Assembly (NCBI RefSeq): GCF_003667345.1
Contig: NZ_RCWF01000002.1
Coordinates: forward strand, 124,001-188,000
Origin: Poseidonibacter antarcticus
GTDB lineage: Bacteria > Campylobacterota > Campylobacteria > Campylobacterales > Arcobacteraceae
Length of the DNA stretch: 64,000 bases
Direction of reading: 5' to 3'
Of this stretch, positions 1 through 64,000 are shown piece after piece. The position numbers and the translations under genes were made by a program. Every line of letters begins with the position of its first letter. The stretch's first letter is position 1. The notes beneath the pieces were generated by a model. The model was not told the DNA's origin. It saw only the letters and a program-made list of their open reading frames with translations, and made no database searches.

Positions 1-250
1 AATAAGATATTCTTGAATAAAATATAAATATTGCAATTATTCCAAATACTACAAAAAATATTTGAATATCTGTTACGCTTAATGCTACGAAAAAATATCC
101 CAAATAGCTTGGTAAAAAAGCATCATTTGCTGGTTCAATATTAGTTATTGTATTTTCTTCAATACTGTCATCTGATAAATATTTAATAAAAAATATACTA
201 ATACTAGATAAAATTAGTATCACTATAAAATAAATAGAATAAGAAACCAT
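1..250 (-). CDS. Membrane protein, C-terminal part (runs off the window; probably frameshifted from the gene at 274-441)
   Basis: Open frame on the minus strand with an ATG at 250, cut by the window edge. The product is hydrophobic: one membrane segment at residues about 3-23, a short acidic loop (SDDSIEENT), and a second hydrophobic stretch around residues 48-80. I recognise no family. The frame is open well upstream of the ATG, to about 315, and there encodes a natural-looking continuation (GSEFIINNLYEVLN) that joins the protein ending at 274. The two are therefore probably one gene broken at the T8 run at 295-302. It is the last visible gene of the sbcD-sbcC-WYL-like operon. Confidence 0.55.
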   Translation of the reverse strand, partial: MVSYSIYFIVILILSSISIFFIKYLSDDSIEENTITNIEPANDAFLPSYLGYFFVALSVTDIQIFFVVFGIIAIFIFYSRISY

Positions 251-273
251 ATTTAATACTTCATATAAGTTAT

Positions 274-441
274 TTATAATAAATTCAGATCCAATTTTTT
301 TTCTACTAGATAACTACATGTTTGATAATAATAATATTCGATGCTTTCAATTGTCATTTTATTATTAATTGCAAAAATTACAAAAGATAAGGATAGAGAA
401 TTTATTATTAAAAAAAATCTAAATATATAACTCATAATCAT
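274..441 (-). CDS. Small membrane protein, N-terminal part of a probably frameshifted gene
   Basis: About 55 codons with one clear N-terminal membrane segment (IFRFFLIINSLSLSFVIFAI), then a tyrosine-rich stretch ending at a TAA at 274. I chose the ATG at 441, just past the stop of the preceding gene. A longer in-frame start at 471 would overlap that gene by 29 bases. Just before the stop the coding strand has eight A residues (T8 on the plus strand, 295-302). Adding one A would fuse this frame to the membrane protein that follows. It could be a sequencing indel, a phase-variable switch or true decay. Function unknown. Confidence 0.5.
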   Translation of the reverse strand: MIMSYIFRFFLIINSLSLSFVIFAINNKMTIESIEYYYYQTCSYLVEKKLDLNLL

Positions 442-442
442 A

Positions 443-757
443 TTAGGAATATACTCCCCAATCTCTTTCAAAAATCCAATTTGGTTCCCATTTTACATAA
501 TCTGCGGGATCAAAACTTTCAGATTCTAATACATTAATTTCTTGTATTTGATTAGGAAATAATGGTAGGTTATGTCTACTATTTGGACTGTTTAAATCAA
601 AGAAATGATATTTATCACTTTTATCCTTTGATTTAGAACTAACTCCATAATCGAATGGAACACATTTTCTTTCTCTGATTTGACCATCACTCTTAGCAAT
701 AAACCTAACCTCTATTAACTTTTTATTATTAATCGCTTCTAAAAACTTTTCTAACAT
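443..757 (-). CDS. Small WYL-like single-domain protein
   Basis: 104 residues starting at an ATG with a good AAGGA ribosome site, 12 bases behind sbcC. The order of elements resembles a lone WYL domain, the SH3-like barrel that binds nucleic acid or nucleotides in many stress and defence regulators: an N-terminal helix (LEKFLEAINNKKLIEVRF), a charged strand with a conserved-looking arginine (ERKCVPFDYG), a hydrophobic strand, then LPLFPNQIQEINVL. There is no DNA-binding domain. The C-terminus is rich in tryptophan and acidic residues (VKWEPNWIFERDWG). The family assignment is by eye and tentative. Its position suggests co-expression with the SbcCD nuclease. Confidence 0.6.
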   Translation of the reverse strand: MLEKFLEAINNKKLIEVRFIAKSDGQIRERKCVPFDYGVSSKSKDKSDKYHFFDLNSPNSRHNLPLFPNQIQEINVLESESFDPADYVKWEPNWIFERDWGVYS

Positions 758-769
758 TACTTTTCCTTT

Positions 770-3700
770 TTAATTCATCTCAACAAAACTAGTCCCATCA
801 CCCCGAGGCTCAACCTTTATCTGCAATGGTATTCGCTCTTTCAGTGCTTGCACATGTGAAATCACACCGACCATTTTCCCGCTGCTTTGTAGTAGGTTTA
901 GTGCATTTAGTGCTAACTCTAGGCTATCTTCATCTAGTGTTCCAAATCCTTCATCTAAAAACAGTGAATCTATTGCTATTTTTTGACTAGCTAGGCTTGA
1001 AAGTCCTAAGGCTAGTGAAAGGCTTACTATGAAGCTTTCTCCTCCTGATAGTGTGCTTACTGGTCTTATTGTATTTCCTTGAAAACTATCACATACATCT
1101 ATTTCTAGGATTTGTTTTGGTTCACGACTTCTTTGTAGTTCGTATCTGCTTGATAATAAATTCAAGTGTTGGTTTGCTAGATTTATTAATTGGTCTAGTG
1201 TAATTCCTTGGGCAAATTTGGCGAATTTATTTCCATCCGCTGATCCTATCATTTCATTTAGTTTTACCCATACTTTAAACTTTTCTTTTTTTTCTTCTAG
1301 TTCTTGTATTTTTTCTTTGTGTTTTTGGCTGTCTTCTTCGTTTCTTTTTAGTGTTTGGCTTAATGCTCCTATATTTTCTTGGAGTTCATCTATTTTTGAT
1401 TGTAATTCTTGAAGTTCTTGGACTACCTCATCTATAGTTTTTTTCTTTTCTTTTGATTCTTGATTTTTTTCTTCTTTTTCTTTGTGTTCTTTTAGTTTAT
1501 CTTGTGTGTCTTGTTTTAGTGTTTTATAGTTATTGTATGTTTCATCTATTTTTTTACATAACAGAGCTAATTCTTCTCTTTGCTCTTTTTCTAAGATTGC
1601 TTTTTTAAACTCTTCAATATTTTCAAAGTCATTTGCTTGTAGTTCTATTTCTAATTTTTCTTTTAATTGCTTAGATATGTCTTCATTTGATGTTATATTT
1701 GTTTGAAGTTGGTTTTTTTGTTGTTCTTGTTGTTCTTGTGTTGTTTGAAGTTTTGTTAACTCATTTTTTAGGTTTTTTTCTTTTTCTTGTATATTTTGAT
1801 AATTTGTATTAAGTTCTATTTCATATATGTCTATATCTGCTATATTTAAAATACTTGTACTTTTTTCTTTTTGCTCTTTTATGAACTCTTCATATTTAGC
1901 TTCAGTTTCTTTTTGTGTTTTTACTGTAGTTTTTATATCTGTTAGTTTTGTTTCTAGTTCTTTTATTTGTAGGGCTTTTTGATTCTTTTCTAGCTCACAC
2001 TCTTTGTTTTGTTTTTGTTTTGAGATATATGTCTCTTTTTTATTGTTTAGTACTTCATAGTTTTCTTTATATGTTTTATTATTAAACTCTATATTGTATT
2101 GTTTATATTGTTCTTTTAGTTCTGTCTCTATTGTTTCTAGGTCTTTTGTATATTTTTGTTCATCTTTTTCTAACTGTGTTATATCATTTTGAATTTTTGT
2201 TAGTTCTTTTTCTTTTTGGTCAAATTCTGTATATGATTTGCTATATTTATTATTTGCTTCATCTTTTTGTTTTAGTAGTTTTTCTTTTTTTTCTCTTCTT
2301 TGTTTGATATTAGATAGTTTTGTATTTAAACTATTTAGTTCTTCTTGTATATTTTGCTTTGTATTCTCTTCATTTTCATTTACAATGTCTATATGCTCTT
2401 TTTCTATTCTTGTATATAGTGATTTTTGATTCTCTTCTAGTTTTTCTATTTCTTGCTTTGTGTTTTCTAGTTTTGAATTTAGAAGGATTAGACTATCATT
2501 TTGTTTTTTTAGTTCATTTTCTTCTTTTGTTTGTTCTTGTTCTTTTTGCTCTATTTGATTTGTTGTTTTATCTGTATCTACTGTAGTGTGATTTTCTATA
2601 TTATTTATATAAGGATGAGTTGTTGAACCACATAGATAACATTCCTCGCCCTGCTTTAGTCTTTTTCTATCTTCTTCATAGCTTTTGATTAGAAGTTCTT
2701 TATCTCTCATTTGTCTTAGTGTTTGTATATGTACTTTTAGCTCATTTACTAAAGATTGTTTTGTTTGTATATTCTTTGTTATTAGGCTTTGATCTTTTAT
2801 ATACTGTTTTTTTATATCATTTTGCTTTGTTATTGTCTTTTTATTTTCACAATACTCTTTGTATATACTTTCTAATGCCTCTTTTGCTTTTATCTCTTCT
2901 CGTAAAGCATCTTCTTGTATATTGTCATTTGTAAAGTTTGATTCTATTTGTATATACTCTTTGTTTATATTCTCATATATAGCTTTTAGCTCTTTTGTTT
3001 GCTTATTTAATACCTCAACTATGCTTTTTTGCTCTTTTTGCTCATTTAGAGCTTTTTCTTTTGTTTGGTATATTTCATTTAGTGTATTTGTATATAAGCT
3101 ATACTGCTCTATGCTTTTGTTTATTAGGGGCAATAACTCTATTAGCTTTTCATCTTTGCTATTTGTTTGTATATACGCCCTTAGCTCTTCTTCTTTTTTG
3201 TTTATACTTGTATACTCACTATGTATAGATTCTAACTCTTTTTGAATCTTCCCTTGTTCTTGTTCTTTACTTTGTATATAGCTACTTAAGACTTCGCAGC
3301 TTTTTTGCTTCTCTTTTATTTGTGTTTGTAGTGTTCTAACTTCTTTTATCTTTTTTGTTTGCTCATCGTGTGTAACTTTGGCTTTACTTGTTTGTATTTG
3401 GCTTATACTGTATTGTGTAGTAGTTAATATTAGTTTTTCTTCTACTTGCTCTAGTTCATCTTTTAATTTAACTAGTCTTTGTTTGTCTTTTTGTATATCA
3501 GATTCTAATGTGTTTTGTCTTGTATATAGGGATTCTATATTTAAAGCTTTGTTTGCTAGGTCTAATTTTTGGTATTCTTCTTTTTTATCTTCTTTTTCTT
3601 TTGATATATCTTCAAAAAGTTGTGTATATTTTATATTGTCTGATTCTAGTTTGGCTAGTGTTTCTAAGTATATTTTACTATCGTTTAGTTCTTTTTCTTT

Positions 3701-4399
3701 TTTATCGTATTGTTTCTTTAGCTCTTTCTTTTCTTCTAGGTCTTTTGTTTTTTGCTCAACTTCTTCTTTTTCTAGGAGTTGTGTTGAGTCTAGTATCTTT
3801 TTATCTGAATCTATTTCATTTTTTGATACTGAGTATGTATCATATATCTCTTTTGATATTTTTGCATAGATTTGTGTTCCAGTGATTTTTTCTAGTAAGC
3901 TTGACCTATCTGCTTCTTTTGCTTTTAAAAACGCATCAAAGCTTCCTTGGGCTAACATCATAGATTGTATAAACCTGTCAAAGTCTAAACCTGATAACTC
4001 TTCAATGTATTTTGGTACATCTCTTAAACTTGATTTTATAACTTTTGAAGTGCCTACATTTGATAATTCCATTTTTGCTGTTTGAAACTTACCATTTGCA
4101 TTTTTTCTAGCTCTTTTTTGGCTCCAAGAAGAACGATATATAATTCCTTTGATTTCAAACTCTACTTCACAAAGGCATTCACCTGTATGTCTTGACATTA
4201 AATCATTTGGTGGATTTGTAAGTCTTGGTGTTTTTCCATACAATGCACAAGTAATAACATCAAGTATTGTACTTTTACCAGCACCCGTTGGTCCTGTGAT
4301 TGCAAAGAGTGAATTATCGTTTAAAAATTCTCTAAAGTCTATTTCAAACTCACCTTTTAATGAGTTTATATTTAATGATTTTACTTTTAATATTTTCAT
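770..4399 (-). CDS. sbcC: Exonuclease subunit SbcC (Rad50-like ATPase)
   Basis: 1209-residue SMC/Rad50-type ATPase, the partner of the SbcD nuclease in the complex that opens DNA hairpins and blocked double-strand ends. The Walker A motif (GPTGAGKST) is at residues 36-44. A very long Lys/Glu/Gln-rich coiled coil follows, broken near residue 585 by the zinc-hook CYLC. The ABC signature (LSGGES) lies near residue 1118 and Walker B with D-loop (FLDEGFGTLDE) near 1147. Length is normal for SbcC. The ATG overlaps the sbcD stop by four bases (ATGA), so the two are translationally coupled. The coiled-coil codons make the plus strand very T-rich and produce many antisense shadow frames. Confidence 0.97.
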   Translation of the reverse strand: MKILKVKSLNINSLKGEFEIDFREFLNDNSLFAITGPTGAGKSTILDVITCALYGKTPRLTNPPNDLMSRHTGECLCEVEFEIKGIIYRSSWSQKRARKNANGKFQTAKMELSNVGTSKVIKSSLRDVPKYIEELSGLDFDRFIQSMMLAQGSFDAFLKAKEADRSSLLEKITGTQIYAKISKEIYDTYSVSKNEIDSDKKILDSTQLLEKEEVEQKTKDLEEKKELKKQYDKKEKELNDSKIYLETLAKLESDNIKYTQLFEDISKEKEDKKEEYQKLDLANKALNIESLYTRQNTLESDIQKDKQRLVKLKDELEQVEEKLILTTTQYSISQIQTSKAKVTHDEQTKKIKEVRTLQTQIKEKQKSCEVLSSYIQSKEQEQGKIQKELESIHSEYTSINKKEEELRAYIQTNSKDEKLIELLPLINKSIEQYSLYTNTLNEIYQTKEKALNEQKEQKSIVEVLNKQTKELKAIYENINKEYIQIESNFTNDNIQEDALREEIKAKEALESIYKEYCENKKTITKQNDIKKQYIKDQSLITKNIQTKQSLVNELKVHIQTLRQMRDKELLIKSYEEDRKRLKQGEECYLCGSTTHPYINNIENHTTVDTDKTTNQIEQKEQEQTKEENELKKQNDSLILLNSKLENTKQEIEKLEENQKSLYTRIEKEHIDIVNENEENTKQNIQEELNSLNTKLSNIKQRREKKEKLLKQKDEANNKYSKSYTEFDQKEKELTKIQNDITQLEKDEQKYTKDLETIETELKEQYKQYNIEFNNKTYKENYEVLNNKKETYISKQKQNKECELEKNQKALQIKELETKLTDIKTTVKTQKETEAKYEEFIKEQKEKSTSILNIADIDIYEIELNTNYQNIQEKEKNLKNELTKLQTTQEQQEQQKNQLQTNITSNEDISKQLKEKLEIELQANDFENIEEFKKAILEKEQREELALLCKKIDETYNNYKTLKQDTQDKLKEHKEKEEKNQESKEKKKTIDEVVQELQELQSKIDELQENIGALSQTLKRNEEDSQKHKEKIQELEEKKEKFKVWVKLNEMIGSADGNKFAKFAQGITLDQLINLANQHLNLLSSRYELQRSREPKQILEIDVCDSFQGNTIRPVSTLSGGESFIVSLSLALGLSSLASQKIAIDSLFLDEGFGTLDEDSLELALNALNLLQSSGKMVGVISHVQALKERIPLQIKVEPRGDGTSFVEMN

Positions 4400-5595
4400 T
4401 TAACTTGCACCTTTTCTACTACTTTTCTAAAGTTTAGATTTAACTCATCTACAAACTTTATATCTTCTAGTTCTTCTATTTCTAATCTTCTTTTAAATAC
4501 ATCTTGAGGTACTAGCTCATCTAAGCTTGTTACTTTTAACTCTTTTGCTTCTAGCTTCTGCTCACTTTTATCTATTTTGATTGCTAAAATAATTAGTTCT
4601 TGTTCTTGGGCATATTCTCTTAGAGCTTGATTTGCAAACATTGGGTTTTCATCTTTTAGATGTATTTCACACCATGTTGTTTTATCTTCTATTTGTTTTA
4701 ATTCATTTTTTACTGATTCAAGATTGCCTTTTAGGACTTGTAGTTTTCTATATTGTGGTATTTCTATTTCTTTTACTTCTATTTTAGTTTTGTCTTCTGT
4801 ATTTAAAAACTCAACGATATTGACTCTTTTTCTTTGATTTGCTTCTGAAAAACTTAAAGGAATTGGCGAACCGCTATATCTCACTTGGTTACATCCAACT
4901 GATTGATTTATATGTAAATGCCCTAAAGCAACATAATCAAAATACTTTCCTAAAAAATCACTTCCAATATCAAGAGTTCCACCTATATAAATATCTCTTT
5001 CACTTTCACTTGTACGACTTCCTACTGTTGTAAGATGTCCTGTTGCAATTATTGGAAGATTATTTTCTTTTGTAAGTGTTATTGCTTTTTTATATACATT
5101 TATATAGTGTTGTTTTATTCCATCATTTAGTGAAGATTCCTTTTGTGAGATAGTTTGACCGCTTATTGCTTTACGAACTACACTATCTCGTAAAAATGGA
5201 ACAGCACAAACCACGCCTTGAAGTTTGTCTTCTTTGTATATAGGTATTAGTTCATTTTCATTTTCTTCACCTGAAGTTATTACGTGTACATTCATATATT
5301 CAAGTAATTGCTTTGAAGCTTTTAGTGTAGAAATAGAGTCGTGATTTCCTGCTGTTATGATTACATATAAGTTTTTTATAGAAAATAACTCTTTTAAAAA
5401 GTTATAATAAAGCTCCAAAGCATAATTTGGTGGATTTCCTGTATCAAATATATCACCTGCTACAATAAGTACATCAATATTTTCTTTTTTAATTATCTCA
5501 TAAAGCCAAGATAAAAAAGCCTTATGCTCTTCTTCCCTGCTTTTTCCCATAAACTTTTGACCTATATGCCAATCTGATGTGTGTAATATCTTCAT
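4396..5595 (-). CDS. sbcD: Exonuclease subunit SbcD (Mre11-like nuclease)
   Basis: 399-residue calcineurin-like metallophosphoesterase, the nuclease subunit of SbcCD. The metal-binding motifs appear in order: DWHIG (residues 8-12), GDIFDTGN near 48, GNHDS near 84, a GH before LTTVG, and GHLH in the second half. The C-terminal part, from about residue 280, is the capping/SbcC-contact region. It is the first gene of the operon and overlaps sbcC by four bases. The 65 bases in front of it are AT-rich and probably hold the promoter, but I see no clear boxes. Confidence 0.97.
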   Translation of the reverse strand: MKILHTSDWHIGQKFMGKSREEEHKAFLSWLYEIIKKENIDVLIVAGDIFDTGNPPNYALELYYNFLKELFSIKNLYVIITAGNHDSISTLKASKQLLEYMNVHVITSGEENENELIPIYKEDKLQGVVCAVPFLRDSVVRKAISGQTISQKESSLNDGIKQHYINVYKKAITLTKENNLPIIATGHLTTVGSRTSESERDIYIGGTLDIGSDFLGKYFDYVALGHLHINQSVGCNQVRYSGSPIPLSFSEANQRKRVNIVEFLNTEDKTKIEVKEIEIPQYRKLQVLKGNLESVKNELKQIEDKTTWCEIHLKDENPMFANQALREYAQEQELIILAIKIDKSEQKLEAKELKVTSLDELVPQDVFKRRLEIEELEDIKFVDELNLNFRKVVEKVQVK

Positions 5596-5660
5596 TTAAA
5601 TCCAATAATATATTTAATAGAAGTTTACCCTCTTAATATTAAAATAATATAATAATAAAA

Positions 5661-6410
5661 TTAGCTATTTTTAACTCTTTTTAAAATAGAGATTCTTCTT
5701 TTATTTAATGTATTTAATTCTTTTTCTAATTTATTACTAAACTCATTTTTCTTTTCTTTTATATCTAATAAAAATTTTATACGTCGTTCTGAAAAGTAAA
5801 AATATAAAAGTGTACTAATTACAGCAGCATAAAAACACCATAAAGAAGTAAATCCATAAGGTCTTAATAAAAAGATAATAACCAATCCAATAAAGTTTAA
5901 TAAACCAAAAATTTGTACTGAAATACTAGTACTTAACATTAATGATCCACATGTAGTAAGAATATAAATAGATGCATCATATATATTTTCTGTCCATGGA
6001 TGGCTATAATAAAGAGTATTGTTTACTACTTCTACACTACTAGGACTTTGATAAAAACCATACATAGTATAAATTGCCAAGAACAAACCAAGAGTTGAAA
6101 GAATGGCTAATAATTTCTTTCTTTTTGAATCTTTTTCTATTAAATAAATAGATAAAGGAATAATAAAAGGAAGTAAACCTTGTGCATAATAAATAAATAT
6201 CCCAGAAGCAAGTTCTAAAGCACGTGCTTCTATATATCCACCAACTCCAAGCCATACAAAACCTTCTGTAAATTGGTGTAATGCAAAGAGTAATGGTAAA
6301 GCTGCAAATAAAACTTCATTTGATGTACTTGATTGTCGTAAAGTAAGAATACCTATAAAACCAATAGCTCCTGAAAGAGTGAAGTTTAAAATTGCAAAAT
6401 ATATATCCAT
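5661..6410 (-). CDS. DUF6629-like integral membrane protein
   Basis: 249 residues with about seven hydrophobic segments followed by a basic, charged C-terminal tail (residues about 210-249). The N-terminal pattern (GFIGILTLRQSS, then PLLFALHQFTEGFVWL) matches my memory of the DUF6629 family, whose function is not known. It follows the DUF4010 gene by 9 bases and is the last gene of an operon headed by the P-type proton pump. A role tied to ion or proton movement is suggested only by that context. Confidence 0.75.
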   Translation of the reverse strand: MDIYFAILNFTLSGAIGFIGILTLRQSSTSNEVLFAALPLLFALHQFTEGFVWLGVGGYIEARALELASGIFIYYAQGLLPFIIPLSIYLIEKDSKRKKLLAILSTLGLFLAIYTMYGFYQSPSSVEVVNNTLYYSHPWTENIYDASIYILTTCGSLMLSTSISVQIFGLLNFIGLVIIFLLRPYGFTSLWCFYAAVISTLLYFYFSERRIKFLLDIKEKKNEFSNKLEKELNTLNKRRISILKRVKNS

Positions 6411-6419
6411 TACCTTACC

Positions 6420-7679
6420 TTATAAAAAAATTTCATAATACAAACCTAGTATAATAGTCATTATACCAAAGATACAGATTCCTATAGCTGATTTATATAA
6501 GTTCTTTACTCCACCAAACCATAAAATATAGATAGCTTTTAAAAGATTATTGCTTCCTGCTGCTATCATAATCGCGGTAATGATTTGAATATCACTAATA
6601 CTAAATTTTCCAGTTAAGATTGATAATATAAAAGGATCAATATCTGTAAAACCTACTACAAAAGATAAAACTTCTAAACCTGATGATCCATAGTTTTTTG
6701 TAACAAAATTAGTAAGTATTATCATAGTAACAAATAAACTTGCAAATAAAAATGCAGTTTTTAGCTCTAATGGATTTGCATCTACTATATCTAAGGGTTG
6801 ATTATTTTCTTTTTGGTTTCTAAGAAATAAAAATGAGATTATAAATCCAGATAATGATAAACAAATAAAAGGAAGTATTAACTCTTTACCAATATTAAAA
6901 TTAAATATCAATGATACAACTATTAAACGCAAATACATAACTGATGTTGCAGATATAATTGCAGCATCTAAGATATTAGAACTTCCAATTTGCTTAGCTT
7001 TTCTTGCTAAAACTACTGTTGTTGCAGTTGAAGAGTATAAACCTCCAAATATTCCTGTTAGATAGTAACCTTTTGATGGAAAAATGTATTTTTGTAAAAT
7101 ATATCCACCATAACTAATTCCAGAAATAACAACAACGGTAAGCCATATTTTAAAAGGTGACATTGGTATATATGGAATAACTTTTGTATCAGGTAAAAGT
7201 GGCAAGATTACAGCGGAAAGAAGTATCATTTTACCAAGTGTTTCAAATTCTGTGATATTAATATCTTTAAAAAATTTATTCATATTAACATTTGAATTTA
7301 AAATAAATACAATACTCACATATAAAAGAGCACTCATCCACAGCGCTTGTGTTTGTATAAGCGCTCCGAATGTATAAACTAATAACATAACAATAAACAA
7401 TAAAATACTTCGTTTATTTTCTAATAGATTTTTGTTATATAAAATCGCATACAAACCTGTAAGAGCTAAGAAACCAAACAAATACAACATTGAAGAATCT
7501 ATTTTAAATAAAATAAAACCTAGTATTCCTATAAATGTATATGTTCTAACATCACCAAAGAAATAATTATTACTATCTATTTTGGAAAACTCTCTTCTAT
7601 ATGACTTCACTTCTAGTCCAATTAAGAAACTAAATACTATTACAACTAAGAAATGTACTAAATCAATATTTAAACTCAT
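6420..7679 (-). CDS. MgtC/SapB-type membrane protein with DUF4010 domain
   Basis: 419 residues, almost entirely membrane-spanning (about 12 segments). The first 130 residues look like an MgtC/SapB domain (LVHFLVVIVFSFLIGLEVKSYRRE is typical of its start). The remainder is the DUF4010 region, with its characteristic glycine-rich GGLYSSTATTVVLARKA motif and a C-terminal GFTDIDPFIL segment. The family is thought to be involved in transport or magnesium/acid homeostasis, but the biochemical role is unproven. The ATG overlaps the stop of the P-type ATPase by four bases, which argues for coupled expression. Confidence 0.85.
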   Translation of the reverse strand: MSLNIDLVHFLVVIVFSFLIGLEVKSYRREFSKIDSNNYFFGDVRTYTFIGILGFILFKIDSSMLYLFGFLALTGLYAILYNKNLLENKRSILLFIVMLLVYTFGALIQTQALWMSALLYVSIVFILNSNVNMNKFFKDINITEFETLGKMILLSAVILPLLPDTKVIPYIPMSPFKIWLTVVVISGISYGGYILQKYIFPSKGYYLTGIFGGLYSSTATTVVLARKAKQIGSSNILDAAIISATSVMYLRLIVVSLIFNFNIGKELILPFICLSLSGFIISFLFLRNQKENNQPLDIVDANPLELKTAFLFASLFVTMIILTNFVTKNYGSSGLEVLSFVVGFTDIDPFILSILTGKFSISDIQIITAIMIAAGSNNLLKAIYILWFGGVKNLYKSAIGICIFGIMTIILGLYYEIFL

Positions 7680-10294
7680 TTTAAACTTCTTTTTTTATTA
7701 TATTTTATAACTGCCATTTTAATAATATCATTAAATACAAACCAAATACTTACATAAACCCATAAGAATAATGCCCATTGCCAGTTAATTCTAGGAAGTA
7801 AATCAAAACTATATAAACCAAGAGCTGTTCCTAATAATGCTGTTATAAAAGATGCAAAAAATAATTGCCATGAGGGATGAGGTTTTTTAAAAAACCAATC
7901 TGCTATTCTTGTATTAAAAATAGTATAATGCCCTGCAATAATTAATTTTACAAAAAATAAAGTTTGTACAAAACCTAAAAATGATTTTTCATCATTTATA
8001 TCCACCCACATTGGAAGTTCTGGTAAAAAAGCACTTTGAGGATTGGCTTTTAAATAAATCATAACTATATAAAAAATAGCAAAGGAGCTTAATACTCCTG
8101 CAATTCCCAACCAAGTTGATAAAATAAATACATTTTTCATATCCCATCTTACGGGTTTTTCTTCAACTTTTGTATTATCATAAGCTATTGCCATAATTGG
8201 AATATCATTTAAAAGAGCTAGTATAATAATCATTATTGCAGTAATAGGATAGAAATCAAACAATACTATTGAAAGTGTCATAAACATAAGTATTCTAACA
8301 GTTTCAGCTATTCTATAAACGACATAACTTTTCATTCTCTCAAATACAATTCTTGCTTGTTCAATTGCATCAACTATTACTGTAAGCCCTGGTGCCATAA
8401 GCACAATATCAGCAGCAGCTCGTGCAGCATCTGTTGCACCACTAACAGCAATACCACAATCAGCTTTTTTAAGTGCAGGAGCATCATTTACCCCATCACC
8501 TGTCATTCCTACAATATGATCTGCTTTTTGTAATTCATCAACAATAAAATATTTATCTTCAGGAAGAACTTGTGCAAAGCCATTTGCGTTTTCTATTATC
8601 CTAACTATTTCTGATTCATGTTTTTTTACATTACCTATAGGAATAGGTTTATTATTTAATTCTTTTTGTACTTCATTAACTATTTTTTCAACACTTTCAT
8701 CTATTTCTTTATCTGTACTACTTGTATTTAATGTTTTAACTATTGAACGTGATAATATTTCTGAGAGATATATATACTCTTTTTGATTTTGTCCTTTTAA
8801 TTCTTTGATATCCTCTATATCATCACCAATTTGAAGTATATTAGAAATATATTTAGCTACAGCAATATTATCGCCTGTTATCATTTTTACTGATACACCT
8901 TTTTTATTTGCTTCTGTTATAGCTTGTTTAGAATCCATTCTTGGCAAATCATAAAGTGCAATTAATCCTACAAAATGATATTTATTCTCATCTTTTTGTT
9001 TGTATGCCACACCTAATGTTCTAAAACCTTTTTTTGCAAAGTTTTCTACTTGTGCATAATCTGATTTCTTTTCATTTAAATTTTCATCACATAATTCAAT
9101 AATAATTTGAGGTGCACCTTTTATATAACTTACTTCATTGTTGAAAATTGCTTCAGTTTTCTTATGTATAGGATCAAAAGATATAAATTTTGTTATTTTG
9201 ATTTCATTTAGTTTTTCTTCTAATTTATTATCACTTATATATTCAAAAATTGGTTTTTCAATTGGGTCTTTATTCTCTTTTTTACTAGCATATGCACCAT
9301 AAAGCATTAATTCATCAATTGTATAATTTCTTACTAAATATGGTTCTGCCAAACTCATTTTATTTTGTGTAAGTGTTCCTGTTTTATCAGAACAAAGAAT
9401 ATCCATTCCAGCTGCTTCTTCAATAGCTGAAAGTTTTGTAACAATAGCTTGTTTTGTAGCTAAAACTCTAGCTCCCAATGCCATTGTAACAGTTAGAACA
9501 GCAGGCATTGCAACAGGAATTGCTGAGATTGTTAAAATAAGTGCAAAAATCAATAATTCTAAAAGAGGTTCATTACTATTTATACCATGCCAAATAATAA
9601 TACCGATTAAAAAAAGTGTCATAATGATTAAATAATTCCCAACTTTTATAACCATTGATTGAAAGTGACCATGTTCTTGTTTTTCAGCTTTTGCAACTAA
9701 ACCAACTGTTTTACCAAAGTATGTATTTAATCCAGTTGCAGTTACTTTTGCAATCATTTCACCTTGTTTTATAATTGCATTTGCATATAAGCTTTCATTT
9801 ATTTGTTTATTTACAGGTAAGGATTCACCTGTTAATGCCGATTGATCCACTTGAATAAAATCTTCACCACCTAAGAGAATACAATCAGCAGCAACTACAT
9901 CACCAATTTTTATTTTGATAATATCATCAGGAACAACTTCTTTTGAATTAATAGTTTTCCACTTTCCATCTCTTAGAACTAATGCTTCTCTTGCAAGTTT
10001 CTTCTTTAAAACAGCTATTGCATTAAGTGCTTTTGATTCTTGATAAAAATCTACAAAAGCATTTATAAAAAGCATCAGTATAATAACTGAAAAATCTTCC
10101 CACCTTTGTGCAACAGCAGAAAGAATAGCTGCAATTTCTATCATCCAAGGAATTGGTCCCCAAAATCTTTTAAAAAGTCGATTTAGCCAATTAACTTGTT
10201 TTTCATTTAATTCGTTATAACCATATTTTTTAATTCTTTTTTGAACTTCTTCTTCACTCAATCCTGTTAAGATATCTAAATCTTTATCTTTCAT
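7676..10294 (-). CDS. Plasma-membrane proton-efflux P-type ATPase (P3A type)
   Basis: 872-residue P3A-type ATPase, the class that pumps protons outward at the cost of ATP. It has an actuator-domain TGES (residues 155-158), the PVAMPAV membrane-4 motif near 260, the phosphorylated aspartate in SDKTGT at residue 303, and the hinge motif GDGVNDAP near 598. The N- and C-terminal ends carry the usual membrane pairs. I chose the ATG at 10294, which has GGGG about six bases upstream, over a TTG at 10306 with no ribosome site. It leads the operon with the DUF4010 and DUF6629-like genes. Confidence 0.92.
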   Translation of the reverse strand: MKDKDLDILTGLSEEEVQKRIKKYGYNELNEKQVNWLNRLFKRFWGPIPWMIEIAAILSAVAQRWEDFSVIILMLFINAFVDFYQESKALNAIAVLKKKLAREALVLRDGKWKTINSKEVVPDDIIKIKIGDVVAADCILLGGEDFIQVDQSALTGESLPVNKQINESLYANAIIKQGEMIAKVTATGLNTYFGKTVGLVAKAEKQEHGHFQSMVIKVGNYLIIMTLFLIGIIIWHGINSNEPLLELLIFALILTISAIPVAMPAVLTVTMALGARVLATKQAIVTKLSAIEEAAGMDILCSDKTGTLTQNKMSLAEPYLVRNYTIDELMLYGAYASKKENKDPIEKPIFEYISDNKLEEKLNEIKITKFISFDPIHKKTEAIFNNEVSYIKGAPQIIIELCDENLNEKKSDYAQVENFAKKGFRTLGVAYKQKDENKYHFVGLIALYDLPRMDSKQAITEANKKGVSVKMITGDNIAVAKYISNILQIGDDIEDIKELKGQNQKEYIYLSEILSRSIVKTLNTSSTDKEIDESVEKIVNEVQKELNNKPIPIGNVKKHESEIVRIIENANGFAQVLPEDKYFIVDELQKADHIVGMTGDGVNDAPALKKADCGIAVSGATDAARAAADIVLMAPGLTVIVDAIEQARIVFERMKSYVVYRIAETVRILMFMTLSIVLFDFYPITAIMIIILALLNDIPIMAIAYDNTKVEEKPVRWDMKNVFILSTWLGIAGVLSSFAIFYIVMIYLKANPQSAFLPELPMWVDINDEKSFLGFVQTLFFVKLIIAGHYTIFNTRIADWFFKKPHPSWQLFFASFITALLGTALGLYSFDLLPRINWQWALFLWVYVSIWFVFNDIIKMAVIKYNKKRSLK

Positions 10295-10443
10295 AAGAAA
10301 CCCCAAAAATAATAATTTTTATTAGAATTATTATACTCTTACAATTATAAATTAATTATTAATTTTATTCTAAATAATAATTTTAATTATAGGTTAAATT
10401 GAATATGATAATATTCTTTCAAATAAAATTTTTAAGGATAAAA

Positions 10444-10857
10444 ATGGAAAAAATAAATACAAGTTGCAATTATGACAATAGTGCAAAACTTATATTAAGA
10501 CTCACAATAGGTTTTTTAATGTTATTTCATGGTCTTGGAAAAATATCACATGGTGTTTCAGGTTTAGAAGGGATGTTTGCAAATTCAGGATTACCATCAT
10601 TTATAGCTTACGGTGCATATTTAGGTGAAGTAATAGCTCCACTAATGCTAATAATTGGTTTTAAAGTTAGAATAGCAGCAGTATTGATTATTGGAACAAT
10701 GGCTACAGCAATTGGACTTGCACATCTAAACGATATTTTTACAAGAACAGATCAAGGAGCATGGGCTATTGAACTTCAAATGTTATATCTTTTAGGATCA
10801 TTAAGTATTTTATTACAAGGTGCTGGAAAATATAGTTTAGATTATTTAAGAAAATAA
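10444..10857 (+). CDS. DoxX family membrane protein
   Basis: 137-residue four-helix membrane protein of the DoxX family. The signature start is RLTIGFLMLFHGLGKISHG near residues 17-35, followed by GLPSFIAYGAYLGEVIAPLMLIIGF and a C-terminal helix (LQMLYLLGSLSILLQGAG). DoxX proteins are linked to thiosulfate/quinone oxidation or redox stress, but most have no known substrate. The ATG at 10444 follows AAGGA. An in-frame TTG at 10399 would add a poorly conserved leader and was rejected. It is divergent from the proton ATPase and monocistronic. Confidence 0.85.
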   Translation: MEKINTSCNYDNSAKLILRLTIGFLMLFHGLGKISHGVSGLEGMFANSGLPSFIAYGAYLGEVIAPLMLIIGFKVRIAAVLIIGTMATAIGLAHLNDIFTRTDQGAWAIELQMLYLLGSLSILLQGAGKYSLDYLRK

Positions 10858-11076
10858 TCTAAACTATTTATAAATACATAATCAATTTTCTTTTAAAATA
10901 CTTGAACAATCTATTAAATATGTAATAGTTTTTTTTTGAGTATTTTAAGGAAATTTGTTTTTCATTAATTTCATTGTAACAAAATACTATCTTAATCCTT
11001 TGCAAATCACTCTTTAATTTTAATAAAATAATGTTATTATTATAAGAGCTTATATTTAAATTTCTGAAGGAATATT

Positions 11077-13359
11077 TTGAGAAAACTATCAGATGAAAAC
11101 TTTATACTAAATATTGTGAAATATACTCCATCTATATTTGTAGTAGTAATAGCACTACTAGTTAACTTTTATATTTCTATTGATCATACTAAAAATTTAA
11201 AAAAAGACAAAGAAGAGATTAGAAAAAATTATATTAAATTAAATAAAGATATAAGTAAAACTAATATAAATAATGTACATAAATATATAAATAATAAAAA
11301 ATTAGAATCTATTAACTCATTAAAAAAAGAAATTAAAGGTCAATCATATAATGCTCATAATGTAATGACAACAATATATAATGACTTTAAAAATATAAAA
11401 TCAAAAGAAGAAATCACTCAAATAATAAAATCTGCATTAAAAAATATTAGATTTAATGATGGAAGAAGTTATTTTTTCATATACGATTTAAATGGAACAA
11501 ATATTTTTCATCCAGTAAAACCTGAACGGGAAGGAAAAAACTTTTATAATCTTCAAGATTTACATAAAAAATTTATTATTCAAGAATCTATAAACATAGC
11601 AAAAAGTAAAAAAGCAGAAGGATTCCAAACATGGATGTTTAATAAACCTAATGATACTTTAAAAGAATATCAAAAAATAGGATTTATAAAAAAGTTCAAT
11701 CCTTACAATTGGTTTATTGGTATAGGAGAATATAAACAAAACTTTCAAAATAAAGTTAAAAAAGAAGTCTTAGATAATATAAAAACTATAGAATACAAAG
11801 ATAAAAATAATGTTTTTGTAATAGATGAAAAAGGTAATTTATTATTATCAGAATTAAACTTTTCTAATATTAGTCATTTAGATAAAAATAATATATTTTT
11901 AAAATCATATACAAATTTTATAAATTCTAAGAAAAAATCTACATATTTAGAATACACATTTGAAAATGAAGAGAAAAGATATAATAAGATATCTTATTTA
12001 GAAAAAATCAATGATTATAATTGGGTAATTGGAACTGGATTTGATTATAATAATTTAAATTCTATGATTATTCAAAAACAAAAAGAATTAGAAGAAGATT
12101 ATCAAAAAAATTTAATGATTATAAGAATATCAACTTTAATTATTACATTAATATTTTTAATACCATCACTATTTGTATCAAGATTTCTAAAAAGAATTTT
12201 TCTTTCATATAAACAAAAACTTTTAGAAAATGAAACTACAAAATTTGAAACAATGATGGAAGAATTAAATCTTATTTTTGATAACTTACCTATAAATGTT
12301 ATTTATAAAGATACTAAAGACAATATTATCAGAGCAAATAAGAATATGGCGGATTCTCTTAATCTAAGTACAGAAGATTTAAGAAATAAACCTTCAAAAA
12401 ATATTTTTCCAGATTTTTATAAAGAATATTACAAATGTGATCTTGAAACTATAAAATCTAAAAAGACTATAGCAGATATTCTTGGAAAATATAAATCAAA
12501 AGATGGAATAAAACTTATCAATTTCTCTAATATTCCTATTTTTGATAAAAATGGAGAAGTTCGAAATATTATTGTTTTTGTTACAGATATTACTGAAAAA
12601 GAAGCTCTTAAAGAAGATAATAAAAGAAAAGAAGTACTATTATACCAACAAAGCAAAATGGCAACAATGGGTGAGATGATTGCTAATATTGCCCATCAAT
12701 GGAAACAACCCTTATCAACAATCACTGTTGCTGCAACTGGAACAAAGCTTCAAAAGCAAATGAATTGTTTATCTGATGAAAGCTTATTCTCATCCTTAGA
12801 TTCAATAAATAATTCAGCACAATATTTAGCTCAAACAATAGATGATTTTAGAAACTTTTTTAATCCAGATAAAAATAATTATTCTGAATTTATTATTTCA
12901 TCTACTATTGAGAAAACATTAAAACTTTTACTTCCAAAATATAAAACTCAAAATATCGAAATTATAAAAGATATTGAAAATATTGAAATTATCTCTTTAG
13001 AAAATGAAATTATACAAGTGTTAATAAATATCTTAAATAATGCAAGAGATGAACTAATTAAATATAAACAAAGAAGATTGATTTTTATAAAAACATATAA
13101 AAAAGAAAATTCTTTAATCCTTGAAATTAAAGATAATGCAAAAGGTATAAACAAAGATATTATAGACAAAATCTTTGATCCATATTTTACTACAAAAAAA
13201 GATTCTGAAGGTACAGGAATAGGTTTATATATGAGTAAAAATATTCTAACAAAGCTTTTAAATGCAGAGTTTAAAGTAGAAAATAAGACTTTCTCTTATG
13301 ATAATATTAAATATACTGGAGTAAAGTTTAGTATAAATATTCCCATTACTCCTTCTTAA
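11077..13359 (+). CDS. Membrane sensor histidine kinase (Cache - PAS - HisKA - HATPase)
   Basis: 760 residues. A membrane segment at about 17-35, a large periplasmic part with two Cache-like units (GRSYFFIYDLNG near 129, NNVFVIDEKGNLLLS near 244), a second membrane segment at about 348-368, then a cytoplasmic PAS domain (about 395-508). The phospho-acceptor histidine is H540 in MIANIAHQWKQPLS, the class common in Campylobacterota. The ATPase domain shows NILNNARDEL, KDNAKGI and GTGIGLYMSK. The start is TTG with GAAGGA 7 bases upstream. No response regulator is adjacent, so the partner and ligand are unknown. Confidence 0.92.
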   Translation: MRKLSDENFILNIVKYTPSIFVVVIALLVNFYISIDHTKNLKKDKEEIRKNYIKLNKDISKTNINNVHKYINNKKLESINSLKKEIKGQSYNAHNVMTTIYNDFKNIKSKEEITQIIKSALKNIRFNDGRSYFFIYDLNGTNIFHPVKPEREGKNFYNLQDLHKKFIIQESINIAKSKKAEGFQTWMFNKPNDTLKEYQKIGFIKKFNPYNWFIGIGEYKQNFQNKVKKEVLDNIKTIEYKDKNNVFVIDEKGNLLLSELNFSNISHLDKNNIFLKSYTNFINSKKKSTYLEYTFENEEKRYNKISYLEKINDYNWVIGTGFDYNNLNSMIIQKQKELEEDYQKNLMIIRISTLIITLIFLIPSLFVSRFLKRIFLSYKQKLLENETTKFETMMEELNLIFDNLPINVIYKDTKDNIIRANKNMADSLNLSTEDLRNKPSKNIFPDFYKEYYKCDLETIKSKKTIADILGKYKSKDGIKLINFSNIPIFDKNGEVRNIIVFVTDITEKEALKEDNKRKEVLLYQQSKMATMGEMIANIAHQWKQPLSTITVAATGTKLQKQMNCLSDESLFSSLDSINNSAQYLAQTIDDFRNFFNPDKNNYSEFIISSTIEKTLKLLLPKYKTQNIEIIKDIENIEIISLENEIIQVLINILNNARDELIKYKQRRLIFIKTYKKENSLILEIKDNAKGINKDIIDKIFDPYFTTKKDSEGTGIGLYMSKNILTKLLNAEFKVENKTFSYDNIKYTGVKFSINIPITPS

Positions 13360-13377
13360 ATTAAACCTAAATTTTCT

Positions 13378-13419
13378 CCTATTTCATAATCATTTAAAAT
13401 TAATTTATCGTGAAATAGG
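13378..13419. terminator. Possible hairpin between convergent genes
   Basis: CCTATTTCA at 13378-13386 is the exact inverse of TGAAATAGG at 13411-13419, with a 24-base loop. It sits between the convergent histidine kinase and amidotransferase genes, where a shared terminator is expected. The stem is short and AT-rich and the flanking T-tracts are poor, so this is tentative. Confidence 0.35.
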
Positions 13420-13437
13420 AAAATATTACTTAAAAAT

Positions 13438-14205
13438 TTATGAAGCTAAATCATCTATAAATAAACAACTTTTCTTTCTTGTTTCTATATTTCTATCTTG
13501 TACTATATCCATGAAATTACTCAATATTTTATTACTTATATCACACTTATCTACTTTTCCAAGTAGCTTTTTCAAACTAATACCTGATTTTATTAATTCA
13601 TCTTCTTGATTTATAATATACTCTTTCATAATATTTACATTAAACTCAGGATGAAATTGAACACCCCAAATATATTTAGTAAATCTTACAGCTTGGTGTT
13701 GTTCTTTATAATTAGAAGCTAAAACAACTGCTTTTGAAGGTAATTTTACAGCACTTTGATAATGTGTTTCAAAAGCATAAAATTGTCTTGGAAAACCTTT
13801 AAATAAGGGATCGTTTGAAGAATTTATTGTTCTTTTAATTTTAACTCTTCCTATTTCTTTTCCTTTTTTGTTAAAATCACTTTTACCACCCAAAGCCTTT
13901 GCTATAAGTTGATGACCGTAACATATACCAAGAAGAGGGATTTTTTTTGAAGCTATCTTTCTTATATATTTTTCAAGTTCAACACTCCAATTTAACTCTT
14001 CACTTACCATTGAATGTGAGCCAGTTATTATAAAAGCAGCAGCACTTTGTAAACTTGGTAATTTCTGATTTTTAAGAATATGAATAATTTTAATATTTTT
14101 ATCTGTTTTACCTAAAAAGTTTATTACCCATGCATCAAAATCACCAAATTTCTCTTTTGTTGTATCAAAAGTTTCTCCAGTTTTTAGTATATAAATATAT
14201 TTCAT
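13438..14205 (-). CDS. Class I glutamine amidotransferase (GMP-synthase-like)
   Basis: 255 residues of a stand-alone class I glutamine amidotransferase. The nucleophile is Cys95 in LLGICYGHQL, with the His/Glu pair at about 185/187 in GVQFHPEF. Such single-domain proteins resemble GuaA's amidotransferase half, but their acceptor substrates vary and are usually unknown. The ATG at 14205 has a strong GGGAGA ribosome site. That site lies in one arm of an inverted repeat (see the leader at 14214-14292). It follows the YdeP-type gene on the same strand by about 106 bases. Confidence 0.85.
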   Translation of the reverse strand: MKYIYILKTGETFDTTKEKFGDFDAWVINFLGKTDKNIKIIHILKNQKLPSLQSAAAFIITGSHSMVSEELNWSVELEKYIRKIASKKIPLLGICYGHQLIAKALGGKSDFNKKGKEIGRVKIKRTINSSNDPLFKGFPRQFYAFETHYQSAVKLPSKAVVLASNYKEQHQAVRFTKYIWGVQFHPEFNVNIMKEYIINQEDELIKSGISLKKLLGKVDKCDISNKILSNFMDIVQDRNIETRKKSCLFIDDLAS

Positions 14206-14213
14206 TGATTTCT

Positions 14214-14292
14214 CCCAATTGTTATTTATTAATTATATAGCTTTTATAAAAGCTATGGATAAAATAATATGGATATATATTATACAATTGGG
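14214..14292 (-). promoter_or_regulatory. Nested inverted repeats in the amidotransferase leader (possible ribosome-site-masking RNA)
   Basis: On the minus strand, CCCAATTGT (14292-14284) can pair with ACAATTGGG (14222-14214), and the last bases of the second arm belong to the GGGAGA ribosome site of the gene starting at 14205. Inside this outer pair lies a perfect 20-base palindrome at 14237-14256 (AGCTTTTATAAAAGCT core). The RNA could therefore fold into a two-part structure hiding the ribosome site. It could equally be an upstream terminator for the oxidoreductase gene or a protein operator. The repeats are seen directly; the function is inferred. Confidence 0.45.
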
Positions 14293-14311
14293 ATTAGATT
14301 AAGTTAATTTA

Positions 14312-16555
14312 TTAAATAATTACTCTTTCTAAAGTTATATCAATAAATTTATATGACGGTGTAAAACTTTTATTATCAAAATCATTAAGAGAAACTAAAG
14401 GAGTAGCTTCAGGGAAATATGCTGCAGCACATCCTTGCTTAATATCATAAGATACTACTTCAAAGTTTAAGACCTCTCTTTTTATTCCATCTTTACTATG
14501 AGATTTAATATCTACTATATCTCCATTTTTAAAACCAAGTTTATTAATATCTATTTCATTTAAAAAGATAATTCTTCTTTTATTTGTTATTCCTCTATAT
14601 CTATCATTTGTATCATAAACTGTAGTATTAAACTGATCATGGGATCTAATTGTCATTAAAGCAAGATGCTTTTGTTTTAAAATAAGATTAGGTGTTTTAT
14701 TTATAATGAAGTTTGCTTTTTTTGTTGCTGTTTCCCAAATTTTATTCTTTGCATTATTATATAATTCAAGACCATTTTTATTTTCAATTGAATCATTATA
14801 AGAAATAAATGAAGGTAAAACTTCCTCAATCTTTTCTCTAATTTTACTATAATCACTAATTAAATCTAAAAAATCTACTTTTTCATTTCCTAAAGTTGCA
14901 TTAGCAATTCCTGCAATAATAGCAGGTTCAGATTTTAAATATAAAGAAGCTGGCTTATTTCTTCCTTTTGAAGAGTGAACCATACTCATTGAATCTTCAA
15001 CAGTTAAACATTGAACACCATTTTGTTGAATATCTAATTCTGTTCTTCCTAAACAAGGTAAAATTAAAGCTTCTTTTCCACAAATTAAATGACTCTTATT
15101 TAAATGAGTTGAAATATGAACAGTTAAAGAACAAGCTCTTAAAGCTTCATATGTAAATCTTGTATCAGGTGCTGCATCTGCAAAATTTCCACCAAGACCT
15201 ATAAATACTTTATTTTTTTCTTTATGCATTACTTTAATTGCATGAACTACATCTACCCCATGACTTCGTGGACTTTTAAAGTTAAACACACTATCAATTT
15301 TCTTTAAAAACTCTTCTTTGGGTGCTTCACTAATCCCAACAGTTCTATCTCCTTGAACATTACTATGCCCTCTAACAGGACATGCCCCTGCTCCTTCTTT
15401 CCCAATATTACCTTTGATTAATAATAAATTTATGACTTCTTCAATAGTTGCAACACCATGCTCGTGTTGTGTTAATCCCATTGCCCAACAACATATTGTT
15501 TTTTCTGAAGATATATAAAGTTCACTAATTTCAATAATATCTTCTTTACTTAAAGATGTTTCAGCAAGTAAAGGATCCCATTGTTTTGCTAGAATTGTTT
15601 TTTTATATTCTTCAAATCCAGAAGTATGTGTTTTAATAAAATCTTCATCTATGCTATCAGAATGATTTTCAAGTATATATTTTACAATTGCTTGAATCAA
15701 AGCCATATCACTACCCATTCTTACTTGATAATAGTGCGTACTAATTGGCGTAGGATTATTTGTAATCATTTGGCTAATATTTTGGGGATGAACAAAAGAT
15801 ACTAATCCAGCCTCTTTTAAAGGATTAATCGAAACTATTTTAGCTCCCCTTTTTGCTGCTTTTTGTAATTCACTTAGCATTCTTGGATGATTCGTTCCTG
15901 GATTTTGTCCAAAAAGCATTATTAATTCCGCTTTATCAAAATCTTCTAAAGATACTGTACCTTTTCCAACTCCAATTGATTCAATCATACCTACACCAGA
16001 GCTTTCATGACACATATTCGAACAATCAGGAAAATTATTTGTTCCAAGCATTCTTCCCATTAATTGATATAAAAAAGCTGCTTCATTACTTGTTCTTCCT
16101 GATGTATAAAATATTGCATCATCAGGCTTATCTAAATTTTTCAAATGTTTTGAAACTACTGAGAATGCATCTTCCCATGATATGGCCTCATATTTATCAT
16201 TTTGTTTATTATAATAAAAAGGTTCAGTTAAACGACCTTTATTTGTTATAGTATATACATCGAGTTTATTTAATTGGGAAACTGTATTAGCAGAAAAGAA
16301 CTCTTTTGAAGCTCTTTTATTCGTTGTTTCAAAAGCTATTGCTTTAACACCATTCTCACAAAATTCTGTCATTGATCGTTCATTAGGTTTTGGATCAGGC
16401 CAAGCACAACCTGGACAATCAAATCCTCTTGTTTGGTTTAAATTAAATAATGTTTTAGAACCTTTAAAAAAGTCTTCTCTCATTAAAAACTTTCCAGAAG
16501 ACAATAATGCGCCCCATCCTCCAGCCGATTTAACATTTACATGTTGATTTTTCAT
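14312..16555 (-). CDS. FdhF/YdeP-type molybdopterin oxidoreductase
   Basis: 747 residues related to the molybdopterin-dependent formate-dehydrogenase superfamily, closest in pattern to E. coli YdeP. The N-terminus has GGWGALLSSGKFLMRE and the FDCPGCAWPDP motif of this subfamily. Then come SGRTSNEAAFLYQLM, MCHESSGVG, LFGQNPGTNHPRML and, late, the cofactor-binding region (RSHDQFNTTVY). YdeP is linked to acid resistance in E. coli; the substrate is unknown. I chose the ATG at 16555, with AGAGAG 6-7 bases upstream, over an ATG at 16585 with no ribosome site. Confidence 0.9.
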   Translation of the reverse strand: MKNQHVNVKSAGGWGALLSSGKFLMREDFFKGSKTLFNLNQTRGFDCPGCAWPDPKPNERSMTEFCENGVKAIAFETTNKRASKEFFSANTVSQLNKLDVYTITNKGRLTEPFYYNKQNDKYEAISWEDAFSVVSKHLKNLDKPDDAIFYTSGRTSNEAAFLYQLMGRMLGTNNFPDCSNMCHESSGVGMIESIGVGKGTVSLEDFDKAELIMLFGQNPGTNHPRMLSELQKAAKRGAKIVSINPLKEAGLVSFVHPQNISQMITNNPTPISTHYYQVRMGSDMALIQAIVKYILENHSDSIDEDFIKTHTSGFEEYKKTILAKQWDPLLAETSLSKEDIIEISELYISSEKTICCWAMGLTQHEHGVATIEEVINLLLIKGNIGKEGAGACPVRGHSNVQGDRTVGISEAPKEEFLKKIDSVFNFKSPRSHGVDVVHAIKVMHKEKNKVFIGLGGNFADAAPDTRFTYEALRACSLTVHISTHLNKSHLICGKEALILPCLGRTELDIQQNGVQCLTVEDSMSMVHSSKGRNKPASLYLKSEPAIIAGIANATLGNEKVDFLDLISDYSKIREKIEEVLPSFISYNDSIENKNGLELYNNAKNKIWETATKKANFIINKTPNLILKQKHLALMTIRSHDQFNTTVYDTNDRYRGITNKRRIIFLNEIDINKLGFKNGDIVDIKSHSKDGIKREVLNFEVVSYDIKQGCAAAYFPEATPLVSLNDFDNKSFTPSYKFIDITLERVII

Positions 16556-17002
16556 TTTTTCTCTCTGCAACTTCACTTGCATCATTTTGTTAATATTGAC
16601 TTACTTCAACTAAAATTTTGCGAGCGACAAATTTTATTTTCCTAATCTAGTTTATTAATTAGGCTACTCTTTTTTATAGTTTTATAAATAATGTTTTAAG
16701 ATTATTAAAAGAAAGATATTTATCAAAGTTTATACAATAACCATTCGTTTATGATAATATTCAACCTCGATACTAACATTATCATAACTATTCATATAGT
16801 CAATTAAAAAAGATTCAAAAATTTGAATTAACTTTAATTTTATTACTTTTTGAGTATATCAATAACAAAAATATTATTTTGTAATTAAAAAAATAGTAGT
16901 ATTAATCATTTTATTGTGGCATAATATAATTTATTAATAATTTATAAAACTGCCTAAACTTTTTACTAGTTATATTTAGTTTATAAGTATAAGGAAATTC
17001 AT
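16556..17002. other. Intergenic region between divergent ydeP-like and cyclic-di-GMP genes
   Basis: No gene is visible. It contains three inverted repeats. AAAATTT (16612-16618) pairs with AAATTTT (16629-16635) around a GC-rich loop. CCTAAT (16641-16646) pairs with ATTAGG (16658-16663). TTATGATAAT (16749-16758) pairs with ATTATCATAA (16778-16787). The first two lie in the leader of the YdeP-type gene. The last, with 19 bases between perfect 10-base arms, looks like a regulator site between the two divergent promoters. A TATAAT at about 16925-16930 could be the -10 of the downstream gene. Confidence 0.5.
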
Positions 17003-20000
17003 TTGAATACTGTCGACATTTTCCCTTGGAATGAGCATTTTAATACTGGACTTAGTATTGTTGATAAACAACACAAGAAATTAGTGAAAATTCTAAATTC
17101 ATTAGCAAGTCATATTGCTTGCAATTCAAACGAAAATGATTTAAACATTATATTTGATGAATTAACAGAATATACTCTCTATCATTTTAAAACTGAAGAA
17201 GCTATATGGCATAAATATTTACCTAATGATCCTCTTGACAATAATCATCAAGCTATACACCAACAATTTATTGACACTGTAGTAAAATTAAAAGAAGAAC
17301 AAAATACAAGACCTTTAATTGAACTTGCAGAAGAAGCATTAGGATTTTTAGCACGTTGGTTAGCTTCTCATATTTTAGAAACTGATCGATATATGGCATA
17401 TTTAATTTTTGCTTTAAAAGATGGCCTTCCCTTGAATGAAGCAAAACAATTAGCAGAAGTAAAGATGACTGGTTCAACTCGTTTACTTATTGATATTATA
17501 TTATCTATATATAATATTCTTTCTACTAATACTTTACACTTAATGCGTGAGCTAAAAACTCATCAAAAGCTTGAAGAAAAAGTTAATAATCAAGATCGAT
17601 ATAAAGACATGCTTTTAGAACTATCAACAGATTTTATTAATTTGCCATTAGATAAAATTGATCATAATATTAATAAAGCATTAGAAAAAATGGCAAATTT
17701 TGTAGGTGCTGATCGTGCATATATTTTTAATTATGATTATAAACTCTTTACTACTACAAATACTTATGAATGGTGTGGGAAAGGAATTCTACCTCAAATT
17801 AAACAATTACAAAATATTTCAATGAGTTCTATTTTACATTGGTCTAAAGTTCATGCTAAGGGTGAATATATTTTAATTCAAAATGTAGATGCACTTGAAC
17901 AAGGTACTTTACGTGATATATTAATTCCTCAAAAAATAAAAAGTCTTGTTACTTTCCCTCTCTTTGAAAATTTAGAATGTAAAGGTTTTGTAGGCTTTGA
18001 TATGGTAAAAAGAATACATACTTTTACTACAAGTGAAATCTCAATACTAGAAATTTTCAGTAAACTACTTAGTAATATTGCACAAAGAAAACATAATGAA
18101 TCTATACTTTCAAATGAACGTAGTTTTCTTAAGACAATTTTCCAAGTAATTCCAGACCTTATTTGGGTAAAAGATGCAAATGGGGTTTATCTTACTTGTA
18201 ATTATCGTTTTGAAGATTTATTTGGTGCTAAAGAAACTGATATTATTGGAAAAACTGATTATGATTTTATAGATAAATCCTTAGCAGATTTGTATAAAAT
18301 AAGTGATAAAGAAGTACTCAAGACTGGTAAGTCTTGTATAAATGAAGAAAAAGTTTATTTTAACAATGATGGTCATGAAGAAATAGTACAAACAACAAAG
18401 GTTCCCTTATATAATAAAGAAGGGGAAATTAATAGAGTTATGGGTATTTCAAGAAACATTACTTCAATGAAAAAAATTCAAAAAGAACTTGAATATAAAG
18501 AACATTATCAACGTGCACTTTTAGATAATTTTCCCTTTATGGTTTGGTTAAAAGATGAACAAAGTCATTTCTTAGCAATCAATAAACCTATGGCAAAAGC
18601 TTGTGGATATAATGAAACAAAAGATCTCATAGGTAAAACAGATTATGATATTTGGACAAAAGAACTTGCTTATTTATATACTAAGGATGATAAAGAAGTT
18701 TTATTATCTGGAAAATCAAAAATTGTAGAAGAACCAATTAAAATGCCTGAAAAAGAAATATGGGTAGAAACTTATAAGTCACCCGTTAGTATTAATGATC
18801 AAGTTTTTGGTACAGTTGGCTTTTCAAGAGATATAACAGATAGAAAGGAACTTGAACAAAAACTCATAAAAGAGAGAAACCTTTTTGAGCATTATCTTAA
18901 TACGGTTGAATCAATTATTGTTTCATTAGATACAAAAGGTCACATTAAATTAGTTAATCGAAAAGCATGTGAACTTCTAGGCTATACTTCAGAAGAACTA
19001 ATAGGACAGCAATGGTTTGAAATGTGTATAGATCAACCAGAAGGAATACAAGAAGTTTATCACATTTTTAAAGAATTAATAGCTGGTAAAATAGAAGGGA
19101 ATGAATATTATGAAAATAATATTTTAACAAAGTCTCAAAAGAAACATCTAGTTGCTTGGCATAATTCTTATATTAAGGATGAAGATCAGAATATAATAGG
19201 TGTCTTAAGTTCGGGAGAAGATATCACTTTATTAAAAGAACAGCAAAGACGTCTTGAACATATGGCTCATTTTGATACACTTACAAACCTTCCTAACCGA
19301 ATACTCTTATCAGATAGACTTAATCAAGGAATTTTATATACAAAAAGGAATAAAACATTCTTGGCAATTATCTATTTAGATCTAGATGGATTTAAAGAGA
19401 TTAATGACACTTATGGACATAGTAATGGAGATATTCTGCTTAAAGTTATATCAAATAGAATTAGAGAAATTCTTCGTGAATCTGATACAATTGCACGTTT
19501 AGGAGGAGATGAGTTTGCAATAGTTTTACAAGATCAAAAAAATAAACAAGATTGTATTCCACTATTAAACCGAATTTTAAATGTTGTATCAACTCCTATT
19601 TCTTATAAGAATATCATTATGAAAGTCTCTGCAAGTATAGGAGTAACTTTCTTCAATCAAAATGATACAATAGATGCAGACCAACTTCTACGTCAAGCAG
19701 ATCATGCAATGTATCAAGCCAAAGTAGCAGGTAAAAACCGTTTTCATATTTTTGATGTAATAGAAGATAAAAATCTACGTAATTATAACGAAAATCTTGA
19801 TGCAATAGAACATGCTTTAAATAATAATGAATTTATTATTTATTATCAACCTAAAGTAAATATGCGTACTGGTAAATTTTTAGGAGTCGAAGCATTAATT
19901 CGTTGGAATCACCCACAAAAAGGTATACTCTCACCTTCAGACTTTTTGCCCTCTATTGAAAATCATAAACTTTATATAAAATTAGATTCATGGGTTATTA

Positions 20001-20926
20001 AAAATGTTGTAGAACAAATCCAAAAATGGAAAAATCAGGAGATTAATATTATAGTTAGTATTAATATTAGTCCTTTAAAATTACAAGAAAATAATTTTAT
20101 AAATAATCTTCAAGATTTACTAAGTAATTATCCAGATGTTAAAACATCAGATTTTACTTTTGAAATACTTGAAACAAGTGCTCTTGAAGATATACAACAT
20201 ATATCTTATATAATGACAGAATGTAATAAAATTGGTATTGATTTTTTACTCGATGATTTTGGTACTGGTTATTCTTCATTATCTTATCTTAAAAGTCTTC
20301 CCGCAAAGCAATTAAAAATTGATAAAAGTTTTGTTAGAGATATGCTTGATGATATAGATGATATGGCTATTTTAGAAGGTATAATAAGTTTATCTAGCGC
20401 CTTTCGTCGTGAAGTAATTGCTGAAGGTGTTGAGAATATTGAACAAGGTAAAATGTTGTTGAGATTAGGCTGTGAAGAAGCACAGGGTTATATTATTGCA
20501 AAACCAATGCCTGAAGAGGAATTACTATACTGGATAAAAAATTGGATACCTTACTCTCAATGGAAAGATATAAAACCTTTTTCTAGAGATGATATACCAA
20601 TTCTTTATGCAATTACTGAACACAAAATCTGGATTAAAGATCTTATATCTTACATTAAAGAAGAAAGTATATTGCCCCCTGAATTAAATTATAAAGAATG
20701 TAGATTTGGTATATGGTTATATAATCAAGAAAAAAAAGAGCGTATGAAAAAAGAAGACTTTAAAAAAATAGAAGACTTACATATCAAAGTACATACTAAT
20801 GTAGCTACAATTATTGGGGAATATAGAGATCAATCTAAAAAAGATACCCAATTGGTTATACAAGAAATAATTAGATGTCGTGATGAATTTTTAGTAGAAT
20901 TTAAAAAGCTTTTTCTTTTAGAGTAA
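17003..20926 (+). CDS. Hemerythrin-GAF-PAS-PAS-PAS-GGDEF-EAL-CZB protein (cyclic-di-GMP turnover)
   Basis: 1307 residues, soluble. A hemerythrin domain (1-135) keeps the di-iron ligands H24, H61, E65, H82/H86, H123 and D128. Then GAF (about 200-365), three PAS domains (about 375-495, 505-620, 630-745), GGDEF (about 760-920) with an intact GGDEF at 834-838 and an RxxD inhibitory site at 825-828, and EAL (about 940-1185) with EAL at 963-965, DDFGTG at 1084 and EGVE at 1141. The end (1200-1307) looks like a zinc-binding CZB domain (H1207, C1233, H1260, H1264). It probably couples oxygen or iron and zinc/oxidant sensing to making or breaking cyclic-di-GMP. Starts at TTG after AAGGA. Confidence 0.93.
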   Translation: MNTVDIFPWNEHFNTGLSIVDKQHKKLVKILNSLASHIACNSNENDLNIIFDELTEYTLYHFKTEEAIWHKYLPNDPLDNNHQAIHQQFIDTVVKLKEEQNTRPLIELAEEALGFLARWLASHILETDRYMAYLIFALKDGLPLNEAKQLAEVKMTGSTRLLIDIILSIYNILSTNTLHLMRELKTHQKLEEKVNNQDRYKDMLLELSTDFINLPLDKIDHNINKALEKMANFVGADRAYIFNYDYKLFTTTNTYEWCGKGILPQIKQLQNISMSSILHWSKVHAKGEYILIQNVDALEQGTLRDILIPQKIKSLVTFPLFENLECKGFVGFDMVKRIHTFTTSEISILEIFSKLLSNIAQRKHNESILSNERSFLKTIFQVIPDLIWVKDANGVYLTCNYRFEDLFGAKETDIIGKTDYDFIDKSLADLYKISDKEVLKTGKSCINEEKVYFNNDGHEEIVQTTKVPLYNKEGEINRVMGISRNITSMKKIQKELEYKEHYQRALLDNFPFMVWLKDEQSHFLAINKPMAKACGYNETKDLIGKTDYDIWTKELAYLYTKDDKEVLLSGKSKIVEEPIKMPEKEIWVETYKSPVSINDQVFGTVGFSRDITDRKELEQKLIKERNLFEHYLNTVESIIVSLDTKGHIKLVNRKACELLGYTSEELIGQQWFEMCIDQPEGIQEVYHIFKELIAGKIEGNEYYENNILTKSQKKHLVAWHNSYIKDEDQNIIGVLSSGEDITLLKEQQRRLEHMAHFDTLTNLPNRILLSDRLNQGILYTKRNKTFLAIIYLDLDGFKEINDTYGHSNGDILLKVISNRIREILRESDTIARLGGDEFAIVLQDQKNKQDCIPLLNRILNVVSTPISYKNIIMKVSASIGVTFFNQNDTIDADQLLRQADHAMYQAKVAGKNRFHIFDVIEDKNLRNYNENLDAIEHALNNNEFIIYYQPKVNMRTGKFLGVEALIRWNHPQKGILSPSDFLPSIENHKLYIKLDSWVIKNVVEQIQKWKNQEINIIVSINISPLKLQENNFINNLQDLLSNYPDVKTSDFTFEILETSALEDIQHISYIMTECNKIGIDFLLDDFGTGYSSLSYLKSLPAKQLKIDKSFVRDMLDDIDDMAILEGIISLSSAFRREVIAEGVENIEQGKMLLRLGCEEAQGYIIAKPMPEEELLYWIKNWIPYSQWKDIKPFSRDDIPILYAITEHKIWIKDLISYIKEESILPPELNYKECRFGIWLYNQEKKERMKKEDFKKIEDLHIKVHTNVATIIGEYRDQSKKDTQLVIQEIIRCRDEFLVEFKKLFLLE

Positions 20927-20940
20927 TTATCATTAAATAT

Positions 20941-21016
20941 TGGCGACCCCGAGAAGATTTGAACTTCTGTCATTAGGAGGAAATCCTAAGGTCCTTGGCC
21001 GCTAGACGACGGGGTC
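20941..21016 (-). tRNA. tRNA-Glu (UUC)
   Basis: A full cloverleaf on the minus strand. The acceptor stem is GACCCCG/CGGGGTC, followed by an encoded CCA (20943-20941). The anticodon stem TTAGG/CCTAA encloses the loop ATTTCCT, giving anticodon TTC for glutamate. The T-arm GTTCAAATC is present. 76 bases including CCA. It lies alone between the cyclic-di-GMP gene and the DUF234 ATPase. Confidence 0.96.
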
Positions 21017-21089
21017 ATTTTTAAGAGAGTGATTATATTTTACTTTATGTTTATAATTGCTTAAATTATAAGATTTTAAGCTTTTTATT

Positions 21090-22373
21090 TCACTTTCCAA
21101 TGAATATAATATACTTTCTTTCTAATTGTGTATCAAAATTCTTTGCTTTAGTCTTTAAATCATTATAATCATCTTCAATATTATTATCTTTTTTCCATTT
21201 ACAATCTATAAAGGTTATGGTTTTTGAATCATATCCTATAAAATCTATTTCTAAATCTTTATTATTCCACCATGAACCAGTTTTTTTAGGTGTATAATTA
21301 AATAAACTCTCAAATTTTTCTTCTAATACTTCTATTACATATTTTTTATATGTAATAGAAAGAAAATTTTCATTAAAATCTTTGCTTAAATATTTAAGTA
21401 ATTTATGACTGTTATTTGAATTTATATTATTCATATTTATATAGACATAACGAAACCAGAATCTTAAAAAATTATCTTCTATTTCATATCTACCAAATTT
21501 ACTTTTTGATGGATTATCATTTATAGGAATAGTCTTATCAACAATCATTAAATCAACAAGTTTTTGCATATATCTAGTAAGATATGAAGATTTCAAGTTC
21601 AGAAAGTTTGCAATATTCCCAATTTTGTTATTACCCATAGATATAGCATATAAAATAGAACAATAAGTAATAGCATCACCTAAATCTTTTTTTACTATAT
21701 TCATTCCTTCACTATATAAAAAACTATCAAAATTTAAAAAAGTATTTTCTATATTTTGAAGAAAATCTTTTTGTGTATTATATAAACTAAGATATCTAGG
21801 ATTAGTCCCAAAAGCAGAATAAACATACATAGTATCTTCTTGATTTAATTCAGGATATAATTGTTTAATTATATTAAAATTCAGTGATTTTAACTTTATT
21901 ACATTATTAACTTTTTTAGCAATTTTTAAGTTATCAAAATTATTTGGTAAAACAGCAGAAGTAATAATAAATTGGATATTCATTTTTTGTAAGTAGTTAT
22001 TCCAATAATTACTAAATTTTATTAAAAAAGTTTTATCAATTTTTAAAAGTTCTTGAATATTTTCTAAAACAATAATTATTTTCTCATCTATTTTTATTTT
22101 AGATAAATAATTAATTAATTTTTCTAATGATTCTAATTTTTCTAGATTCTTTATATTAAAAAACTCATCTATTGATTCTTTTAATTTATTTATTAATAAA
22201 GAAGGCATAGTTTCAAAAGCTGTTAAATATAACGCTTGTTTATTTTTTATATATTCATTTATTAAAAAAGTTTTTCCGACTTTTCTTCTTCCGAAAATAA
22301 ATGTTAAACTTGAACTAGGTTTATTAAAATCCTCTTCTAAAAGATTTATTTCATTTTTTCTGTATGTAAACAT
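21090..22373 (-). CDS. AAA ATPase with DUF234 C-terminal domain
   Basis: 427 residues of the archaeal-type ATPase family. The P-loop is FGRRKVGKT at residues about 28-35; a Walker B-like IIIVLEN is near residue 100. The middle holds a winged-helix stretch (KIGNIANFLNLKSSYLTRYMQKL). The end is DUF234, a PD-(D/E)XK nuclease-like fold (WWNNKDLEIDFIGYD then ITFIDCKWK, which supply the D and E-x-K type residues). These proteins are scattered across prokaryotes and have no settled role. It stands alone downstream of nothing obvious and may be acquired. Confidence 0.88.
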   Translation of the reverse strand: MFTYRKNEINLLEEDFNKPSSSLTFIFGRRKVGKTFLINEYIKNKQALYLTAFETMPSLLINKLKESIDEFFNIKNLEKLESLEKLINYLSKIKIDEKIIIVLENIQELLKIDKTFLIKFSNYWNNYLQKMNIQFIITSAVLPNNFDNLKIAKKVNNVIKLKSLNFNIIKQLYPELNQEDTMYVYSAFGTNPRYLSLYNTQKDFLQNIENTFLNFDSFLYSEGMNIVKKDLGDAITYCSILYAISMGNNKIGNIANFLNLKSSYLTRYMQKLVDLMIVDKTIPINDNPSKSKFGRYEIEDNFLRFWFRYVYINMNNINSNNSHKLLKYLSKDFNENFLSITYKKYVIEVLEEKFESLFNYTPKKTGSWWNNKDLEIDFIGYDSKTITFIDCKWKKDNNIEDDYNDLKTKAKNFDTQLERKYIIFIGK

Positions 22374-22484
22374 TTTAAACTCTTTTATCTAAATTAAAGA
22401 CGTATAGTAATACTAAATAACTTAATTACTTCTTACCAAACTTTGTTATTTAAATGAAAGAGCTGTTAAAATAATATCAAGAGA

Positions 22485-22928
22485 CTACCTAATAACTCTT
22501 TTAACTCTCTTATTAATCTTTATAATCATTGAAGCAGAAGACTCAAAAAAATTATTTTTATTTTCTACAATTATATCCGAATTATTAATTGCAAAATTAT
22601 GTTCAAATTTTTTTCCTGTTTGATTAGCAGAAGTTGAATACAAAATCCCAAATTTATGTATAAAATCATAAAAATCTTTATCCTTATTTATAACTCTAAA
22701 TGATTTTTGATTTGGATAAATAAATGTTGTTAAAGTAGATTTTCTTACTTCTTTTCTAAATTTTTTAGGTATTCTTGTATATTTCTTTAAGGTCTTAAAA
22801 GAGTCTACAGTATGAAGTATCTTTTTTGATTTTGGTCTTTGTTTTACACTTGAAAGCTTTTCATCATTTGATGATGAAAAGCCTACTGTTGTGTCTGTTT
22901 GAACTAGATAAACTAGTGAAGAATCCAT
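22485..22928 (-). CDS. Sua5/YciO/YrdC-family protein (short form)
   Basis: 147 residues matching the core of the Sua5/YrdC family, which makes threonylcarbamoyl-AMP for the t6A modification of tRNAs. Features: VYLVQTDTTVGFSS near the start (the family's PT-TVYGL region), KQRPKSKKIL (the K-R-x-x-x-K/P nucleotide site) and GILYSTSANQTGKKF (the STSAN motif). It is shorter than E. coli TsaC (190 residues), as I recall for Campylobacterota relatives. It starts 11 bases past the carB stop and is likely co-transcribed with carB. Confidence 0.82.
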   Translation of the reverse strand: MDSSLVYLVQTDTTVGFSSSNDEKLSSVKQRPKSKKILHTVDSFKTLKKYTRIPKKFRKEVRKSTLTTFIYPNQKSFRVINKDKDFYDFIHKFGILYSTSANQTGKKFEHNFAINNSDIIVENKNNFFESSASMIIKINKRVKRVIR

Positions 22929-22939
22929 AAGTACTATTT

Positions 22940-25900
22940 TTAGTCGTTAAGGAACTCTTGAATAGATTTAACACCTAATCCATCTTTTTTTCTTAATACT
23001 GTCATTGCTTCAACACAAGCAAGTGCAGCTGCTGCTGTTGTCACATAAGGAACATTTTCTTTTAATACAGATCTTCTGATATTTTTACCATCATCTTTTG
23101 ATGATTCTTTTCCATCAGATGTATTAATAGCTAATGCGATTTCTCCATTTGTAATTGAATCAGTGATATTAGGTCTTCCTTCAGAAATTTTAAGTACTTT
23201 TTCACACTCAATTCCTGCTTTACTTATAATTTCATATGTTCCACCTGTTGCTACTACTGTGAATCCTTGACCAATTAAGCCAGAAGCAATTTTTGTTGCA
23301 AATTCTTTATCTAAATCACATAATGAAATAAATACTTTTCCTTCTGTTGGTAAATCATTTTTAGCAGCACTTTGTGCTTTTGCATAAGATTCACCAAAAG
23401 AATCTGAGATACCCATAACTTCACCAGTTGATTTCATTTCAGGTGTTAAAATCATATCAGAACCTGAAAGTTTATTAAATGGGAATACCGCTTCTTTAAC
23501 TGCAAAATGGTCTTTTAAGATTGGTTTTAAAACACCGTTATCTTCCCAAATTAATTCAGAATTATATGTATCAAGTGCATTTCTTAGGCTTTCTCCCCAC
23601 ATAACTCTAGTTGCAACTTTTGCAAGTGGCATACCTGTAGCTTTAGATACAAATGGAACTGTTCTTGAAGCTCTTGGATTAACTTCAATTAAATAAATTT
23701 CACCTCTATGAATTGCATATTGTGTATTCATTAAACCAACAACACCAAGTCCTAGTGCCATTGCTTTTGTTTTTGTTTCTAACTCTTTGATTAGTTCAGG
23801 TGAAATTGAAATTGGAGGTAAAGAACAAGCTGAATCACCTGAGTGAACCCCTGCTTCTTCAATATGTTGCATAATCCCACCAATATAAACTTCTTTTCCA
23901 TCACAAATACAATCAACATCAAGTTCGATTGCTCTATCTAAGAATTTATCAATTAAAACAGGTGCATCATTTGATACTGAAACTGCTGCATCCATATATT
24001 GTTTTAATTCTGACGTTGAGTAAACGATTCTCATTCCTCTTCCACCAAGAACAAATGAAGGTCTTACAAGTACTGGATAACCAATTCTTTCTGCAATTTC
24101 TATTGCTTCATTTACTTCTACTGCTGTTCCATTTTCAGGTTGTAATAATCCGATATTATCAACAAATTTAGAGAATTTTTTTCTATCTTCTGCTAAATCA
24201 ATTACTTCAGCTGTTGTACCTATAATTTTAGCACCAATTGCAGTTAAAGCATTTGCTAATTTTAATGGAGTTTGTCCACCAAAATGTACAATAACACCAT
24301 CTGGGTTTTCAGTTTCAATTACAGATCTTACGTGTTCAAAATCAATTGGTTCAAAGTATAAAATATCTGATGTATCATAATCAGTTGATACAGTTTCAGG
24401 GTTACAGTTGTACATAATAGTTTTAATACCCATTTCATTTAAAGCAAATGATGCGTGTACACAACAATAATCAAACTCAATACCTTGACCAATTCTATTT
24501 GGACCACCACCAATAATTAAAACTTTTTTATCACTTGATACTGGTTTTTCAACTTTTGGTAATTTTGTAATATTTGTAGTTGAATAAAGATAAGGAGTTA
24601 ATGCTTTAAATTCAGCTGCACACGTGTCAACTTCGTTATATTCAAAGTTTACATCTAATGCTTTTCTAGCTTGATATACATCTTCTTCTGTTTTACCAAT
24701 AAGTCTTGCAATCATAGGATCAGAGAAACCATTTGTTTTTGCAGTTCTCATTGCTTCTTCATTTTCTAAAATAGAAACATCCATTGATTTCTCAATATTA
24801 TACATTTCTCTAAATTTGCTTAAGAACCATGGATCAACTTTACAAAGGTCAAATATATCTTCATTTGATAAACCTTGTCTCATTCCGTCCATTAAATATT
24901 GTAATCTTTCACAATTTGGTCTTCTTATTTCTTTTTTGATTTTTTCTAAATCAGTAGAAATAACATCAAATCCTACAAGACCAGTTTCAAGTGAACAAAG
25001 TGCTTTTTGAATAGATTCATTAAAAGTTCTTCCCATAGACATAACTTCACCAACAGATTTCATACCTGTTGTTAATGTTGAATCAGCTTTAGGGAATTTT
25101 TCAAAAGTAAATCGAGGAATTTTTGTAACAACATAATCAATAACAGGTTCAAACGATGCTGTTGTACCTGTAATATCATTTTCAATTTCATCTAAAGTAA
25201 ATCCAACAGCAAGAAGTGTTGCAACTTTTGCAATAGGATAACCAGTTGCTTTAGATGCAAGTGCAGAAGATCTAGAAACTCTTGGATTCATTTCAATTAC
25301 AATCATTCTTCCAGTTTTTGGACAAATTGAAAATTGTACATTTGAACCACCAGTATCAACACCAATTTCTCTAAGAATCGCAAAAGATGCATTTCTCATA
25401 TCTTGGTATTCTTTATCTGTTAGTGTAAGTGCAGGTGCAATAGTAGTAGAATCACCTGTATGAACACCCATTGGGTCTAAGTTTTCAATAGAACATACGA
25501 TAATACAGTTATCTTTTTTATCTCTGATAACTTCCATTTCATATTCTTTCCAACCTAGCATAGACTCCATAATTTCTATTTCATTAATTGGTGAAGCATC
25601 AATACCTGCTTCTGCTAAAGCTTTGAATTCTTCCATATTATATGCAACACCAGAACCACCACCAGCTAAGGTAAATGAAGCTCTTGATATTACTGGGAAA
25701 CCAATCTTTTTAGCTTCAACCATTGCTTCTTCAACAGTATATGCATTTGCACTTTTTGGTAAATCCATACCAATTTTTATCATTGCATCATTGAAAAGAT
25801 GTCTATCTTCACCTTTTTTAATTGCATCAGGATGAGCTCCTAAAAAATGAATACCTTCTAGCATACCTTTATCATACATAGATGTTGCAACATTTAATGC

Positions 25901-26182
25901 AGTTTGTCCACCCATTGTTGGAAGTATTGCATCAATATTTTCTTTTTTAATAATCTTAGAAACAACATCTTCTGTAATCGGTTCTATATAAGTTTTGTCA
26001 GCAAACTCTGGATCAGTCATAATAGTAGCTGGATTTGAATTAATTAAAACAACTCTGTATCCTAGTTCTTTTAGTGTTTTAGTAGCTTGAGTACCTGAGT
26101 AGTCAAACTCACACGCTTGACCAATAACAATTGGTCCAGAACCAATAAGTAATATTGATTTTATATCTTCTCTTTTTGGCAT
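22940..26182 (-). CDS. carB: Carbamoyl-phosphate synthase large subunit
   Basis: 1080 residues, the standard length. It makes carbamoyl phosphate from bicarbonate, ammonia and two ATP for pyrimidine and arginine synthesis. Two homologous ATP-grasp halves are visible, each beginning with a [17 protein letters not shown]-type motif (residues about 12-30 and again near 555 as [15 protein letters not shown]). A C-terminal MGS-type allosteric domain (ATGGTYEII) follows. I chose ATG 26182, which follows GGGGAA, over an upstream in-frame start at 26197. No carA is adjacent in this window. Confidence 0.98.
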
Positions 26183-26278
26183 AAAAATTCCCCACATATA
26201 TTTTTATAAATTTGGAGATTGTATCTATAAAGTGCTTAAAATTCAGTTATATGAAGAAAAAATAAAAAACTTCAATAA

Positions 26279-26309
26279 AAAAACAAGCAAAAAATAGTGC
26301 TTGTTTTTT
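26279..26309 (-). terminator. Terminator behind the ThiF-like gene
   Basis: AAACAAGC (26281-26288) and GCTTGTTT (26299-26306) form a stem with a 10-base loop. On the minus strand the stem is followed by a run of T residues. It lies 7 bases beyond the stop of the ThiF-like gene and separates it from carB. Confidence 0.75.
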
Positions 26310-26315
26310 ATGAGT

Positions 26316-26996
26316 TTAAGAAGTAGGTAAATTGAACCTTTTCGTATCTAAAACACCTTCATTATCAAATGCTAGATAATACAATATATCTTTTTTTACA
26401 GGTAAACCAGTTAAATATCTAATAGCTAGATTTGCTTGAAGTGACGCAATATGCATTACAATTGGACAAGCAATACCATTTGGTTTTCTATCATTGATTT
26501 GAAAAACTGCTTCATAAGATGCTTTTTCAAAAAAACAAACTTGACCGTGAAACTCTTCAACTGATCCATAAATCCACGGTTGATTATTTTTTATACAATA
26601 TTCATTTATAGCAGCACGTGTTGGAAGATTATCAGTCCCATCAATCACTAAGTCAAACTCTAAATCACGTTTTATAAATTCTTCAAAACTCTCAACATAA
26701 GAAGTTACTTTAGTATAAGGGCATCTTGACTCAACTAGTTCTTTTAAAACATCAGCTTTAAACTTGCCATCATCTCCAACTTTAAAACCAATTTGTCTAT
26801 GAATATTGTGAACCCCTACTTCATCGAAATCAACAAGTGCAAACTCACCAATTCCAGAAGCTCCAAGTGCAATAGCAAGGGAACAACCAAGCCCTCCACT
26901 TCCAATAATCGCTACTTTTTTATTCGCAAGAGAATCTTGTGTTTGCTCTCCCCAAAGTTTTATCTGTCTATTAAAAAATTCATGTGCTTCGTTCAT
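26316..26996 (-). CDS. ThiF/MoeB/HesA-family adenylyltransferase
   Basis: 226 residues of the E1-like family that adenylates the C-terminus of small sulfur carriers. The nucleotide-binding GSGGLGCSLAIALGASGIG is near residues 32-50. Then LVDFDEVGVHNIHRQ (the D-x-x-x-x-N-x-x-R-Q adenylation motif) and DLVIDGTDNLPTRAAIN. Unlike MoeB and ThiF, the usual pair of zinc CxxC motifs near the C-terminal third is missing; only isolated cysteines remain (GIACPIVMHIASLQA). The partner sulfur carrier cannot be told from context. Ends before a good terminator. Confidence 0.85.
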   Translation of the reverse strand: MNEAHEFFNRQIKLWGEQTQDSLANKKVAIIGSGGLGCSLAIALGASGIGEFALVDFDEVGVHNIHRQIGFKVGDDGKFKADVLKELVESRCPYTKVTSYVESFEEFIKRDLEFDLVIDGTDNLPTRAAINEYCIKNNQPWIYGSVEEFHGQVCFFEKASYEAVFQINDRKPNGIACPIVMHIASLQANLAIRYLTGLPVKKDILYYLAFDNEGVLDTKRFNLPTS

Positions 26997-27086
26997 AATA
27001 TAATCCTTAGTTAATAAGTATAGTTTATTTTTATTATTTTATTCTGTAATAGTAGCAAAATAAGGTTAAAAAAACTTTGACTTAAA

Positions 27087-27209
27087 TTAAGTAAATAAAG
27101 AGGAGTGCGAACCAACTCTTGTAAGTGCTAATTCTAAAAGTTCTTTATCTTTGGAGTTTAATTTTTTATAATCTTTTTTAAAACTGTTAGTTCTAAATAT
27201 GCTTAACAC
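27087..27209 (-). pseudogene. Remnant of a YafQ/RelE-type toxin (internal deletion)
   Basis: A 40-codon frame starting with GTG directly after the antitoxin stop. Its first 26 codons (LSIFRTNSFKKDYKKLNSKD) match the start of YafQ-type mRNA interferases. The last 13 (LALTRVGSHSSLF) match their extreme C-terminus, including the RxGSHSxLF signature. The middle of the usual roughly 90-residue protein, with the catalytic histidine and aspartate region, is absent. The simplest reading is an in-frame deletion joining the two ends. The product should be inactive. Confidence 0.75.
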
Positions 27210-27458
27210 TTATGAATCCAGTTCTTTAAATAAATCATCTACATTAGTATAAGATCTACCTTTTTTTTCTAATTTACTCAAAGCTTTTTGTGTTTCTTTT
27301 GTAGGAACTTTAACATCAAATGGTAAGCCATTATTTAAAACAATCATATTATTAAAAACTGAAATTGCTTGCGAGTAAGAAAGTCCTAATTTTTTTAAAA
27401 TATCTTTTGCTTCAAAATAGTTTTCTTCATCAACTCTAATTGTTGTTTGTGTTTTCAT
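27210..27458 (-). CDS. RelB/DinJ-family antitoxin
   Basis: 82 residues. The N-terminus (MKTQTTIRVDEENYFEAKDIL) is the ribbon-helix-helix DNA-binding part of the RelB/DinJ family. GLSYSQAISVFNNMIVLNNGLPFDVKVP is the typical following segment. It ends exactly where the toxin frame begins, the usual antitoxin-toxin order. The toxin is internally deleted, so this is an orphan antitoxin that may still repress its own promoter or neutralise a related toxin elsewhere. Confidence 0.88.
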   Translation of the reverse strand: MKTQTTIRVDEENYFEAKDILKKLGLSYSQAISVFNNMIVLNNGLPFDVKVPTKETQKALSKLEKKGRSYTNVDDLFKELDS

Positions 27459-27691
27459 TTTGATTTCCTTTTATATTCATAATTATATTTAGGTTTTGGT
27501 TGGGCAACTAAAAGTTCATTTTCAAATCTTGTATTTCATTCATCGCTTTATTCTCCAAACTTTTCACAATCAAAACCATACATCTCTTTATAATAAAAGT
27601 TTATAAATAACTTGCATTAAAAAATAATTATTTTCTACTGATTAGTATAAAAAATGTCTATTTTTTTAGCTTAAAATTATTTATTATGGTA
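27459..27691 (-). other. Possible decayed coding sequence upstream of the antitoxin
   Basis: The minus strand upstream of the antitoxin shows protein-like fragments in shifting frames: MYGFDCEKFGE then a stop near 27550, and FENELLVAQPKPKYNYEYKRK running into the antitoxin start. None is an intact gene and I recognise no family. It may be the ruin of a gene once ahead of the toxin-antitoxin pair, or chance. Confidence 0.25.
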
Positions 27692-27697
27692 TATAAT
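27692..27697 (+). promoter_or_regulatory. Probable -10 element of the alcohol dehydrogenase gene
   Basis: TATAAT at 27692-27697, preceded by TTATGG in T-rich DNA and without an obvious -35. This is the usual look of sigma-70 promoters in Campylobacterota. It lies 32 bases ahead of the ATG at 27729, which follows AAAAGGAG. Confidence 0.5.
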
Positions 27698-27728
27698 TAT
27701 TTATTAATAATTATTAAAAGGAGTGAAG

Positions 27729-28778
27729 ATGAGAGGTTTAGCAATGATGGGTATTGGTAAGATTGGTTGGGTAGACAAAGTTCGTCCTAGTTGTGGTCCA
27801 ATGGATGCAATTTGTCGTCCTATTGCTGTTGCACCTTGTACTTCAGATATTCATACTGTTTGGGCTGGAGCTTTAGGTGATAGACATGAACTTATTTTAG
27901 GGCATGAAGCTGTTGGTGAAGTTGTAGAGATTGGTTCAGAAGTTAAAGATTTCAAAGTTGGAGATAGAGTTTTAGTTCCTGCTATTACTCCTGATTGGAA
28001 TTCTCTTGCAGCTCAAGATGGATACTCTATGCACTCAAATACGGCACTTGGTGGGTGGAAATTTTCAAACTTTAAAGATGGTGTTTTCGCTGATTTTTTT
28101 CATGTAAATGATGCAGATGGGAACCTTGCTTTAGTTCCTGAGGGTATGGACTTAGCTGATGCTTGTATGCTTTCTGATATGGTTCCTACTGGATTTCATG
28201 GGGTTGAATTAGCTGATATTAATTTTGGTGATATTGTTGTAGTTATTGGTATTGGACCTGTTGGACTTATGTCTGTTGCTGGTGCTGCTTTACATGGTGC
28301 TTCTGAAATTTTAGCAGTTGGTTCAAGACCAAATTGTGTAGCCTTAGCAAAAGAGTTTGGTGCTACTGATATTATTGATTATCATAATGGTGATATTGCC
28401 GAACAAGTTATGAGTAAAGTTGGTTTAGTAGATAGAATTATTATAGCAGGTGGGACAGTTGATACTTTTGCACAAGCGATTAAAATGCTTAAACCAGGTG
28501 GTAAAATAGGAAATGTAAACTATCTAGGTGAAGGTGACTTTATAAAAATACCTCGTGTTGAATGGGGATTTGGAATGGCTCACAAACAAATAAATGGTGG
28601 ATTAATGCCAGGTGGACGTTTACGAATGGAAAAATTAGCAAGAATGATTACAACAAAAAGAATCCACCCTGGAAAATTGATTACTCATAGATTTGAAGGC
28701 TTAGATAGTGTTGAAGAAGCACTTCTTCTTATGAAAGAAAAACCAAAAGATTTGATTAAACCTTTAGTTATTTTCTAA
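27729..28778 (+). CDS. NADP-dependent secondary (isopropanol-type) alcohol dehydrogenase
   Basis: 349 residues of the zinc medium-chain dehydrogenase family, very like the secondary alcohol dehydrogenases of Clostridium beijerinckii and Thermoanaerobacter brockii. From the ATG at 27729 (after AAAAGGAG) the numbering fits those enzymes exactly: zinc ligands C37, H59 and D150, and NADP-selecting G198, S199, R200 and Y218. The structural-zinc cysteine loop is absent, as in that group. It should interconvert secondary alcohols such as 2-propanol or 2-butanol with ketones. Monocistronic, with its own promoter and a strong terminator; gene transfer from Firmicutes is plausible. Confidence 0.92.
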   Translation: MRGLAMMGIGKIGWVDKVRPSCGPMDAICRPIAVAPCTSDIHTVWAGALGDRHELILGHEAVGEVVEIGSEVKDFKVGDRVLVPAITPDWNSLAAQDGYSMHSNTALGGWKFSNFKDGVFADFFHVNDADGNLALVPEGMDLADACMLSDMVPTGFHGVELADINFGDIVVVIGIGPVGLMSVAGAALHGASEILAVGSRPNCVALAKEFGATDIIDYHNGDIAEQVMSKVGLVDRIIIAGGTVDTFAQAIKMLKPGGKIGNVNYLGEGDFIKIPRVEWGFGMAHKQINGGLMPGGRLRMEKLARMITTKRIHPGKLITHRFEGLDSVEEALLLMKEKPKDLIKPLVIF

Positions 28779-28783
28779 ATTAT

Positions 28784-28815
28784 ACTTGTAGAAGTTTTTA
28801 CTTCTACAAGTTTTG
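28784..28815 (+). terminator. Terminator of the alcohol dehydrogenase gene
   Basis: A perfect 11-base stem, ACTTGTAGAAG (28784-28794) with CTTCTACAAGT (28801-28811), a six-base loop, then TTT. It begins six bases past the stop codon. Confidence 0.85.
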
Positions 28816-28836
28816 ATTAAAATATATTTATGCAAC

Positions 28837-29287
28837 TTATAAAATACCCTCTTCTTTAAAAGAATAAAAACCATCACTTGTAAATATCACATGATCAAGT
28901 ATTTCAATACCTAAAATCTTCCCTGCTTTTTGTAATCTTTTTGTTACATTTATATCCGCCAAACTAGCTTCTAGTATTCCACTTGAGTGATTGTGGGCGA
29001 TTATTATACTTGCACATCGCATTTGTATTGCATAAGAAAACACTTCTCTTGGATGAACTAGGCTTTGATTTAGTGTTCCTATACTTATTACTTCTATATT
29101 TACAAGATGATTTCCTCCATCTAAGTATAGGGCTAAAAAGTATTCTTGTTGTTTATCTTTATAGGGGATTAACACTTCATACATCACGTGAGCTTGATAT
29201 TCTAGGCTTTTGTTTTTTGCCTAAGTATCTTTTATATAACTTTTCCCTAGGTTTATTTATATCTTCTAAATCTTGAATTGTTTTCAT
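28837..29287 (-). pseudogene. radC: Short RadC-type JAB-domain gene, frameshifted
   Basis: The ATG at 29287 follows AAGGA and opens a frame reading DLEDINKPREKLYKR to ISSSRDV, where it stops. A second frame (116 codons from 29187) continues YEVLIPYKDKQQEYFLALYLDGG and carries the JAMM metal motif as HNHSSG with a downstream aspartate. The joined order ISSSRDV-YEVLIP is what RadC relatives show. Two bases (TA) appear to be missing at the joint near 29184. The HNHSSG in place of the usual HNHPSG also suggests relaxed selection. The C-terminal fragment alone could still be translated from 29187. Confidence 0.65.
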
Positions 29288-29368
29288 CTTAAATCCTTAG
29301 ACTTTACATTATTGAAAAGTCTATCAGATTTTTTTCTTTGTTTTAAGAAATATTACAGATTGTAAGAT

Positions 29369-29566
29369 TTAGTTTTTTTCTTGTGTAGTAAAAATTAGTT
29401 TTGCTTCATCTAGCAGTTTTTGAGCTTCTTCTAGCTCTTTGATTCCTGTTTTATATACTTCTATTGAATCACTTAATGTGATTTGTGGGTTTGATAGTTT
29501 TTCTAAAAGCTGTTTTGCTTCTATTATTTTATCTTCAAAAACTAGTTTCTCGATTTTTGTACTCAT
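29369..29566 (-). CDS. xseB: Exodeoxyribonuclease VII small subunit
   Basis: 65 residues with the standard XseB pattern: FEDKIIEAKQLLEKLSNPQITLSDSIEVYKTGIKELEEAQKLL, an all-helical hairpin that binds the stalk of XseA. The complex degrades single-stranded DNA from both ends. Its ATG shares a base with the metX stop (TAATG), so it is translationally coupled to metX. This order recurs in Campylobacterota as far as I recall. The large subunit is not in this window. Confidence 0.92.
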   Translation of the reverse strand: MSTKIEKLVFEDKIIEAKQLLEKLSNPQITLSDSIEVYKTGIKELEEAQKLLDEAKLIFTTQEKN

Positions 29567-30672
29567 TATTTTCCTTTTAATATTTTTTTTACATGATCTT
29601 CAAATTTTTCTACTTCAACTAAGAATGAATCATGACCTGATTTACTATCAATAAGCTTATATGTAACTTCGTCTTTTCGTCCTAATTTAATCATAATATC
29701 TCTTATCTCTTCCATTTCTTCAGGAAAAAATAACATATCATCTTTAAATGCTATTAAATGTAAATTACATTTTAATTTAGCAAAAGCATCTTCTAAATTA
29801 TCCTCATTTCTTCCTGCATCGAAAATATTCATAGTTTTACAAATATAAAGATAAGATAATGGGTCAAATATTTTTGGAAAACTATATGCATTATATTCTA
29901 AATATCTCTCAACTTCAAATCTTCCAAATAATTCGTATAAACCATCGGTTCTACTGTATTCTCTTGAAAACTTATTATTAAATAATGTAGGAGATAAATA
30001 TGCAATTAATCCAGCCATTCTACCAATTGCAAGACCTGGCAAACCTTTTGCTTGTAAATCTTCTTTAGAATAGAGTCCATTTTTAAAACTTGGATCATGT
30101 CTTATTGCTTCAATTGCGATTTTATTAATAGCAATTGCCCATGGTCTTGTATATGCAGTTGTTGCCATTGCTATTACTGTATTAGTGAATTCTGGAAATT
30201 CTATTGCATAACAAAGTGCTTGCATTCCACCCATAGAACCGCCAATAACAGCAACTGCTTTTTTAATACCTAGTTTTTCATAAAGTTTCGTTTGCGCTTT
30301 TACAACATCAGAGATTGTTAAAATTGGAAACTTTAACCTATACTCTTTTTTAGTCGTTGGGTCAATGCTTAAAGGATTTGTAGAACCAAAAGTACTTCCT
30401 AAATTATTTGAACAAATTACAAAATACTTTGTAGTATCTACAACTTTTCCATCACCTATAAATTTGTCCCACCAACCAGGCTTGGCTTCATCAGCATATC
30501 TTCCTGCTGCATGATGTGAACCTGCAAGAGCATGACAAATAACAATTACATTAGATTTGTCTTCATTTAATTCACCATATGTTTCATATGCAAGTTCATA
30601 TGATTCTAATATCCGTCCACTTTCTAAGTGTAATGGCTCATCAAATTTTTGTATTTTCGTTTCTATTTTCAA
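29566..30672 (-). CDS. metX: Homoserine O-acetyltransferase
   Basis: 368 residues of the alpha/beta-hydrolase type MetX, which acetylates homoserine for methionine synthesis. Visible are ALAGSHHAAG near residue 50, the nucleophile elbow GGSMGGMQAL near residue 145, and a late DDMLFFP aspartate and SGHDSFL histidine completing the triad. Length is typical. It may be a homoserine O-succinyltransferase by substrate; MetX of this type is usually acetyl-specific. Coupled to xseB. Confidence 0.95.
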   Translation of the reverse strand: MKIETKIQKFDEPLHLESGRILESYELAYETYGELNEDKSNVIVICHALAGSHHAAGRYADEAKPGWWDKFIGDGKVVDTTKYFVICSNNLGSTFGSTNPLSIDPTTKKEYRLKFPILTISDVVKAQTKLYEKLGIKKAVAVIGGSMGGMQALCYAIEFPEFTNTVIAMATTAYTRPWAIAINKIAIEAIRHDPSFKNGLYSKEDLQAKGLPGLAIGRMAGLIAYLSPTLFNNKFSREYSRTDGLYELFGRFEVERYLEYNAYSFPKIFDPLSYLYICKTMNIFDAGRNEDNLEDAFAKLKCNLHLIAFKDDMLFFPEEMEEIRDIMIKLGRKDEVTYKLIDSKSGHDSFLVEVEKFEDHVKKILKGK

Positions 30673-30775
30673 ATTTTTCCAATCATAAAGTAAAGTACTT
30701 GACTTTTTTCATTATGGAATATTATCAAAAATCACAATAAGACTAGCTTTTATTTATACTTTATAATCATTGTTA

Positions 30776-31225
30776 TTATGCTTTTTTTATTTCTTCTAAT
30801 GATATTTTTATAATTTCTTGCCATTTTGTATCAGGCAGCCACTCTTGAAATAGTGAAATATTAATATCATCAAAAGCTGTTTGAAGTACATATTTATGAT
30901 AAATATACATAAAAGCACTTACTCTATAATTTAAAGCACAGTGAACCCAAACTTTATTTGCACCCAATGCTTGTAAGGTATTTAAAAATAGTTTTACATC
31001 TGATGGTTTTGGATTATCAAAATCTACTGGAATATGAAAATATGCCATTTCTAGGTCTGTTACTATTTTGTCTTCGTTTTCAATTGCATTTGATGCATCA
31101 TGTAAAGCTAGGTTTATTACTACTTCAAAATCATTTTGAGCAATTTCTTTAAATTGTTCAACACTTGGTTGACCTGATGTTGATATTAATTCATTTATTT
31201 TTATATAATTTAAGATTTCTTCCAT
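30776..31225 (-). CDS. Tyrosine-phosphatase-like protein
   Basis: 149 residues resembling the beta-lactamase-hydrolase-like/DSP-type phosphatase family (ISTSGQPSVEQFKEIAQNDFEVVINLAL at the start is typical). The presumed active loop is VHCALNYRVS. Here the catalytic cysteine is followed by four residues before the arginine, instead of the usual five. The same spacing occurs, in my memory, in relatives of this group, so it is not necessarily dead. Substrate unknown. It lies 13 bases behind the deaminase gene on the same strand. Confidence 0.75.
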   Translation of the reverse strand: MEEILNYIKINELISTSGQPSVEQFKEIAQNDFEVVINLALHDASNAIENEDKIVTDLEMAYFHIPVDFDNPKPSDVKLFLNTLQALGANKVWVHCALNYRVSAFMYIYHKYVLQTAFDDINISLFQEWLPDTKWQEIIKISLEEIKKA

Positions 31226-31238
31226 TTCTTTGTCCTTT

Positions 31239-32237
31239 TTATTTTACTATTTCTTCTACTCTTTTGATATATTCTTTTTTCAAATCTTCACTTATAAATG
31301 ATGAATTAAAAGAGTTTTTTACTAGTTGAATAATATCATCTTTACTTAAATCTAGATTTTCATATAAATTTATAAAGTTTTGATTTAAATATCCTTTGAA
31401 ATATGCAGGGTCATCTGAGTTTATTGTCACATTTAATCCATAATCTAAAAGCTCTTTTATATTATGTTGTGCATAGTTTTCAAATACTTTTAACTCTATA
31501 TTTGAGTTTGGACAAACTGTTAAGGGGATTTGCTCTTTTTTTAGTCTTTTCATTAAAGAATCTGATTTGATTGATTGAACTCCATGGTCGATTCTTTGAA
31601 TATCTAATAAATCTAAAGCTTCAAAAATATATGAAACATCCCCTTCTTCTCCTGCGTGTGCTACAAGTCTAAAGCCTTGTTCTTTTGCTTTTTTGAATAC
31701 TTGCTCAAACTTTGAAGGTGGGTTTCCTATTTCAGAAGAATCAAGTCCAACACCTAAAATATACTTTTTATAAGCTAATGCCTCTTCTAAAGTTTTTAAA
31801 GCATCATCTTGTGATAAATGTCTTAAAAAACACATTATAATAGCCGTTGTGATTCCAAACTTTTCTTTTGCATCCTTTAGTGCTTCAACTATTCCTGAGA
31901 TTATAGTTTCAAATGCAATTCCTCTTTGAGTGTGAGTTTGTGGGTCAAAGAATATTTCTGTATGTATGATATTATTTTCTACACATTTTAAAATATACGC
32001 CCATGTTAAATCGTAAAAATCCTGTTTTGTAATAAGTACATTTGCACCTGCATAATAAATATCTAAAAAGCTTTGTAAATTTGTAAAGTTATATGCATTT
32101 TTTACATCTTCAATATTTTTATAAGGTATTTTAATATTGTTTCTTTTGGCAAGTTCAAACATAAGTTCAGGTTCTAGTGAGCCTTCAATATGAAGATGAA
32201 GTTCTGCTTTTGGTAATTTTTCTATAAGTTTTATCAT
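31239..32237 (-). CDS. add: Adenosine/adenine deaminase family protein
   Basis: 332 residues of the adenosine-deaminase fold. The metal site shows ELHLHIEGS near residue 12, the catalytic HAGEEGD near residue 200, and SDDPAYF near residue 280. The sequence LEPELMFELAKRNNI and LQSFLDIYYAGANVLITKQDFYDL is more like the adenine deaminase branch than classical Add. The true substrate may be free adenine rather than adenosine. It would act in purine salvage. Likely co-transcribed with the phosphatase-like gene. Confidence 0.9.
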   Translation of the reverse strand: MIKLIEKLPKAELHLHIEGSLEPELMFELAKRNNIKIPYKNIEDVKNAYNFTNLQSFLDIYYAGANVLITKQDFYDLTWAYILKCVENNIIHTEIFFDPQTHTQRGIAFETIISGIVEALKDAKEKFGITTAIIMCFLRHLSQDDALKTLEEALAYKKYILGVGLDSSEIGNPPSKFEQVFKKAKEQGFRLVAHAGEEGDVSYIFEALDLLDIQRIDHGVQSIKSDSLMKRLKKEQIPLTVCPNSNIELKVFENYAQHNIKELLDYGLNVTINSDDPAYFKGYLNQNFINLYENLDLSKDDIIQLVKNSFNSSFISEDLKKEYIKRVEEIVK

Positions 32238-32364
32238 TTAATTCTTTCAATTTTATTAATATTTTCTGAAGATTATACACTATTAGAATAGTTGATTAAG
32301 TTAATTTCTATATAATTTCTTTACAAAAAAGTATTTAAATTATAGAAAAAAAGAGAATAGTAAA

Positions 32365-33399
32365 ATGAGTATGATAAAAGCAAAATCACAAGATGCTATA
32401 AAAGCATTAGAAGTAGTTTCCTCTTTACAAAAAAGATTTGTAGAAAAGTTAGATAATCTTAGTAAAAATTTAGGCGAAAGTAAAAAGTTTGAAGAAGTTA
32501 CATGGTTAAGAGATGCAGGAATTCATGGTGGTGGAAATAGATATGAAGCAAGAGATAAAAAACTTTTCAATACTGCAAGTGTAAATGTTTCTCAAGTTCA
32601 TTATGATGAAGATGAAAGTAAAAAACTACAAAGTGCTAGTGCTCTTTCTACTATTATTCATCCAAAAAATCCAAATGTTCCTTCTATTCATATTCATATT
32701 TCTTTGACTTGTTTAAGAAATGCTGGTTCATATTGGCGAATTATGGCTGATTTAAATCCAAGTATTACAAATGAAGAAGATAAAAAGATATTTGATGAGA
32801 GTATAAAAGATTTAGCAAAAGATACCTATGAAGAAGGAATCAAACAAGGTGAAAAATACTTTTTTATTCCTGCTTTAAATAGACATAGAGGTATTTCTCA
32901 TTTTTATTTAGAAAATTTTAAAACAGATGATAAGCAAAAAGATTTTGATTTTGCATTAGATTTTGGAAAAGGGATTATTGATACATATATAAATATTATT
33001 GAAAATGCTTTTAAAAGAAGAGAAACTTTTACAAATGAAGATATTGCAAAACAACTAGATTATCATACTTTATACTTATTCCAAGTTTTAACACTAGATA
33101 GAGGTACAACTTCAGGGCTTTTAGTTCATAATCAAAATGATGTAGGGATTATGGGTTCTCTTCCTAGTTTTATAAATAAAGATTTATTAAAATCTTGGCA
33201 AAACAATGTACAAGAAGAACAAAAAGAGCTAGTTTTAAATTTAGCAAATGTTATAGATGATAATGGGAAAGTTGATACAAAAATAAAAGAAAAACTAGCA
33301 AATACTGTTCGTGAATTTTATAAAAAATATCCAAAAGCATTGGCAAATCAAGCAAGTGGAAATGTAATTCCAACAACTGTATCAAATCATAAGGAATAG
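32365..33399 (+). CDS. hemF: Oxygen-dependent coproporphyrinogen III oxidase
   Basis: 344 residues. It carries the HemF signatures: GGGNRYEARDKKLFNTASVNVSQVHY with HemF-like spacing, SIHIHISLTCLRN and NRHRGISHFYLENF. It converts coproporphyrinogen III to protoporphyrinogen IX in heme synthesis using molecular oxygen, so this organism makes heme while respiring oxygen. A TATAAT lies at 32311-32316, about 50 bases ahead of the ATG. The next gene follows within 3 bases. Confidence 0.95.
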   Translation: MSMIKAKSQDAIKALEVVSSLQKRFVEKLDNLSKNLGESKKFEEVTWLRDAGIHGGGNRYEARDKKLFNTASVNVSQVHYDEDESKKLQSASALSTIIHPKNPNVPSIHIHISLTCLRNAGSYWRIMADLNPSITNEEDKKIFDESIKDLAKDTYEEGIKQGEKYFFIPALNRHRGISHFYLENFKTDDKQKDFDFALDFGKGIIDTYINIIENAFKRRETFTNEDIAKQLDYHTLYLFQVLTLDRGTTSGLLVHNQNDVGIMGSLPSFINKDLLKSWQNNVQEEQKELVLNLANVIDDNGKVDTKIKEKLANTVREFYKKYPKALANQASGNVIPTTVSNHKE

Positions 33400-33402
33400 A
33401 AA

Positions 33403-33882
33403 ATGGTAATCTTTGGAAGAGTAAATGATGTAAAAAAACAAATATCTAATAAGTATTTTCAAATTGCTTTTGATTATTTAGAAAATAATAGCAATGATTT
33501 TACAAATATAAAAGAAAATGAATGTGTAAAAGAAGAGTTAAGCGATGGTATGTTCATATTAAAACAAATTTATAAAACAAAAAATAGAAGTGATTGTTTT
33601 TTTGAATCTCATAAAAAATATATTGATATTCAGTTTATGGCAAAAGGTGAAGAATATATGGATGTTACAGATATTTCATCTTTGAAACAGTTAAATGAAT
33701 ATGATGAAAAAACAGATTTTATTAAATATGAGGGAAAAGAAGAAGATATATCAAAACTGCTTATTAAACAAAATGAATTAGCAATATTTTATCCAAGTGA
33801 TGCTCATCAACCTTGTATAAAAACAAAAAAAGAAGAGATAATATATAAAGTAGTTATAAAAATTCCAATGGAATTAGTATAG
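33403..33882 (+). CDS. YhcH/YjgK/YiaL family protein
   Basis: 159 residues of the cupin-like YhcH family (formerly DUF386). Typical elements are the ELSDGMFILKQIYKTKNRSDCFFESHKKYIDIQFMAKGEEYMDV stretch and AIFYPSDAHQPCIKT near the end, with histidines likely to bind a metal. Members are linked to sialic acid or other sugar metabolism, but the reaction is uncertain. It starts 3 bases after hemF and is surely co-transcribed. Confidence 0.9.
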   Translation: MVIFGRVNDVKKQISNKYFQIAFDYLENNSNDFTNIKENECVKEELSDGMFILKQIYKTKNRSDCFFESHKKYIDIQFMAKGEEYMDVTDISSLKQLNEYDEKTDFIKYEGKEEDISKLLIKQNELAIFYPSDAHQPCIKTKKEEIIYKVVIKIPMELV

Positions 33883-33911
33883 TAAAAACTAGTATAAAAG
33901 AAAAAAGTAAA

Positions 33912-34526
33912 CTAAATTTTCCAATGACTTAGTTTGCTTTGGTCTAAATCTTTTTTAATGTGTTGGCATAAAAGTGGGAAAAACTCTAAAAAGTCTTTTT
34001 CTATTTCATCCATATTCTTGCATACAGTTTGAAAATATTCAGATGCTGTTTCTCTTTTTCGTAAACGTTGGGATAATCTTAAATCCATTCTTTTAAATGA
34101 TTTATTTAATTGCTCTAAAGTATGATAATCATTCAACAAATCTCTATTTATCAAATTTGTAACTATTTCATTTGCTCTGCTTGGTAAAAAGTCTAATCTT
34201 TGATTTGCTTTTTCATAAAAATTATTTGTAAATTCTTCTATTGATATGTTTGAGTATAAATTCCAATTCTTTGTTAGTAAATAATCATAAGTTAAATCAA
34301 TAATTACAGGTTTTAATAAACCTTTTTCTCTTAATCTTTTTTTGCTTGTTTTTACAATTTGATGAGTATCAGTGAAAGAATCAATTTTTATATGTGTTTT
34401 CATACCATTTTGTACATGATAACTTGCATTCTCCCAAGTTTTTGCTTTTAAAGGGTCTGCAAGAATATTTCCAATCTTAAAATCTATATGTTCTTCTGAT
34501 AAGAATGCATGTGCTAGCCAATTCAT
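33912..34526 (-). CDS. Acyl carrier protein phosphodiesterase
   Basis: 204 residues matching AcpH (DUF479), an HD-superfamily-like enzyme that removes 4'-phosphopantetheine from acyl carrier protein. The start MNWLAHAFLS, GNILADPLK, MKTHIKIDSFTDTHQIV and DLTYDYLLTKNW are all characteristic, with the histidine and aspartate metal ligands kept. It is convergent with the hemF-yhcH pair and divergent from the SocA-like gene. Confidence 0.88.
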   Translation of the reverse strand: MNWLAHAFLSEEHIDFKIGNILADPLKAKTWENASYHVQNGMKTHIKIDSFTDTHQIVKTSKKRLREKGLLKPVIIDLTYDYLLTKNWNLYSNISIEEFTNNFYEKANQRLDFLPSRANEIVTNLINRDLLNDYHTLEQLNKSFKRMDLRLSQRLRKRETASEYFQTVCKNMDEIEKDFLEFFPLLCQHIKKDLDQSKLSHWKI

Positions 34527-34633
34527 TAAATTCCTTTTAAAAATGTACTTTATATTAATAAACTTAAATCACAATAAAACAAATATTTATACATAATAGT
34601 ATATACTTCGCTTATAAACAAAAAGGAACTCAT

Positions 34634-35128
34634 TTGAACGTAGATATGACAAAAGTAGCTAATGTAATTTTATATATGTTGCATAAAAAAGTTGATCATT
34701 TAAATGATAAGAAATTATCAATTATGCTTTTTTTAATGGAATATAACCATCTTAAATTTTGTAATAAGAAAATATTTAATGAAGAGTTTATAAAAAACTC
34801 AAGAAACCCAGAACCTGTATTATTAGATGAATTGTTTGATGTTATTGGAAACAATGAAGATTTAGATGAAGAAGATGAAAGACTTTATTTTATTCAAGAA
34901 TTATTAGATTATATTGATATTGAAGTTGTTGAAAGAAAGAAATTTGTTGAATTACGATTTATCAAAATGGAAGAAGAATTTGATGAATCAATTTTTGATG
35001 AAGATGAAATGAAAACAATTCATAAAGTAGTATCAGAATATAAAGAATCAAGTCCAAGAACAATTGCAAACGCTTGTTTCCAAATTGATGACTTTAGAAA
35101 AGTAAAAAATGGTGAAGTTATTATTTAA
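34634..35128 (+). CDS. SocA/Panacea-like (DUF4065-type) protein
   Basis: 164 residues starting at TTG after AAAGGAA. The N-terminus (TKVANVILYMLHKKVDHLNDKKLSIMLFLMEYNHLKF) resembles the DUF4065/SocA domain, found in antitoxins and phage-associated proteins. The middle is very acidic (NNEDLDEEDERLYF). No toxin partner is next to it, so the antitoxin role is only a possibility. The assignment is by eye. Confidence 0.55.
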   Translation: MNVDMTKVANVILYMLHKKVDHLNDKKLSIMLFLMEYNHLKFCNKKIFNEEFIKNSRNPEPVLLDELFDVIGNNEDLDEEDERLYFIQELLDYIDIEVVERKKFVELRFIKMEEEFDESIFDEDEMKTIHKVVSEYKESSPRTIANACFQIDDFRKVKNGEVII

Positions 35129-35225
35129 TTAGAAAAAATTTTGTAAATTTGGATTCATCAATACTTAATTTAGTGTAATTTGAGTTAATTTAGATATTAT
35201 AAAAATTCTAAAAATAAGGATAATT

Positions 35226-35645
35226 ATGGCAATTAAAGAAAAACAAAACGTAATTTTAAATTATGAATTAAAAATAAATGATGAAATAGTAGATACAAAT
35301 ATAAATAAAGAACCAATCCAATTCGTTTATGGTTCAGGACAAATAATCCAAGGCCTAGAAGATGGAATAAAACAGATGAATCAAGGTGAAACAAAAGTAA
35401 TCAAAATACCATCATCAAAAGCTTATGGTGCTTATGATGAAGAACTTAGCGAAGTTGTTGACATAAAAGAATTTGAAGGAATTGATTTACAAATTGGAAT
35501 GATTTTAGAAGCCCAAAATGACAAAAATGAAGTTATAAAAGCAACAGTTACAGAAGTGACGAATGATAAAGTAACAGTTGATTATAATCATCCTTTAGCA
35601 GGATGTGACTTAGAATTTAAAGTTATAATTCATTCTATTATCTAA
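35226..35645 (+). CDS. FKBP-type peptidyl-prolyl isomerase (SlyD/FkpB-like)
   Basis: 139 residues. The FKBP core is split by an insert-in-flap domain: VILNYELKINDEIVDTN and FVYGSGQIIQGLEDGIKQM, then the insert with SSKAYGAYDEELSEVVDIKEF, then the return DYNHPLAGCDLEFKVII. It catalyses proline isomerisation and acts as a chaperone. The histidine-rich metal-binding tail of E. coli SlyD is absent. Single gene with a convergent terminator overlapping its stop. Confidence 0.92.
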   Translation: MAIKEKQNVILNYELKINDEIVDTNINKEPIQFVYGSGQIIQGLEDGIKQMNQGETKVIKIPSSKAYGAYDEELSEVVDIKEFEGIDLQIGMILEAQNDKNEVIKATVTEVTNDKVTVDYNHPLAGCDLEFKVIIHSII

Positions 35646-35670
35646 GTAAATTTTATAATTTACTTAGTTT
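35642..35670. terminator. Bidirectional terminator after the FKBP gene
   Basis: A perfect 11-base stem, CTAAGTAAATT (35642-35652) with AATTTACTTAG (35657-35667), a 4-base loop, and TTT after it. It overlaps the FKBP stop codon and sits between convergent genes. Confidence 0.65.
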
Positions 35671-36025
35671 AATCTTTTAGTAAAGTGACACTTTTTCTAA
35701 GAATAAATAACACAACTTTTCTAAGAAATTTGATAAAGGGATAAACTATTTTTCTAAAAAAAGTGTTATTTGCAAAATAAATCTTTCTTTTTGAAAGAGT
35801 ATTTAAAAAAATAATAGCCTGTGCTCCTTGATAAATTTTTTTATCATCAACTTTTACAATAAATCCTTGATCAATATCAAATCCCATTGATTTTAGTTTT
35901 TCTAGCTCTTTTATATTTTCTCTAGCATTTGATAAAATAAGTGTATGATTTTCTTTTATATCTAAATATTTAGAATAAAAACTACAAAATGGACACTCTT
36001 TATCATAATAGACTTCTATTTTCAT
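35669..36025 (-). CDS. DCC-family thiol-disulfide protein (DUF393)
   Basis: 118 residues with YYDKECPFCSFYSKYL at the N-terminus, the DxxCxxC motif of the DUF393 family, and a middle segment ending in AIIFLNTLSK. These are predicted thiol-disulfide oxidoreductases, function unproven. The C-terminal third is basic and hydrophobic (KIVYPFIKFLRKVVLFILRKSVTLL) and could lie on the membrane. The start overlaps the CGNR gene stop by four bases, so it is co-expressed with that regulator. Confidence 0.82.
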   Translation of the reverse strand: MKIEVYYDKECPFCSFYSKYLDIKENHTLILSNARENIKELEKLKSMGFDIDQGFIVKVDDKKIYQGAQAIIFLNTLSKRKIYFANNTFFRKIVYPFIKFLRKVVLFILRKSVTLLKD

Positions 36026-36603
36026 TTTATTAAATCTTTTTTCCTTTTAACAAAGTTACTAACTTTTGAACGATTTCCGCATATTTCCATACTACACCAA
36101 CGTCTAGAATGATTTCTTGAAGTATCAATAAAGTATAAAGAACATTTGTGATTATCACATTTTTTAAGATATTTAAACTCTTTTGAGTTCAAAAGTTTGA
36201 TAAGTTCTATTGCAATTTTTGTTAAAAGTTCATTGTATTTACTTGCATTTGGAATATATTCTAATACAAAAGAATCATTTTCATTAATAATTTGAGGGTG
36301 AACTTTTGCTTTTAAAAGTATGTTATTTGTTGTTTTTATTAACTTATCTAAAGATATTTGTTCTTTTATATAATCTTTAAAACTATTTCTTACTAATGTT
36401 CTATAATCAATTAATTCTTTAAAATATAGCTCATTCTCTTTTATATTATTTAATCTTTTTTCATCTAATAAACCTACTTTCAAAAACCAATCTTTTATAT
36501 CGCAAAAACTTTCAAAGTTCTCTACAATCTCACCATGTGGAGTAAATTGAGTATTTATAAAATCTGTAATGTAATGTTCACCTATAAGTAAAAATGATTT
36601 AAT
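36022..36603 (-). CDS. CGNR zinc-finger transcription regulator (apparent ATT start)
   Basis: About 193 residues. The C-terminal zinc finger has cysteines in CDNHKCSLYF and WCSMEICGNRSKVSNF, the CGNR signature. The N-terminal ABATE-like domain (LLIGEHYITDFINT, then FCDIKDWFLKVGLLD) is encoded in frame upstream of the first ordinary start, a TTG at 36483. The frame goes back to a stop with no ATG, GTG or TTG. The only codon correctly placed after an AAGGA site (6 bases) is ATT at 36603. So either it starts at AUU, or a base is missing near the start. It is divergent from the VOC gene and probably its regulator. Confidence 0.7.
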   Translation of the reverse strand: MKSFLLIGEHYITDFINTQFTPHGEIVENFESFCDIKDWFLKVGLLDEKRLNNIKENELYFKELIDYRTLVRNSFKDYIKEQISLDKLIKTTNNILLKAKVHPQIINENDSFVLEYIPNASKYNELLTKIAIELIKLLNSKEFKYLKKCDNHKCSLYFIDTSRNHSRRWCSMEICGNRSKVSNFVKRKKDLIK

Positions 36604-36681
36604 ATCACGTCCTTTTTATTTGGATAATAACATTTGTATTATTAATTTAAATTGATATTTATGCTAACTATTAAAAATTAC

Positions 36682-36710
36682 TTGACAGGTTAGTAAAAAG
36701 ATGCTAACAT
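36682..36710 (+). promoter_or_regulatory. Sigma-70 promoter for the VOC/PNPOx genes
   Basis: TTGACA at 36682-36687, a 17-base spacer, and TAACAT at 36705-36710. This is an unusually complete -35/-10 pair for this genome. It lies 54 bases ahead of the ATG at 36764 and is overlapped by the inverted repeat at 36688-36720. Confidence 0.75.
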
Positions 36711-36744
36711 TTTACTAACCACCTAATATAACTTTAGTGGTTAG
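36688..36744. promoter_or_regulatory. Operator cluster of GGTTAG repeats in the divergent promoter
   Basis: GGTTAGTAAAA (36688-36698) is the exact inverse of TTTTACTAACC (36710-36720), with 11 bases between. CTAACCAC (36715-36722) is the exact inverse of GTGGTTAG (36737-36744). Further GCTAAC copies occur at 36663 and 36703. The first repeat covers the promoter spacer and -10, the second the transcription start. The likely binder is the CGNR protein encoded next door, by context only. Confidence 0.65.
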
Positions 36745-36763
36745 AAATAAAAAAGGACATAAA

Positions 36764-37201
36764 ATGAAAGTTGGACACGTAGGAATAAATGTAAGTAATA
36801 TGGAAAAGTCAAAAGAGTTTTATCTGAATCTATTTGGATTTGATGTATTGTTTGAAGAAACACTAGAAGATAAAAAATATATGTTTTTAGGTAAAGATGG
36901 TGAAATAATTGTAACTTTATGGGAACAAGCAAATAAAGAATTTTCAAATTCTACAGCAGGACTTCATCATTTGGCTTTTTTAGTTGATAGTGTAGAAGAA
37001 TTAAAAGCATTTGAACAAAAATTAGATGATAATAAAATTACAAAAATATACAAAGGTATAGTATCTCATTGTGAAGGTGCAAGTTCTGGTGGTGTATTCT
37101 TTATAGACCCAGATGGTGTAAGACTTGAAGTTTGTATTGCAGATGGAATTAATGATTGTAATCCAAGTCATAGTGATCATTCATCATGTGGTTTTTTCTA
37201 G
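36764..37201 (+). CDS. VOC-superfamily protein (glyoxalase-like)
   Basis: 145 residues of the glyoxalase/bleomycin-resistance fold. It has two beta-alpha-beta units beginning KVGHVGINVSNMEKSKEFYLNLFGF and GLHHLAFLVDSVEELKAFEQ, with a C-terminal FFIDPDGVRLEVCI. Likely metal ligands are H5, H71 and a glutamate near 128. The C-terminal tail is rich in cysteine and histidine (HSDHSSCGFF). Substrate unknown. The ATG at 36764 follows AAAAGGA. It is the first gene after the operator-covered promoter and precedes the PNPOx-like gene by 11 bases. Confidence 0.88.
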   Translation: MKVGHVGINVSNMEKSKEFYLNLFGFDVLFEETLEDKKYMFLGKDGEIIVTLWEQANKEFSNSTAGLHHLAFLVDSVEELKAFEQKLDDNKITKIYKGIVSHCEGASSGGVFFIDPDGVRLEVCIADGINDCNPSHSDHSSCGFF

Positions 37202-37212
37202 AAGTATTATAA

Positions 37213-38082
37213 ATGAATACTGTATTTCATGAAGGTGAATATCATATACAAGAGATAATGGGAGTTAGGAAATCTTCTGACACATTATCTTCCATGATAA
37301 AAGATAATATTCCGCCTATTGCATCTAAGTTTTTAAAAGATTTAAACTTTTGTATAATCACAATAAGTACAAAAAAAGATGATTTATTTACATACACTGT
37401 ATATAATCATAATAATTTTATTGAAATAGTAAATCAATCACAAATATCAATAAATTTAGAAAATCATTCATATATTCCAAAAGAGTTTTACAATATAAAA
37501 AATATAAATATTGGAATGATTGGATTAAATTTTGAAAAAGCAATGCGTATTAGAATAAATGGAAAAGGAAAAATAAAGAGTAATAAACTATATCTTTCAA
37601 TAGATGAGATATATTCAAACTGTCCTAAGCATATAAAAAGAAGAGTTTTACAAGAAGATACAAAGATATTAGAGAATCAAACTATTCAAAAAGGAAGAAA
37701 ATTAAATGAAGAAATAATAAATATAATCTCAAATATTGATACTTTTTTTATAGCAACATCACATAAAGAAAAAGGTTTAGATGTTTCACATAAGGGCGGT
37801 AATAAAGGCTTTTTAAAAGTATTAGAAACAAATCAATTAGCATTTAAAGATGTCCCAGGAAATAATTTATATAATACTATTGGAAATATTTATACTAATC
37901 CAAATATAAATATATTCTTTATAGATTTTAAAAACTATGATACTTATCATATAAAAGGAATTGCTAGTATAAAAGAAATTCAAGTTGAGAATAAAAAAAG
38001 ATTGTTAATAACAATAACTTGTAAAGAAATAATCATAAATAAAAATAGTTTTAATCTAATTTATTCAGATGATTATCTATAA
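37213..38082 (+). CDS. PNPOx-like FMN-binding flavoprotein, two-domain
   Basis: 289 residues of the pyridoxamine-phosphate-oxidase-like fold. The first half (residues 1-150) has a degenerate N-terminal unit. The second half (about 165-285) has the usual split-barrel pattern: TFFIATSHKEKGLDVSHKGGNKGFLKVLETNQLAFKDVPGNNLYNTIGN. Relatives bind FMN and reduce small molecules or handle oxidative or nitrosative stress. Co-transcribed with the VOC gene. Its last 32 bases overlap the next, convergent gene. Confidence 0.82.
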   Translation: MNTVFHEGEYHIQEIMGVRKSSDTLSSMIKDNIPPIASKFLKDLNFCIITISTKKDDLFTYTVYNHNNFIEIVNQSQISINLENHSYIPKEFYNIKNINIGMIGLNFEKAMRIRINGKGKIKSNKLYLSIDEIYSNCPKHIKRRVLQEDTKILENQTIQKGRKLNEEIINIISNIDTFFIATSHKEKGLDVSHKGGNKGFLKVLETNQLAFKDVPGNNLYNTIGNIYTNPNINIFFIDFKNYDTYHIKGIASIKEIQVENKKRLLITITCKEIIINKNSFNLIYSDDYL

Positions 38083-38455
38083 GTGTTTTAATTTTTATTT
38101 TATCATCATCAGAAATAATAAAATGAGCTTGCATGGAAGAGTTAGAAATATCACCTAATAAAATATTATCATCTTTATTTTTAAAAAGATGAACTTTTGA
38201 AGCTGATATTCCACCAATTGATATTTTTAAAGAATTATTGTCTAATTTTTTAAAATATCTAGAACCACGTGAGAATCCTATGTAAATTTTTGCCTTTGGT
38301 AAAGTAATTCCAGATAAATTCTTGGCATTTGATTCGATAATATTATATGAATATTCTTTAATTAATTCAAAAATAGAATTATTTATCAAATTATGCTGTA
38401 ATTTTGAGCCTGAAAGTGGATTTCCTTTTATATAAACAATATCATATTTAATCAT
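38051..38455 (-). CDS. Unknown protein with a GxSxG elbow (alpha/beta-hydrolase-like)
   Basis: 134 residues. It contains IYIGFSRGSRYF near residues 57-68, a GxSxG nucleophile elbow as in alpha/beta hydrolases, and a late aspartate/histidine segment (NSSMQAHFIIS). It is too short for a full hydrolase. I recognise no family. It overlaps the convergent PNPOx-like gene by 32 bases and follows the Rof-like gene on the same strand by 12. Confidence 0.6.
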   Translation of the reverse strand: MIKYDIVYIKGNPLSGSKLQHNLINNSIFELIKEYSYNIIESNAKNLSGITLPKAKIYIGFSRGSRYFKKLDNNSLKISIGGISASKVHLFKNKDDNILLGDISNSSMQAHFIISDDDKIKIKTLIDNHLNKLD

Positions 38456-38467
38456 ATATTATCAATT

Positions 38468-38713
38468 TTAGCAGTATTGATTATCAGAAGGATTAATATT
38501 ATTAAACAAAACTATCTTATCTAATCTTATTTTTTGCATATTCTCAAGTATCATAAATTCAGCTTTATCTATAATCTTAAAATCTATAACTTTTTGCTCT
38601 ATTTGTTTATCTTCATCATCTTCTTTATATACTATTTTACATAAAACTCTTTTTACAGCAGCCACTTCTAGCACATCATAAAAATGACACGAAACTCTTT
38701 TGTATTCATCCAT
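38468..38713 (-). CDS. Rof-like Rho-binding antiterminator
   Basis: About 81 residues. It follows the order of E. coli Rof, the small Sm-like protein that binds Rho and inhibits termination: RVSCHFYDVLEVAAVKRVLCKIVY, a middle strand pair, then FMILENMQKIRLDKIVLFN. The C-x-x-Y-D-x-L-E start and the closing IRLDKI are the diagnostic parts. I chose the ATG at 38713, behind GAGGAT, over one at 38728. It is divergent from a second copy of the family at 38808. Confidence 0.72.
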   Translation of the reverse strand: MDEYKRVSCHFYDVLEVAAVKRVLCKIVYKEDDEDKQIEQKVIDFKIIDKAEFMILENMQKIRLDKIVLFNNINPSDNQYC

Positions 38714-38807
38714 ATTATTTATCCTCATACTTTATCATAGTTTATACTATAAAAATGCTTATTCTAAATATATTTATGTATACTATCAAAAAAATAAAAG
38801 AGAAAAA

Positions 38808-39041
38808 ATGTATAACCCAATATCATGCGAATTTTTTGACCAATTAAATGTAGCAATGCAAAGAAAAATACCTTCAACAATTGTTTATTTAAAAGATGAA
38901 GAAACAAAAGAAACAGTAAAAGGAATAGTTTTAACAATGGAAGTAAAAGATGGAATAGAATATATGATTTTAAAATCTAGTGAAAAAATAAGATTAGATA
39001 CTGTGCTTACTTTTAATGGAAAAAAACATAGAGAAGAATAA
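38808..39041 (+). CDS. Second Rof-like Rho-binding antiterminator
   Basis: 77 residues from the ATG at 38808 after AAAAGAGAA. It shows the same pattern as its divergent neighbour: NPISCEFFDQLNVAMQRKIPSTIVYL, then EYMILKSSEKIRLDTVLTFNGK. A longer open frame from 38700 adds a non-conserved hydrophobic leader and was rejected. Having two members back to back 94 bases apart is unusual; they may act on different Rho states, or one may titrate the other. Confidence 0.72.
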   Translation: MYNPISCEFFDQLNVAMQRKIPSTIVYLKDEETKETVKGIVLTMEVKDGIEYMILKSSEKIRLDTVLTFNGKKHREE

Positions 39042-39076
39042 TACTCTAATCTATGTTCTTTTGAATTTATATAATA

Positions 39077-39388
39077 TTAAATTTTAATTTCACTAATTTG
39101 AAGTTGTGGTTGGCAATTTGTAAAATTAGCAATATCTGAAAGAATTTCATCAGAATGTGGTCCAAATGATTCTTGAAATGATTCTAGAGAGTCAAAAGTC
39201 ATATGAGTCATAACTACAAAAGCAGCTTTTGAATCAGGAGTCCCTCCTGCAATTCCAAAATCAACTTGAGCATTTTTTAGAGCATCACCTAATCTTTCAG
39301 ATACCAAAGCAACATGTTTATTAATATAATATTCTTTATCAAATACTAAATCATCTGTATTTGGGTATAGTACGCTTACTTTAATCAT
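39077..39388 (-). CDS. EthD family protein
   Basis: 103 residues of the EthD/dimeric alpha-beta barrel fold: VSVLYPNTDDLVFDKEYYINKHVALVSERLG at the start, MTHMTFDSLESFQESFGPHSDEILSDI near the end. EthD was found in ether-degradation clusters, but small relatives like this are widespread and without a known reaction. It stands alone with a weak ribosome site (AAAATAT) and shows no link to its neighbours. Confidence 0.88.
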   Translation of the reverse strand: MIKVSVLYPNTDDLVFDKEYYINKHVALVSERLGDALKNAQVDFGIAGGTPDSKAAFVVMTHMTFDSLESFQESFGPHSDEILSDIANFTNCQPQLQISEIKI

Positions 39389-39485
39389 AATATTTTCCTA
39401 TTTTTAATTTTAACTCTTTTAAAGTTTGTACAAGTTTATCATATGAATATAGCATGAGTATACATAATACAACAATACTTTTTTT

Positions 39486-39686
39486 CTATAAATCAATCAT
39501 AATATCAATAATATCACTAGTAGAATGAGGTCTTTTCTTTTCAATATATACTAAACTTGAATTACTAACTGGCTCTTTTATTTCTTTTTCTAAAACTTCA
39601 AAAAAACTTTCTTCGGGTATACATTCCTCATTATGCTTACTTTTTAACTTTTCAAAAAATATTTCTTTATTCGGTTCTATTTTCAT
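39486..39686 (-). CDS. Small unknown acidic protein
   Basis: 66 residues beginning with MKIEPNKEIFFEKLKS behind AAAGG at good spacing, so it is likely translated. It is charged, has two cysteines-free helices and an N-terminal KLKSKHNEECIPEESFFEVLEKEIKEP stretch. No family is recognised and there is no membrane segment. It stands alone with no obvious operon partner. Confidence 0.5.
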   Translation of the reverse strand: MKIEPNKEIFFEKLKSKHNEECIPEESFFEVLEKEIKEPVSNSSLVYIEKKRPHSTSDIIDIMIDL

Positions 39687-40009
39687 AATTGGCCTTTTTT
39701 TAAATTAATTATGTTACTTAAGAAATTTAGCTTTTTATTGTGTAGTGCACATTAAGTCCTAAAAAAGATGATTTAATAGCCTTTTTGATAGAATTTGAAG
39801 CAATAAAACAAATACATGATAGCTTATACTATATCAGGATAGAAGAAGTTCTAGCAATCAAAGTAAAACTAGAAAATACTAGAAGTTGAAAAAGAATATA
39901 AAAAAGCTATTTTAAATGAAGAAAAAAACTTATTTATAAACAATTAGTTAAATATCAAACTTTTAGTATTAAAGATTTTATTCATTATAGAATCTAGAGC
40001 TTAATAAAA
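39687..40009. other. Intergenic region holding the decayed duplicate
   Basis: 323 bases without an intact gene. Apart from the remnant at 39779-39997, only AT-rich sequence is visible. I see no terminator, promoter or RNA gene. Confidence 0.6.
39779..39997 (+). pseudogene. Decayed duplicate of the gene at 40341-40604
   Basis: Three successive frames give the fragments EEVLAIKVKLE, ILEVEKEYKKAILNEEK and LIYKQLVKYQTFSIKDFIHYRI. In order they match EVLKIKAKLEK, ILEIEKVYEKAKLNEEK and the C-terminus LLKYQTFSIKDFIDYKI of the intact gene 340 bases downstream on the same strand. Frames change in A-runs near 39873 and 39924. The N-terminal half also lacks about 15 codons, and no start codon remains. 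So this is a decayed paralogue, though A-run indels could in part be sequencing errors. Confidence 0.75.
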
Positions 40010-40261
40010 TCAACTCTTCTTTTTTGGTGGAGGCAGTAACTTATTAAAATCATAAGGAATAATATTTCTTTCTATTTCTTCACTAAAATCATATAATTTT
40101 ATACAAACTCCAAGTAGTATTGGCCAAACTGCTATTTCTCTTATAATAGGAGTGAATACAAACCCAATTAAAACACCTAAAATACCAACATATATTAATA
40201 TATTATCAACTTTTTTTTCTTTTAATAATTTATAATAATATTTTATTTTTTGTATAAACAT
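40010..40261 (-). CDS. Small unknown membrane protein
   Basis: 83 residues with a strong AAAGGA ribosome site. Two membrane segments (NILIYVGILGVLIGFVF and EIAVWPILLGVCIKLYDF), a basic amphipathic N-terminus (KIKYYYKLLKEKK) and a proline-lysine tail. No family recognised. It lies between the decayed copy and the intact copy of the downstream unknown gene, on the opposite strand. Confidence 0.6.
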   Translation of the reverse strand: MFIQKIKYYYKLLKEKKVDNILIYVGILGVLIGFVFTPIIREIAVWPILLGVCIKLYDFSEEIERNIIPYDFNKLLPPPKKKS

Positions 40262-40340
40262 ATTTTTTCCTTTTTTAAAGTTAATAGATACTATAGTATC
40301 AAAAATTATCTAAAAAATATAGAATGCAATGGAGTAATTA

Positions 40341-40604
40341 ATGCAAATAGACGAAGAAATAAAACAAATATTTGATAACTTACGTAAAATAGCTTTTTAC
40401 GTAGGTCATGGAAAATATAATGATTATATGACTACAGATGAAGTTCTTAAAATAAAAGCTAAACTTGAGAAAATATTAGAAATTGAAAAAGTGTATGAAA
40501 AAGCTAAATTGAACGAAGAAAAAGAAATTATACATAAACGATTACTTAAGTATCAAACTTTTAGTATAAAAGACTTTATTGATTATAAGATTGAAGATAT
40601 TTAA
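40341..40604 (+). CDS. Small unknown helical protein (intact copy of a duplicated gene)
   Basis: 87 residues, mostly helical and charged. The ATG at 40341 follows GGAG at six bases. The middle has a lysine-glutamate coiled stretch (LKIKAKLEKILEIEKVYEKAKLNEEKE) and a C-terminus KYQTFSIKDFIDYKI. No family recognised. Its decayed duplicate lies upstream at 39779-39997. It ends 29 bases before a strong hairpin shared with guaB. Confidence 0.65.
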   Translation: MQIDEEIKQIFDNLRKIAFYVGHGKYNDYMTTDEVLKIKAKLEKILEIEKVYEKAKLNEEKEIIHKRLLKYQTFSIKDFIDYKIEDI

Positions 40605-40632
40605 AAATATTAGATTTTGATTTCACTAAGAC

Positions 40633-40661
40633 AAAATAAAGCGATATTATCGCTTTATTTT
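40633..40661. terminator. Bidirectional terminator at the end of guaB
   Basis: A perfect 13-base stem, AAAATAAAGCGAT (40633-40645) with ATCGCTTTATTTT (40649-40661) and a three-base loop. It ends 5 bases beyond the guaB stop and also follows the small plus-strand gene. Both sides give T-runs, so it can serve both convergent genes. Confidence 0.85.
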
Positions 40662-40666
40662 AGTTT

Positions 40667-42124
<1,458 letters not shown>

Positions 42125-43486
42125 TTATTTTTTGTAATTAACAGCTTTTTCTAATGATAAAGCTCCGTCAAACATTGTTTGCTCATTAAAAGCAGGTCCA
42201 ATTAATTGAAGCCCAACTGGCATTCCATTTTCATCTTTATCTACAGGTATAGAAATAGCAGGTAATCCAGCTAAGTTAACCGAGATTGTATAAATATCAC
42301 TTAAATACATTTCAAGTGATGTTTTAAAACTACCAAATTCTGGTGCAGTTGTTGGAGCAACTGGTGATAGAATTAAATCAGCATCTTTAAAAATCTCTTC
42401 ATATTCATCTTTTATTAAATGTCTAACTTTTTGTGCTTTAATATAATATGCATCATAATAACCAGAACTTAATACAAAAGAACCTAGCATAATTCTTTTT
42501 TGTACTTCATCTCCAAATCCTTGCGATTTAGTTTGAATATACATATCTTTTAAACTACCATTACCTTTTCTATTTCCAAATCGTACACCATCCATTCTAG
42601 AAAGGTTTGCTGATGCTTCTGCAGTTGCAACAATATAATAAGAAGAAAGTATTTTCCCTGTATCAAGCATATTTTTATGAATAATTTTATGTCCATGAGC
42701 TTCTAATGCTTCAATAGCTTTTGTAAATGCATTTTTAATAGCAGGACTAGCTTGTTCAATAAAGTTATCGATCACTGCAATTGTTAACTTTTTATCTGAA
42801 TCAAGTTTAGGAGTTATAGCTTCATAATCAACATTTGCAGAAGTAGAATCCATTGGATCATGACCTGAAATAATATCATATAAAATAGCTGCATCTTCTA
42901 CATTTTGAGTAATAGGGCCACATTGATCTAAAGAAGATGAATATGCTGTAATACCATATCTTGAAACTCTTCCATAAGTAGGCTTCATTCCAACTACACC
43001 ACAATAAGCAGCAGGTTGTCTGATTGATCCACCCGTATCAGTTCCTAAAGCAGCTATAGCAATACCAGCAGCAACTGCTGCAGCACTTCCACCTGAACTT
43101 CCACCTGGAACTTTATTATTATCAATTGGATTTAAAGTTTTACCATAACAAGAAGTTTCAGTTGAACTTCCCATAGCAAATTCATCCATATTAGCACGAC
43201 CAAATGGACTTAATCCTGCTTTTTCTAAATTATTGATTACTGTCGCATTATATGGTGAAATATAGCCTTTTAAGATATTACTAGAACAAGTAATTTCCCA
43301 ATTTTTAACATTAATATTATCTTTAATGGCAATTGGTATTCCTGAACCAGTAGTAGAAATATCGGTTGAAGTTAACTGTTCAACATATGCACCAATATTA
43401 TTTTCTTTTATTTTTGTACTTAAATCATCTCTTAAATTTTTTATATCGTCACTACTTAGAGTAAGTGCTTCTTTTAGTGTTACCAA
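42125..43486 (-). CDS. gatA: Glutamyl/aspartyl-tRNA amidotransferase subunit A
   Basis: 453 residues of the amidase-signature family. The catalytic Lys is in IAIKDNINV near residue 55, and the two serines in GGSSGGSAAAVA near residues 130-150 and in GTDTGGSIRQPA. With GatB and GatC it converts mischarged Glu-tRNA(Gln) or Asp-tRNA(Asn) to the amide form. Starts at TTG, behind AGGAG at six bases; no closer ATG exists. gatB and gatC are not in this window. Confidence 0.96.
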   Translation of the reverse strand: MVTLKEALTLSSDDIKNLRDDLSTKIKENNIGAYVEQLTSTDISTTGSGIPIAIKDNINVKNWEITCSSNILKGYISPYNATVINNLEKAGLSPFGRANMDEFAMGSSTETSCYGKTLNPIDNNKVPGGSSGGSAAAVAAGIAIAALGTDTGGSIRQPAAYCGVVGMKPTYGRVSRYGITAYSSSLDQCGPITQNVEDAAILYDIISGHDPMDSTSANVDYEAITPKLDSDKKLTIAVIDNFIEQASPAIKNAFTKAIEALEAHGHKIIHKNMLDTGKILSSYYIVATAEASANLSRMDGVRFGNRKGNGSLKDMYIQTKSQGFGDEVQKRIMLGSFVLSSGYYDAYYIKAQKVRHLIKDEYEEIFKDADLILSPVAPTTAPEFGSFKTSLEMYLSDIYTISVNLAGLPAISIPVDKDENGMPVGLQLIGPAFNEQTMFDGALSLEKAVNYKK

Positions 43487-43611
43487 ATGGTTCTCCTGTG
43501 ATTACATTTATAGTATTCTCCGGATTTTATCTAAAAAATGATTAATTTAGGGTAAAGAGATTATTAATTGAAAATAAAAATAAAAATTTAAGTTTTGAGA
43601 TATTTTAGAGT

Positions 43612-43648
43612 AAAAAAAAAGCTAGAAGTTAAAACTTCTAGCTTTTTT
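43612..43648. terminator. Terminator of the ribosomal protein/rpoA operon
   Basis: GCTAGAAGTT (43621-43630) with AACTTCTAGC (43633-43642), a two-base loop, six T residues after it and nine A residues before it. It lies just past the end of rplQ on the minus strand and separates it from gatA. Confidence 0.9.
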
Positions 43649-43668
43649 AAGAATGTATAAATTTATTA

Positions 43669-44019
43669 TTATACGAATGAAATGAATGCCATTTGAGTAG
43701 CATCACCTCTTCTAATTCTTGTTTTAATAATTGAAGTATATCCACCATTTCTAGCTTCATACTTTGGTGCAATTTCATTAATTAATTTTTTAGTAGCTTC
43801 TTTACTTTGTAATGCAGCAAATACTTGTCTATGAGTATTTAAATCTGCATTTCTAGCAGTAGTTACTAATCTTTCAATATATCTTTGTAATTCTTTTGCT
43901 TTTGGAACAGTTGTTTCAATCTTTTCTCTTTCGATAATCGCAATTGCCATATTTTTTAACAATGCTTTTCTGTGAGAAGAAGTTCTACTTAACTTTCTAT
44001 ATCCGTGCTTATGTCTCAT
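43669..44019 (-). CDS. rplQ: 50S ribosomal protein L17
   Basis: 116 residues with the L17 start [25 protein letters not shown] and [18 protein letters not shown]. It binds 23S rRNA near the exit tunnel. The last gene of the rpmJ-rpsM-rpsK-rpsD-rpoA-rplQ operon, 14 bases after rpoA, closed by a strong terminator. Confidence 0.98.
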
Positions 44020-44033
44020 CTTCTAACCCTTAA

Positions 44034-45032
44034 TTATGCTTTAAGTTGCTCTAATTTTCTTCTTAACGCAGAAGCAACATTTTCTGGAAGTGTATCTTCA
44101 ACTGGGAAACCAAGTGATTCAAGCTTTTCAGCTATTTCATCATAAGATTTTTTTCCTAAGTTTTTGATATTTTTAACTTCAACTTCACTCATAAGTACTA
44201 ATTCACCTAAGAATTTTAGTCCAGCTCTATCTAAAGAGTTGAATGATCTAGCACTTAAATTTAAGTCATCAATTTTGATAACTAAATCTTTTAGTTCTAC
44301 TGGTTCTTCACCTGCATCACTAACTGTTACTTCTGATAAATCAAATACTTTATTAAATACTGACATTTGAGCATACATAACAGAAACTGCTTCTTTAAAA
44401 GCAGTTATTGGAGAAATTTGTCCATTTGTTTGTACATTAAATACAGCTTTTTCAAAGTTAGGATTATCTTCAACTAACATTTTTTCAATACCATAAACTA
44501 CTTTTTTTACTGGAGTAAAAAAAGCATCAACTGGAATATAATCAGGTCCAACAATATCTCTAGTATCTTCAGAAGGCATATAACCTATACCTTTTTGAAT
44601 AATAACAGAGAATGTTAAATTACAATCCGCGTTAATAGTAGCTAAGTGAACATCAGGAGAAACTACTTCAACATCAGAGTTGATTAAGTCTTCACCTTTA
44701 ATTTCTTTTGGACCATCAAAAGAATATTCTACTACTACTTGTTCTGCTTCACTATTAATTTTAAATTTAATATTTTTTAGATTAATAATAAAAATAGCTA
44801 TATCTTCTAGCATCCCTCTTAACGAGTCAAACTCGTGAGAAGCACCTTCAATTTTTACTGCAATTGGTGCGTAACCAACTGAAGAACTTAAAAGAAGTCT
44901 TCTTAAAGGGTGTGCCAAAGTTATTGCAAAACCACTTTCAAATGGATATGCAGAAATCTTTGCTTCATTATCATTGATAGTTTCGATCTCAACTTCTGTT
45001 GGTAAAAACGGTGTGTCTGCAAACTTTTTCAT
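44034..45032 (-). CDS. rpoA: RNA polymerase alpha subunit
   Basis: 332 residues. The N-terminal assembly domain (GFAITLAHPLRRLLLSSSVGYAPIAVKIEG) and the C-terminal domain with helix-hairpin-helix that contacts upstream promoter DNA and regulators (LSARSFNSLDRAGLKFLGELV, KNLGKKSYDEI) are both present. The linker and termini are normal. Fifth gene of the ribosomal operon, 16 bases after rpsD. Confidence 0.98.
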   Translation of the reverse strand: MKKFADTPFLPTEVEIETINDNEAKISAYPFESGFAITLAHPLRRLLLSSSVGYAPIAVKIEGASHEFDSLRGMLEDIAIFIINLKNIKFKINSEAEQVVVEYSFDGPKEIKGEDLINSDVEVVSPDVHLATINADCNLTFSVIIQKGIGYMPSEDTRDIVGPDYIPVDAFFTPVKKVVYGIEKMLVEDNPNFEKAVFNVQTNGQISPITAFKEAVSVMYAQMSVFNKVFDLSEVTVSDAGEEPVELKDLVIKIDDLNLSARSFNSLDRAGLKFLGELVLMSEVEVKNIKNLGKKSYDEIAEKLESLGFPVEDTLPENVASALRRKLEQLKA

Positions 45033-45048
45033 TGGCTACCTTTACTTA

Positions 45049-45675
45049 TTACTTAGAATATAACTCTACGATTAATCTTTCTTCAACTGGAATAACTACT
45101 TCTTCTCTTGTAGGAATTCTAGTAAAAATACCAAATGCTTTAGTTGTATCAACATCAACCCAATCAACTAAACCAGTTTGATTTGTTAATTCTAAAGCTC
45201 TAACTACTTGTGGGTTAGATTTAGATTTTTCTTTAATTTCAATTTTTTGTCCAGGTTTTACAACGTAAGAAGGAATATCAACTTTTTTACCGTCTACTAA
45301 AACATGTCCATGAGTTGTAAATTGTCTAGCATTTGCTCTAGTTGTAGCAAATCCCATTCTATAAACAACATTATCTAATCTTTGCTCAATTGAAGTAATT
45401 AAGTTTGACCCTGTATTACCTTCAGTTGTTGAAGCTTTTTTGAAGTATTTTCTGAATTGTTTTTCAGAAACACCATACATAAACTTAGCTTTTTGTTTTT
45501 CTCTTAATTGTAAACCGTACTCAGAAATTTTAGTTCTTCTTTGTCCGTGTTGTCCTGGAGCAAATGGTCTTTTTTCTAAAGCAGATTTTCCGTTAAGTCT
45601 TCTCTCACCCTTTAATCCAAGGTCTGCATCAAGTCTTCTCTCGATTTTTTCTACTGGTCCTCTATATCTAGCCAT
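45049..45675 (-). CDS. rpsD: 30S ribosomal protein S4
   Basis: 208 residues. N-terminal S4 region ([22 protein letters not shown]), then the RNA-binding S4 domain ([41 protein letters not shown]). A primary 16S-binding protein and in many bacteria the translational repressor of its own operon. Sits between rpsK and rpoA. Confidence 0.98.
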
Positions 45676-45684
45676 AACTACTCC

Positions 45685-46077
45685 TTACACTCTTCTTCTT
45701 TTAGGAGGTCTACAACCATTATGTGGTAATGGTGTAACATCCTTTAACCATGTAACTCTGATACCTTCAATTGCACCAACAGCTTTAACTGCAGTGTCTC
45801 TACCAGATCCTGGTCCTTGAATTTTAATACCAACGTTTTTAATTCCGTGTTCCATAGCTTTAGCAACAGCATCTTCAGTTGCAGCTTGAGCAGCAAATGG
45901 AGTAGATTTTTTAGAACCTTTGAATCCTAAGTTTCCAGCACTTGACCATGCAATAGCATTACCTACGCTGTCTGTAACTGTAACCATAGTATTATTAAAA
46001 GTTGCCGCAATATGTACGATACCGTCAGCAATATTTTTTCTTACAACTTTTTTTCTAGTAACTTTTCTTTTTGCCAT
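45685..46077 (-). CDS. rpsK: 30S ribosomal protein S11
   Basis: 130 residues; [28 protein letters not shown] and the C-terminal [18 protein letters not shown] are standard for S11, which sits on the platform of the small subunit. Nine bases separate it from rpsM and from rpsD. Confidence 0.98.
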
Positions 46078-46086
46078 TAGTTATCC

Positions 46087-46455
46087 TTACTTCGCTGCTG
46101 CGCCAACAGTTTTCTTTTTACCTTTTCTAGTTCGAGCATTAGTTTTAGTTTTTTGCCCTCTACATGGTAAACCTTTTCTATGTCTTAAACCTCTGTATGA
46201 ACCTAAGTCCATTAATGATTTAATATCCATAGCAACTTTTTTTCTAAGATCACCTTCAACTTCATAGCTCTTGTGAATTTCTTGTCTAATTGCTGCAGCT
46301 TCATCTTCAGTTAATTCGTGTGCTCTTTTGTTTCTATCGATTCCAACAGCATCTAAAATTAATCTTGAGTTATATAGCCCTATTCCGAAAACATACGTTA
46401 ATGCATATTCCATTCTTTTTTTATTTGGTAAATCAACACCTGCGATTCTTGCCAT
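46087..46455 (-). CDS. rpsM: 30S ribosomal protein S13
   Basis: 122 residues beginning [26 protein letters not shown] and with the [22 protein letters not shown] tail typical of S13, which contacts the tRNA and the 50S subunit. It follows rpmJ by 5 bases. Confidence 0.98.
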
Positions 46456-46460
46456 GTGTT

Positions 46461-46574
46461 TTATCCTTGTCTTTGTTTGTGTTTTTTAGTTTCGCAAATT
46501 ACTCTTACGACACCTCTTCTTTTAACAATTTTACATTTGTCACACATCTTCTTTACTGAAGCTCTAACTTTCAT
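46461..46574 (-). CDS. rpmJ: 50S ribosomal protein L36
   Basis: 37 residues: [20 protein letters not shown], followed by [17 protein letters not shown]. The zinc-ligand set C-x2-C and C-x4-H is complete. It was too short for a length-limited open-frame search but is unmistakable. The ATG at 46574 follows AGAGGGACG. The first gene of the operon; no infA or secY precedes it here, unlike many bacteria. Confidence 0.96.
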
Positions 46575-46619
46575 AAGTCGTCCCTCTTTTTTTGTGTATT
46601 TCCAAATACTACATTAGGT

Positions 46620-46652
46620 ATGAATGATTACTTCATACTTTATATCATTCAT
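46620..46652. promoter_or_regulatory. Inverted repeat upstream of the ribosomal protein operon
   Basis: ATGAATGAT (46620-46628) is the exact inverse of ATCATTCAT (46644-46652), with 15 bases between. It lies 46 bases upstream of rpmJ, in the region expected to hold the operon promoter or leader. Function unknown. Confidence 0.3.
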
Positions 46653-46834
46653 CCAACTCTTTATAAAACACAAAAACATTTTATAAAAACTTCTTTTATG
46701 CTTGTAGAAATGGAGTCGGATTATAATCAAGACTTACTTAAAGCTTTATTAATCTGGTTTAAAATAGTGCCTACAATTGTTTTTTTAATAAATCTTGTTG
46801 TAAAATCATCAAAATTATTTATAAAAGGTTTAAT

Positions 46835-47197
46835 ATGTCAGAAATTTACAAAAACTCATTAATAAAAGTTGAAATAGAAAATAGTGAGATTCCATGGCTA
46901 AAAGTATTTACACAAAAAGATATAAAAGAGTTTTCTCAATGTGATAATGAAACAAAAATAGAAATATTTAGATGTTTAGATATTATTGAAAAAGAGATGT
47001 TGGATTATTTTAAACCTGCAAAAATAAACATAGCTTCATTTGGAAATTATGTTCCTCATGTTCATTTTCATATTATGGCAAGATTTGAAGAAGATTCATA
47101 TTTTCCTGAACCTATGTGGGGAAAACTTCAAAGAGAAGCAAAACTTGATTTGCCCTCTTTTAAAGATTTCTTTGAAATTGTTAAAAATAAGTTATAA
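46835..47197 (+). CDS. HIT family protein
   Basis: 120 residues with the histidine triad HVHFHI near residue 75 (PHVHFHIMARF), the nucleotide-binding active site of HIT hydrolases. The N-terminal half is compact. This variant is often found in Campylobacterota; substrate may be a dinucleotide or nucleoside phosphate. Starts behind AAAGG at good spacing. Divergent from the ribosomal operon and convergent with leuB. Confidence 0.9.
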   Translation: MSEIYKNSLIKVEIENSEIPWLKVFTQKDIKEFSQCDNETKIEIFRCLDIIEKEMLDYFKPAKINIASFGNYVPHVHFHIMARFEEDSYFPEPMWGKLQREAKLDLPSFKDFFEIVKNKL

Positions 47198-47199
47198 AT

Positions 47200-47224
47200 A
47201 TAAAGAAGGAAAATCCTTCTTTAT
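47200..47224. terminator. Bidirectional terminator between the HIT gene and leuB
   Basis: ATAAAGAAGGA (47200-47210) with TCCTTCTTTAT (47214-47224), a perfect 11-base stem and three-base loop, starting 3 bases after the HIT stop and touching the leuB stop on the other strand. T-rich DNA follows on the plus side. Confidence 0.75.
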
Positions 47225-48291
47225 TATTTATTTATATAATTAGCAATTACATCACCCATTTCAGTAGTTGATAAAACTTCTTTAGCATCAAACTCAGCTA
47301 AATCTTTTGTTCTATACCCATCTTTTAATACATTTCTAATAGCATTTGTAATCATATCTGCTGCTTTATCTTCACCAAGTGAATATTTAAGCATCATAGC
47401 AGCTGATTCAATTGTAGCAATTGGATTTGCAATACCTTGTCCTGCAATATCAGGTGCTGAACCATGAATTGGTTCATAAACAGCTGTTTTATCACCTGTT
47501 GATGCAGATGGTAATAATCCAATAGAACCAACAACCATAGATGCAGTATCAGATAAAATATCACCAAAGATATTTCCAGTTACGATAACATCAAATTGTT
47601 TTGGATTTCTTACTAATTGCATTGCTGCATTATCTACATACATATGAGTTAATTCTACAGAAGGATAATCAGCAGATAATTCAATCATAGTATCTCTCCA
47701 TAATTGAGAAACTTCAAGAACATTTGCTTTATCTACAGAACAAACTCTCTTATCTCTTTTCATTGCAAATTCAAAAGCTTGTTTACCAATTCTGATAATC
47801 TCATCTTTTGTATATACCATAGTATTATATGCTCTTTGACCATCGTTAGCTCTTGGTTGTCCAAAATAAATACCACCAATAAGTTCACGTACTACCATAA
47901 TGTCACAACCTTCAATTACTTCAGGTTTTAAAGTTGATGCATTAACCAACTCATCATAAACAATAGCAGGTCTTAAGTTTGCATAAACACCTAATTCTTC
48001 TCTAAGTTTTAAAAGTCCTGTTTCTGGTCTTAATTCTCGAGGAAGGTTATCCCATTTTTCTCCACCAATTGAACCAAATAAACAAGCATCAGATGCTAAA
48101 ACACCTGGAACTGTTTCAGGAGGTAAAGGAACACCTGTTTCATCAATTGCAATTCCACCCATTAAATATTCTTTATAATCTAATGTGAAATTACAAGCTC
48201 CTGCTACTGTATCTAAAACTTTAATTGCTTCATCAACGATTTCAGGACCGATTCCATCACCTTTAATAACTGAGATATTATATTTTTTCAT
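47224..48291 (-). CDS. leuB: 3-isopropylmalate dehydrogenase
   Basis: 355 residues. NAD-dependent beta-decarboxylating dehydrogenase of leucine synthesis. [23 protein letters not shown], the [12 protein letters not shown] loop that selects isopropylmalate, [31 protein letters not shown] and [14 protein letters not shown] are all standard. It lies 2 bases after leuD on the same strand; leuA and leuC are elsewhere. Confidence 0.98.
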
Positions 48292-48293
48292 AC

Positions 48294-48794
48294 TTACTTT
48301 CCTTCTGCCATTTCTGCTTTTGCATAATTAATTAATCCACCACTTGCAATTAATTCTTGCATGAAAGGAGGAATTGGAGTGAATTCATATTCTTTTTTTG
48401 TTGTATCATTAGTAATAACACCATTATCTAAGTTAATACTAATTGTTTCACCCTCTTTAATTTCTAAAGATTCTGGTAATTCAAAAATTGGTAATCCCAT
48501 ATTAAATGCATTTCTATAGAAAATTCTTGCAAAAGATGGAGCAACAATAGCAGCAACACCAGCAGCTTTTAAAGCAATAGGAGCGTGTTCTCTTGAAGAA
48601 CCACAACCAAAGTTTTCACCAGCAACAATAATGTCACCTCTTTGTAACTTATTAGGAAATTCAGGGTCTGCATCTTCCATTACGTATTTAGCTAAATGCT
48701 CTGGGTCTGAACTATTTAAATATCTAGCAGCAATAATAACATCTGTATCAATATTAGCTCCAAAATTCCATACTTTTCCAGTAATTTTATTCAT
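48294..48794 (-). CDS. leuD: 3-isopropylmalate dehydratase small subunit
   Basis: 166 residues. The swivelling small subunit of isopropylmalate isomerase: [50 protein letters not shown]. The short bacterial/archaeal-type LeuD. It needs LeuC, which is not adjacent. It precedes leuB by two bases. Upstream, on the other strand, is rpoD. Confidence 0.97.
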
Positions 48795-48928
48795 ATTTTG
48801 TGTCCTTAGTCTTCAATAAAATTTTCAATATTTTCAAAGAATTATTTTTTAAAAGATGCATTTTATCTAATACTTTAGTAATTTTTGATTAAATATAAAA
48901 AACTAATTAGATTTTTAGCTATTTTCGG

Positions 48929-48934
48929 TATAAT
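48929..48934 (+). promoter_or_regulatory. -10 element of the rpoD promoter
   Basis: TATAAT at 48929-48934 preceded by TTTTCGG and by regularly spaced T/A-rich tracts rather than a clear -35, the usual style in this phylum. It lies 34 bases before the rpoD ATG at 48968. Confidence 0.6.
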
Positions 48935-48967
48935 ATCAACCTATCTTAAAAAGAGGATGTTCGATAT

Positions 48968-50818
48968 ATGAGCGCAAAAGATCTAAACAAAGCAATTGAA
49001 CAAACGGTTAAAGAGTATAAAGATTCTATTCTTACATATGAAAAAATTATTAAAATATTTCCTAAGGCACCTTCGGGGGCAAATGTAAAAAAACTTTTAG
49101 CTTTTATCCAATTATATAACGTAACTGTAATTAGTTCGCAAGAGCAAGCAAAAAGAATGAATGCTGAAGAAGCGAAAAAAAGAAAAGAACAAAGAGAAAA
49201 ACTAATAATGAATGAAGATGATGTTTATGATCTTCTAAAAAATAAAGAGTTATTAGAATGGTCAAGATCAGATTCTCCTGTTCGAATGTATTTAAGAGAA
49301 ATGGGACAAATTCCATTACTTACAAAAGAAGAAGAAATTGAAATTTCTAAAAAAATTGAAATGGGTGAAGATGTAATTCTTGATGCAATTTGTTATGTAC
49401 CATACTTAATTGATTTCATTTTAGAGTATAAAGAACCTTTAGTAAATAGAGAAAGAAAAGTAAAAGAATTGTTTAGAAACTTTGATGATGAAGATTCTGA
49501 TGATTCTTCTGATGATTCTTCTGATTCTAATGCATCTGATAATGAAAAAGCTGATGGTAAAAAACAGAAAAAACTTGATAAAAGAGCACAAACAATTATT
49601 GATGCATTTAAAATATTAGAAAAAGCAAAAAAAGATTGGCTTAAATTCTTAACAAAAGAAGCTGCAAAATCTGATTCTGAAGCTGATCAAATGCAACATA
49701 ACTTAGCTATTGCTTTTAGAAAGAGAATTTTAAAAGAAGCATTATTAGACCTTGGACCTACATCTAAACTAATTACAGAAATTGTAAAAGCTATGGAAAC
49801 TGCACTTAAATCAGATACAGGATTTGATCATGAGCTTAAGAGACTTGAATATAAATTACCTTTATTTAATGATACTTTATTACAAAATCACCAAAAGATT
49901 TTAGATAATATTGTTAATTTAACTAAAGCACAAATTACTACAATGGTTCCTGAAGCTACTATGGTTTCTACTTATATGGAAATTAAAAAACTTTTCCAAA
50001 CTGCAGAAGCATCAAAAGATGGTTTCGATTTAGAACCAGAAGAATTAAAAGATGTTTTAGAGCAAATTAAACGTGGTAAAGATATTACAGATAAGTCTAA
50101 AACAAGAATGGCAAAATCAAACCTAAGACTTGTTGTATCTATTGCAAAAAGATATACAAATAGAGGTTTACCATTCCTAGATTTAATTCAAGAAGGTAAT
50201 ATAGGTCTTATGAAAGCTGTTGATAAATTTGAGTATAAAAAGGGATATAAATTCTCTACTTATGCAACATGGTGGATTAGACAAGCAATTTCTAGAGCAA
50301 TTGCAGATCAAGCCAGAACAATTAGAATCCCAATTCATATGATTGAAACTATTAATAGAATCAATAAAATCATTAGAAAAGGTATTCAAGAAAATGGTAA
50401 AGAACCTGATGTTGATCAAATTTCAGAAGAAGTTGGATTACCTGTTGATAAGGTTAAACAAGTAATTAAAATTACTAAAGAACCTGTATCACTTGAAGCA
50501 CCAATTGGTTCTGATGACGATGGTAAATTTGGTGACTTTGTTCCAGATGAAAAAGCGCCTACTCCTGTTGATAATATTATGAAAGAAGATTTACAAAATC
50601 AAATTGATCAAATATTAGCTCAATTAAATGAAAGAGAACAAGCTGTTGTAAGAATGAGATTTGGACTTATGGTTGATGCTTCAGATAGAACACTAGAAGA
50701 AATTGGAAAAGAACTTTCTGTTACAAGAGAAAGAGTTAGACAAATTGAATCAAGTGCTATTAAAAAATTAAAACATCCTAAAGTAGGTAAAAACCTTAAG
50801 AATTACGTGGAAAGTTAG
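48968..50818 (+). CDS. rpoD: RNA polymerase primary sigma factor (sigma-70)
   Basis: 616 residues. Region 1.1 at the N-terminus ([24 protein letters not shown]). Region 1.2 is around [25 protein letters not shown] very acidic, serine-rich insert follows ([16 protein letters not shown]). Region 2 has [29 protein letters not shown]-type motifs and [16 protein letters not shown]; regions 3 and 4 end with [19 protein letters not shown]. It directs core polymerase to housekeeping promoters. The next gene starts 3 bases past its stop. Confidence 0.98.
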
Positions 50819-50821
50819 AAA

Positions 50822-51502
50822 ATGAATTTTTTTGAAGACTGGGTTGAACTTGATTTAAACCCTATTATTTCTTTTTCTTCTACGTCAAAGATTTTATATA
50901 CAAATTGTGAAGCTCAGTTTTTATTAAATAGAATAAAACCAAAAGAGCTTTATGATATAGCTTTACAGTATGCTCCAAAATCTTTTGGAGCAGAAACATC
51001 TTATATAGATTTAACTATACAAAACTATACCTTTTATGCCATTACTGTTACATATGAAAATGAAGATGAAATTCATATAAAACTTTATAAAAGTGCTATG
51101 GTAAAAAAAGAATCAAAACTTAATATTAAAAATATAAATAGTACAAATATTTTTACACTTGTAGATTTAGCAATATCTACAAACAAGATTAAAACAGATA
51201 CCTTATATACAAAAAACTATGATCCTTCTATTCCTGAATTTAAACTAGATGCAAGTTTATTTATAAAAACACTTAATCAAATTTTTGAAGCTTTTAGTGG
51301 TTCTACTGATATATATTGTTCTATTTTACTTAAAATTGGTGAATATATAAAAATTGAAGGAAAAAAATATTCTTTAATTGCGGTTGAGATAATATCTAAT
51401 AAAAAAGCAAGAAAAGAACTACTTCAATATAAAGAAGATTGTTCTTTTATTCTAACATGCGAAGAGAACAAAGTAATTATTGATTTACCTCTAATTACTT
51501 AA
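50822..51502 (+). CDS. Conserved unknown protein downstream of rpoD
   Basis: 226 residues, no signal peptide or membrane segment. The N-terminal third (SFSSTSKILYTNCEAQFLLNR) is PAS-like at a stretch. The C-terminal half (LFIKTLNQIFEAFSGSTDIYCSILLKIGEYIKIEGKKYSLIAVEII) vaguely resembles a degenerate ATPase domain of sensor kinases, but no phospho-acceptor or G-box is present. Not assigned. Three bases after rpoD, hence almost certainly co-transcribed with it. Confidence 0.7.
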   Translation: MNFFEDWVELDLNPIISFSSTSKILYTNCEAQFLLNRIKPKELYDIALQYAPKSFGAETSYIDLTIQNYTFYAITVTYENEDEIHIKLYKSAMVKKESKLNIKNINSTNIFTLVDLAISTNKIKTDTLYTKNYDPSIPEFKLDASLFIKTLNQIFEAFSGSTDIYCSILLKIGEYIKIEGKKYSLIAVEIISNKKARKELLQYKEDCSFILTCEENKVIIDLPLIT

Positions 51503-51523
51503 GAATTACTATTTAAAATTATT

Positions 51524-51554
51524 CAAAGCTTTTATCTTTTATCTAAAAGCTTTG
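51524..51554. terminator. Hairpin between convergent genes after rpoD
   Basis: CAAAGCTTTTA (51524-51534) with TAAAAGCTTTG (51544-51554), a perfect 11-base stem and nine-base loop. It overlaps the end of the minus-strand gene. T-tracts are weak on both sides. Confidence 0.45.
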
Positions 51555-52080
51555 AAAATAAAACTCCAATAGGAACTATTCCTAATCCTACTATAAAAGC
51601 TATTGGATGAAATAGTTTATTGTTATTTAAAGCAAAAAAACCAAATACTAAAATTACATATCCTAAAACTCTATATATTGATAAAAATCCTGTTGCTGAA
51701 AAAATAGTATTTTTAAAAGAATTCTTTTTTACTTTTGATTTCTCATCTGTAATAATCTCTTTTATTTTTTGTGTTGTTAATTCAGATTCTGGAATTTCTT
51801 CATATTCAGTATATAAATCATAAGGATCGTCTATTTCATCTATCTTATCCCTATCTTCACCATTTTGTTTTTTTGATAAATCAAGTTTAGATAATCTTCC
51901 TTGAATATTTTTTCTATATGATAAAAAAGAAGCAATAGTAATGAATAACGATGAAATAAATGCAACTTGAGTATTTAATAACCATATTGGCGTATTAAAT
52001 ACTAAAGCATAAATAACTAAACAAAGATCTAAAGTTATAAAAACTAGAGCAAAGTTTTTAATTGATTGATTAATCTTCAT
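51532..52080 (-). CDS. Unknown membrane protein of the hemL cluster
   Basis: 182 residues from the ATG at 52080, which overlaps the AtpZ stop by 11 bases; longer upstream starts lie inside AtpZ and are unlikely. Four membrane segments in two pairs (FALVFITLDLCLVIYALVF and AFISSLFITIASFL; GFLSIYRVLGYVILVFGFFAL and IAFIVGLGIVPIGVLF) frame an acidic cytoplasmic loop (DEIDDPYDLYTEYEEIPESE). Similar integral membrane genes sit beside hemL in Campylobacter, in my memory. Function unknown. Confidence 0.75.
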   Translation of the reverse strand: MKINQSIKNFALVFITLDLCLVIYALVFNTPIWLLNTQVAFISSLFITIASFLSYRKNIQGRLSKLDLSKKQNGEDRDKIDEIDDPYDLYTEYEEIPESELTTQKIKEIITDEKSKVKKNSFKNTIFSATGFLSIYRVLGYVILVFGFFALNNNKLFHPIAFIVGLGIVPIGVLFSKLLDKR

Positions 52081-52381
52081 CGTCGTCGTATTTTCTATCC
52101 CCATGCTTAGCTCTATAAGCATATCTAGGGTCATCTTCCATACCTTCGTATGCTTTTTGAGCTCTTTTATATGCTTTGTATACATTAAGTCCAGCTGCTG
52201 CTATTCCCCAAAATAAACCTAACCATAATAACCAATCAATTTCGAAAAGTGCTTTTAAACCATATCCAATACCAAAACCAATAGCAATAGCTGCTACCAT
52301 TGAAATACCCAAAGATAAATTGTCTAAAGCTTCAATCTTATCTCTATGTTTTGGTATTACTTTTTCTTCTTTTTTTTGCAT
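52070..52381 (-). CDS. AtpZ/AtpI family protein
   Basis: 103 residues with two membrane helices (ISMVAAIAIGFGIGYGLKALF, WLLWLGLFWGIAAAGLNVYKAY) around the conserved pattern of AtpZ/AtpI proteins, which assist F-type ATP synthase assembly or magnesium supply. The C-terminus is highly charged (YRAKHGDRKYDDDED). It sits between ppnP and the unknown membrane gene, not next to the atp operon, as in related bacteria. Confidence 0.85.
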   Translation of the reverse strand: MQKKEEKVIPKHRDKIEALDNLSLGISMVAAIAIGFGIGYGLKALFEIDWLLWLGLFWGIAAAGLNVYKAYKRAQKAYEGMEDDPRYAYRAKHGDRKYDDDED

Positions 52382-52389
52382 TATTAATT

Positions 52390-52704
52390 CTACTTAATAT
52401 ATGAACAACAATAATCACATATTGTTTTCACTTTAATATCAAAATTTGAATTAGCAATTACACTAAAAGAAGTATTAGCTGTATAAGTATTCCAAGTATC
52501 TTCACCTGCTAGTTTAACTTCAACCTCACCTGCTAATATTTCCATTAGTTCAGCTTCATTTGTTCCAAAGTTATAAGTTCCAGGCATCATAATTCCTAAA
52601 GATTTACTTTCACCATTTTCATCTATAAAAGATCTACTTGTAACATTTCCATCAAAATATATATTTGCATTTTTTATTAATTCAACATTTTTAAAACTAG
52701 TCAT
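52390..52704 (-). CDS. ppnP: Pyrimidine/purine nucleoside phosphorylase
   Basis: 104-residue cupin (formerly DUF1255/YaiE). NANIYFDGNVTSRSFIDENGESKSLGIMMPGTYNFGTNEAELMEILAGEVEVKL is the standard sequence. It phosphorolyses several nucleosides to base and ribose-1-phosphate. Ten bases after hemL and eight before AtpZ, so part of that operon. Confidence 0.92.
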   Translation of the reverse strand: MTSFKNVELIKNANIYFDGNVTSRSFIDENGESKSLGIMMPGTYNFGTNEAELMEILAGEVEVKLAGEDTWNTYTANTSFSVIANSNFDIKVKTICDYCCSYIK

Positions 52705-52714
52705 ATCTTTCCTT

Positions 52715-53995
52715 TTATAAGTTTTTCATAACTTCTGATGCTGCTTTTAAACAATCATCAATATCATCATTTGTTATTACAGTTGATATAAATCCAAGTT
52801 CATATTGAGAACAAGCAAAATAGTAACCTCTTTTTAACATTTCGTGATGAAATTTCGCAAATCTATCAAAATCTGATGTAGCGACATCTTTTATATTTAA
52901 AGGTGATTTTTCATTGAAGAAGTAACCAAACATTGAACCTCTTGTATTAACTTGAAAAGGAATATTATAAGAGTTTGCAACTTCTTTTAATCCATTCATT
53001 AATCTTAAAGCTTTTGCATTTAAATCATCATAGATAGCTGGATTTGCTTTTAATTTTCGTAAACCAACTAATCCCGCACTCATAGCAACAGGATTTCCAC
53101 TTAATGTACCTGCTTGATAGACAGGACCATCTGGTGAAAGATGTGCCATTATTTCATTTGAACCTGCAAATGCACCAACTGGCATTCCTCCACCAATAAC
53201 TTTTCCAAAAGTAATCATATCTGCTTTTGTATCAACAAGCCCAGATGCACCTGTTAAAGAAGCTCTAAATCCTGACATAACTTCATCAAATATTAGTAAT
53301 GTACCGTGTTTATCACATAATTTTCTACAAGCTTTTAAAAACTCTTGTGTAGCTGGAACTAATCCCATATTTCCTGCAATTGGTTCAATAATAATACAAG
53401 CTATATCATCTGATTGCTCAAAACATTTTTCTAAATTTTTAATATTGTTATATTCGCAAACTATAGTATGTTTTGTTAAATCAGCTGGAACTCCTGGAGA
53501 ACTTGGTGTTCCAAAAGTTGCTAAGCCTGAACCTGCTTGAACAAGAAGTGAATCAGAATGTCCATGGTAACATCCTTCAAATTTTAAAATATTATCTCTA
53601 CCTGTCACACCACGAGCAAGTCTAATAGCTGACATTGTAGCTTCAGTTCCTGAACTTACAAATCTTACTTTATCAATATTTTCATACATATCAACAATTT
53701 CAGAAGCTAATTGTGTTTCCAATTCAGTTGGTGCGCCAAAAGATAAACCATTTTTAACTGTTTGTAAAACTGCTTGCTCAATATCACTATCACAATGACC
53801 AAATATTAAAGGTCCCCAAGACTGTACAAAATCTAAATATTTATTACCATCTACATCATATAAATATGCACCTTTTCCTTTTGTTATAAAAGGTGGAGTT
53901 CCTCCAACACTTTTAAATGCACGTACGGGAGAATCAACACCTCCTGGTATTACTTCTTTTGCTTGTGCGTATGCTTTTACTGAATTATCAAACAT
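52715..53995 (-). CDS. hemL: Glutamate-1-semialdehyde 2,1-aminomutase
   Basis: 426 residues of the class III aminotransferase fold. [21 protein letters not shown] at the start, [11 protein letters not shown] and the pyridoxal-phosphate lysine in [18 protein letters not shown] near residue 267. It makes 5-aminolevulinate in the C5 heme pathway. It leads a minus-strand operon with ppnP, atpZ and the membrane gene, and is divergent from the TonB-like gene. Ribosome site TAGGAAATAAA. Confidence 0.98.
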
Positions 53996-54032
53996 TTTAT
54001 TTCCTATTAATTTTCTATTAGCGATATTCTAC

Positions 54033-54038
54033 TATAAT
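54033..54038 (+). promoter_or_regulatory. -10-like TATAAT seven bases from the TonB-like start
   Basis: TATAAT at 54033-54038 with the ATG at 54045 only six bases beyond. A transcript from it would begin at or next to the start codon, so the mRNA would be leaderless. No Shine-Dalgarno sequence is seen before the ATG, which fits. The hemL promoter must overlap on the other strand. Confidence 0.45.
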
Positions 54039-54044
54039 CACGTT

Positions 54045-54845
54045 ATGAAACTTATTATACTTAGCCTTATTATTTCAATATCTTTACATTTGTTAATATT
54101 CAATGATTATGAACTTACTCAAAAACAAGATGAACAACAAAATAATATTAAAAAACAAAAACAAGCTAATGTAACATTTGTAAAAATTAAAAAAAAAGTT
54201 GAATTAGCTAAAAAAGAAATAATTAAAAAAACAGAGATAAAAAAAACTAAACCTAAATCAGAATCTAAAAAAACAGTTATAAAAAAGAAAACAACAACAC
54301 AAAAGAGAAGTAAAAAAGTTACAAAAAAAAGAGCTATAACAAAAAAAGTAGCAAAAAAGTTTATTAAAGCTCCAAAAAAGATTAAGTATGATAAAAAAAG
54401 AGTTACAAAAATACCTAGTAAGAAAAAAATAGAAGCTGTAAAAAATAGAACATTAGAAGATTTTTTATCACAAAAAGAACCAATTAATAAAGAGATATTA
54501 GATGATATTCAAAAACTTTATGGTAAAGAATTTGAAACATTTACAAAGGTACAAAAAGCCTATATCAAGAAAAATTTTAATAGTTTTCAAGTAATAACAC
54601 AAAGAGTATTATCAAGATTAGGATATCCACGTCTTGCAGCTGAATTAAAAATTTCAGGTTCAAATGTAGTAGAGTTTATTTTTCATCCAAACGGTAATAT
54701 TTCAGACTTAAGAATTACAAATTCATCGGGTTACGAAATATTTGATAAATATACTATTAAATTAATACAAATAGCATATAAAGATTACCCTAGACCAAAA
54801 ACATCGACTAAATTAATATTTAATGTTCGATATACATTATATTAG
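54045..54845 (+). CDS. TonB-like energy transducer
   Basis: 266 residues. An N-terminal signal-anchor helix (LIILSLIISISLHLLIF), a long very lysine-rich spacer (residues about 35-140; the proline-rich type of spacer is replaced by lysine repeats), and a C-terminal TonB domain (KISGSNVVEFIFHPNGNISDLRITNSSGYEIFDKYTIKLIQIAY). It would pass proton-motive energy to an outer-membrane receptor with ExbB/ExbD, none of which is adjacent. Followed closely by two unknown genes. Confidence 0.85.
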   Translation: MKLIILSLIISISLHLLIFNDYELTQKQDEQQNNIKKQKQANVTFVKIKKKVELAKKEIIKKTEIKKTKPKSESKKTVIKKKTTTQKRSKKVTKKRAITKKVAKKFIKAPKKIKYDKKRVTKIPSKKKIEAVKNRTLEDFLSQKEPINKEILDDIQKLYGKEFETFTKVQKAYIKKNFNSFQVITQRVLSRLGYPRLAAELKISGSNVVEFIFHPNGNISDLRITNSSGYEIFDKYTIKLIQIAYKDYPRPKTSTKLIFNVRYTLY

Positions 54846-54855
54846 AAGGAAATAA

Positions 54856-55569
54856 ATGATAGAAAATAAAAATGAAGATAGGCCATATTTAAAAAAACTA
54901 TTAAAAGGAGACATTAGTTTAAGTATCACGTTCTGGTTGTGGTTTATTTTCTTAACACTTTTAATAAATATATTTATAGATAATACTTTTTTGAAGATTT
55001 CTTTTAAAAAAACTATAGGTGATGAGATATTTAGTATATCTATTTATTTATTAACACTTTTATATTCGATATTAATTTTTATTGCTGTTCAAAAAAGTGC
55101 AAGTAAGTATATAGGGAATAAATTATGGCCTTTTTTAGCAAAAGTAATCATTTCGATAAATCTTTTCTTTTCTTTATTCTCAACTTATGACTTATTTAAA
55201 GTTTATTTTTTTGAAGATTATGCAATTAAGAATGAAATAAATAATTTAAAAGATAATCTTCCATTAAAAGTTGATTCTTTTAGTTACTTAATTGATATTA
55301 ATATAGAAGATAAAAATATTTATTATATTTATCAATTAGAAAGTATTATTAATTCAAATTACAATTTAAATAAATTTAAATCTCAAGTTCAAGACTCTTT
55401 ATGTGAAAATGAAAATACTTTAAGACTCCTAAAAAGAAATTATATTTTAGATTATACGTACATTGATAAAGATGAGAATAAACTTACTGAAATAATAACA
55501 AATAAATCAAATTGTGGCAAAAGTATTTATGATTTAGACATACTTAAAGAAATACTAAAAAATGAATAA
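54856..55569 (+). CDS. Unknown membrane protein
   Basis: 237 residues behind GAAGGA. Three hydrophobic segments: ITFWLWFIFLTLLINIFI, IFSISIYLLTLLYSILIFIAV and LWPFLAKVIISINLFFSLFS. Then a soluble charged C-terminal part (about 130-237) with two cysteines. The layout resembles small inner-membrane proteins with a periplasmic tail, but I recognise no family. It lies 10 bases after the TonB-like gene and 19 before the next gene. Confidence 0.65.
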   Translation: MIENKNEDRPYLKKLLKGDISLSITFWLWFIFLTLLINIFIDNTFLKISFKKTIGDEIFSISIYLLTLLYSILIFIAVQKSASKYIGNKLWPFLAKVIISINLFFSLFSTYDLFKVYFFEDYAIKNEINNLKDNLPLKVDSFSYLIDINIEDKNIYYIYQLESIINSNYNLNKFKSQVQDSLCENENTLRLLKRNYILDYTYIDKDENKLTEIITNKSNCGKSIYDLDILKEILKNE

Positions 55570-55588
55570 TATAAAGTTTAGGAAATAA

Positions 55589-56032
55589 ATGAATTTAGAA
55601 GAAATACAAAACAAGTTAATAAGTGATTTTGATTTAAAAAGAGTTATGGAAATTCTTGATAAATTAAATGAGGATTATGTAGAAGATGATTTGATTAATA
55701 ATATTAAAGGTTTAGTAAAAATGGCTTATCTTTCAAGAGAAATGGAAGACATTACTTATTCTTCAGGTCATTTTATAATAAATAGAAGTTATTTTGAAGG
55801 GGAAGAAGTAGAATATAGTTTAAGTTTTTTACTTGAAGTAAATGCAAATTTAAGTTATCCACTAGAAAAAGCCTTTGAAACAAAAAATATAAATGAAAAA
55901 GAGTTACAAATAAAAAGAAAATTAGAAGAATTATTGATCTTCAATAAAAATGCTTATAAAGAAGATGCTAATTATACTAATGAAGCTAATATCCAAAGAA
56001 TTGAGAGAATATTAGAAATAATAGCTTGGTAA
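55589..56032 (+). CDS. Unknown soluble protein
   Basis: 147 residues, acidic and helical, starting behind TAGGAA. No membrane segment, signal or known motif; NEDYVEDDLINNIKGLVKMAYLSREME and a C-terminal NIQRIERILEIIAW helix suggest a helical bundle. The third gene of the TonB-like transcription unit; a hairpin follows at once. Confidence 0.6.
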   Translation: MNLEEIQNKLISDFDLKRVMEILDKLNEDYVEDDLINNIKGLVKMAYLSREMEDITYSSGHFIINRSYFEGEEVEYSLSFLLEVNANLSYPLEKAFETKNINEKELQIKRKLEELLIFNKNAYKEDANYTNEANIQRIERILEIIAW

Positions 56033-56052
56033 AAAACCTATTTAGGTTTTTT
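56031..56052. terminator. Bidirectional terminator after the TonB-like trio
   Basis: AAAAAACCTA (56031-56040) and TAGGTTTTTT (56043-56052) form a hairpin with a very small loop. T-rich DNA follows on one side and A-rich on the other. It overlaps the stop codon region of the upstream gene and ends seven bases before the agmatinase stop. Confidence 0.75.
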
Positions 56053-56058
56053 ACTTTT

Positions 56059-56910
56059 TTATTTTATAGTTGCTAGAACTAATTCTCGTAAAGTTTTACA
56101 AGCAACTGCTGTTGATACACCACTTGCATCATACTTTGGTGAAAGTTCAACAACATCCATTCCCACTACATTTTCTAATCTTGATAATATTTTGATTATT
56201 TTTAACATATCATGAAAATCAATTCCACCTGGTTCTGGTGTTCCCGTTCCAGGAAAAACAGAAGGATCAAATACATCTAAATCAATAGTAATATAAACAG
56301 GTTTATCAATAAGTATTTCAACTCTATCCTCTAATGTTTCATACGTAAACTTTTCTAAATGAGAATGCTCTTTTGCCCATTCAAACTCTTCTTTTAAACC
56401 ACTTCTTATACAAAACTGATTTAATCTTCCATCACCTAATTGATCATAAATTCGTCGTAAAACTGTTGCATGACTTAATGCTTCGCCTAAATATTCATTT
56501 CTTAAATCTGTATGTGCATCAAAATGAATAATATGTAAATCATTATACTTTTTACTTAAAGCTTTTATGGGTGCAAGTGAAACTAAATGCTCCCCACCTA
56601 TCATAATAGGAATTTTATTAGCATCAATTATTTCTTGAATATGCTCTTGAATTATTCTTAATGCATTTTTTTTATCACCATAAGGTAATTCTAAATCTCC
56701 GAAATCAAAAAGATTTAATTCTTCTAAATCTTTATCAAAATATGGAGAATAACTTTCAATATACCAAGAGTCTTCTCTCATAGCACTAGGTGCAAACCGT
56801 GCTCCTGGTTTAAAAGATGTAGTTCCATCAAAACCAGCACCAAAAAGTACAGCACTTGCATCTTTAAAATCTGCTTCAAATCCAATAAAACAATTATTCT
56901 GTGCTTTCAT
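56059..56910 (-). CDS. speB: Agmatinase (ureohydrolase)
   Basis: 283 residues of the arginase superfamily. The dinuclear manganese site is intact: MIGGEHLVSL, HFDAHTDLRN and TIDLDVFDPSVFPGTGTPEPGG. A type-I agmatinase converts agmatine to putrescine and urea; agmatinase is preferred over arginase because the GTPEPGG loop is that of agmatinases, but guanidino substrates other than agmatine cannot be excluded. The rodA stop is 2 bases away on the same strand, so the two are likely co-transcribed. Confidence 0.9.
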   Translation of the reverse strand: MKAQNNCFIGFEADFKDASAVLFGAGFDGTTSFKPGARFAPSAMREDSWYIESYSPYFDKDLEELNLFDFGDLELPYGDKKNALRIIQEHIQEIIDANKIPIMIGGEHLVSLAPIKALSKKYNDLHIIHFDAHTDLRNEYLGEALSHATVLRRIYDQLGDGRLNQFCIRSGLKEEFEWAKEHSHLEKFTYETLEDRVEILIDKPVYITIDLDVFDPSVFPGTGTPEPGGIDFHDMLKIIKILSRLENVVGMDVVELSPKYDASGVSTAVACKTLRELVLATIK

Positions 56911-56912
56911 TC

Positions 56913-58019
56913 TTATAAGTTCCTTTCATAATTATATAAATCCATATACCTAAATGCTAATAAATTTTCTAATATTGCAAAAAGTACAATAAAATTAATA
57001 AATGAACTACCACCATAAGAAAATAAAGGCAAAGGAAGTCCAACAACAGGTGCGAAGCCTATAACCATTAATACATTTACACTCATATTAAAAAATAGCA
57101 ATAAGCCCAAACCTGAGGCAAATACCCGTATGACGTAATCATCTTTAAAATAATAATTTAAGGTCAGTAAGTGTGCTATTAGCAACATATATATAAAAAT
57201 TAAACCAATTGCACCTAAAAATCCATATCTCTCTACGAAATAAGCAAATATAAAATCACTAGTAGCAATTGGCAAAAATTTCAATTGTGTTTGTGTTGCT
57301 TCTTCACTTAGTTTTCCGACTAACCCACCAGAACCAATTGCTATAATAGATTGCTGGACGTGATAACTAGGTTTTTCAGAAATAAAATCTGTAATTCTCT
57401 TTTTTTGATAATCTTTGATCAGATATGTATAAATAAAAGGAGAAGCAATTCCAATAAGTAAAATTATTGATGTCCAAATTTTCCAATTTACACCAATTAT
57501 AAATAAAATACCGTAACCAACAAGTAATAATACAAGAGCCGTACCCAAATCTGGCTCTTTTGCAATTAATACAAAAGGTAATAAAATATAAAAAGAAAAA
57601 TAAAGAAAATCAATAAAGCTATATCCCTTTTCAGGAGGTGGTCTATTGTGAATTAAATAACCAAGCATCAAGATATATATAGGTTTTATAAGCTCTGAAG
57701 GTTGCATTGTTGTATTTAAAAAAGGTATAGGAAGCCATCTTCTAGCACCAAGTTTTGTCACACCCCAAAATTCTACAGCAGCAAGTAACAAAATACCTAA
57801 CCAATACAAAAAAGGGATCCATCTTAATTTCTTTCTAATTGGTAATATAAATACTACAATAAATGTAAAAAATGAAAGTGTAAAGTATATTAATTGTTTA
57901 TTCGCTAATATTTCATTTGTTTCACTTATTAAATGATATGATAAATATATCAAAGGTAAAACAAATAGTATTAACAAATAATCAAAATGGGAAATAATTC
58001 TCTTATCAAATAAACGCAT
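56913..58019 (-). CDS. rodA: Rod-shape peptidoglycan glycosyltransferase RodA
   Basis: 368 residues of the SEDS family with about ten membrane segments. Family marks: AVEFWGVTKLGARRWLPIPF, LQPSELIKPIYILML (here TTMQPSELIKP), AKEPDLGTALVLLLV with the catalytic aspartate, and VVGLPLPLFSYGGSSFI. The length fits RodA better than FtsW. It polymerises lipid II during elongation with its partner penicillin-binding protein. Divergent from the pseudouridine synthase, with about 20 bases between starts. Confidence 0.95.
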   Translation of the reverse strand: MRLFDKRIISHFDYLLILFVLPLIYLSYHLISETNEILANKQLIYFTLSFFTFIVVFILPIRKKLRWIPFLYWLGILLLAAVEFWGVTKLGARRWLPIPFLNTTMQPSELIKPIYILMLGYLIHNRPPPEKGYSFIDFLYFSFYILLPFVLIAKEPDLGTALVLLLVGYGILFIIGVNWKIWTSIILLIGIASPFIYTYLIKDYQKKRITDFISEKPSYHVQQSIIAIGSGGLVGKLSEEATQTQLKFLPIATSDFIFAYFVERYGFLGAIGLIFIYMLLIAHLLTLNYYFKDDYVIRVFASGLGLLLFFNMSVNVLMVIGFAPVVGLPLPLFSYGGSSFINFIVLFAILENLLAFRYMDLYNYERNL

Positions 58020-58038
58020 AGTGAAAGAGTATCTAAAA

Positions 58039-59025
58039 ATGTATAAAAATTTTATTGTTCAAGAAACAAATAGACTAGATAAGTTCTTAGCATCACAAAT
58101 TGATGCTTCAAGAAACCAAGTAGAGCAACTTATAAAAAAAGAGTTTGTAAAAGTTGATGGTAAAACTGTAGTAAAATCAGGATTAAAATTAAAAGAAAAT
58201 CAAGAAATTGAAGTCTTTTTTCCAAAAGCACAGTTAGAAGATGTTAAAAATGAAGATTTTATAAAAGAATCATTAAAAGGTAAAAATGTAAAAATAATTT
58301 ATGAAGATGAAGATATTCTTGTTATAAATAAACCTGCAAATTTAACAATTCATGATGCGCCAAGTGTAAAAGATGCTACTTTAGTTGATTGGTTGAAATT
58401 AAGAAAAATGTCGCTTTCTACAATTTCAGGAGAAGAACGTCATGGAATTGTACATAGACTAGATAAAGGTACAACAGGAGTTATGGTAGTTGCAAAAACA
58501 AATGAAGCTCATAGATGTTTATCTGAGCAATTGCAAGATAAAAGTATGGGAAGATATTATCTTGCAATTACTGATTTACCCTTGAAAGATGATTTAATCA
58601 TAGACAAACCAATTGGAAGAAATCCAAATAATAGACTTAAAATGTCAATAGAGGAAACAGGAAGAAATGCTAAGTCAGCATTTAAAAAAATTGATATCTC
58701 AAAAAACGAAAAATTTGAATTAATAGCAGCCAAATTATTTACAGGTAGAACACATCAAATAAGAGTTCACTTGAGTTCGATAAATAGGCACATTCTAGGA
58801 GATAATTTATATGGTTTTAAGGGCGATTTAAATAAAATAAATAGATTTTATTTACATGCATATAATCTGTATTTGTTTCATCCTAAAACAAACAAATTAA
58901 TGACTTTTAAAGCAGATTTACCTGATGACATGAATGAATTCTTAAATAAACATTTTCAAATGGAGAATATACATGACAAAATTGATGCAAACAACATCAT
59001 TGACAGCTTTAGTTCTTTTACTTAG
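58039..59025 (+). CDS. RluA-family pseudouridine synthase
   Basis: 328 residues from the ATG at 58039, six bases downstream of AAAGAG; a GTG at 58021 lies only one base from the rodA start and is less likely. N-terminal S4 RNA-binding domain (RLDKFLASQIDASRNQVEQLIKKEFVKVDGK), then the catalytic aspartate in HGIVHRLDKGTTGVMVVAKT and the late GRTHQIRVHL. Probably modifies 23S rRNA as RluD does, but the target site cannot be read from sequence. Its end overlaps the next gene by 53 bases. Confidence 0.9.
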   Translation: MYKNFIVQETNRLDKFLASQIDASRNQVEQLIKKEFVKVDGKTVVKSGLKLKENQEIEVFFPKAQLEDVKNEDFIKESLKGKNVKIIYEDEDILVINKPANLTIHDAPSVKDATLVDWLKLRKMSLSTISGEERHGIVHRLDKGTTGVMVVAKTNEAHRCLSEQLQDKSMGRYYLAITDLPLKDDLIIDKPIGRNPNNRLKMSIEETGRNAKSAFKKIDISKNEKFELIAAKLFTGRTHQIRVHLSSINRHILGDNLYGFKGDLNKINRFYLHAYNLYLFHPKTNKLMTFKADLPDDMNEFLNKHFQMENIHDKIDANNIIDSFSSFT

Positions 59026-60256
59026 TGCTTGTTCAAATTTAAATAATAGTTTAAATACAGCAGAAAAACCAAAAATTGATGAAACAATTGAAGTTATTGA
59101 TAGTAATACTATCAAGTCAATTTCAGATATGACATCAATTGCATTTGAGTGGAGAAAAGTTGAAGATCCAAGAGTTATTGGTTATAACTTTTATAGAGCT
59201 AATATGCATAAAGACGGTAGAAGACTTAAGCTAATTAGTTCTGTAAAAAATAAATATACTACTCATTTTGTTGATACAGATCTTGAACCTGATACAAAAT
59301 ATGTTTATCAAATTTCTTCAAAAGCAGCAAATGGACTTGAATCAAATACTACAAATGCTTATGTAGCACAAACTCTTCCAAGAATAATACCAGTTAGTTT
59401 TGTTCAAGCCTTATCAGAATTACCAAATAGAATTAAAATTATTTGGAGACCACATCCTGATTTAAGAATTGCTTATTATAAAATCGAAAGATACAATTCA
59501 ACACTAAATGAATGGAATACAGAAGCAAAAATAAAAGGTAGACTACAATCTGAATACATAGATAGTGATTTAAATAATAATGAATCTTTTAAATATAGAA
59601 TTACTGCTTATACATTCAAAGATTTACCAACAATGCCTAGTCAAGTAGTTACAGCTAAAACAAAAGCATTACCAATGGGTGTTCAAAATATAAGTGCTAC
59701 AACTACTGAACCTAAAAGAATATTATTACGATGGCAAGCATCTCCAAATGATGATGTAATGAAATATGTAATTTATAGAAGTCCTATTAAATCTTTTGCT
59801 TACTCAAAAATAAAAGAAGTTAACAAAGATACTTTTGAATTTACAGATAAAGTTGATGAAGATGGAAAAGAGTATTTTTATAAAGTTCTTGCTATTGATA
59901 AAGATTACTTAGAAAGTTCATCTAAAATTGATCCTATTAAAGGTGTTAGTTTAAATCAACCAGCTAAACCTACAATAACTTTGGCTCAAATACAAGGTTC
60001 TAAAGCAATATTAAATTGGGTACCAACTGATAATAGAGCTATTTCTTATAATATTTATAAAAAAACAATGATAAATTTCTTTCAATCTAAAACAGAAAAG
60101 TTTACTGATATAAAAGGATTAAGATTTGAAGATAATAATATTATCACAGGTGTTGAGTATAAATATTCAATCCAAGCAAATGACACTTATGGTTTAATGT
60201 CAGAAAGAACTGATGAAGCTTCATTAATTCTACCAAAAATTTCTATACAAAAGTAG
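58973..60256 (+). CDS. Fibronectin type III repeat lipoprotein
   Basis: 427 residues. A lipoprotein signal with lipobox LLLSAC (cysteine at residue about 20), then about four fibronectin-III-like repeats, each with the W/Y pattern (EWRKVEDPRVIGYNFYR, IIWRPHPDLRIAYYKIER, LLRWQASPNDDVMKYVIYR, ILNWVPTDNRAISYNIYK). Probably an outer- or inner-membrane anchored envelope protein with a structural role. Its start overlaps the pseudouridine synthase gene by 53 bases in another frame and follows a GGAG site. Sits ahead of trmB as in relatives. Confidence 0.88.
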   Translation: MTKLMQTTSLTALVLLLSACSNLNNSLNTAEKPKIDETIEVIDSNTIKSISDMTSIAFEWRKVEDPRVIGYNFYRANMHKDGRRLKLISSVKNKYTTHFVDTDLEPDTKYVYQISSKAANGLESNTTNAYVAQTLPRIIPVSFVQALSELPNRIKIIWRPHPDLRIAYYKIERYNSTLNEWNTEAKIKGRLQSEYIDSDLNNNESFKYRITAYTFKDLPTMPSQVVTAKTKALPMGVQNISATTTEPKRILLRWQASPNDDVMKYVIYRSPIKSFAYSKIKEVNKDTFEFTDKVDEDGKEYFYKVLAIDKDYLESSSKIDPIKGVSLNQPAKPTITLAQIQGSKAILNWVPTDNRAISYNIYKKTMINFFQSKTEKFTDIKGLRFEDNNIITGVEYKYSIQANDTYGLMSERTDEASLILPKISIQK

Positions 60257-60263
60257 TTAAGAT

Positions 60264-61454
60264 ATGCCCCACATAGTATTTAATAAAACCGATTTAATTA
60301 ATACACCATCATCAAAAGATGGTGTAGAGTTTAAGTTTATAGCAAAATCATATAATTTTACAACACACGAAAGAAATACTGAATATAAAATTGCAGTAGA
60401 AAATCAAGGAAAAGAATTCTTATTAACTTTGAAAAATAAAGATAATGATCAAATGATTAAAATCGATAAAGTTACAAGAATAGCACCTATTACACTAGTA
60501 AAAGATGCTTTAAACGCTTATGTAGATTCGATTAATCCTAAAATTGTATTTTCAAATACAAATAGTATTCATCAAAAAGCAGAGCCTCAAAAAGAGTTTT
60601 TAAAAGATATTAACTATTTTGTTGATGAATTCAAAACAGATAAAGAAATACAAATAGAAGTAGGATTTGGAAGTGGAAGACATCTTTTACACCAAGCAAA
60701 AAATAATCCTGATATTCAATTTATAGGACTTGAAATTCATACTCCATCAATTGAACAAGCTTTAAAGCAAATGAAATTACAAGATATTACAAATGTTTTG
60801 ATTGTAAATTATGATGCAAGACTTTTTATGGAATTTATTGACTCAAATAAAGTTGGAAGAATTTTCGTTCACTTCCCTGTTCCTTGGGATAAAAAACCTC
60901 ATAGAAGAATTTATTCAAATGGATTTATAAATGAAGCATTAAGAGTTTTAAAATTTGAAGGTACACTAGAACTAAGAACAGATAGTAGAAAATATTTTGA
61001 TTATTGTACTGAATTATTAACAAATCTACCAACAGGAAAAATTACTATTGATATAAACAAAGATTTAGAAATATCAAGTAAATATGAAGATAGATGGAAA
61101 AAACAAGGTAAAAATATTTATGATGTAGTTTTACAATCACAAAGTGTTGATGAGCCTTTAGTAATCCAAAAAGATTTTTCATTTGATTTTGAGATAAATT
61201 ATGAAGATAAGATATCAAGTATTCCAACTAAATCAATTGTAGACAAAGATTTTTTTGTTCATATAGAAGATTTATTTATAATGGAAAATGAAAAGAATTC
61301 TGGACTAATACAACTTACAATGGGAAATTTTGATAGACCAGTAAGTAAATATTTACTTATAAAAAATGGGAAAATTGATTATTATCAAGGTTCACCTCTT
61401 CCTACTAGTTCTAATATCAAAGCTCATAATAAACTAAAAGAGATTTTAAATTAG
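60264..61454 (+). CDS. trmB: tRNA (guanine-N7)-methyltransferase
   Basis: 396 residues, longer than the roughly 240 of E. coli because of an N-terminal extension of about 110 residues and a C-terminal tail, as in other Campylobacterota. The core has the S-adenosylmethionine site IEVGFGSGRHLLHQAK near residue 130 and IFVHFPVPWDKKPHRRI near residue 210, the TrmB mark. It methylates G46 in the variable loop of tRNAs. It abuts ftsE directly (next base). Confidence 0.94.
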   Translation: MPHIVFNKTDLINTPSSKDGVEFKFIAKSYNFTTHERNTEYKIAVENQGKEFLLTLKNKDNDQMIKIDKVTRIAPITLVKDALNAYVDSINPKIVFSNTNSIHQKAEPQKEFLKDINYFVDEFKTDKEIQIEVGFGSGRHLLHQAKNNPDIQFIGLEIHTPSIEQALKQMKLQDITNVLIVNYDARLFMEFIDSNKVGRIFVHFPVPWDKKPHRRIYSNGFINEALRVLKFEGTLELRTDSRKYFDYCTELLTNLPTGKITIDINKDLEISSKYEDRWKKQGKNIYDVVLQSQSVDEPLVIQKDFSFDFEINYEDKISSIPTKSIVDKDFFVHIEDLFIMENEKNSGLIQLTMGNFDRPVSKYLLIKNGKIDYYQGSPLPTSSNIKAHNKLKEILN

Positions 61455-62117
61455 ATGCTAGAAGCAAAGAATATATACTTATCTTATGATGATAATAAAT
61501 ATATTATAAAAAAAGGAAACTTTTCTATTAAACCAAAAGAATTCATCTTTATAGGTGGAAACTCAGGTAGTGGAAAATCTACTTTATTAAAATCTTTTTA
61601 TGGTGAGATTCCACTAAAACATGGTAGTTTAAAAATTGATGGTGTAGAAGTTTTTGGTATAAGAGGTAAAGCACTTAGAGTTTTAAGAAAAGATGTTGGA
61701 GTAATATTTCAAGATTATAAACTTGTAAATGAGTATACAATTGAAGAAAATATTATGATTCCTCTTAAAATCAATGGATATTCAAATGAAATATCAAGAG
61801 ATCAAGCGAATAAATTATTATCACATGTAAAACTTTCACATCGAGCTGGATATTATCCAAACGAATTAAGTGGAGGTGAACAACAAAGAGTTGCAGTAGC
61901 ACGTGCGCTTGCTCATAATCCTAAGATAATAATTGCAGATGAACCAACAGGAAACCTTGATGATTATTCAGCAGAAGTTGTTTGGAATTTATTAAAAGGT
62001 GCAAATGAACAACTAGGTATTACAATAGTTGTTGTAACGCATAGGGTTCCTAAGAACTTAGGAATAAAGTTTAGACAGTTATCTTTAGAGGATGGTATAA
62101 TATATGAAGTTTCTTAA
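61455..62117 (+). CDS. ftsE: Cell division ATP-binding protein FtsE
   Basis: 220 residues. ABC ATPase: Walker A GGNSGSGKST near residue 36, signature LSGGEQQRVAVARAL near 138, Walker B KIIIADEPTGN near 160. With FtsX it activates periplasmic murein hydrolases at the division site. Its ATG follows the trmB stop immediately. It overlaps ftsX by 14 bases. Confidence 0.95.
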   Translation: MLEAKNIYLSYDDNKYIIKKGNFSIKPKEFIFIGGNSGSGKSTLLKSFYGEIPLKHGSLKIDGVEVFGIRGKALRVLRKDVGVIFQDYKLVNEYTIEENIMIPLKINGYSNEISRDQANKLLSHVKLSHRAGYYPNELSGGEQQRVAVARALAHNPKIIIADEPTGNLDDYSAEVVWNLLKGANEQLGITIVVVTHRVPKNLGIKFRQLSLEDGIIYEVS

Positions 62118-62922
62118 AAACATTCTTGCCTTTTTAATTCCTTTATGTTCAATGCTTTTAACATTTTCAATATATTTATTAATTGATAATGTTGTAGATA
62201 ATTATAAAAAGAAAATATCAAAAGATTATTCTATTGTTATAGTTACAAATACACCCTTAATAAAAGAGAATATTAACGAATTAGCAGGTATTAATGTTGA
62301 TAGAATTCAAACATTACCTAAAGAAAAAATTATTAATGATATAAAATCAAACTTATCAAGTAGTTCAATTGAATTGTTAAAAAAGAAACTTCCTAATTTT
62401 TATCAAATATATCTAGAAGTATTCCCAACAACAAGTGAACTAGAGATAATAAAAGATACTTTATTAGAAAATAAAAATATAAGAAAAGTAGAAGTATTTT
62501 ATAAAAATCATAATCAAACATATCTACTTTTAGTATTATTAAGTAGTATTTCATTTATCTTATTTTTTATAATTACTATTTTTGCGATTATAATAATAGC
62601 TAAACAAATTAAACTATGGTTTCATGAACACAAGACTAGAATTTCAATATTAAGGCTTCATGGTGCTTCAGTTTTATACAGTGCATCAAATGTTTTAAAC
62701 TATGCAATTTTTAGTTCGTTTCTTGCATTTTTAATTGTTGGAGTTTTTTTATATTATATCTCAAATAATATGACCATTTTATTTCCCATTGAATTACATG
62801 AAATAGTAAATGTAAAAATTGATTTAAATTATGAACTATTTAAGATGTTCATCTTATCTTTTACAATCTCTATTTTTACAATACTTGGTGTATTATTAAA
62901 GTATAAAATAAATGACGAGTAA
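62104..62922 (+). CDS. ftsX: Cell division protein FtsX
   Basis: 272 residues of the FtsX type. One N-terminal membrane segment (ILAFLIPLCSMLLTFSIYLLI), a periplasmic loop of about 100 residues that contacts EnvC-like proteins, then three membrane segments at the C-terminal end (LLVLLSSISFILFFIITIFAIIII and following). Overlaps ftsE by 14 bases and the next gene by 11; tightly coupled expression is expected. Confidence 0.93.
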   Translation: MKFLKNILAFLIPLCSMLLTFSIYLLIDNVVDNYKKKISKDYSIVIVTNTPLIKENINELAGINVDRIQTLPKEKIINDIKSNLSSSSIELLKKKLPNFYQIYLEVFPTTSELEIIKDTLLENKNIRKVEVFYKNHNQTYLLLVLLSSISFILFFIITIFAIIIIAKQIKLWFHEHKTRISILRLHGASVLYSASNVLNYAIFSSFLAFLIVGVFLYYISNNMTILFPIELHEIVNVKIDLNYELFKMFILSFTISIFTILGVLLKYKINDE

Positions 62923-64000
62923 AATAATATTTTTATTACTATTTATTTTTGGTAATGTTACTTTTTCATCAACTAAAGTTATAGATAATAAGATAAAGAA
63001 TAATAAAAGTAACCTACATAAAAGTGTGTCTAAGAAAAAACAAGCATCACAAAAAGTAAAAGATTTAGCAAATAAAATTGATAGACAAAATAGAAATATT
63101 ATAAAATTAGAAAGAGATATAAAAAAAGTAAATTTAGATATAAATGAGCATGAAAAACTTTTAGAAGAATCTAAATTAAAACTACAACAATTAAGAAAAA
63201 AATCAACAAATTTGATAAAAGAGAGAAAAGGCAATGAAGAACAAATTGTTGATACTATTATCGAAGATTTTTCTACTTCTATTGCACTTAAACTTGCATC
63301 AAAAAATACTCTTGGAGAATTAATCGATACTGAAATTTATACACTTCTTTCTGAAAATTCTAAAGATCAGATTTTAAAACTTGATAATAATTATGACTTA
63401 TTAACTAATAATACTAAAATAAATAAGAAAAAAATTAAAACTATTTCAAACTATATTGAAAAAAGAAAAAAAAGAAAAAAAACATTAAATACATTAAAAA
63501 ATAAACACTCTAAATCATTAATTGATTTAGAAGAGCAACATAAATCATATCAACGAGAATTGAAAAAAGTTGTTAAAAGACAAGAATCACTTAAGAAACT
63601 TTTATCTACACTTAATATTTTAAAAGAAGAAGAATTAAAAAAAGAAAGACTTAGAAGAGCAAAAATACAAAGACTACTTGCTTTAAAGAAAAAGAAACAA
63701 GCAGCTAAAAAGAGAAAAACAAAAAGTAAAAGTACATCAACAGCAAAAAAAGAAGAACCTATACAAACAGCAGAAATAAGAAACCAAAAATATGCAAAAA
63801 ATTTAAATCTAGATGTAAAAAAAATAGGTTCATCTAATTCAGGAGTAAAAGTTGTTAGATATAGGGGAAGAAGAACAATTGCACCTTTAAAATCCTTTAA
63901 AGTAGTAAAAAAATTTGGTACTTATTATGATCCAATCTATAAAATAAAACTTTTTAATGAATCTATAGTTTTAAAAACTACTCGAGCAAAAGCAAAAGTA
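62912..64000 (+). CDS. EnvC-like murein hydrolase activator (partial, cut by window end)
   Basis: Open to the window edge (363 codons seen). The ATG at 62912 overlaps ftsX by 11 bases. A signal peptide (IIFLLLFIFGNVTFSS) is followed by a long coiled coil of Lys/Glu/Ser/Asn-rich heptads (residues about 25-255), a lysine-arginine-rich linker, and the beginning of what should be a LytM/M23 domain (KSFKVVKKFGTYYDPIYKIKLFNESIVLKT) near the edge. EnvC needs FtsEX to be switched on and in turn activates amidases that split septal wall. The catalytic or degenerate state of M23 cannot be judged because the end is missing. Confidence 0.88.
   Translation, partial: MTSKIIFLLLFIFGNVTFSSTKVIDNKIKNNKSNLHKSVSKKKQASQKVKDLANKIDRQNRNIIKLERDIKKVNLDINEHEKLLEESKLKLQQLRKKSTNLIKERKGNEEQIVDTIIEDFSTSIALKLASKNTLGELIDTEIYTLLSENSKDQILKLDNNYDLLTNNTKINKKKIKTISNYIEKRKKRKKTLNTLKNKHSKSLIDLEEQHKSYQRELKKVVKRQESLKKLLSTLNILKEEELKKERLRRAKIQRLLALKKKKQAAKKRKTKSKSTSTAKKEEPIQTAEIRNQKYAKNLNLDVKKIGSSNSGVKVVRYRGRRTIAPLKSFKVVKKFGTYYDPIYKIKLFNESIVLKTTRAKAKV

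Follow-up and report, generated by a model that had tools for sequence, protein, structure and literature searches.

A CGNR/ABATE regulator of Poseidonibacter antarcticus that almost certainly starts at an AUU codon

Introduction

Initiation at AUU, AUA or AUC (together, AUH) has been described for few bacterial genes, mostly as single cases. In Escherichia coli, infC and pcnB have AUU starts, which are discriminated by initiation factor 3 (IF3). In Staphylococcus aureus, AUU and AUA starts give about 10% of the output of AUG in poor medium, and that of ccpN reaches up to 30% in rich medium (PMC13009471). The Streptomyces gene sigR starts at GTC and is repressed by IF3 (PMC5472188).

The gene described here, a CGNR/ABATE regulator of P. 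antarcticus, resembles ccpN (AUA, a repressor gene) and cvfC1 (AUU, the gene of a putative zinc-finger protein) of S. aureus in its conserved AUH codon and strong Shine-Dalgarno sequence, but these genes belong to unrelated families and to another phylum, and ribosome profiling and reporters served to measure their starts, whereas the start of the regulator is known by comparison only (PMC13009471). Like the gene described here, sigR encodes a transcription regulator and has a non-canonical start that is conserved, and in sigR this start limits the amount of the protein; however, its codon is GTC instead of AUH, and repression by IF3 was demonstrated for sigR and is presumed for the regulator (PMC5472188). 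The protein Jann_2411 (PDB 3h0n) has the same architecture of ABATE domain and CGNR zinc finger, but neither a non-canonical start nor an operator or target is reported for it (PMC2954205). The infC and pcnB genes of E. coli share the AUU start but do not encode transcription regulators. Judged by its sequence, the regulator is to be placed with genes of the ccpN and sigR type.

A first-pass annotation, made from the DNA letters alone, had called such a start unusual for a transcription regulator. This was partly right: AUH starts are rare, but ccpN (PMC13009471) and sigR (PMC5472188) came before, and at least three other genes of the Arcobacteraceae share the feature. A regulator with a non-canonical start thus has published precedents; the surprise is the pattern across the lineage. 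The literature searched, outside which most subscription papers lay, contained no account of AUH starts for Arcobacter-like bacteria.

Results

The regulator gene and its reading frame

The window, that is, the whole stretch of DNA analyzed (64,000 nucleotides, G000:C2:124001-188000), belongs to a genome of 2.9 Mb. The following features define the start of the regulator gene.

36022..36603, minus strand: CGNR/ABATE regulator gene, 193 codons, ATT start
36601..36603, minus strand: start codon ATT; in the five orthologues found, this position is occupied by ATA or ATT
36610..36614, minus strand: Shine-Dalgarno sequence AAGGA, separated from ATT by 6 nt; core equally spaced in 6/6 species
36616..36618, minus strand: in-frame stop TAA, upstream of the regulator start and beginning 15 bases before ATT

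When the minus strand was read directly, the frame was TAA AAA GGA CGT GAT ATT AAA TCA TTT, and both distances on which the first-pass annotation had relied, six bases from AAGGA and 15 from the stop, were found again. No ATG, GTG or TTG was present in this frame between the TAA and the conserved N-terminus. The first one in frame was a TTG at codon 41 (36483), past the conserved N-terminus, which had also been described correctly.

Membership of the CGNR/ABATE family was judged with PF11706 and PF07336 at their curated cut-offs, and both domains passed: zf-CGNR with 68 bits (cut-off 24, residues 146-188) and ABATE with 27 bits (cut-off 24.4, residues 10-139, near the N-terminus). The C-terminal half of the protein aligned with 3h0n, by sequence the sole related solved structure. 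An AlphaFold model for which five sequences were used was of low quality (mean pLDDT 57.5) and was set aside. No conserved mRNA structure was detected at the regulator start in the four species compared.

Conservation of the start codon

Orthologues were searched for in 150 relatives, in 104 genomes of the family, in 397 genomes at class and phylum level and in a collection of named genomes. Full-length orthologues were obtained from six species in all, including that of the window, a small sample in which two species are known from metagenome-assembled genomes only. The named genomes carrying them were mainly Poseidonibacter and other Arcobacteraceae. Three class-level matches (E about 1e-4 to 1e-3) were partial, contained stops and were left out of the count, and a search for the CGNR finger in the 397 genomes gave two matches above the cut-off, both in Arcobacteraceae. 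The start codon and the first in-frame canonical start of each gene were as follows.

Regulator of the window: ATT; codon 41
P. lekithochrous A1R12: ATA; codon 105
P. ostreae SJOD-M-5: ATA; codon 65
AH-541-O20: ATA; codon 41
MAG MM_PW: ATA; codon 71
G040: ATT; codon 56

AUU or AUA was thus found at the same codon in all six species and ATG in none, although it is one base away. The five orthologues were 55-62% identical in protein sequence to the regulator of the window, and dN/dS was 0.15-0.37 over the 15 pairs. Coding conservation started at codon 2, and the 6-7 nt ahead of the start codon varied; a Shine-Dalgarno core preceded codon 1 in 6/6 genes with identical spacing. Four ATG-started CGNR proteins, encoded on plasmids of other phyla, began 3-8 residues before the equivalent residue, hence the N-terminus of the regulator lies about where expected. 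The regulator shows two marks of the class of genes with IF3-discriminated AUH starts, an only plausible start that is conserved (6/6) and a well-placed Shine-Dalgarno sequence (6/6). Translation of the regulator almost certainly starts at the AUU codon, as this comparison of sequences indicates. The same reading by the first-pass annotation, which had proposed an alignment of homologues as a check and named ATG-started ones as evidence against it, was strongly supported, since the codon position was conserved, with ATA in four orthologues, ATT in one and ATG in none.

Other AUH-start genes in the Arcobacteraceae

As a control, orthologous reading frames were compared between contig G000:C2 and contig C12 of P. 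lekithochrous, with 400 kb of a third genome added. Among 166 pairs, four besides the regulator had at least 15 aligned codons ahead of any canonical start. By eye, three of these four looked like alignment run-on or a neighboring match and were rejected, so that only the regulator and a DUF234 gene had, in both genomes, a conserved stretch of convincing length ahead of the canonical start. A second screen, based on codon usage, covered 1.3 Mb and 1229 gene-like frames and gives a sampled, not a genome-wide, rate of AUH starts. Its seven matches were the regulator, the DUF234 gene, a CbiA gene, an AraC-family regulator and three weak ones; the AUH starts of the CbiA and AraC-family genes were confirmed by orthologues.

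G000:C2:189454-190335, plus strand: DUF234 (PF03008) gene, 1.45 kb past the right edge of the window
G001:C12:39712-40974 and G000:C1:125393-126652: CbiA gene, cobyrinate-synthase-like, named from sequence; ATA start in the genome of the window
G000:C2:191426-192223, minus strand: AraC-family regulator, ATA start

Orthologues of the DUF234 gene occurred in 96 of the 104 family genomes, and the 89 starts placed by alignment were ATT (31), ATC (23), ATA (17) and ATG (18), AUH amounting to 71/89. The AUH codon of this family is a start, since 18 orthologues have ATG at precisely the same position, and this was counted in favor of the AUU start of the regulator as well. In CbiA (n = 30), one codon position held ATC 7, ATA 5, ATT 2, ATG 13 and GTG 3 times (AUH 14/30), and among eight relatives of the AraC-family regulator, five had AUH (ATA, ATT, ATC) and three ATG at that codon. 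A Shine-Dalgarno core was located 6-7 nt upstream of the AUH start in 70/71 DUF234 genes. When the three control families were taken together, a core was found 4-9 nt upstream in 89/90 AUH starts, all 89 at 6-7 nt, versus 17/37 AUG or GUG orthologues (Fisher p about 3e-12, a value inflated by relatedness).

The Arcobacteraceae seem to make repeated and stable use of a start signal that is rare and weak. It is somewhat more probable than the contrary that AUU, AUA and AUC are regular, evolutionarily stable starts in this family for a modest yet not negligible number of genes, some of them regulators, paired with a Shine-Dalgarno sequence at a fixed optimal distance. At least four unrelated gene families of this one bacterial family have AUH starts, among them DUF234 in 71/89 genomes, with AUG as an alternative state at the same codon, and this alternation amounts to a natural experiment on the reasons for keeping AUH starts.

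The divergent VOC gene, its promoter and two palindromes

The regulator is flanked by the following genes and elements.

36764..37201, plus strand: VOC/glyoxalase-family gene, divergent from the regulator, normal ATG
37213..38082, plus strand: PPOX-type flavoprotein-like gene after the VOC gene, beside it in 5/6 loci
35669..36025, minus strand: DCC1-like ORF whose ATG overlaps the regulator stop (ATGA, 36022-36025)
36624..36632, minus strand: extended -10 element TGTTATTAT of the regulator promoter; TGNTATNAT in all six loci
36682..36710, plus strand: VOC promoter TTGACA-17-TAACAT; TTGACA and a spacer of 17 nt kept in 6/6
36664..36693, no strand: putative operator 1, CTAAC-N20-GTTAG, covering the VOC -35
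36715..36744, no strand: putative operator 2, CTAAC-N20-GTTAG, located where VOC transcription would begin

The VOC gene was divergent from the regulator at 6/6 loci and was present in exactly the same six of the 104 family genomes, and the gap between the two genes measured 148-172 bp across the six loci. The gene on the other side of the regulator differed at the orthologous loci, where no DCC1-like neighbor adjoined the regulator. From the position of the extended -10 element, the 5' leader of the regulator transcript would measure some 15-20 nt.

In all six loci, the putative operators were 51-52 bp apart and their half-sites kept a 25-bp register. One half-site of operator 2 was off by a base in AH-541, and some half-sites elsewhere were TTAAC or GTTAA. 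Exact matches to CTAAC-N20-GTTAG occurred twice in the genome of the window, both times in the gap between the regulator and the VOC gene, and the backward pattern, used as a control, had 0 matches in that genome. The core promoter of the regulator was free of both palindromes. The two palindromes offer a clean operator prediction, a candidate for a CGNR regulator; no report of an experimental target for the CGNR family was found in the accessible literature.

Proposed mechanism and rival explanations

According to the account proposed here, a CGNR/ABATE DNA-binding regulator would be translated from AUU, where the initiator tRNA (anticodon CAU) would pair with the first two bases only, and this weak start would become usable through the strong Shine-Dalgarno core, whose distance from it is fixed. 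The weak start would keep the regulator scarce, and a dimer of it would bind both palindromes, each of 30 bp, at the promoter of the divergent VOC operon, which would stay repressed until the regulator was released by a ligand of its ABATE domain. Dimeric binding to DNA is suggested by the structure paper (PMC2954205), and the palindromic shape of the putative sites fits it. To this account as a whole, an AUU-translated and scarce VOC repressor acting through two palindromes, we assign a probability of about 0.72. It builds on what the sequence shows, namely the start codon and its conservation, the Shine-Dalgarno spacing, the promoter-like elements, the palindromes and the co-occurrence with VOC; the low protein level, the IF3 dependence, the direction of regulation and the ligand are what we infer.

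Since the palindromes lie on the VOC -35 and start point and leave the promoter of the regulator free, repression of VOC without self-repression is suggested, and hence the level of the regulator may be determined by its weak start codon and not by autorepression. That the AUU start serves to keep the regulator scarce is probable, and precedent makes plausible the very low level that the first-pass annotation had suggested. Repression of VOC, for which the function of the operators and the direction are read from position, is a little less secure, and the start of the regulator could well depend on IF3, to a similar degree of likelihood.

The main competitor of the weak-start explanation is that the AUH start is real but purposeless, the lineage initiating fairly well on AUU, AUA or AUC wherever a Shine-Dalgarno sequence is well placed, with drift between AUG and AUH. 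The same habit in DUF234 and in the unrelated, biosynthetic CbiA, in which the three AUH codons and AUG swap across species, speaks for this, and AUH could be close to neutral for output in the Arcobacteraceae. Against it, AUG is absent from all six CGNR genes, and the tight Shine-Dalgarno spacing at AUH genes looks as if it offset a handicap; this explanation is possible but rather unlikely.

A start at the TTG of codon 41, the choice of any ORF caller limited to canonical start codons, would give a truncated regulator. This is very improbable and was rejected on the evidence of the orthologues, in which the position of such a codon varies (codons 41, 105, 65, 41, 71 and 56), the residues ahead of the TTG are conserved and include the TDF.NT region of ABATE, and the Shine-Dalgarno core sits before codon 1 in 6/6. 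An upstream start in another frame followed by a shift, to which an out-of-frame GTG 5 nt before the ATT of the window might point, has a negligible chance: that GTG is not conserved, the 45 nt upstream are free of out-of-frame ATG, GTG or TTG in both P. lekithochrous and P. ostreae, a leader of only some 15-20 nt follows from the conserved -10 element, and the orthologues contradict it, with no conserved upstream start to feed a shift. A sequencing or assembly error, be it a missing base, for which the first-pass annotation had wished to see the reads checked, or a T in place of a G, would be the default reading for a single genome but is refuted by six independent species that agree through two codons (ATA and ATT) and never show ATG.

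The initiation machinery

The first-pass annotation had compared the AUU start with autoregulation through IF3. This analogy failed, as the product of the regulator gene is a CGNR protein and infC in the genome of the window (G000:C5) starts at TTG; neither an IF3 product nor an AUH-start infC, the signs of autoregulation of the infC type, was encountered. Given this TTG start, the infC feedback loop does not apply here and the classical self-control of IF3 appears to be absent. An altered IF3 as the cause of AUH starts was rejected, the IF3 frame having 179 aa and a clear IF3_N domain. An altered initiator tRNA was likewise rejected, the initiator-like tRNA of P. lekithochrous being ordinary when inspected by eye (C1-A72 mismatch, anticodon CAT, three G-C pairs).

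Consequences for annotation

The AUH families flag genes that annotation limited to canonical start codons would truncate and, if the pattern is true for the lineage, such annotation truncates or misses AUH-start genes across the Arcobacteraceae.

As a separate observation, a frame at G000:C2:445721-446419 (plus strand), MOSC-like by eye, has an ATA just after a stop and GGAG upstream, a possible AUH start.
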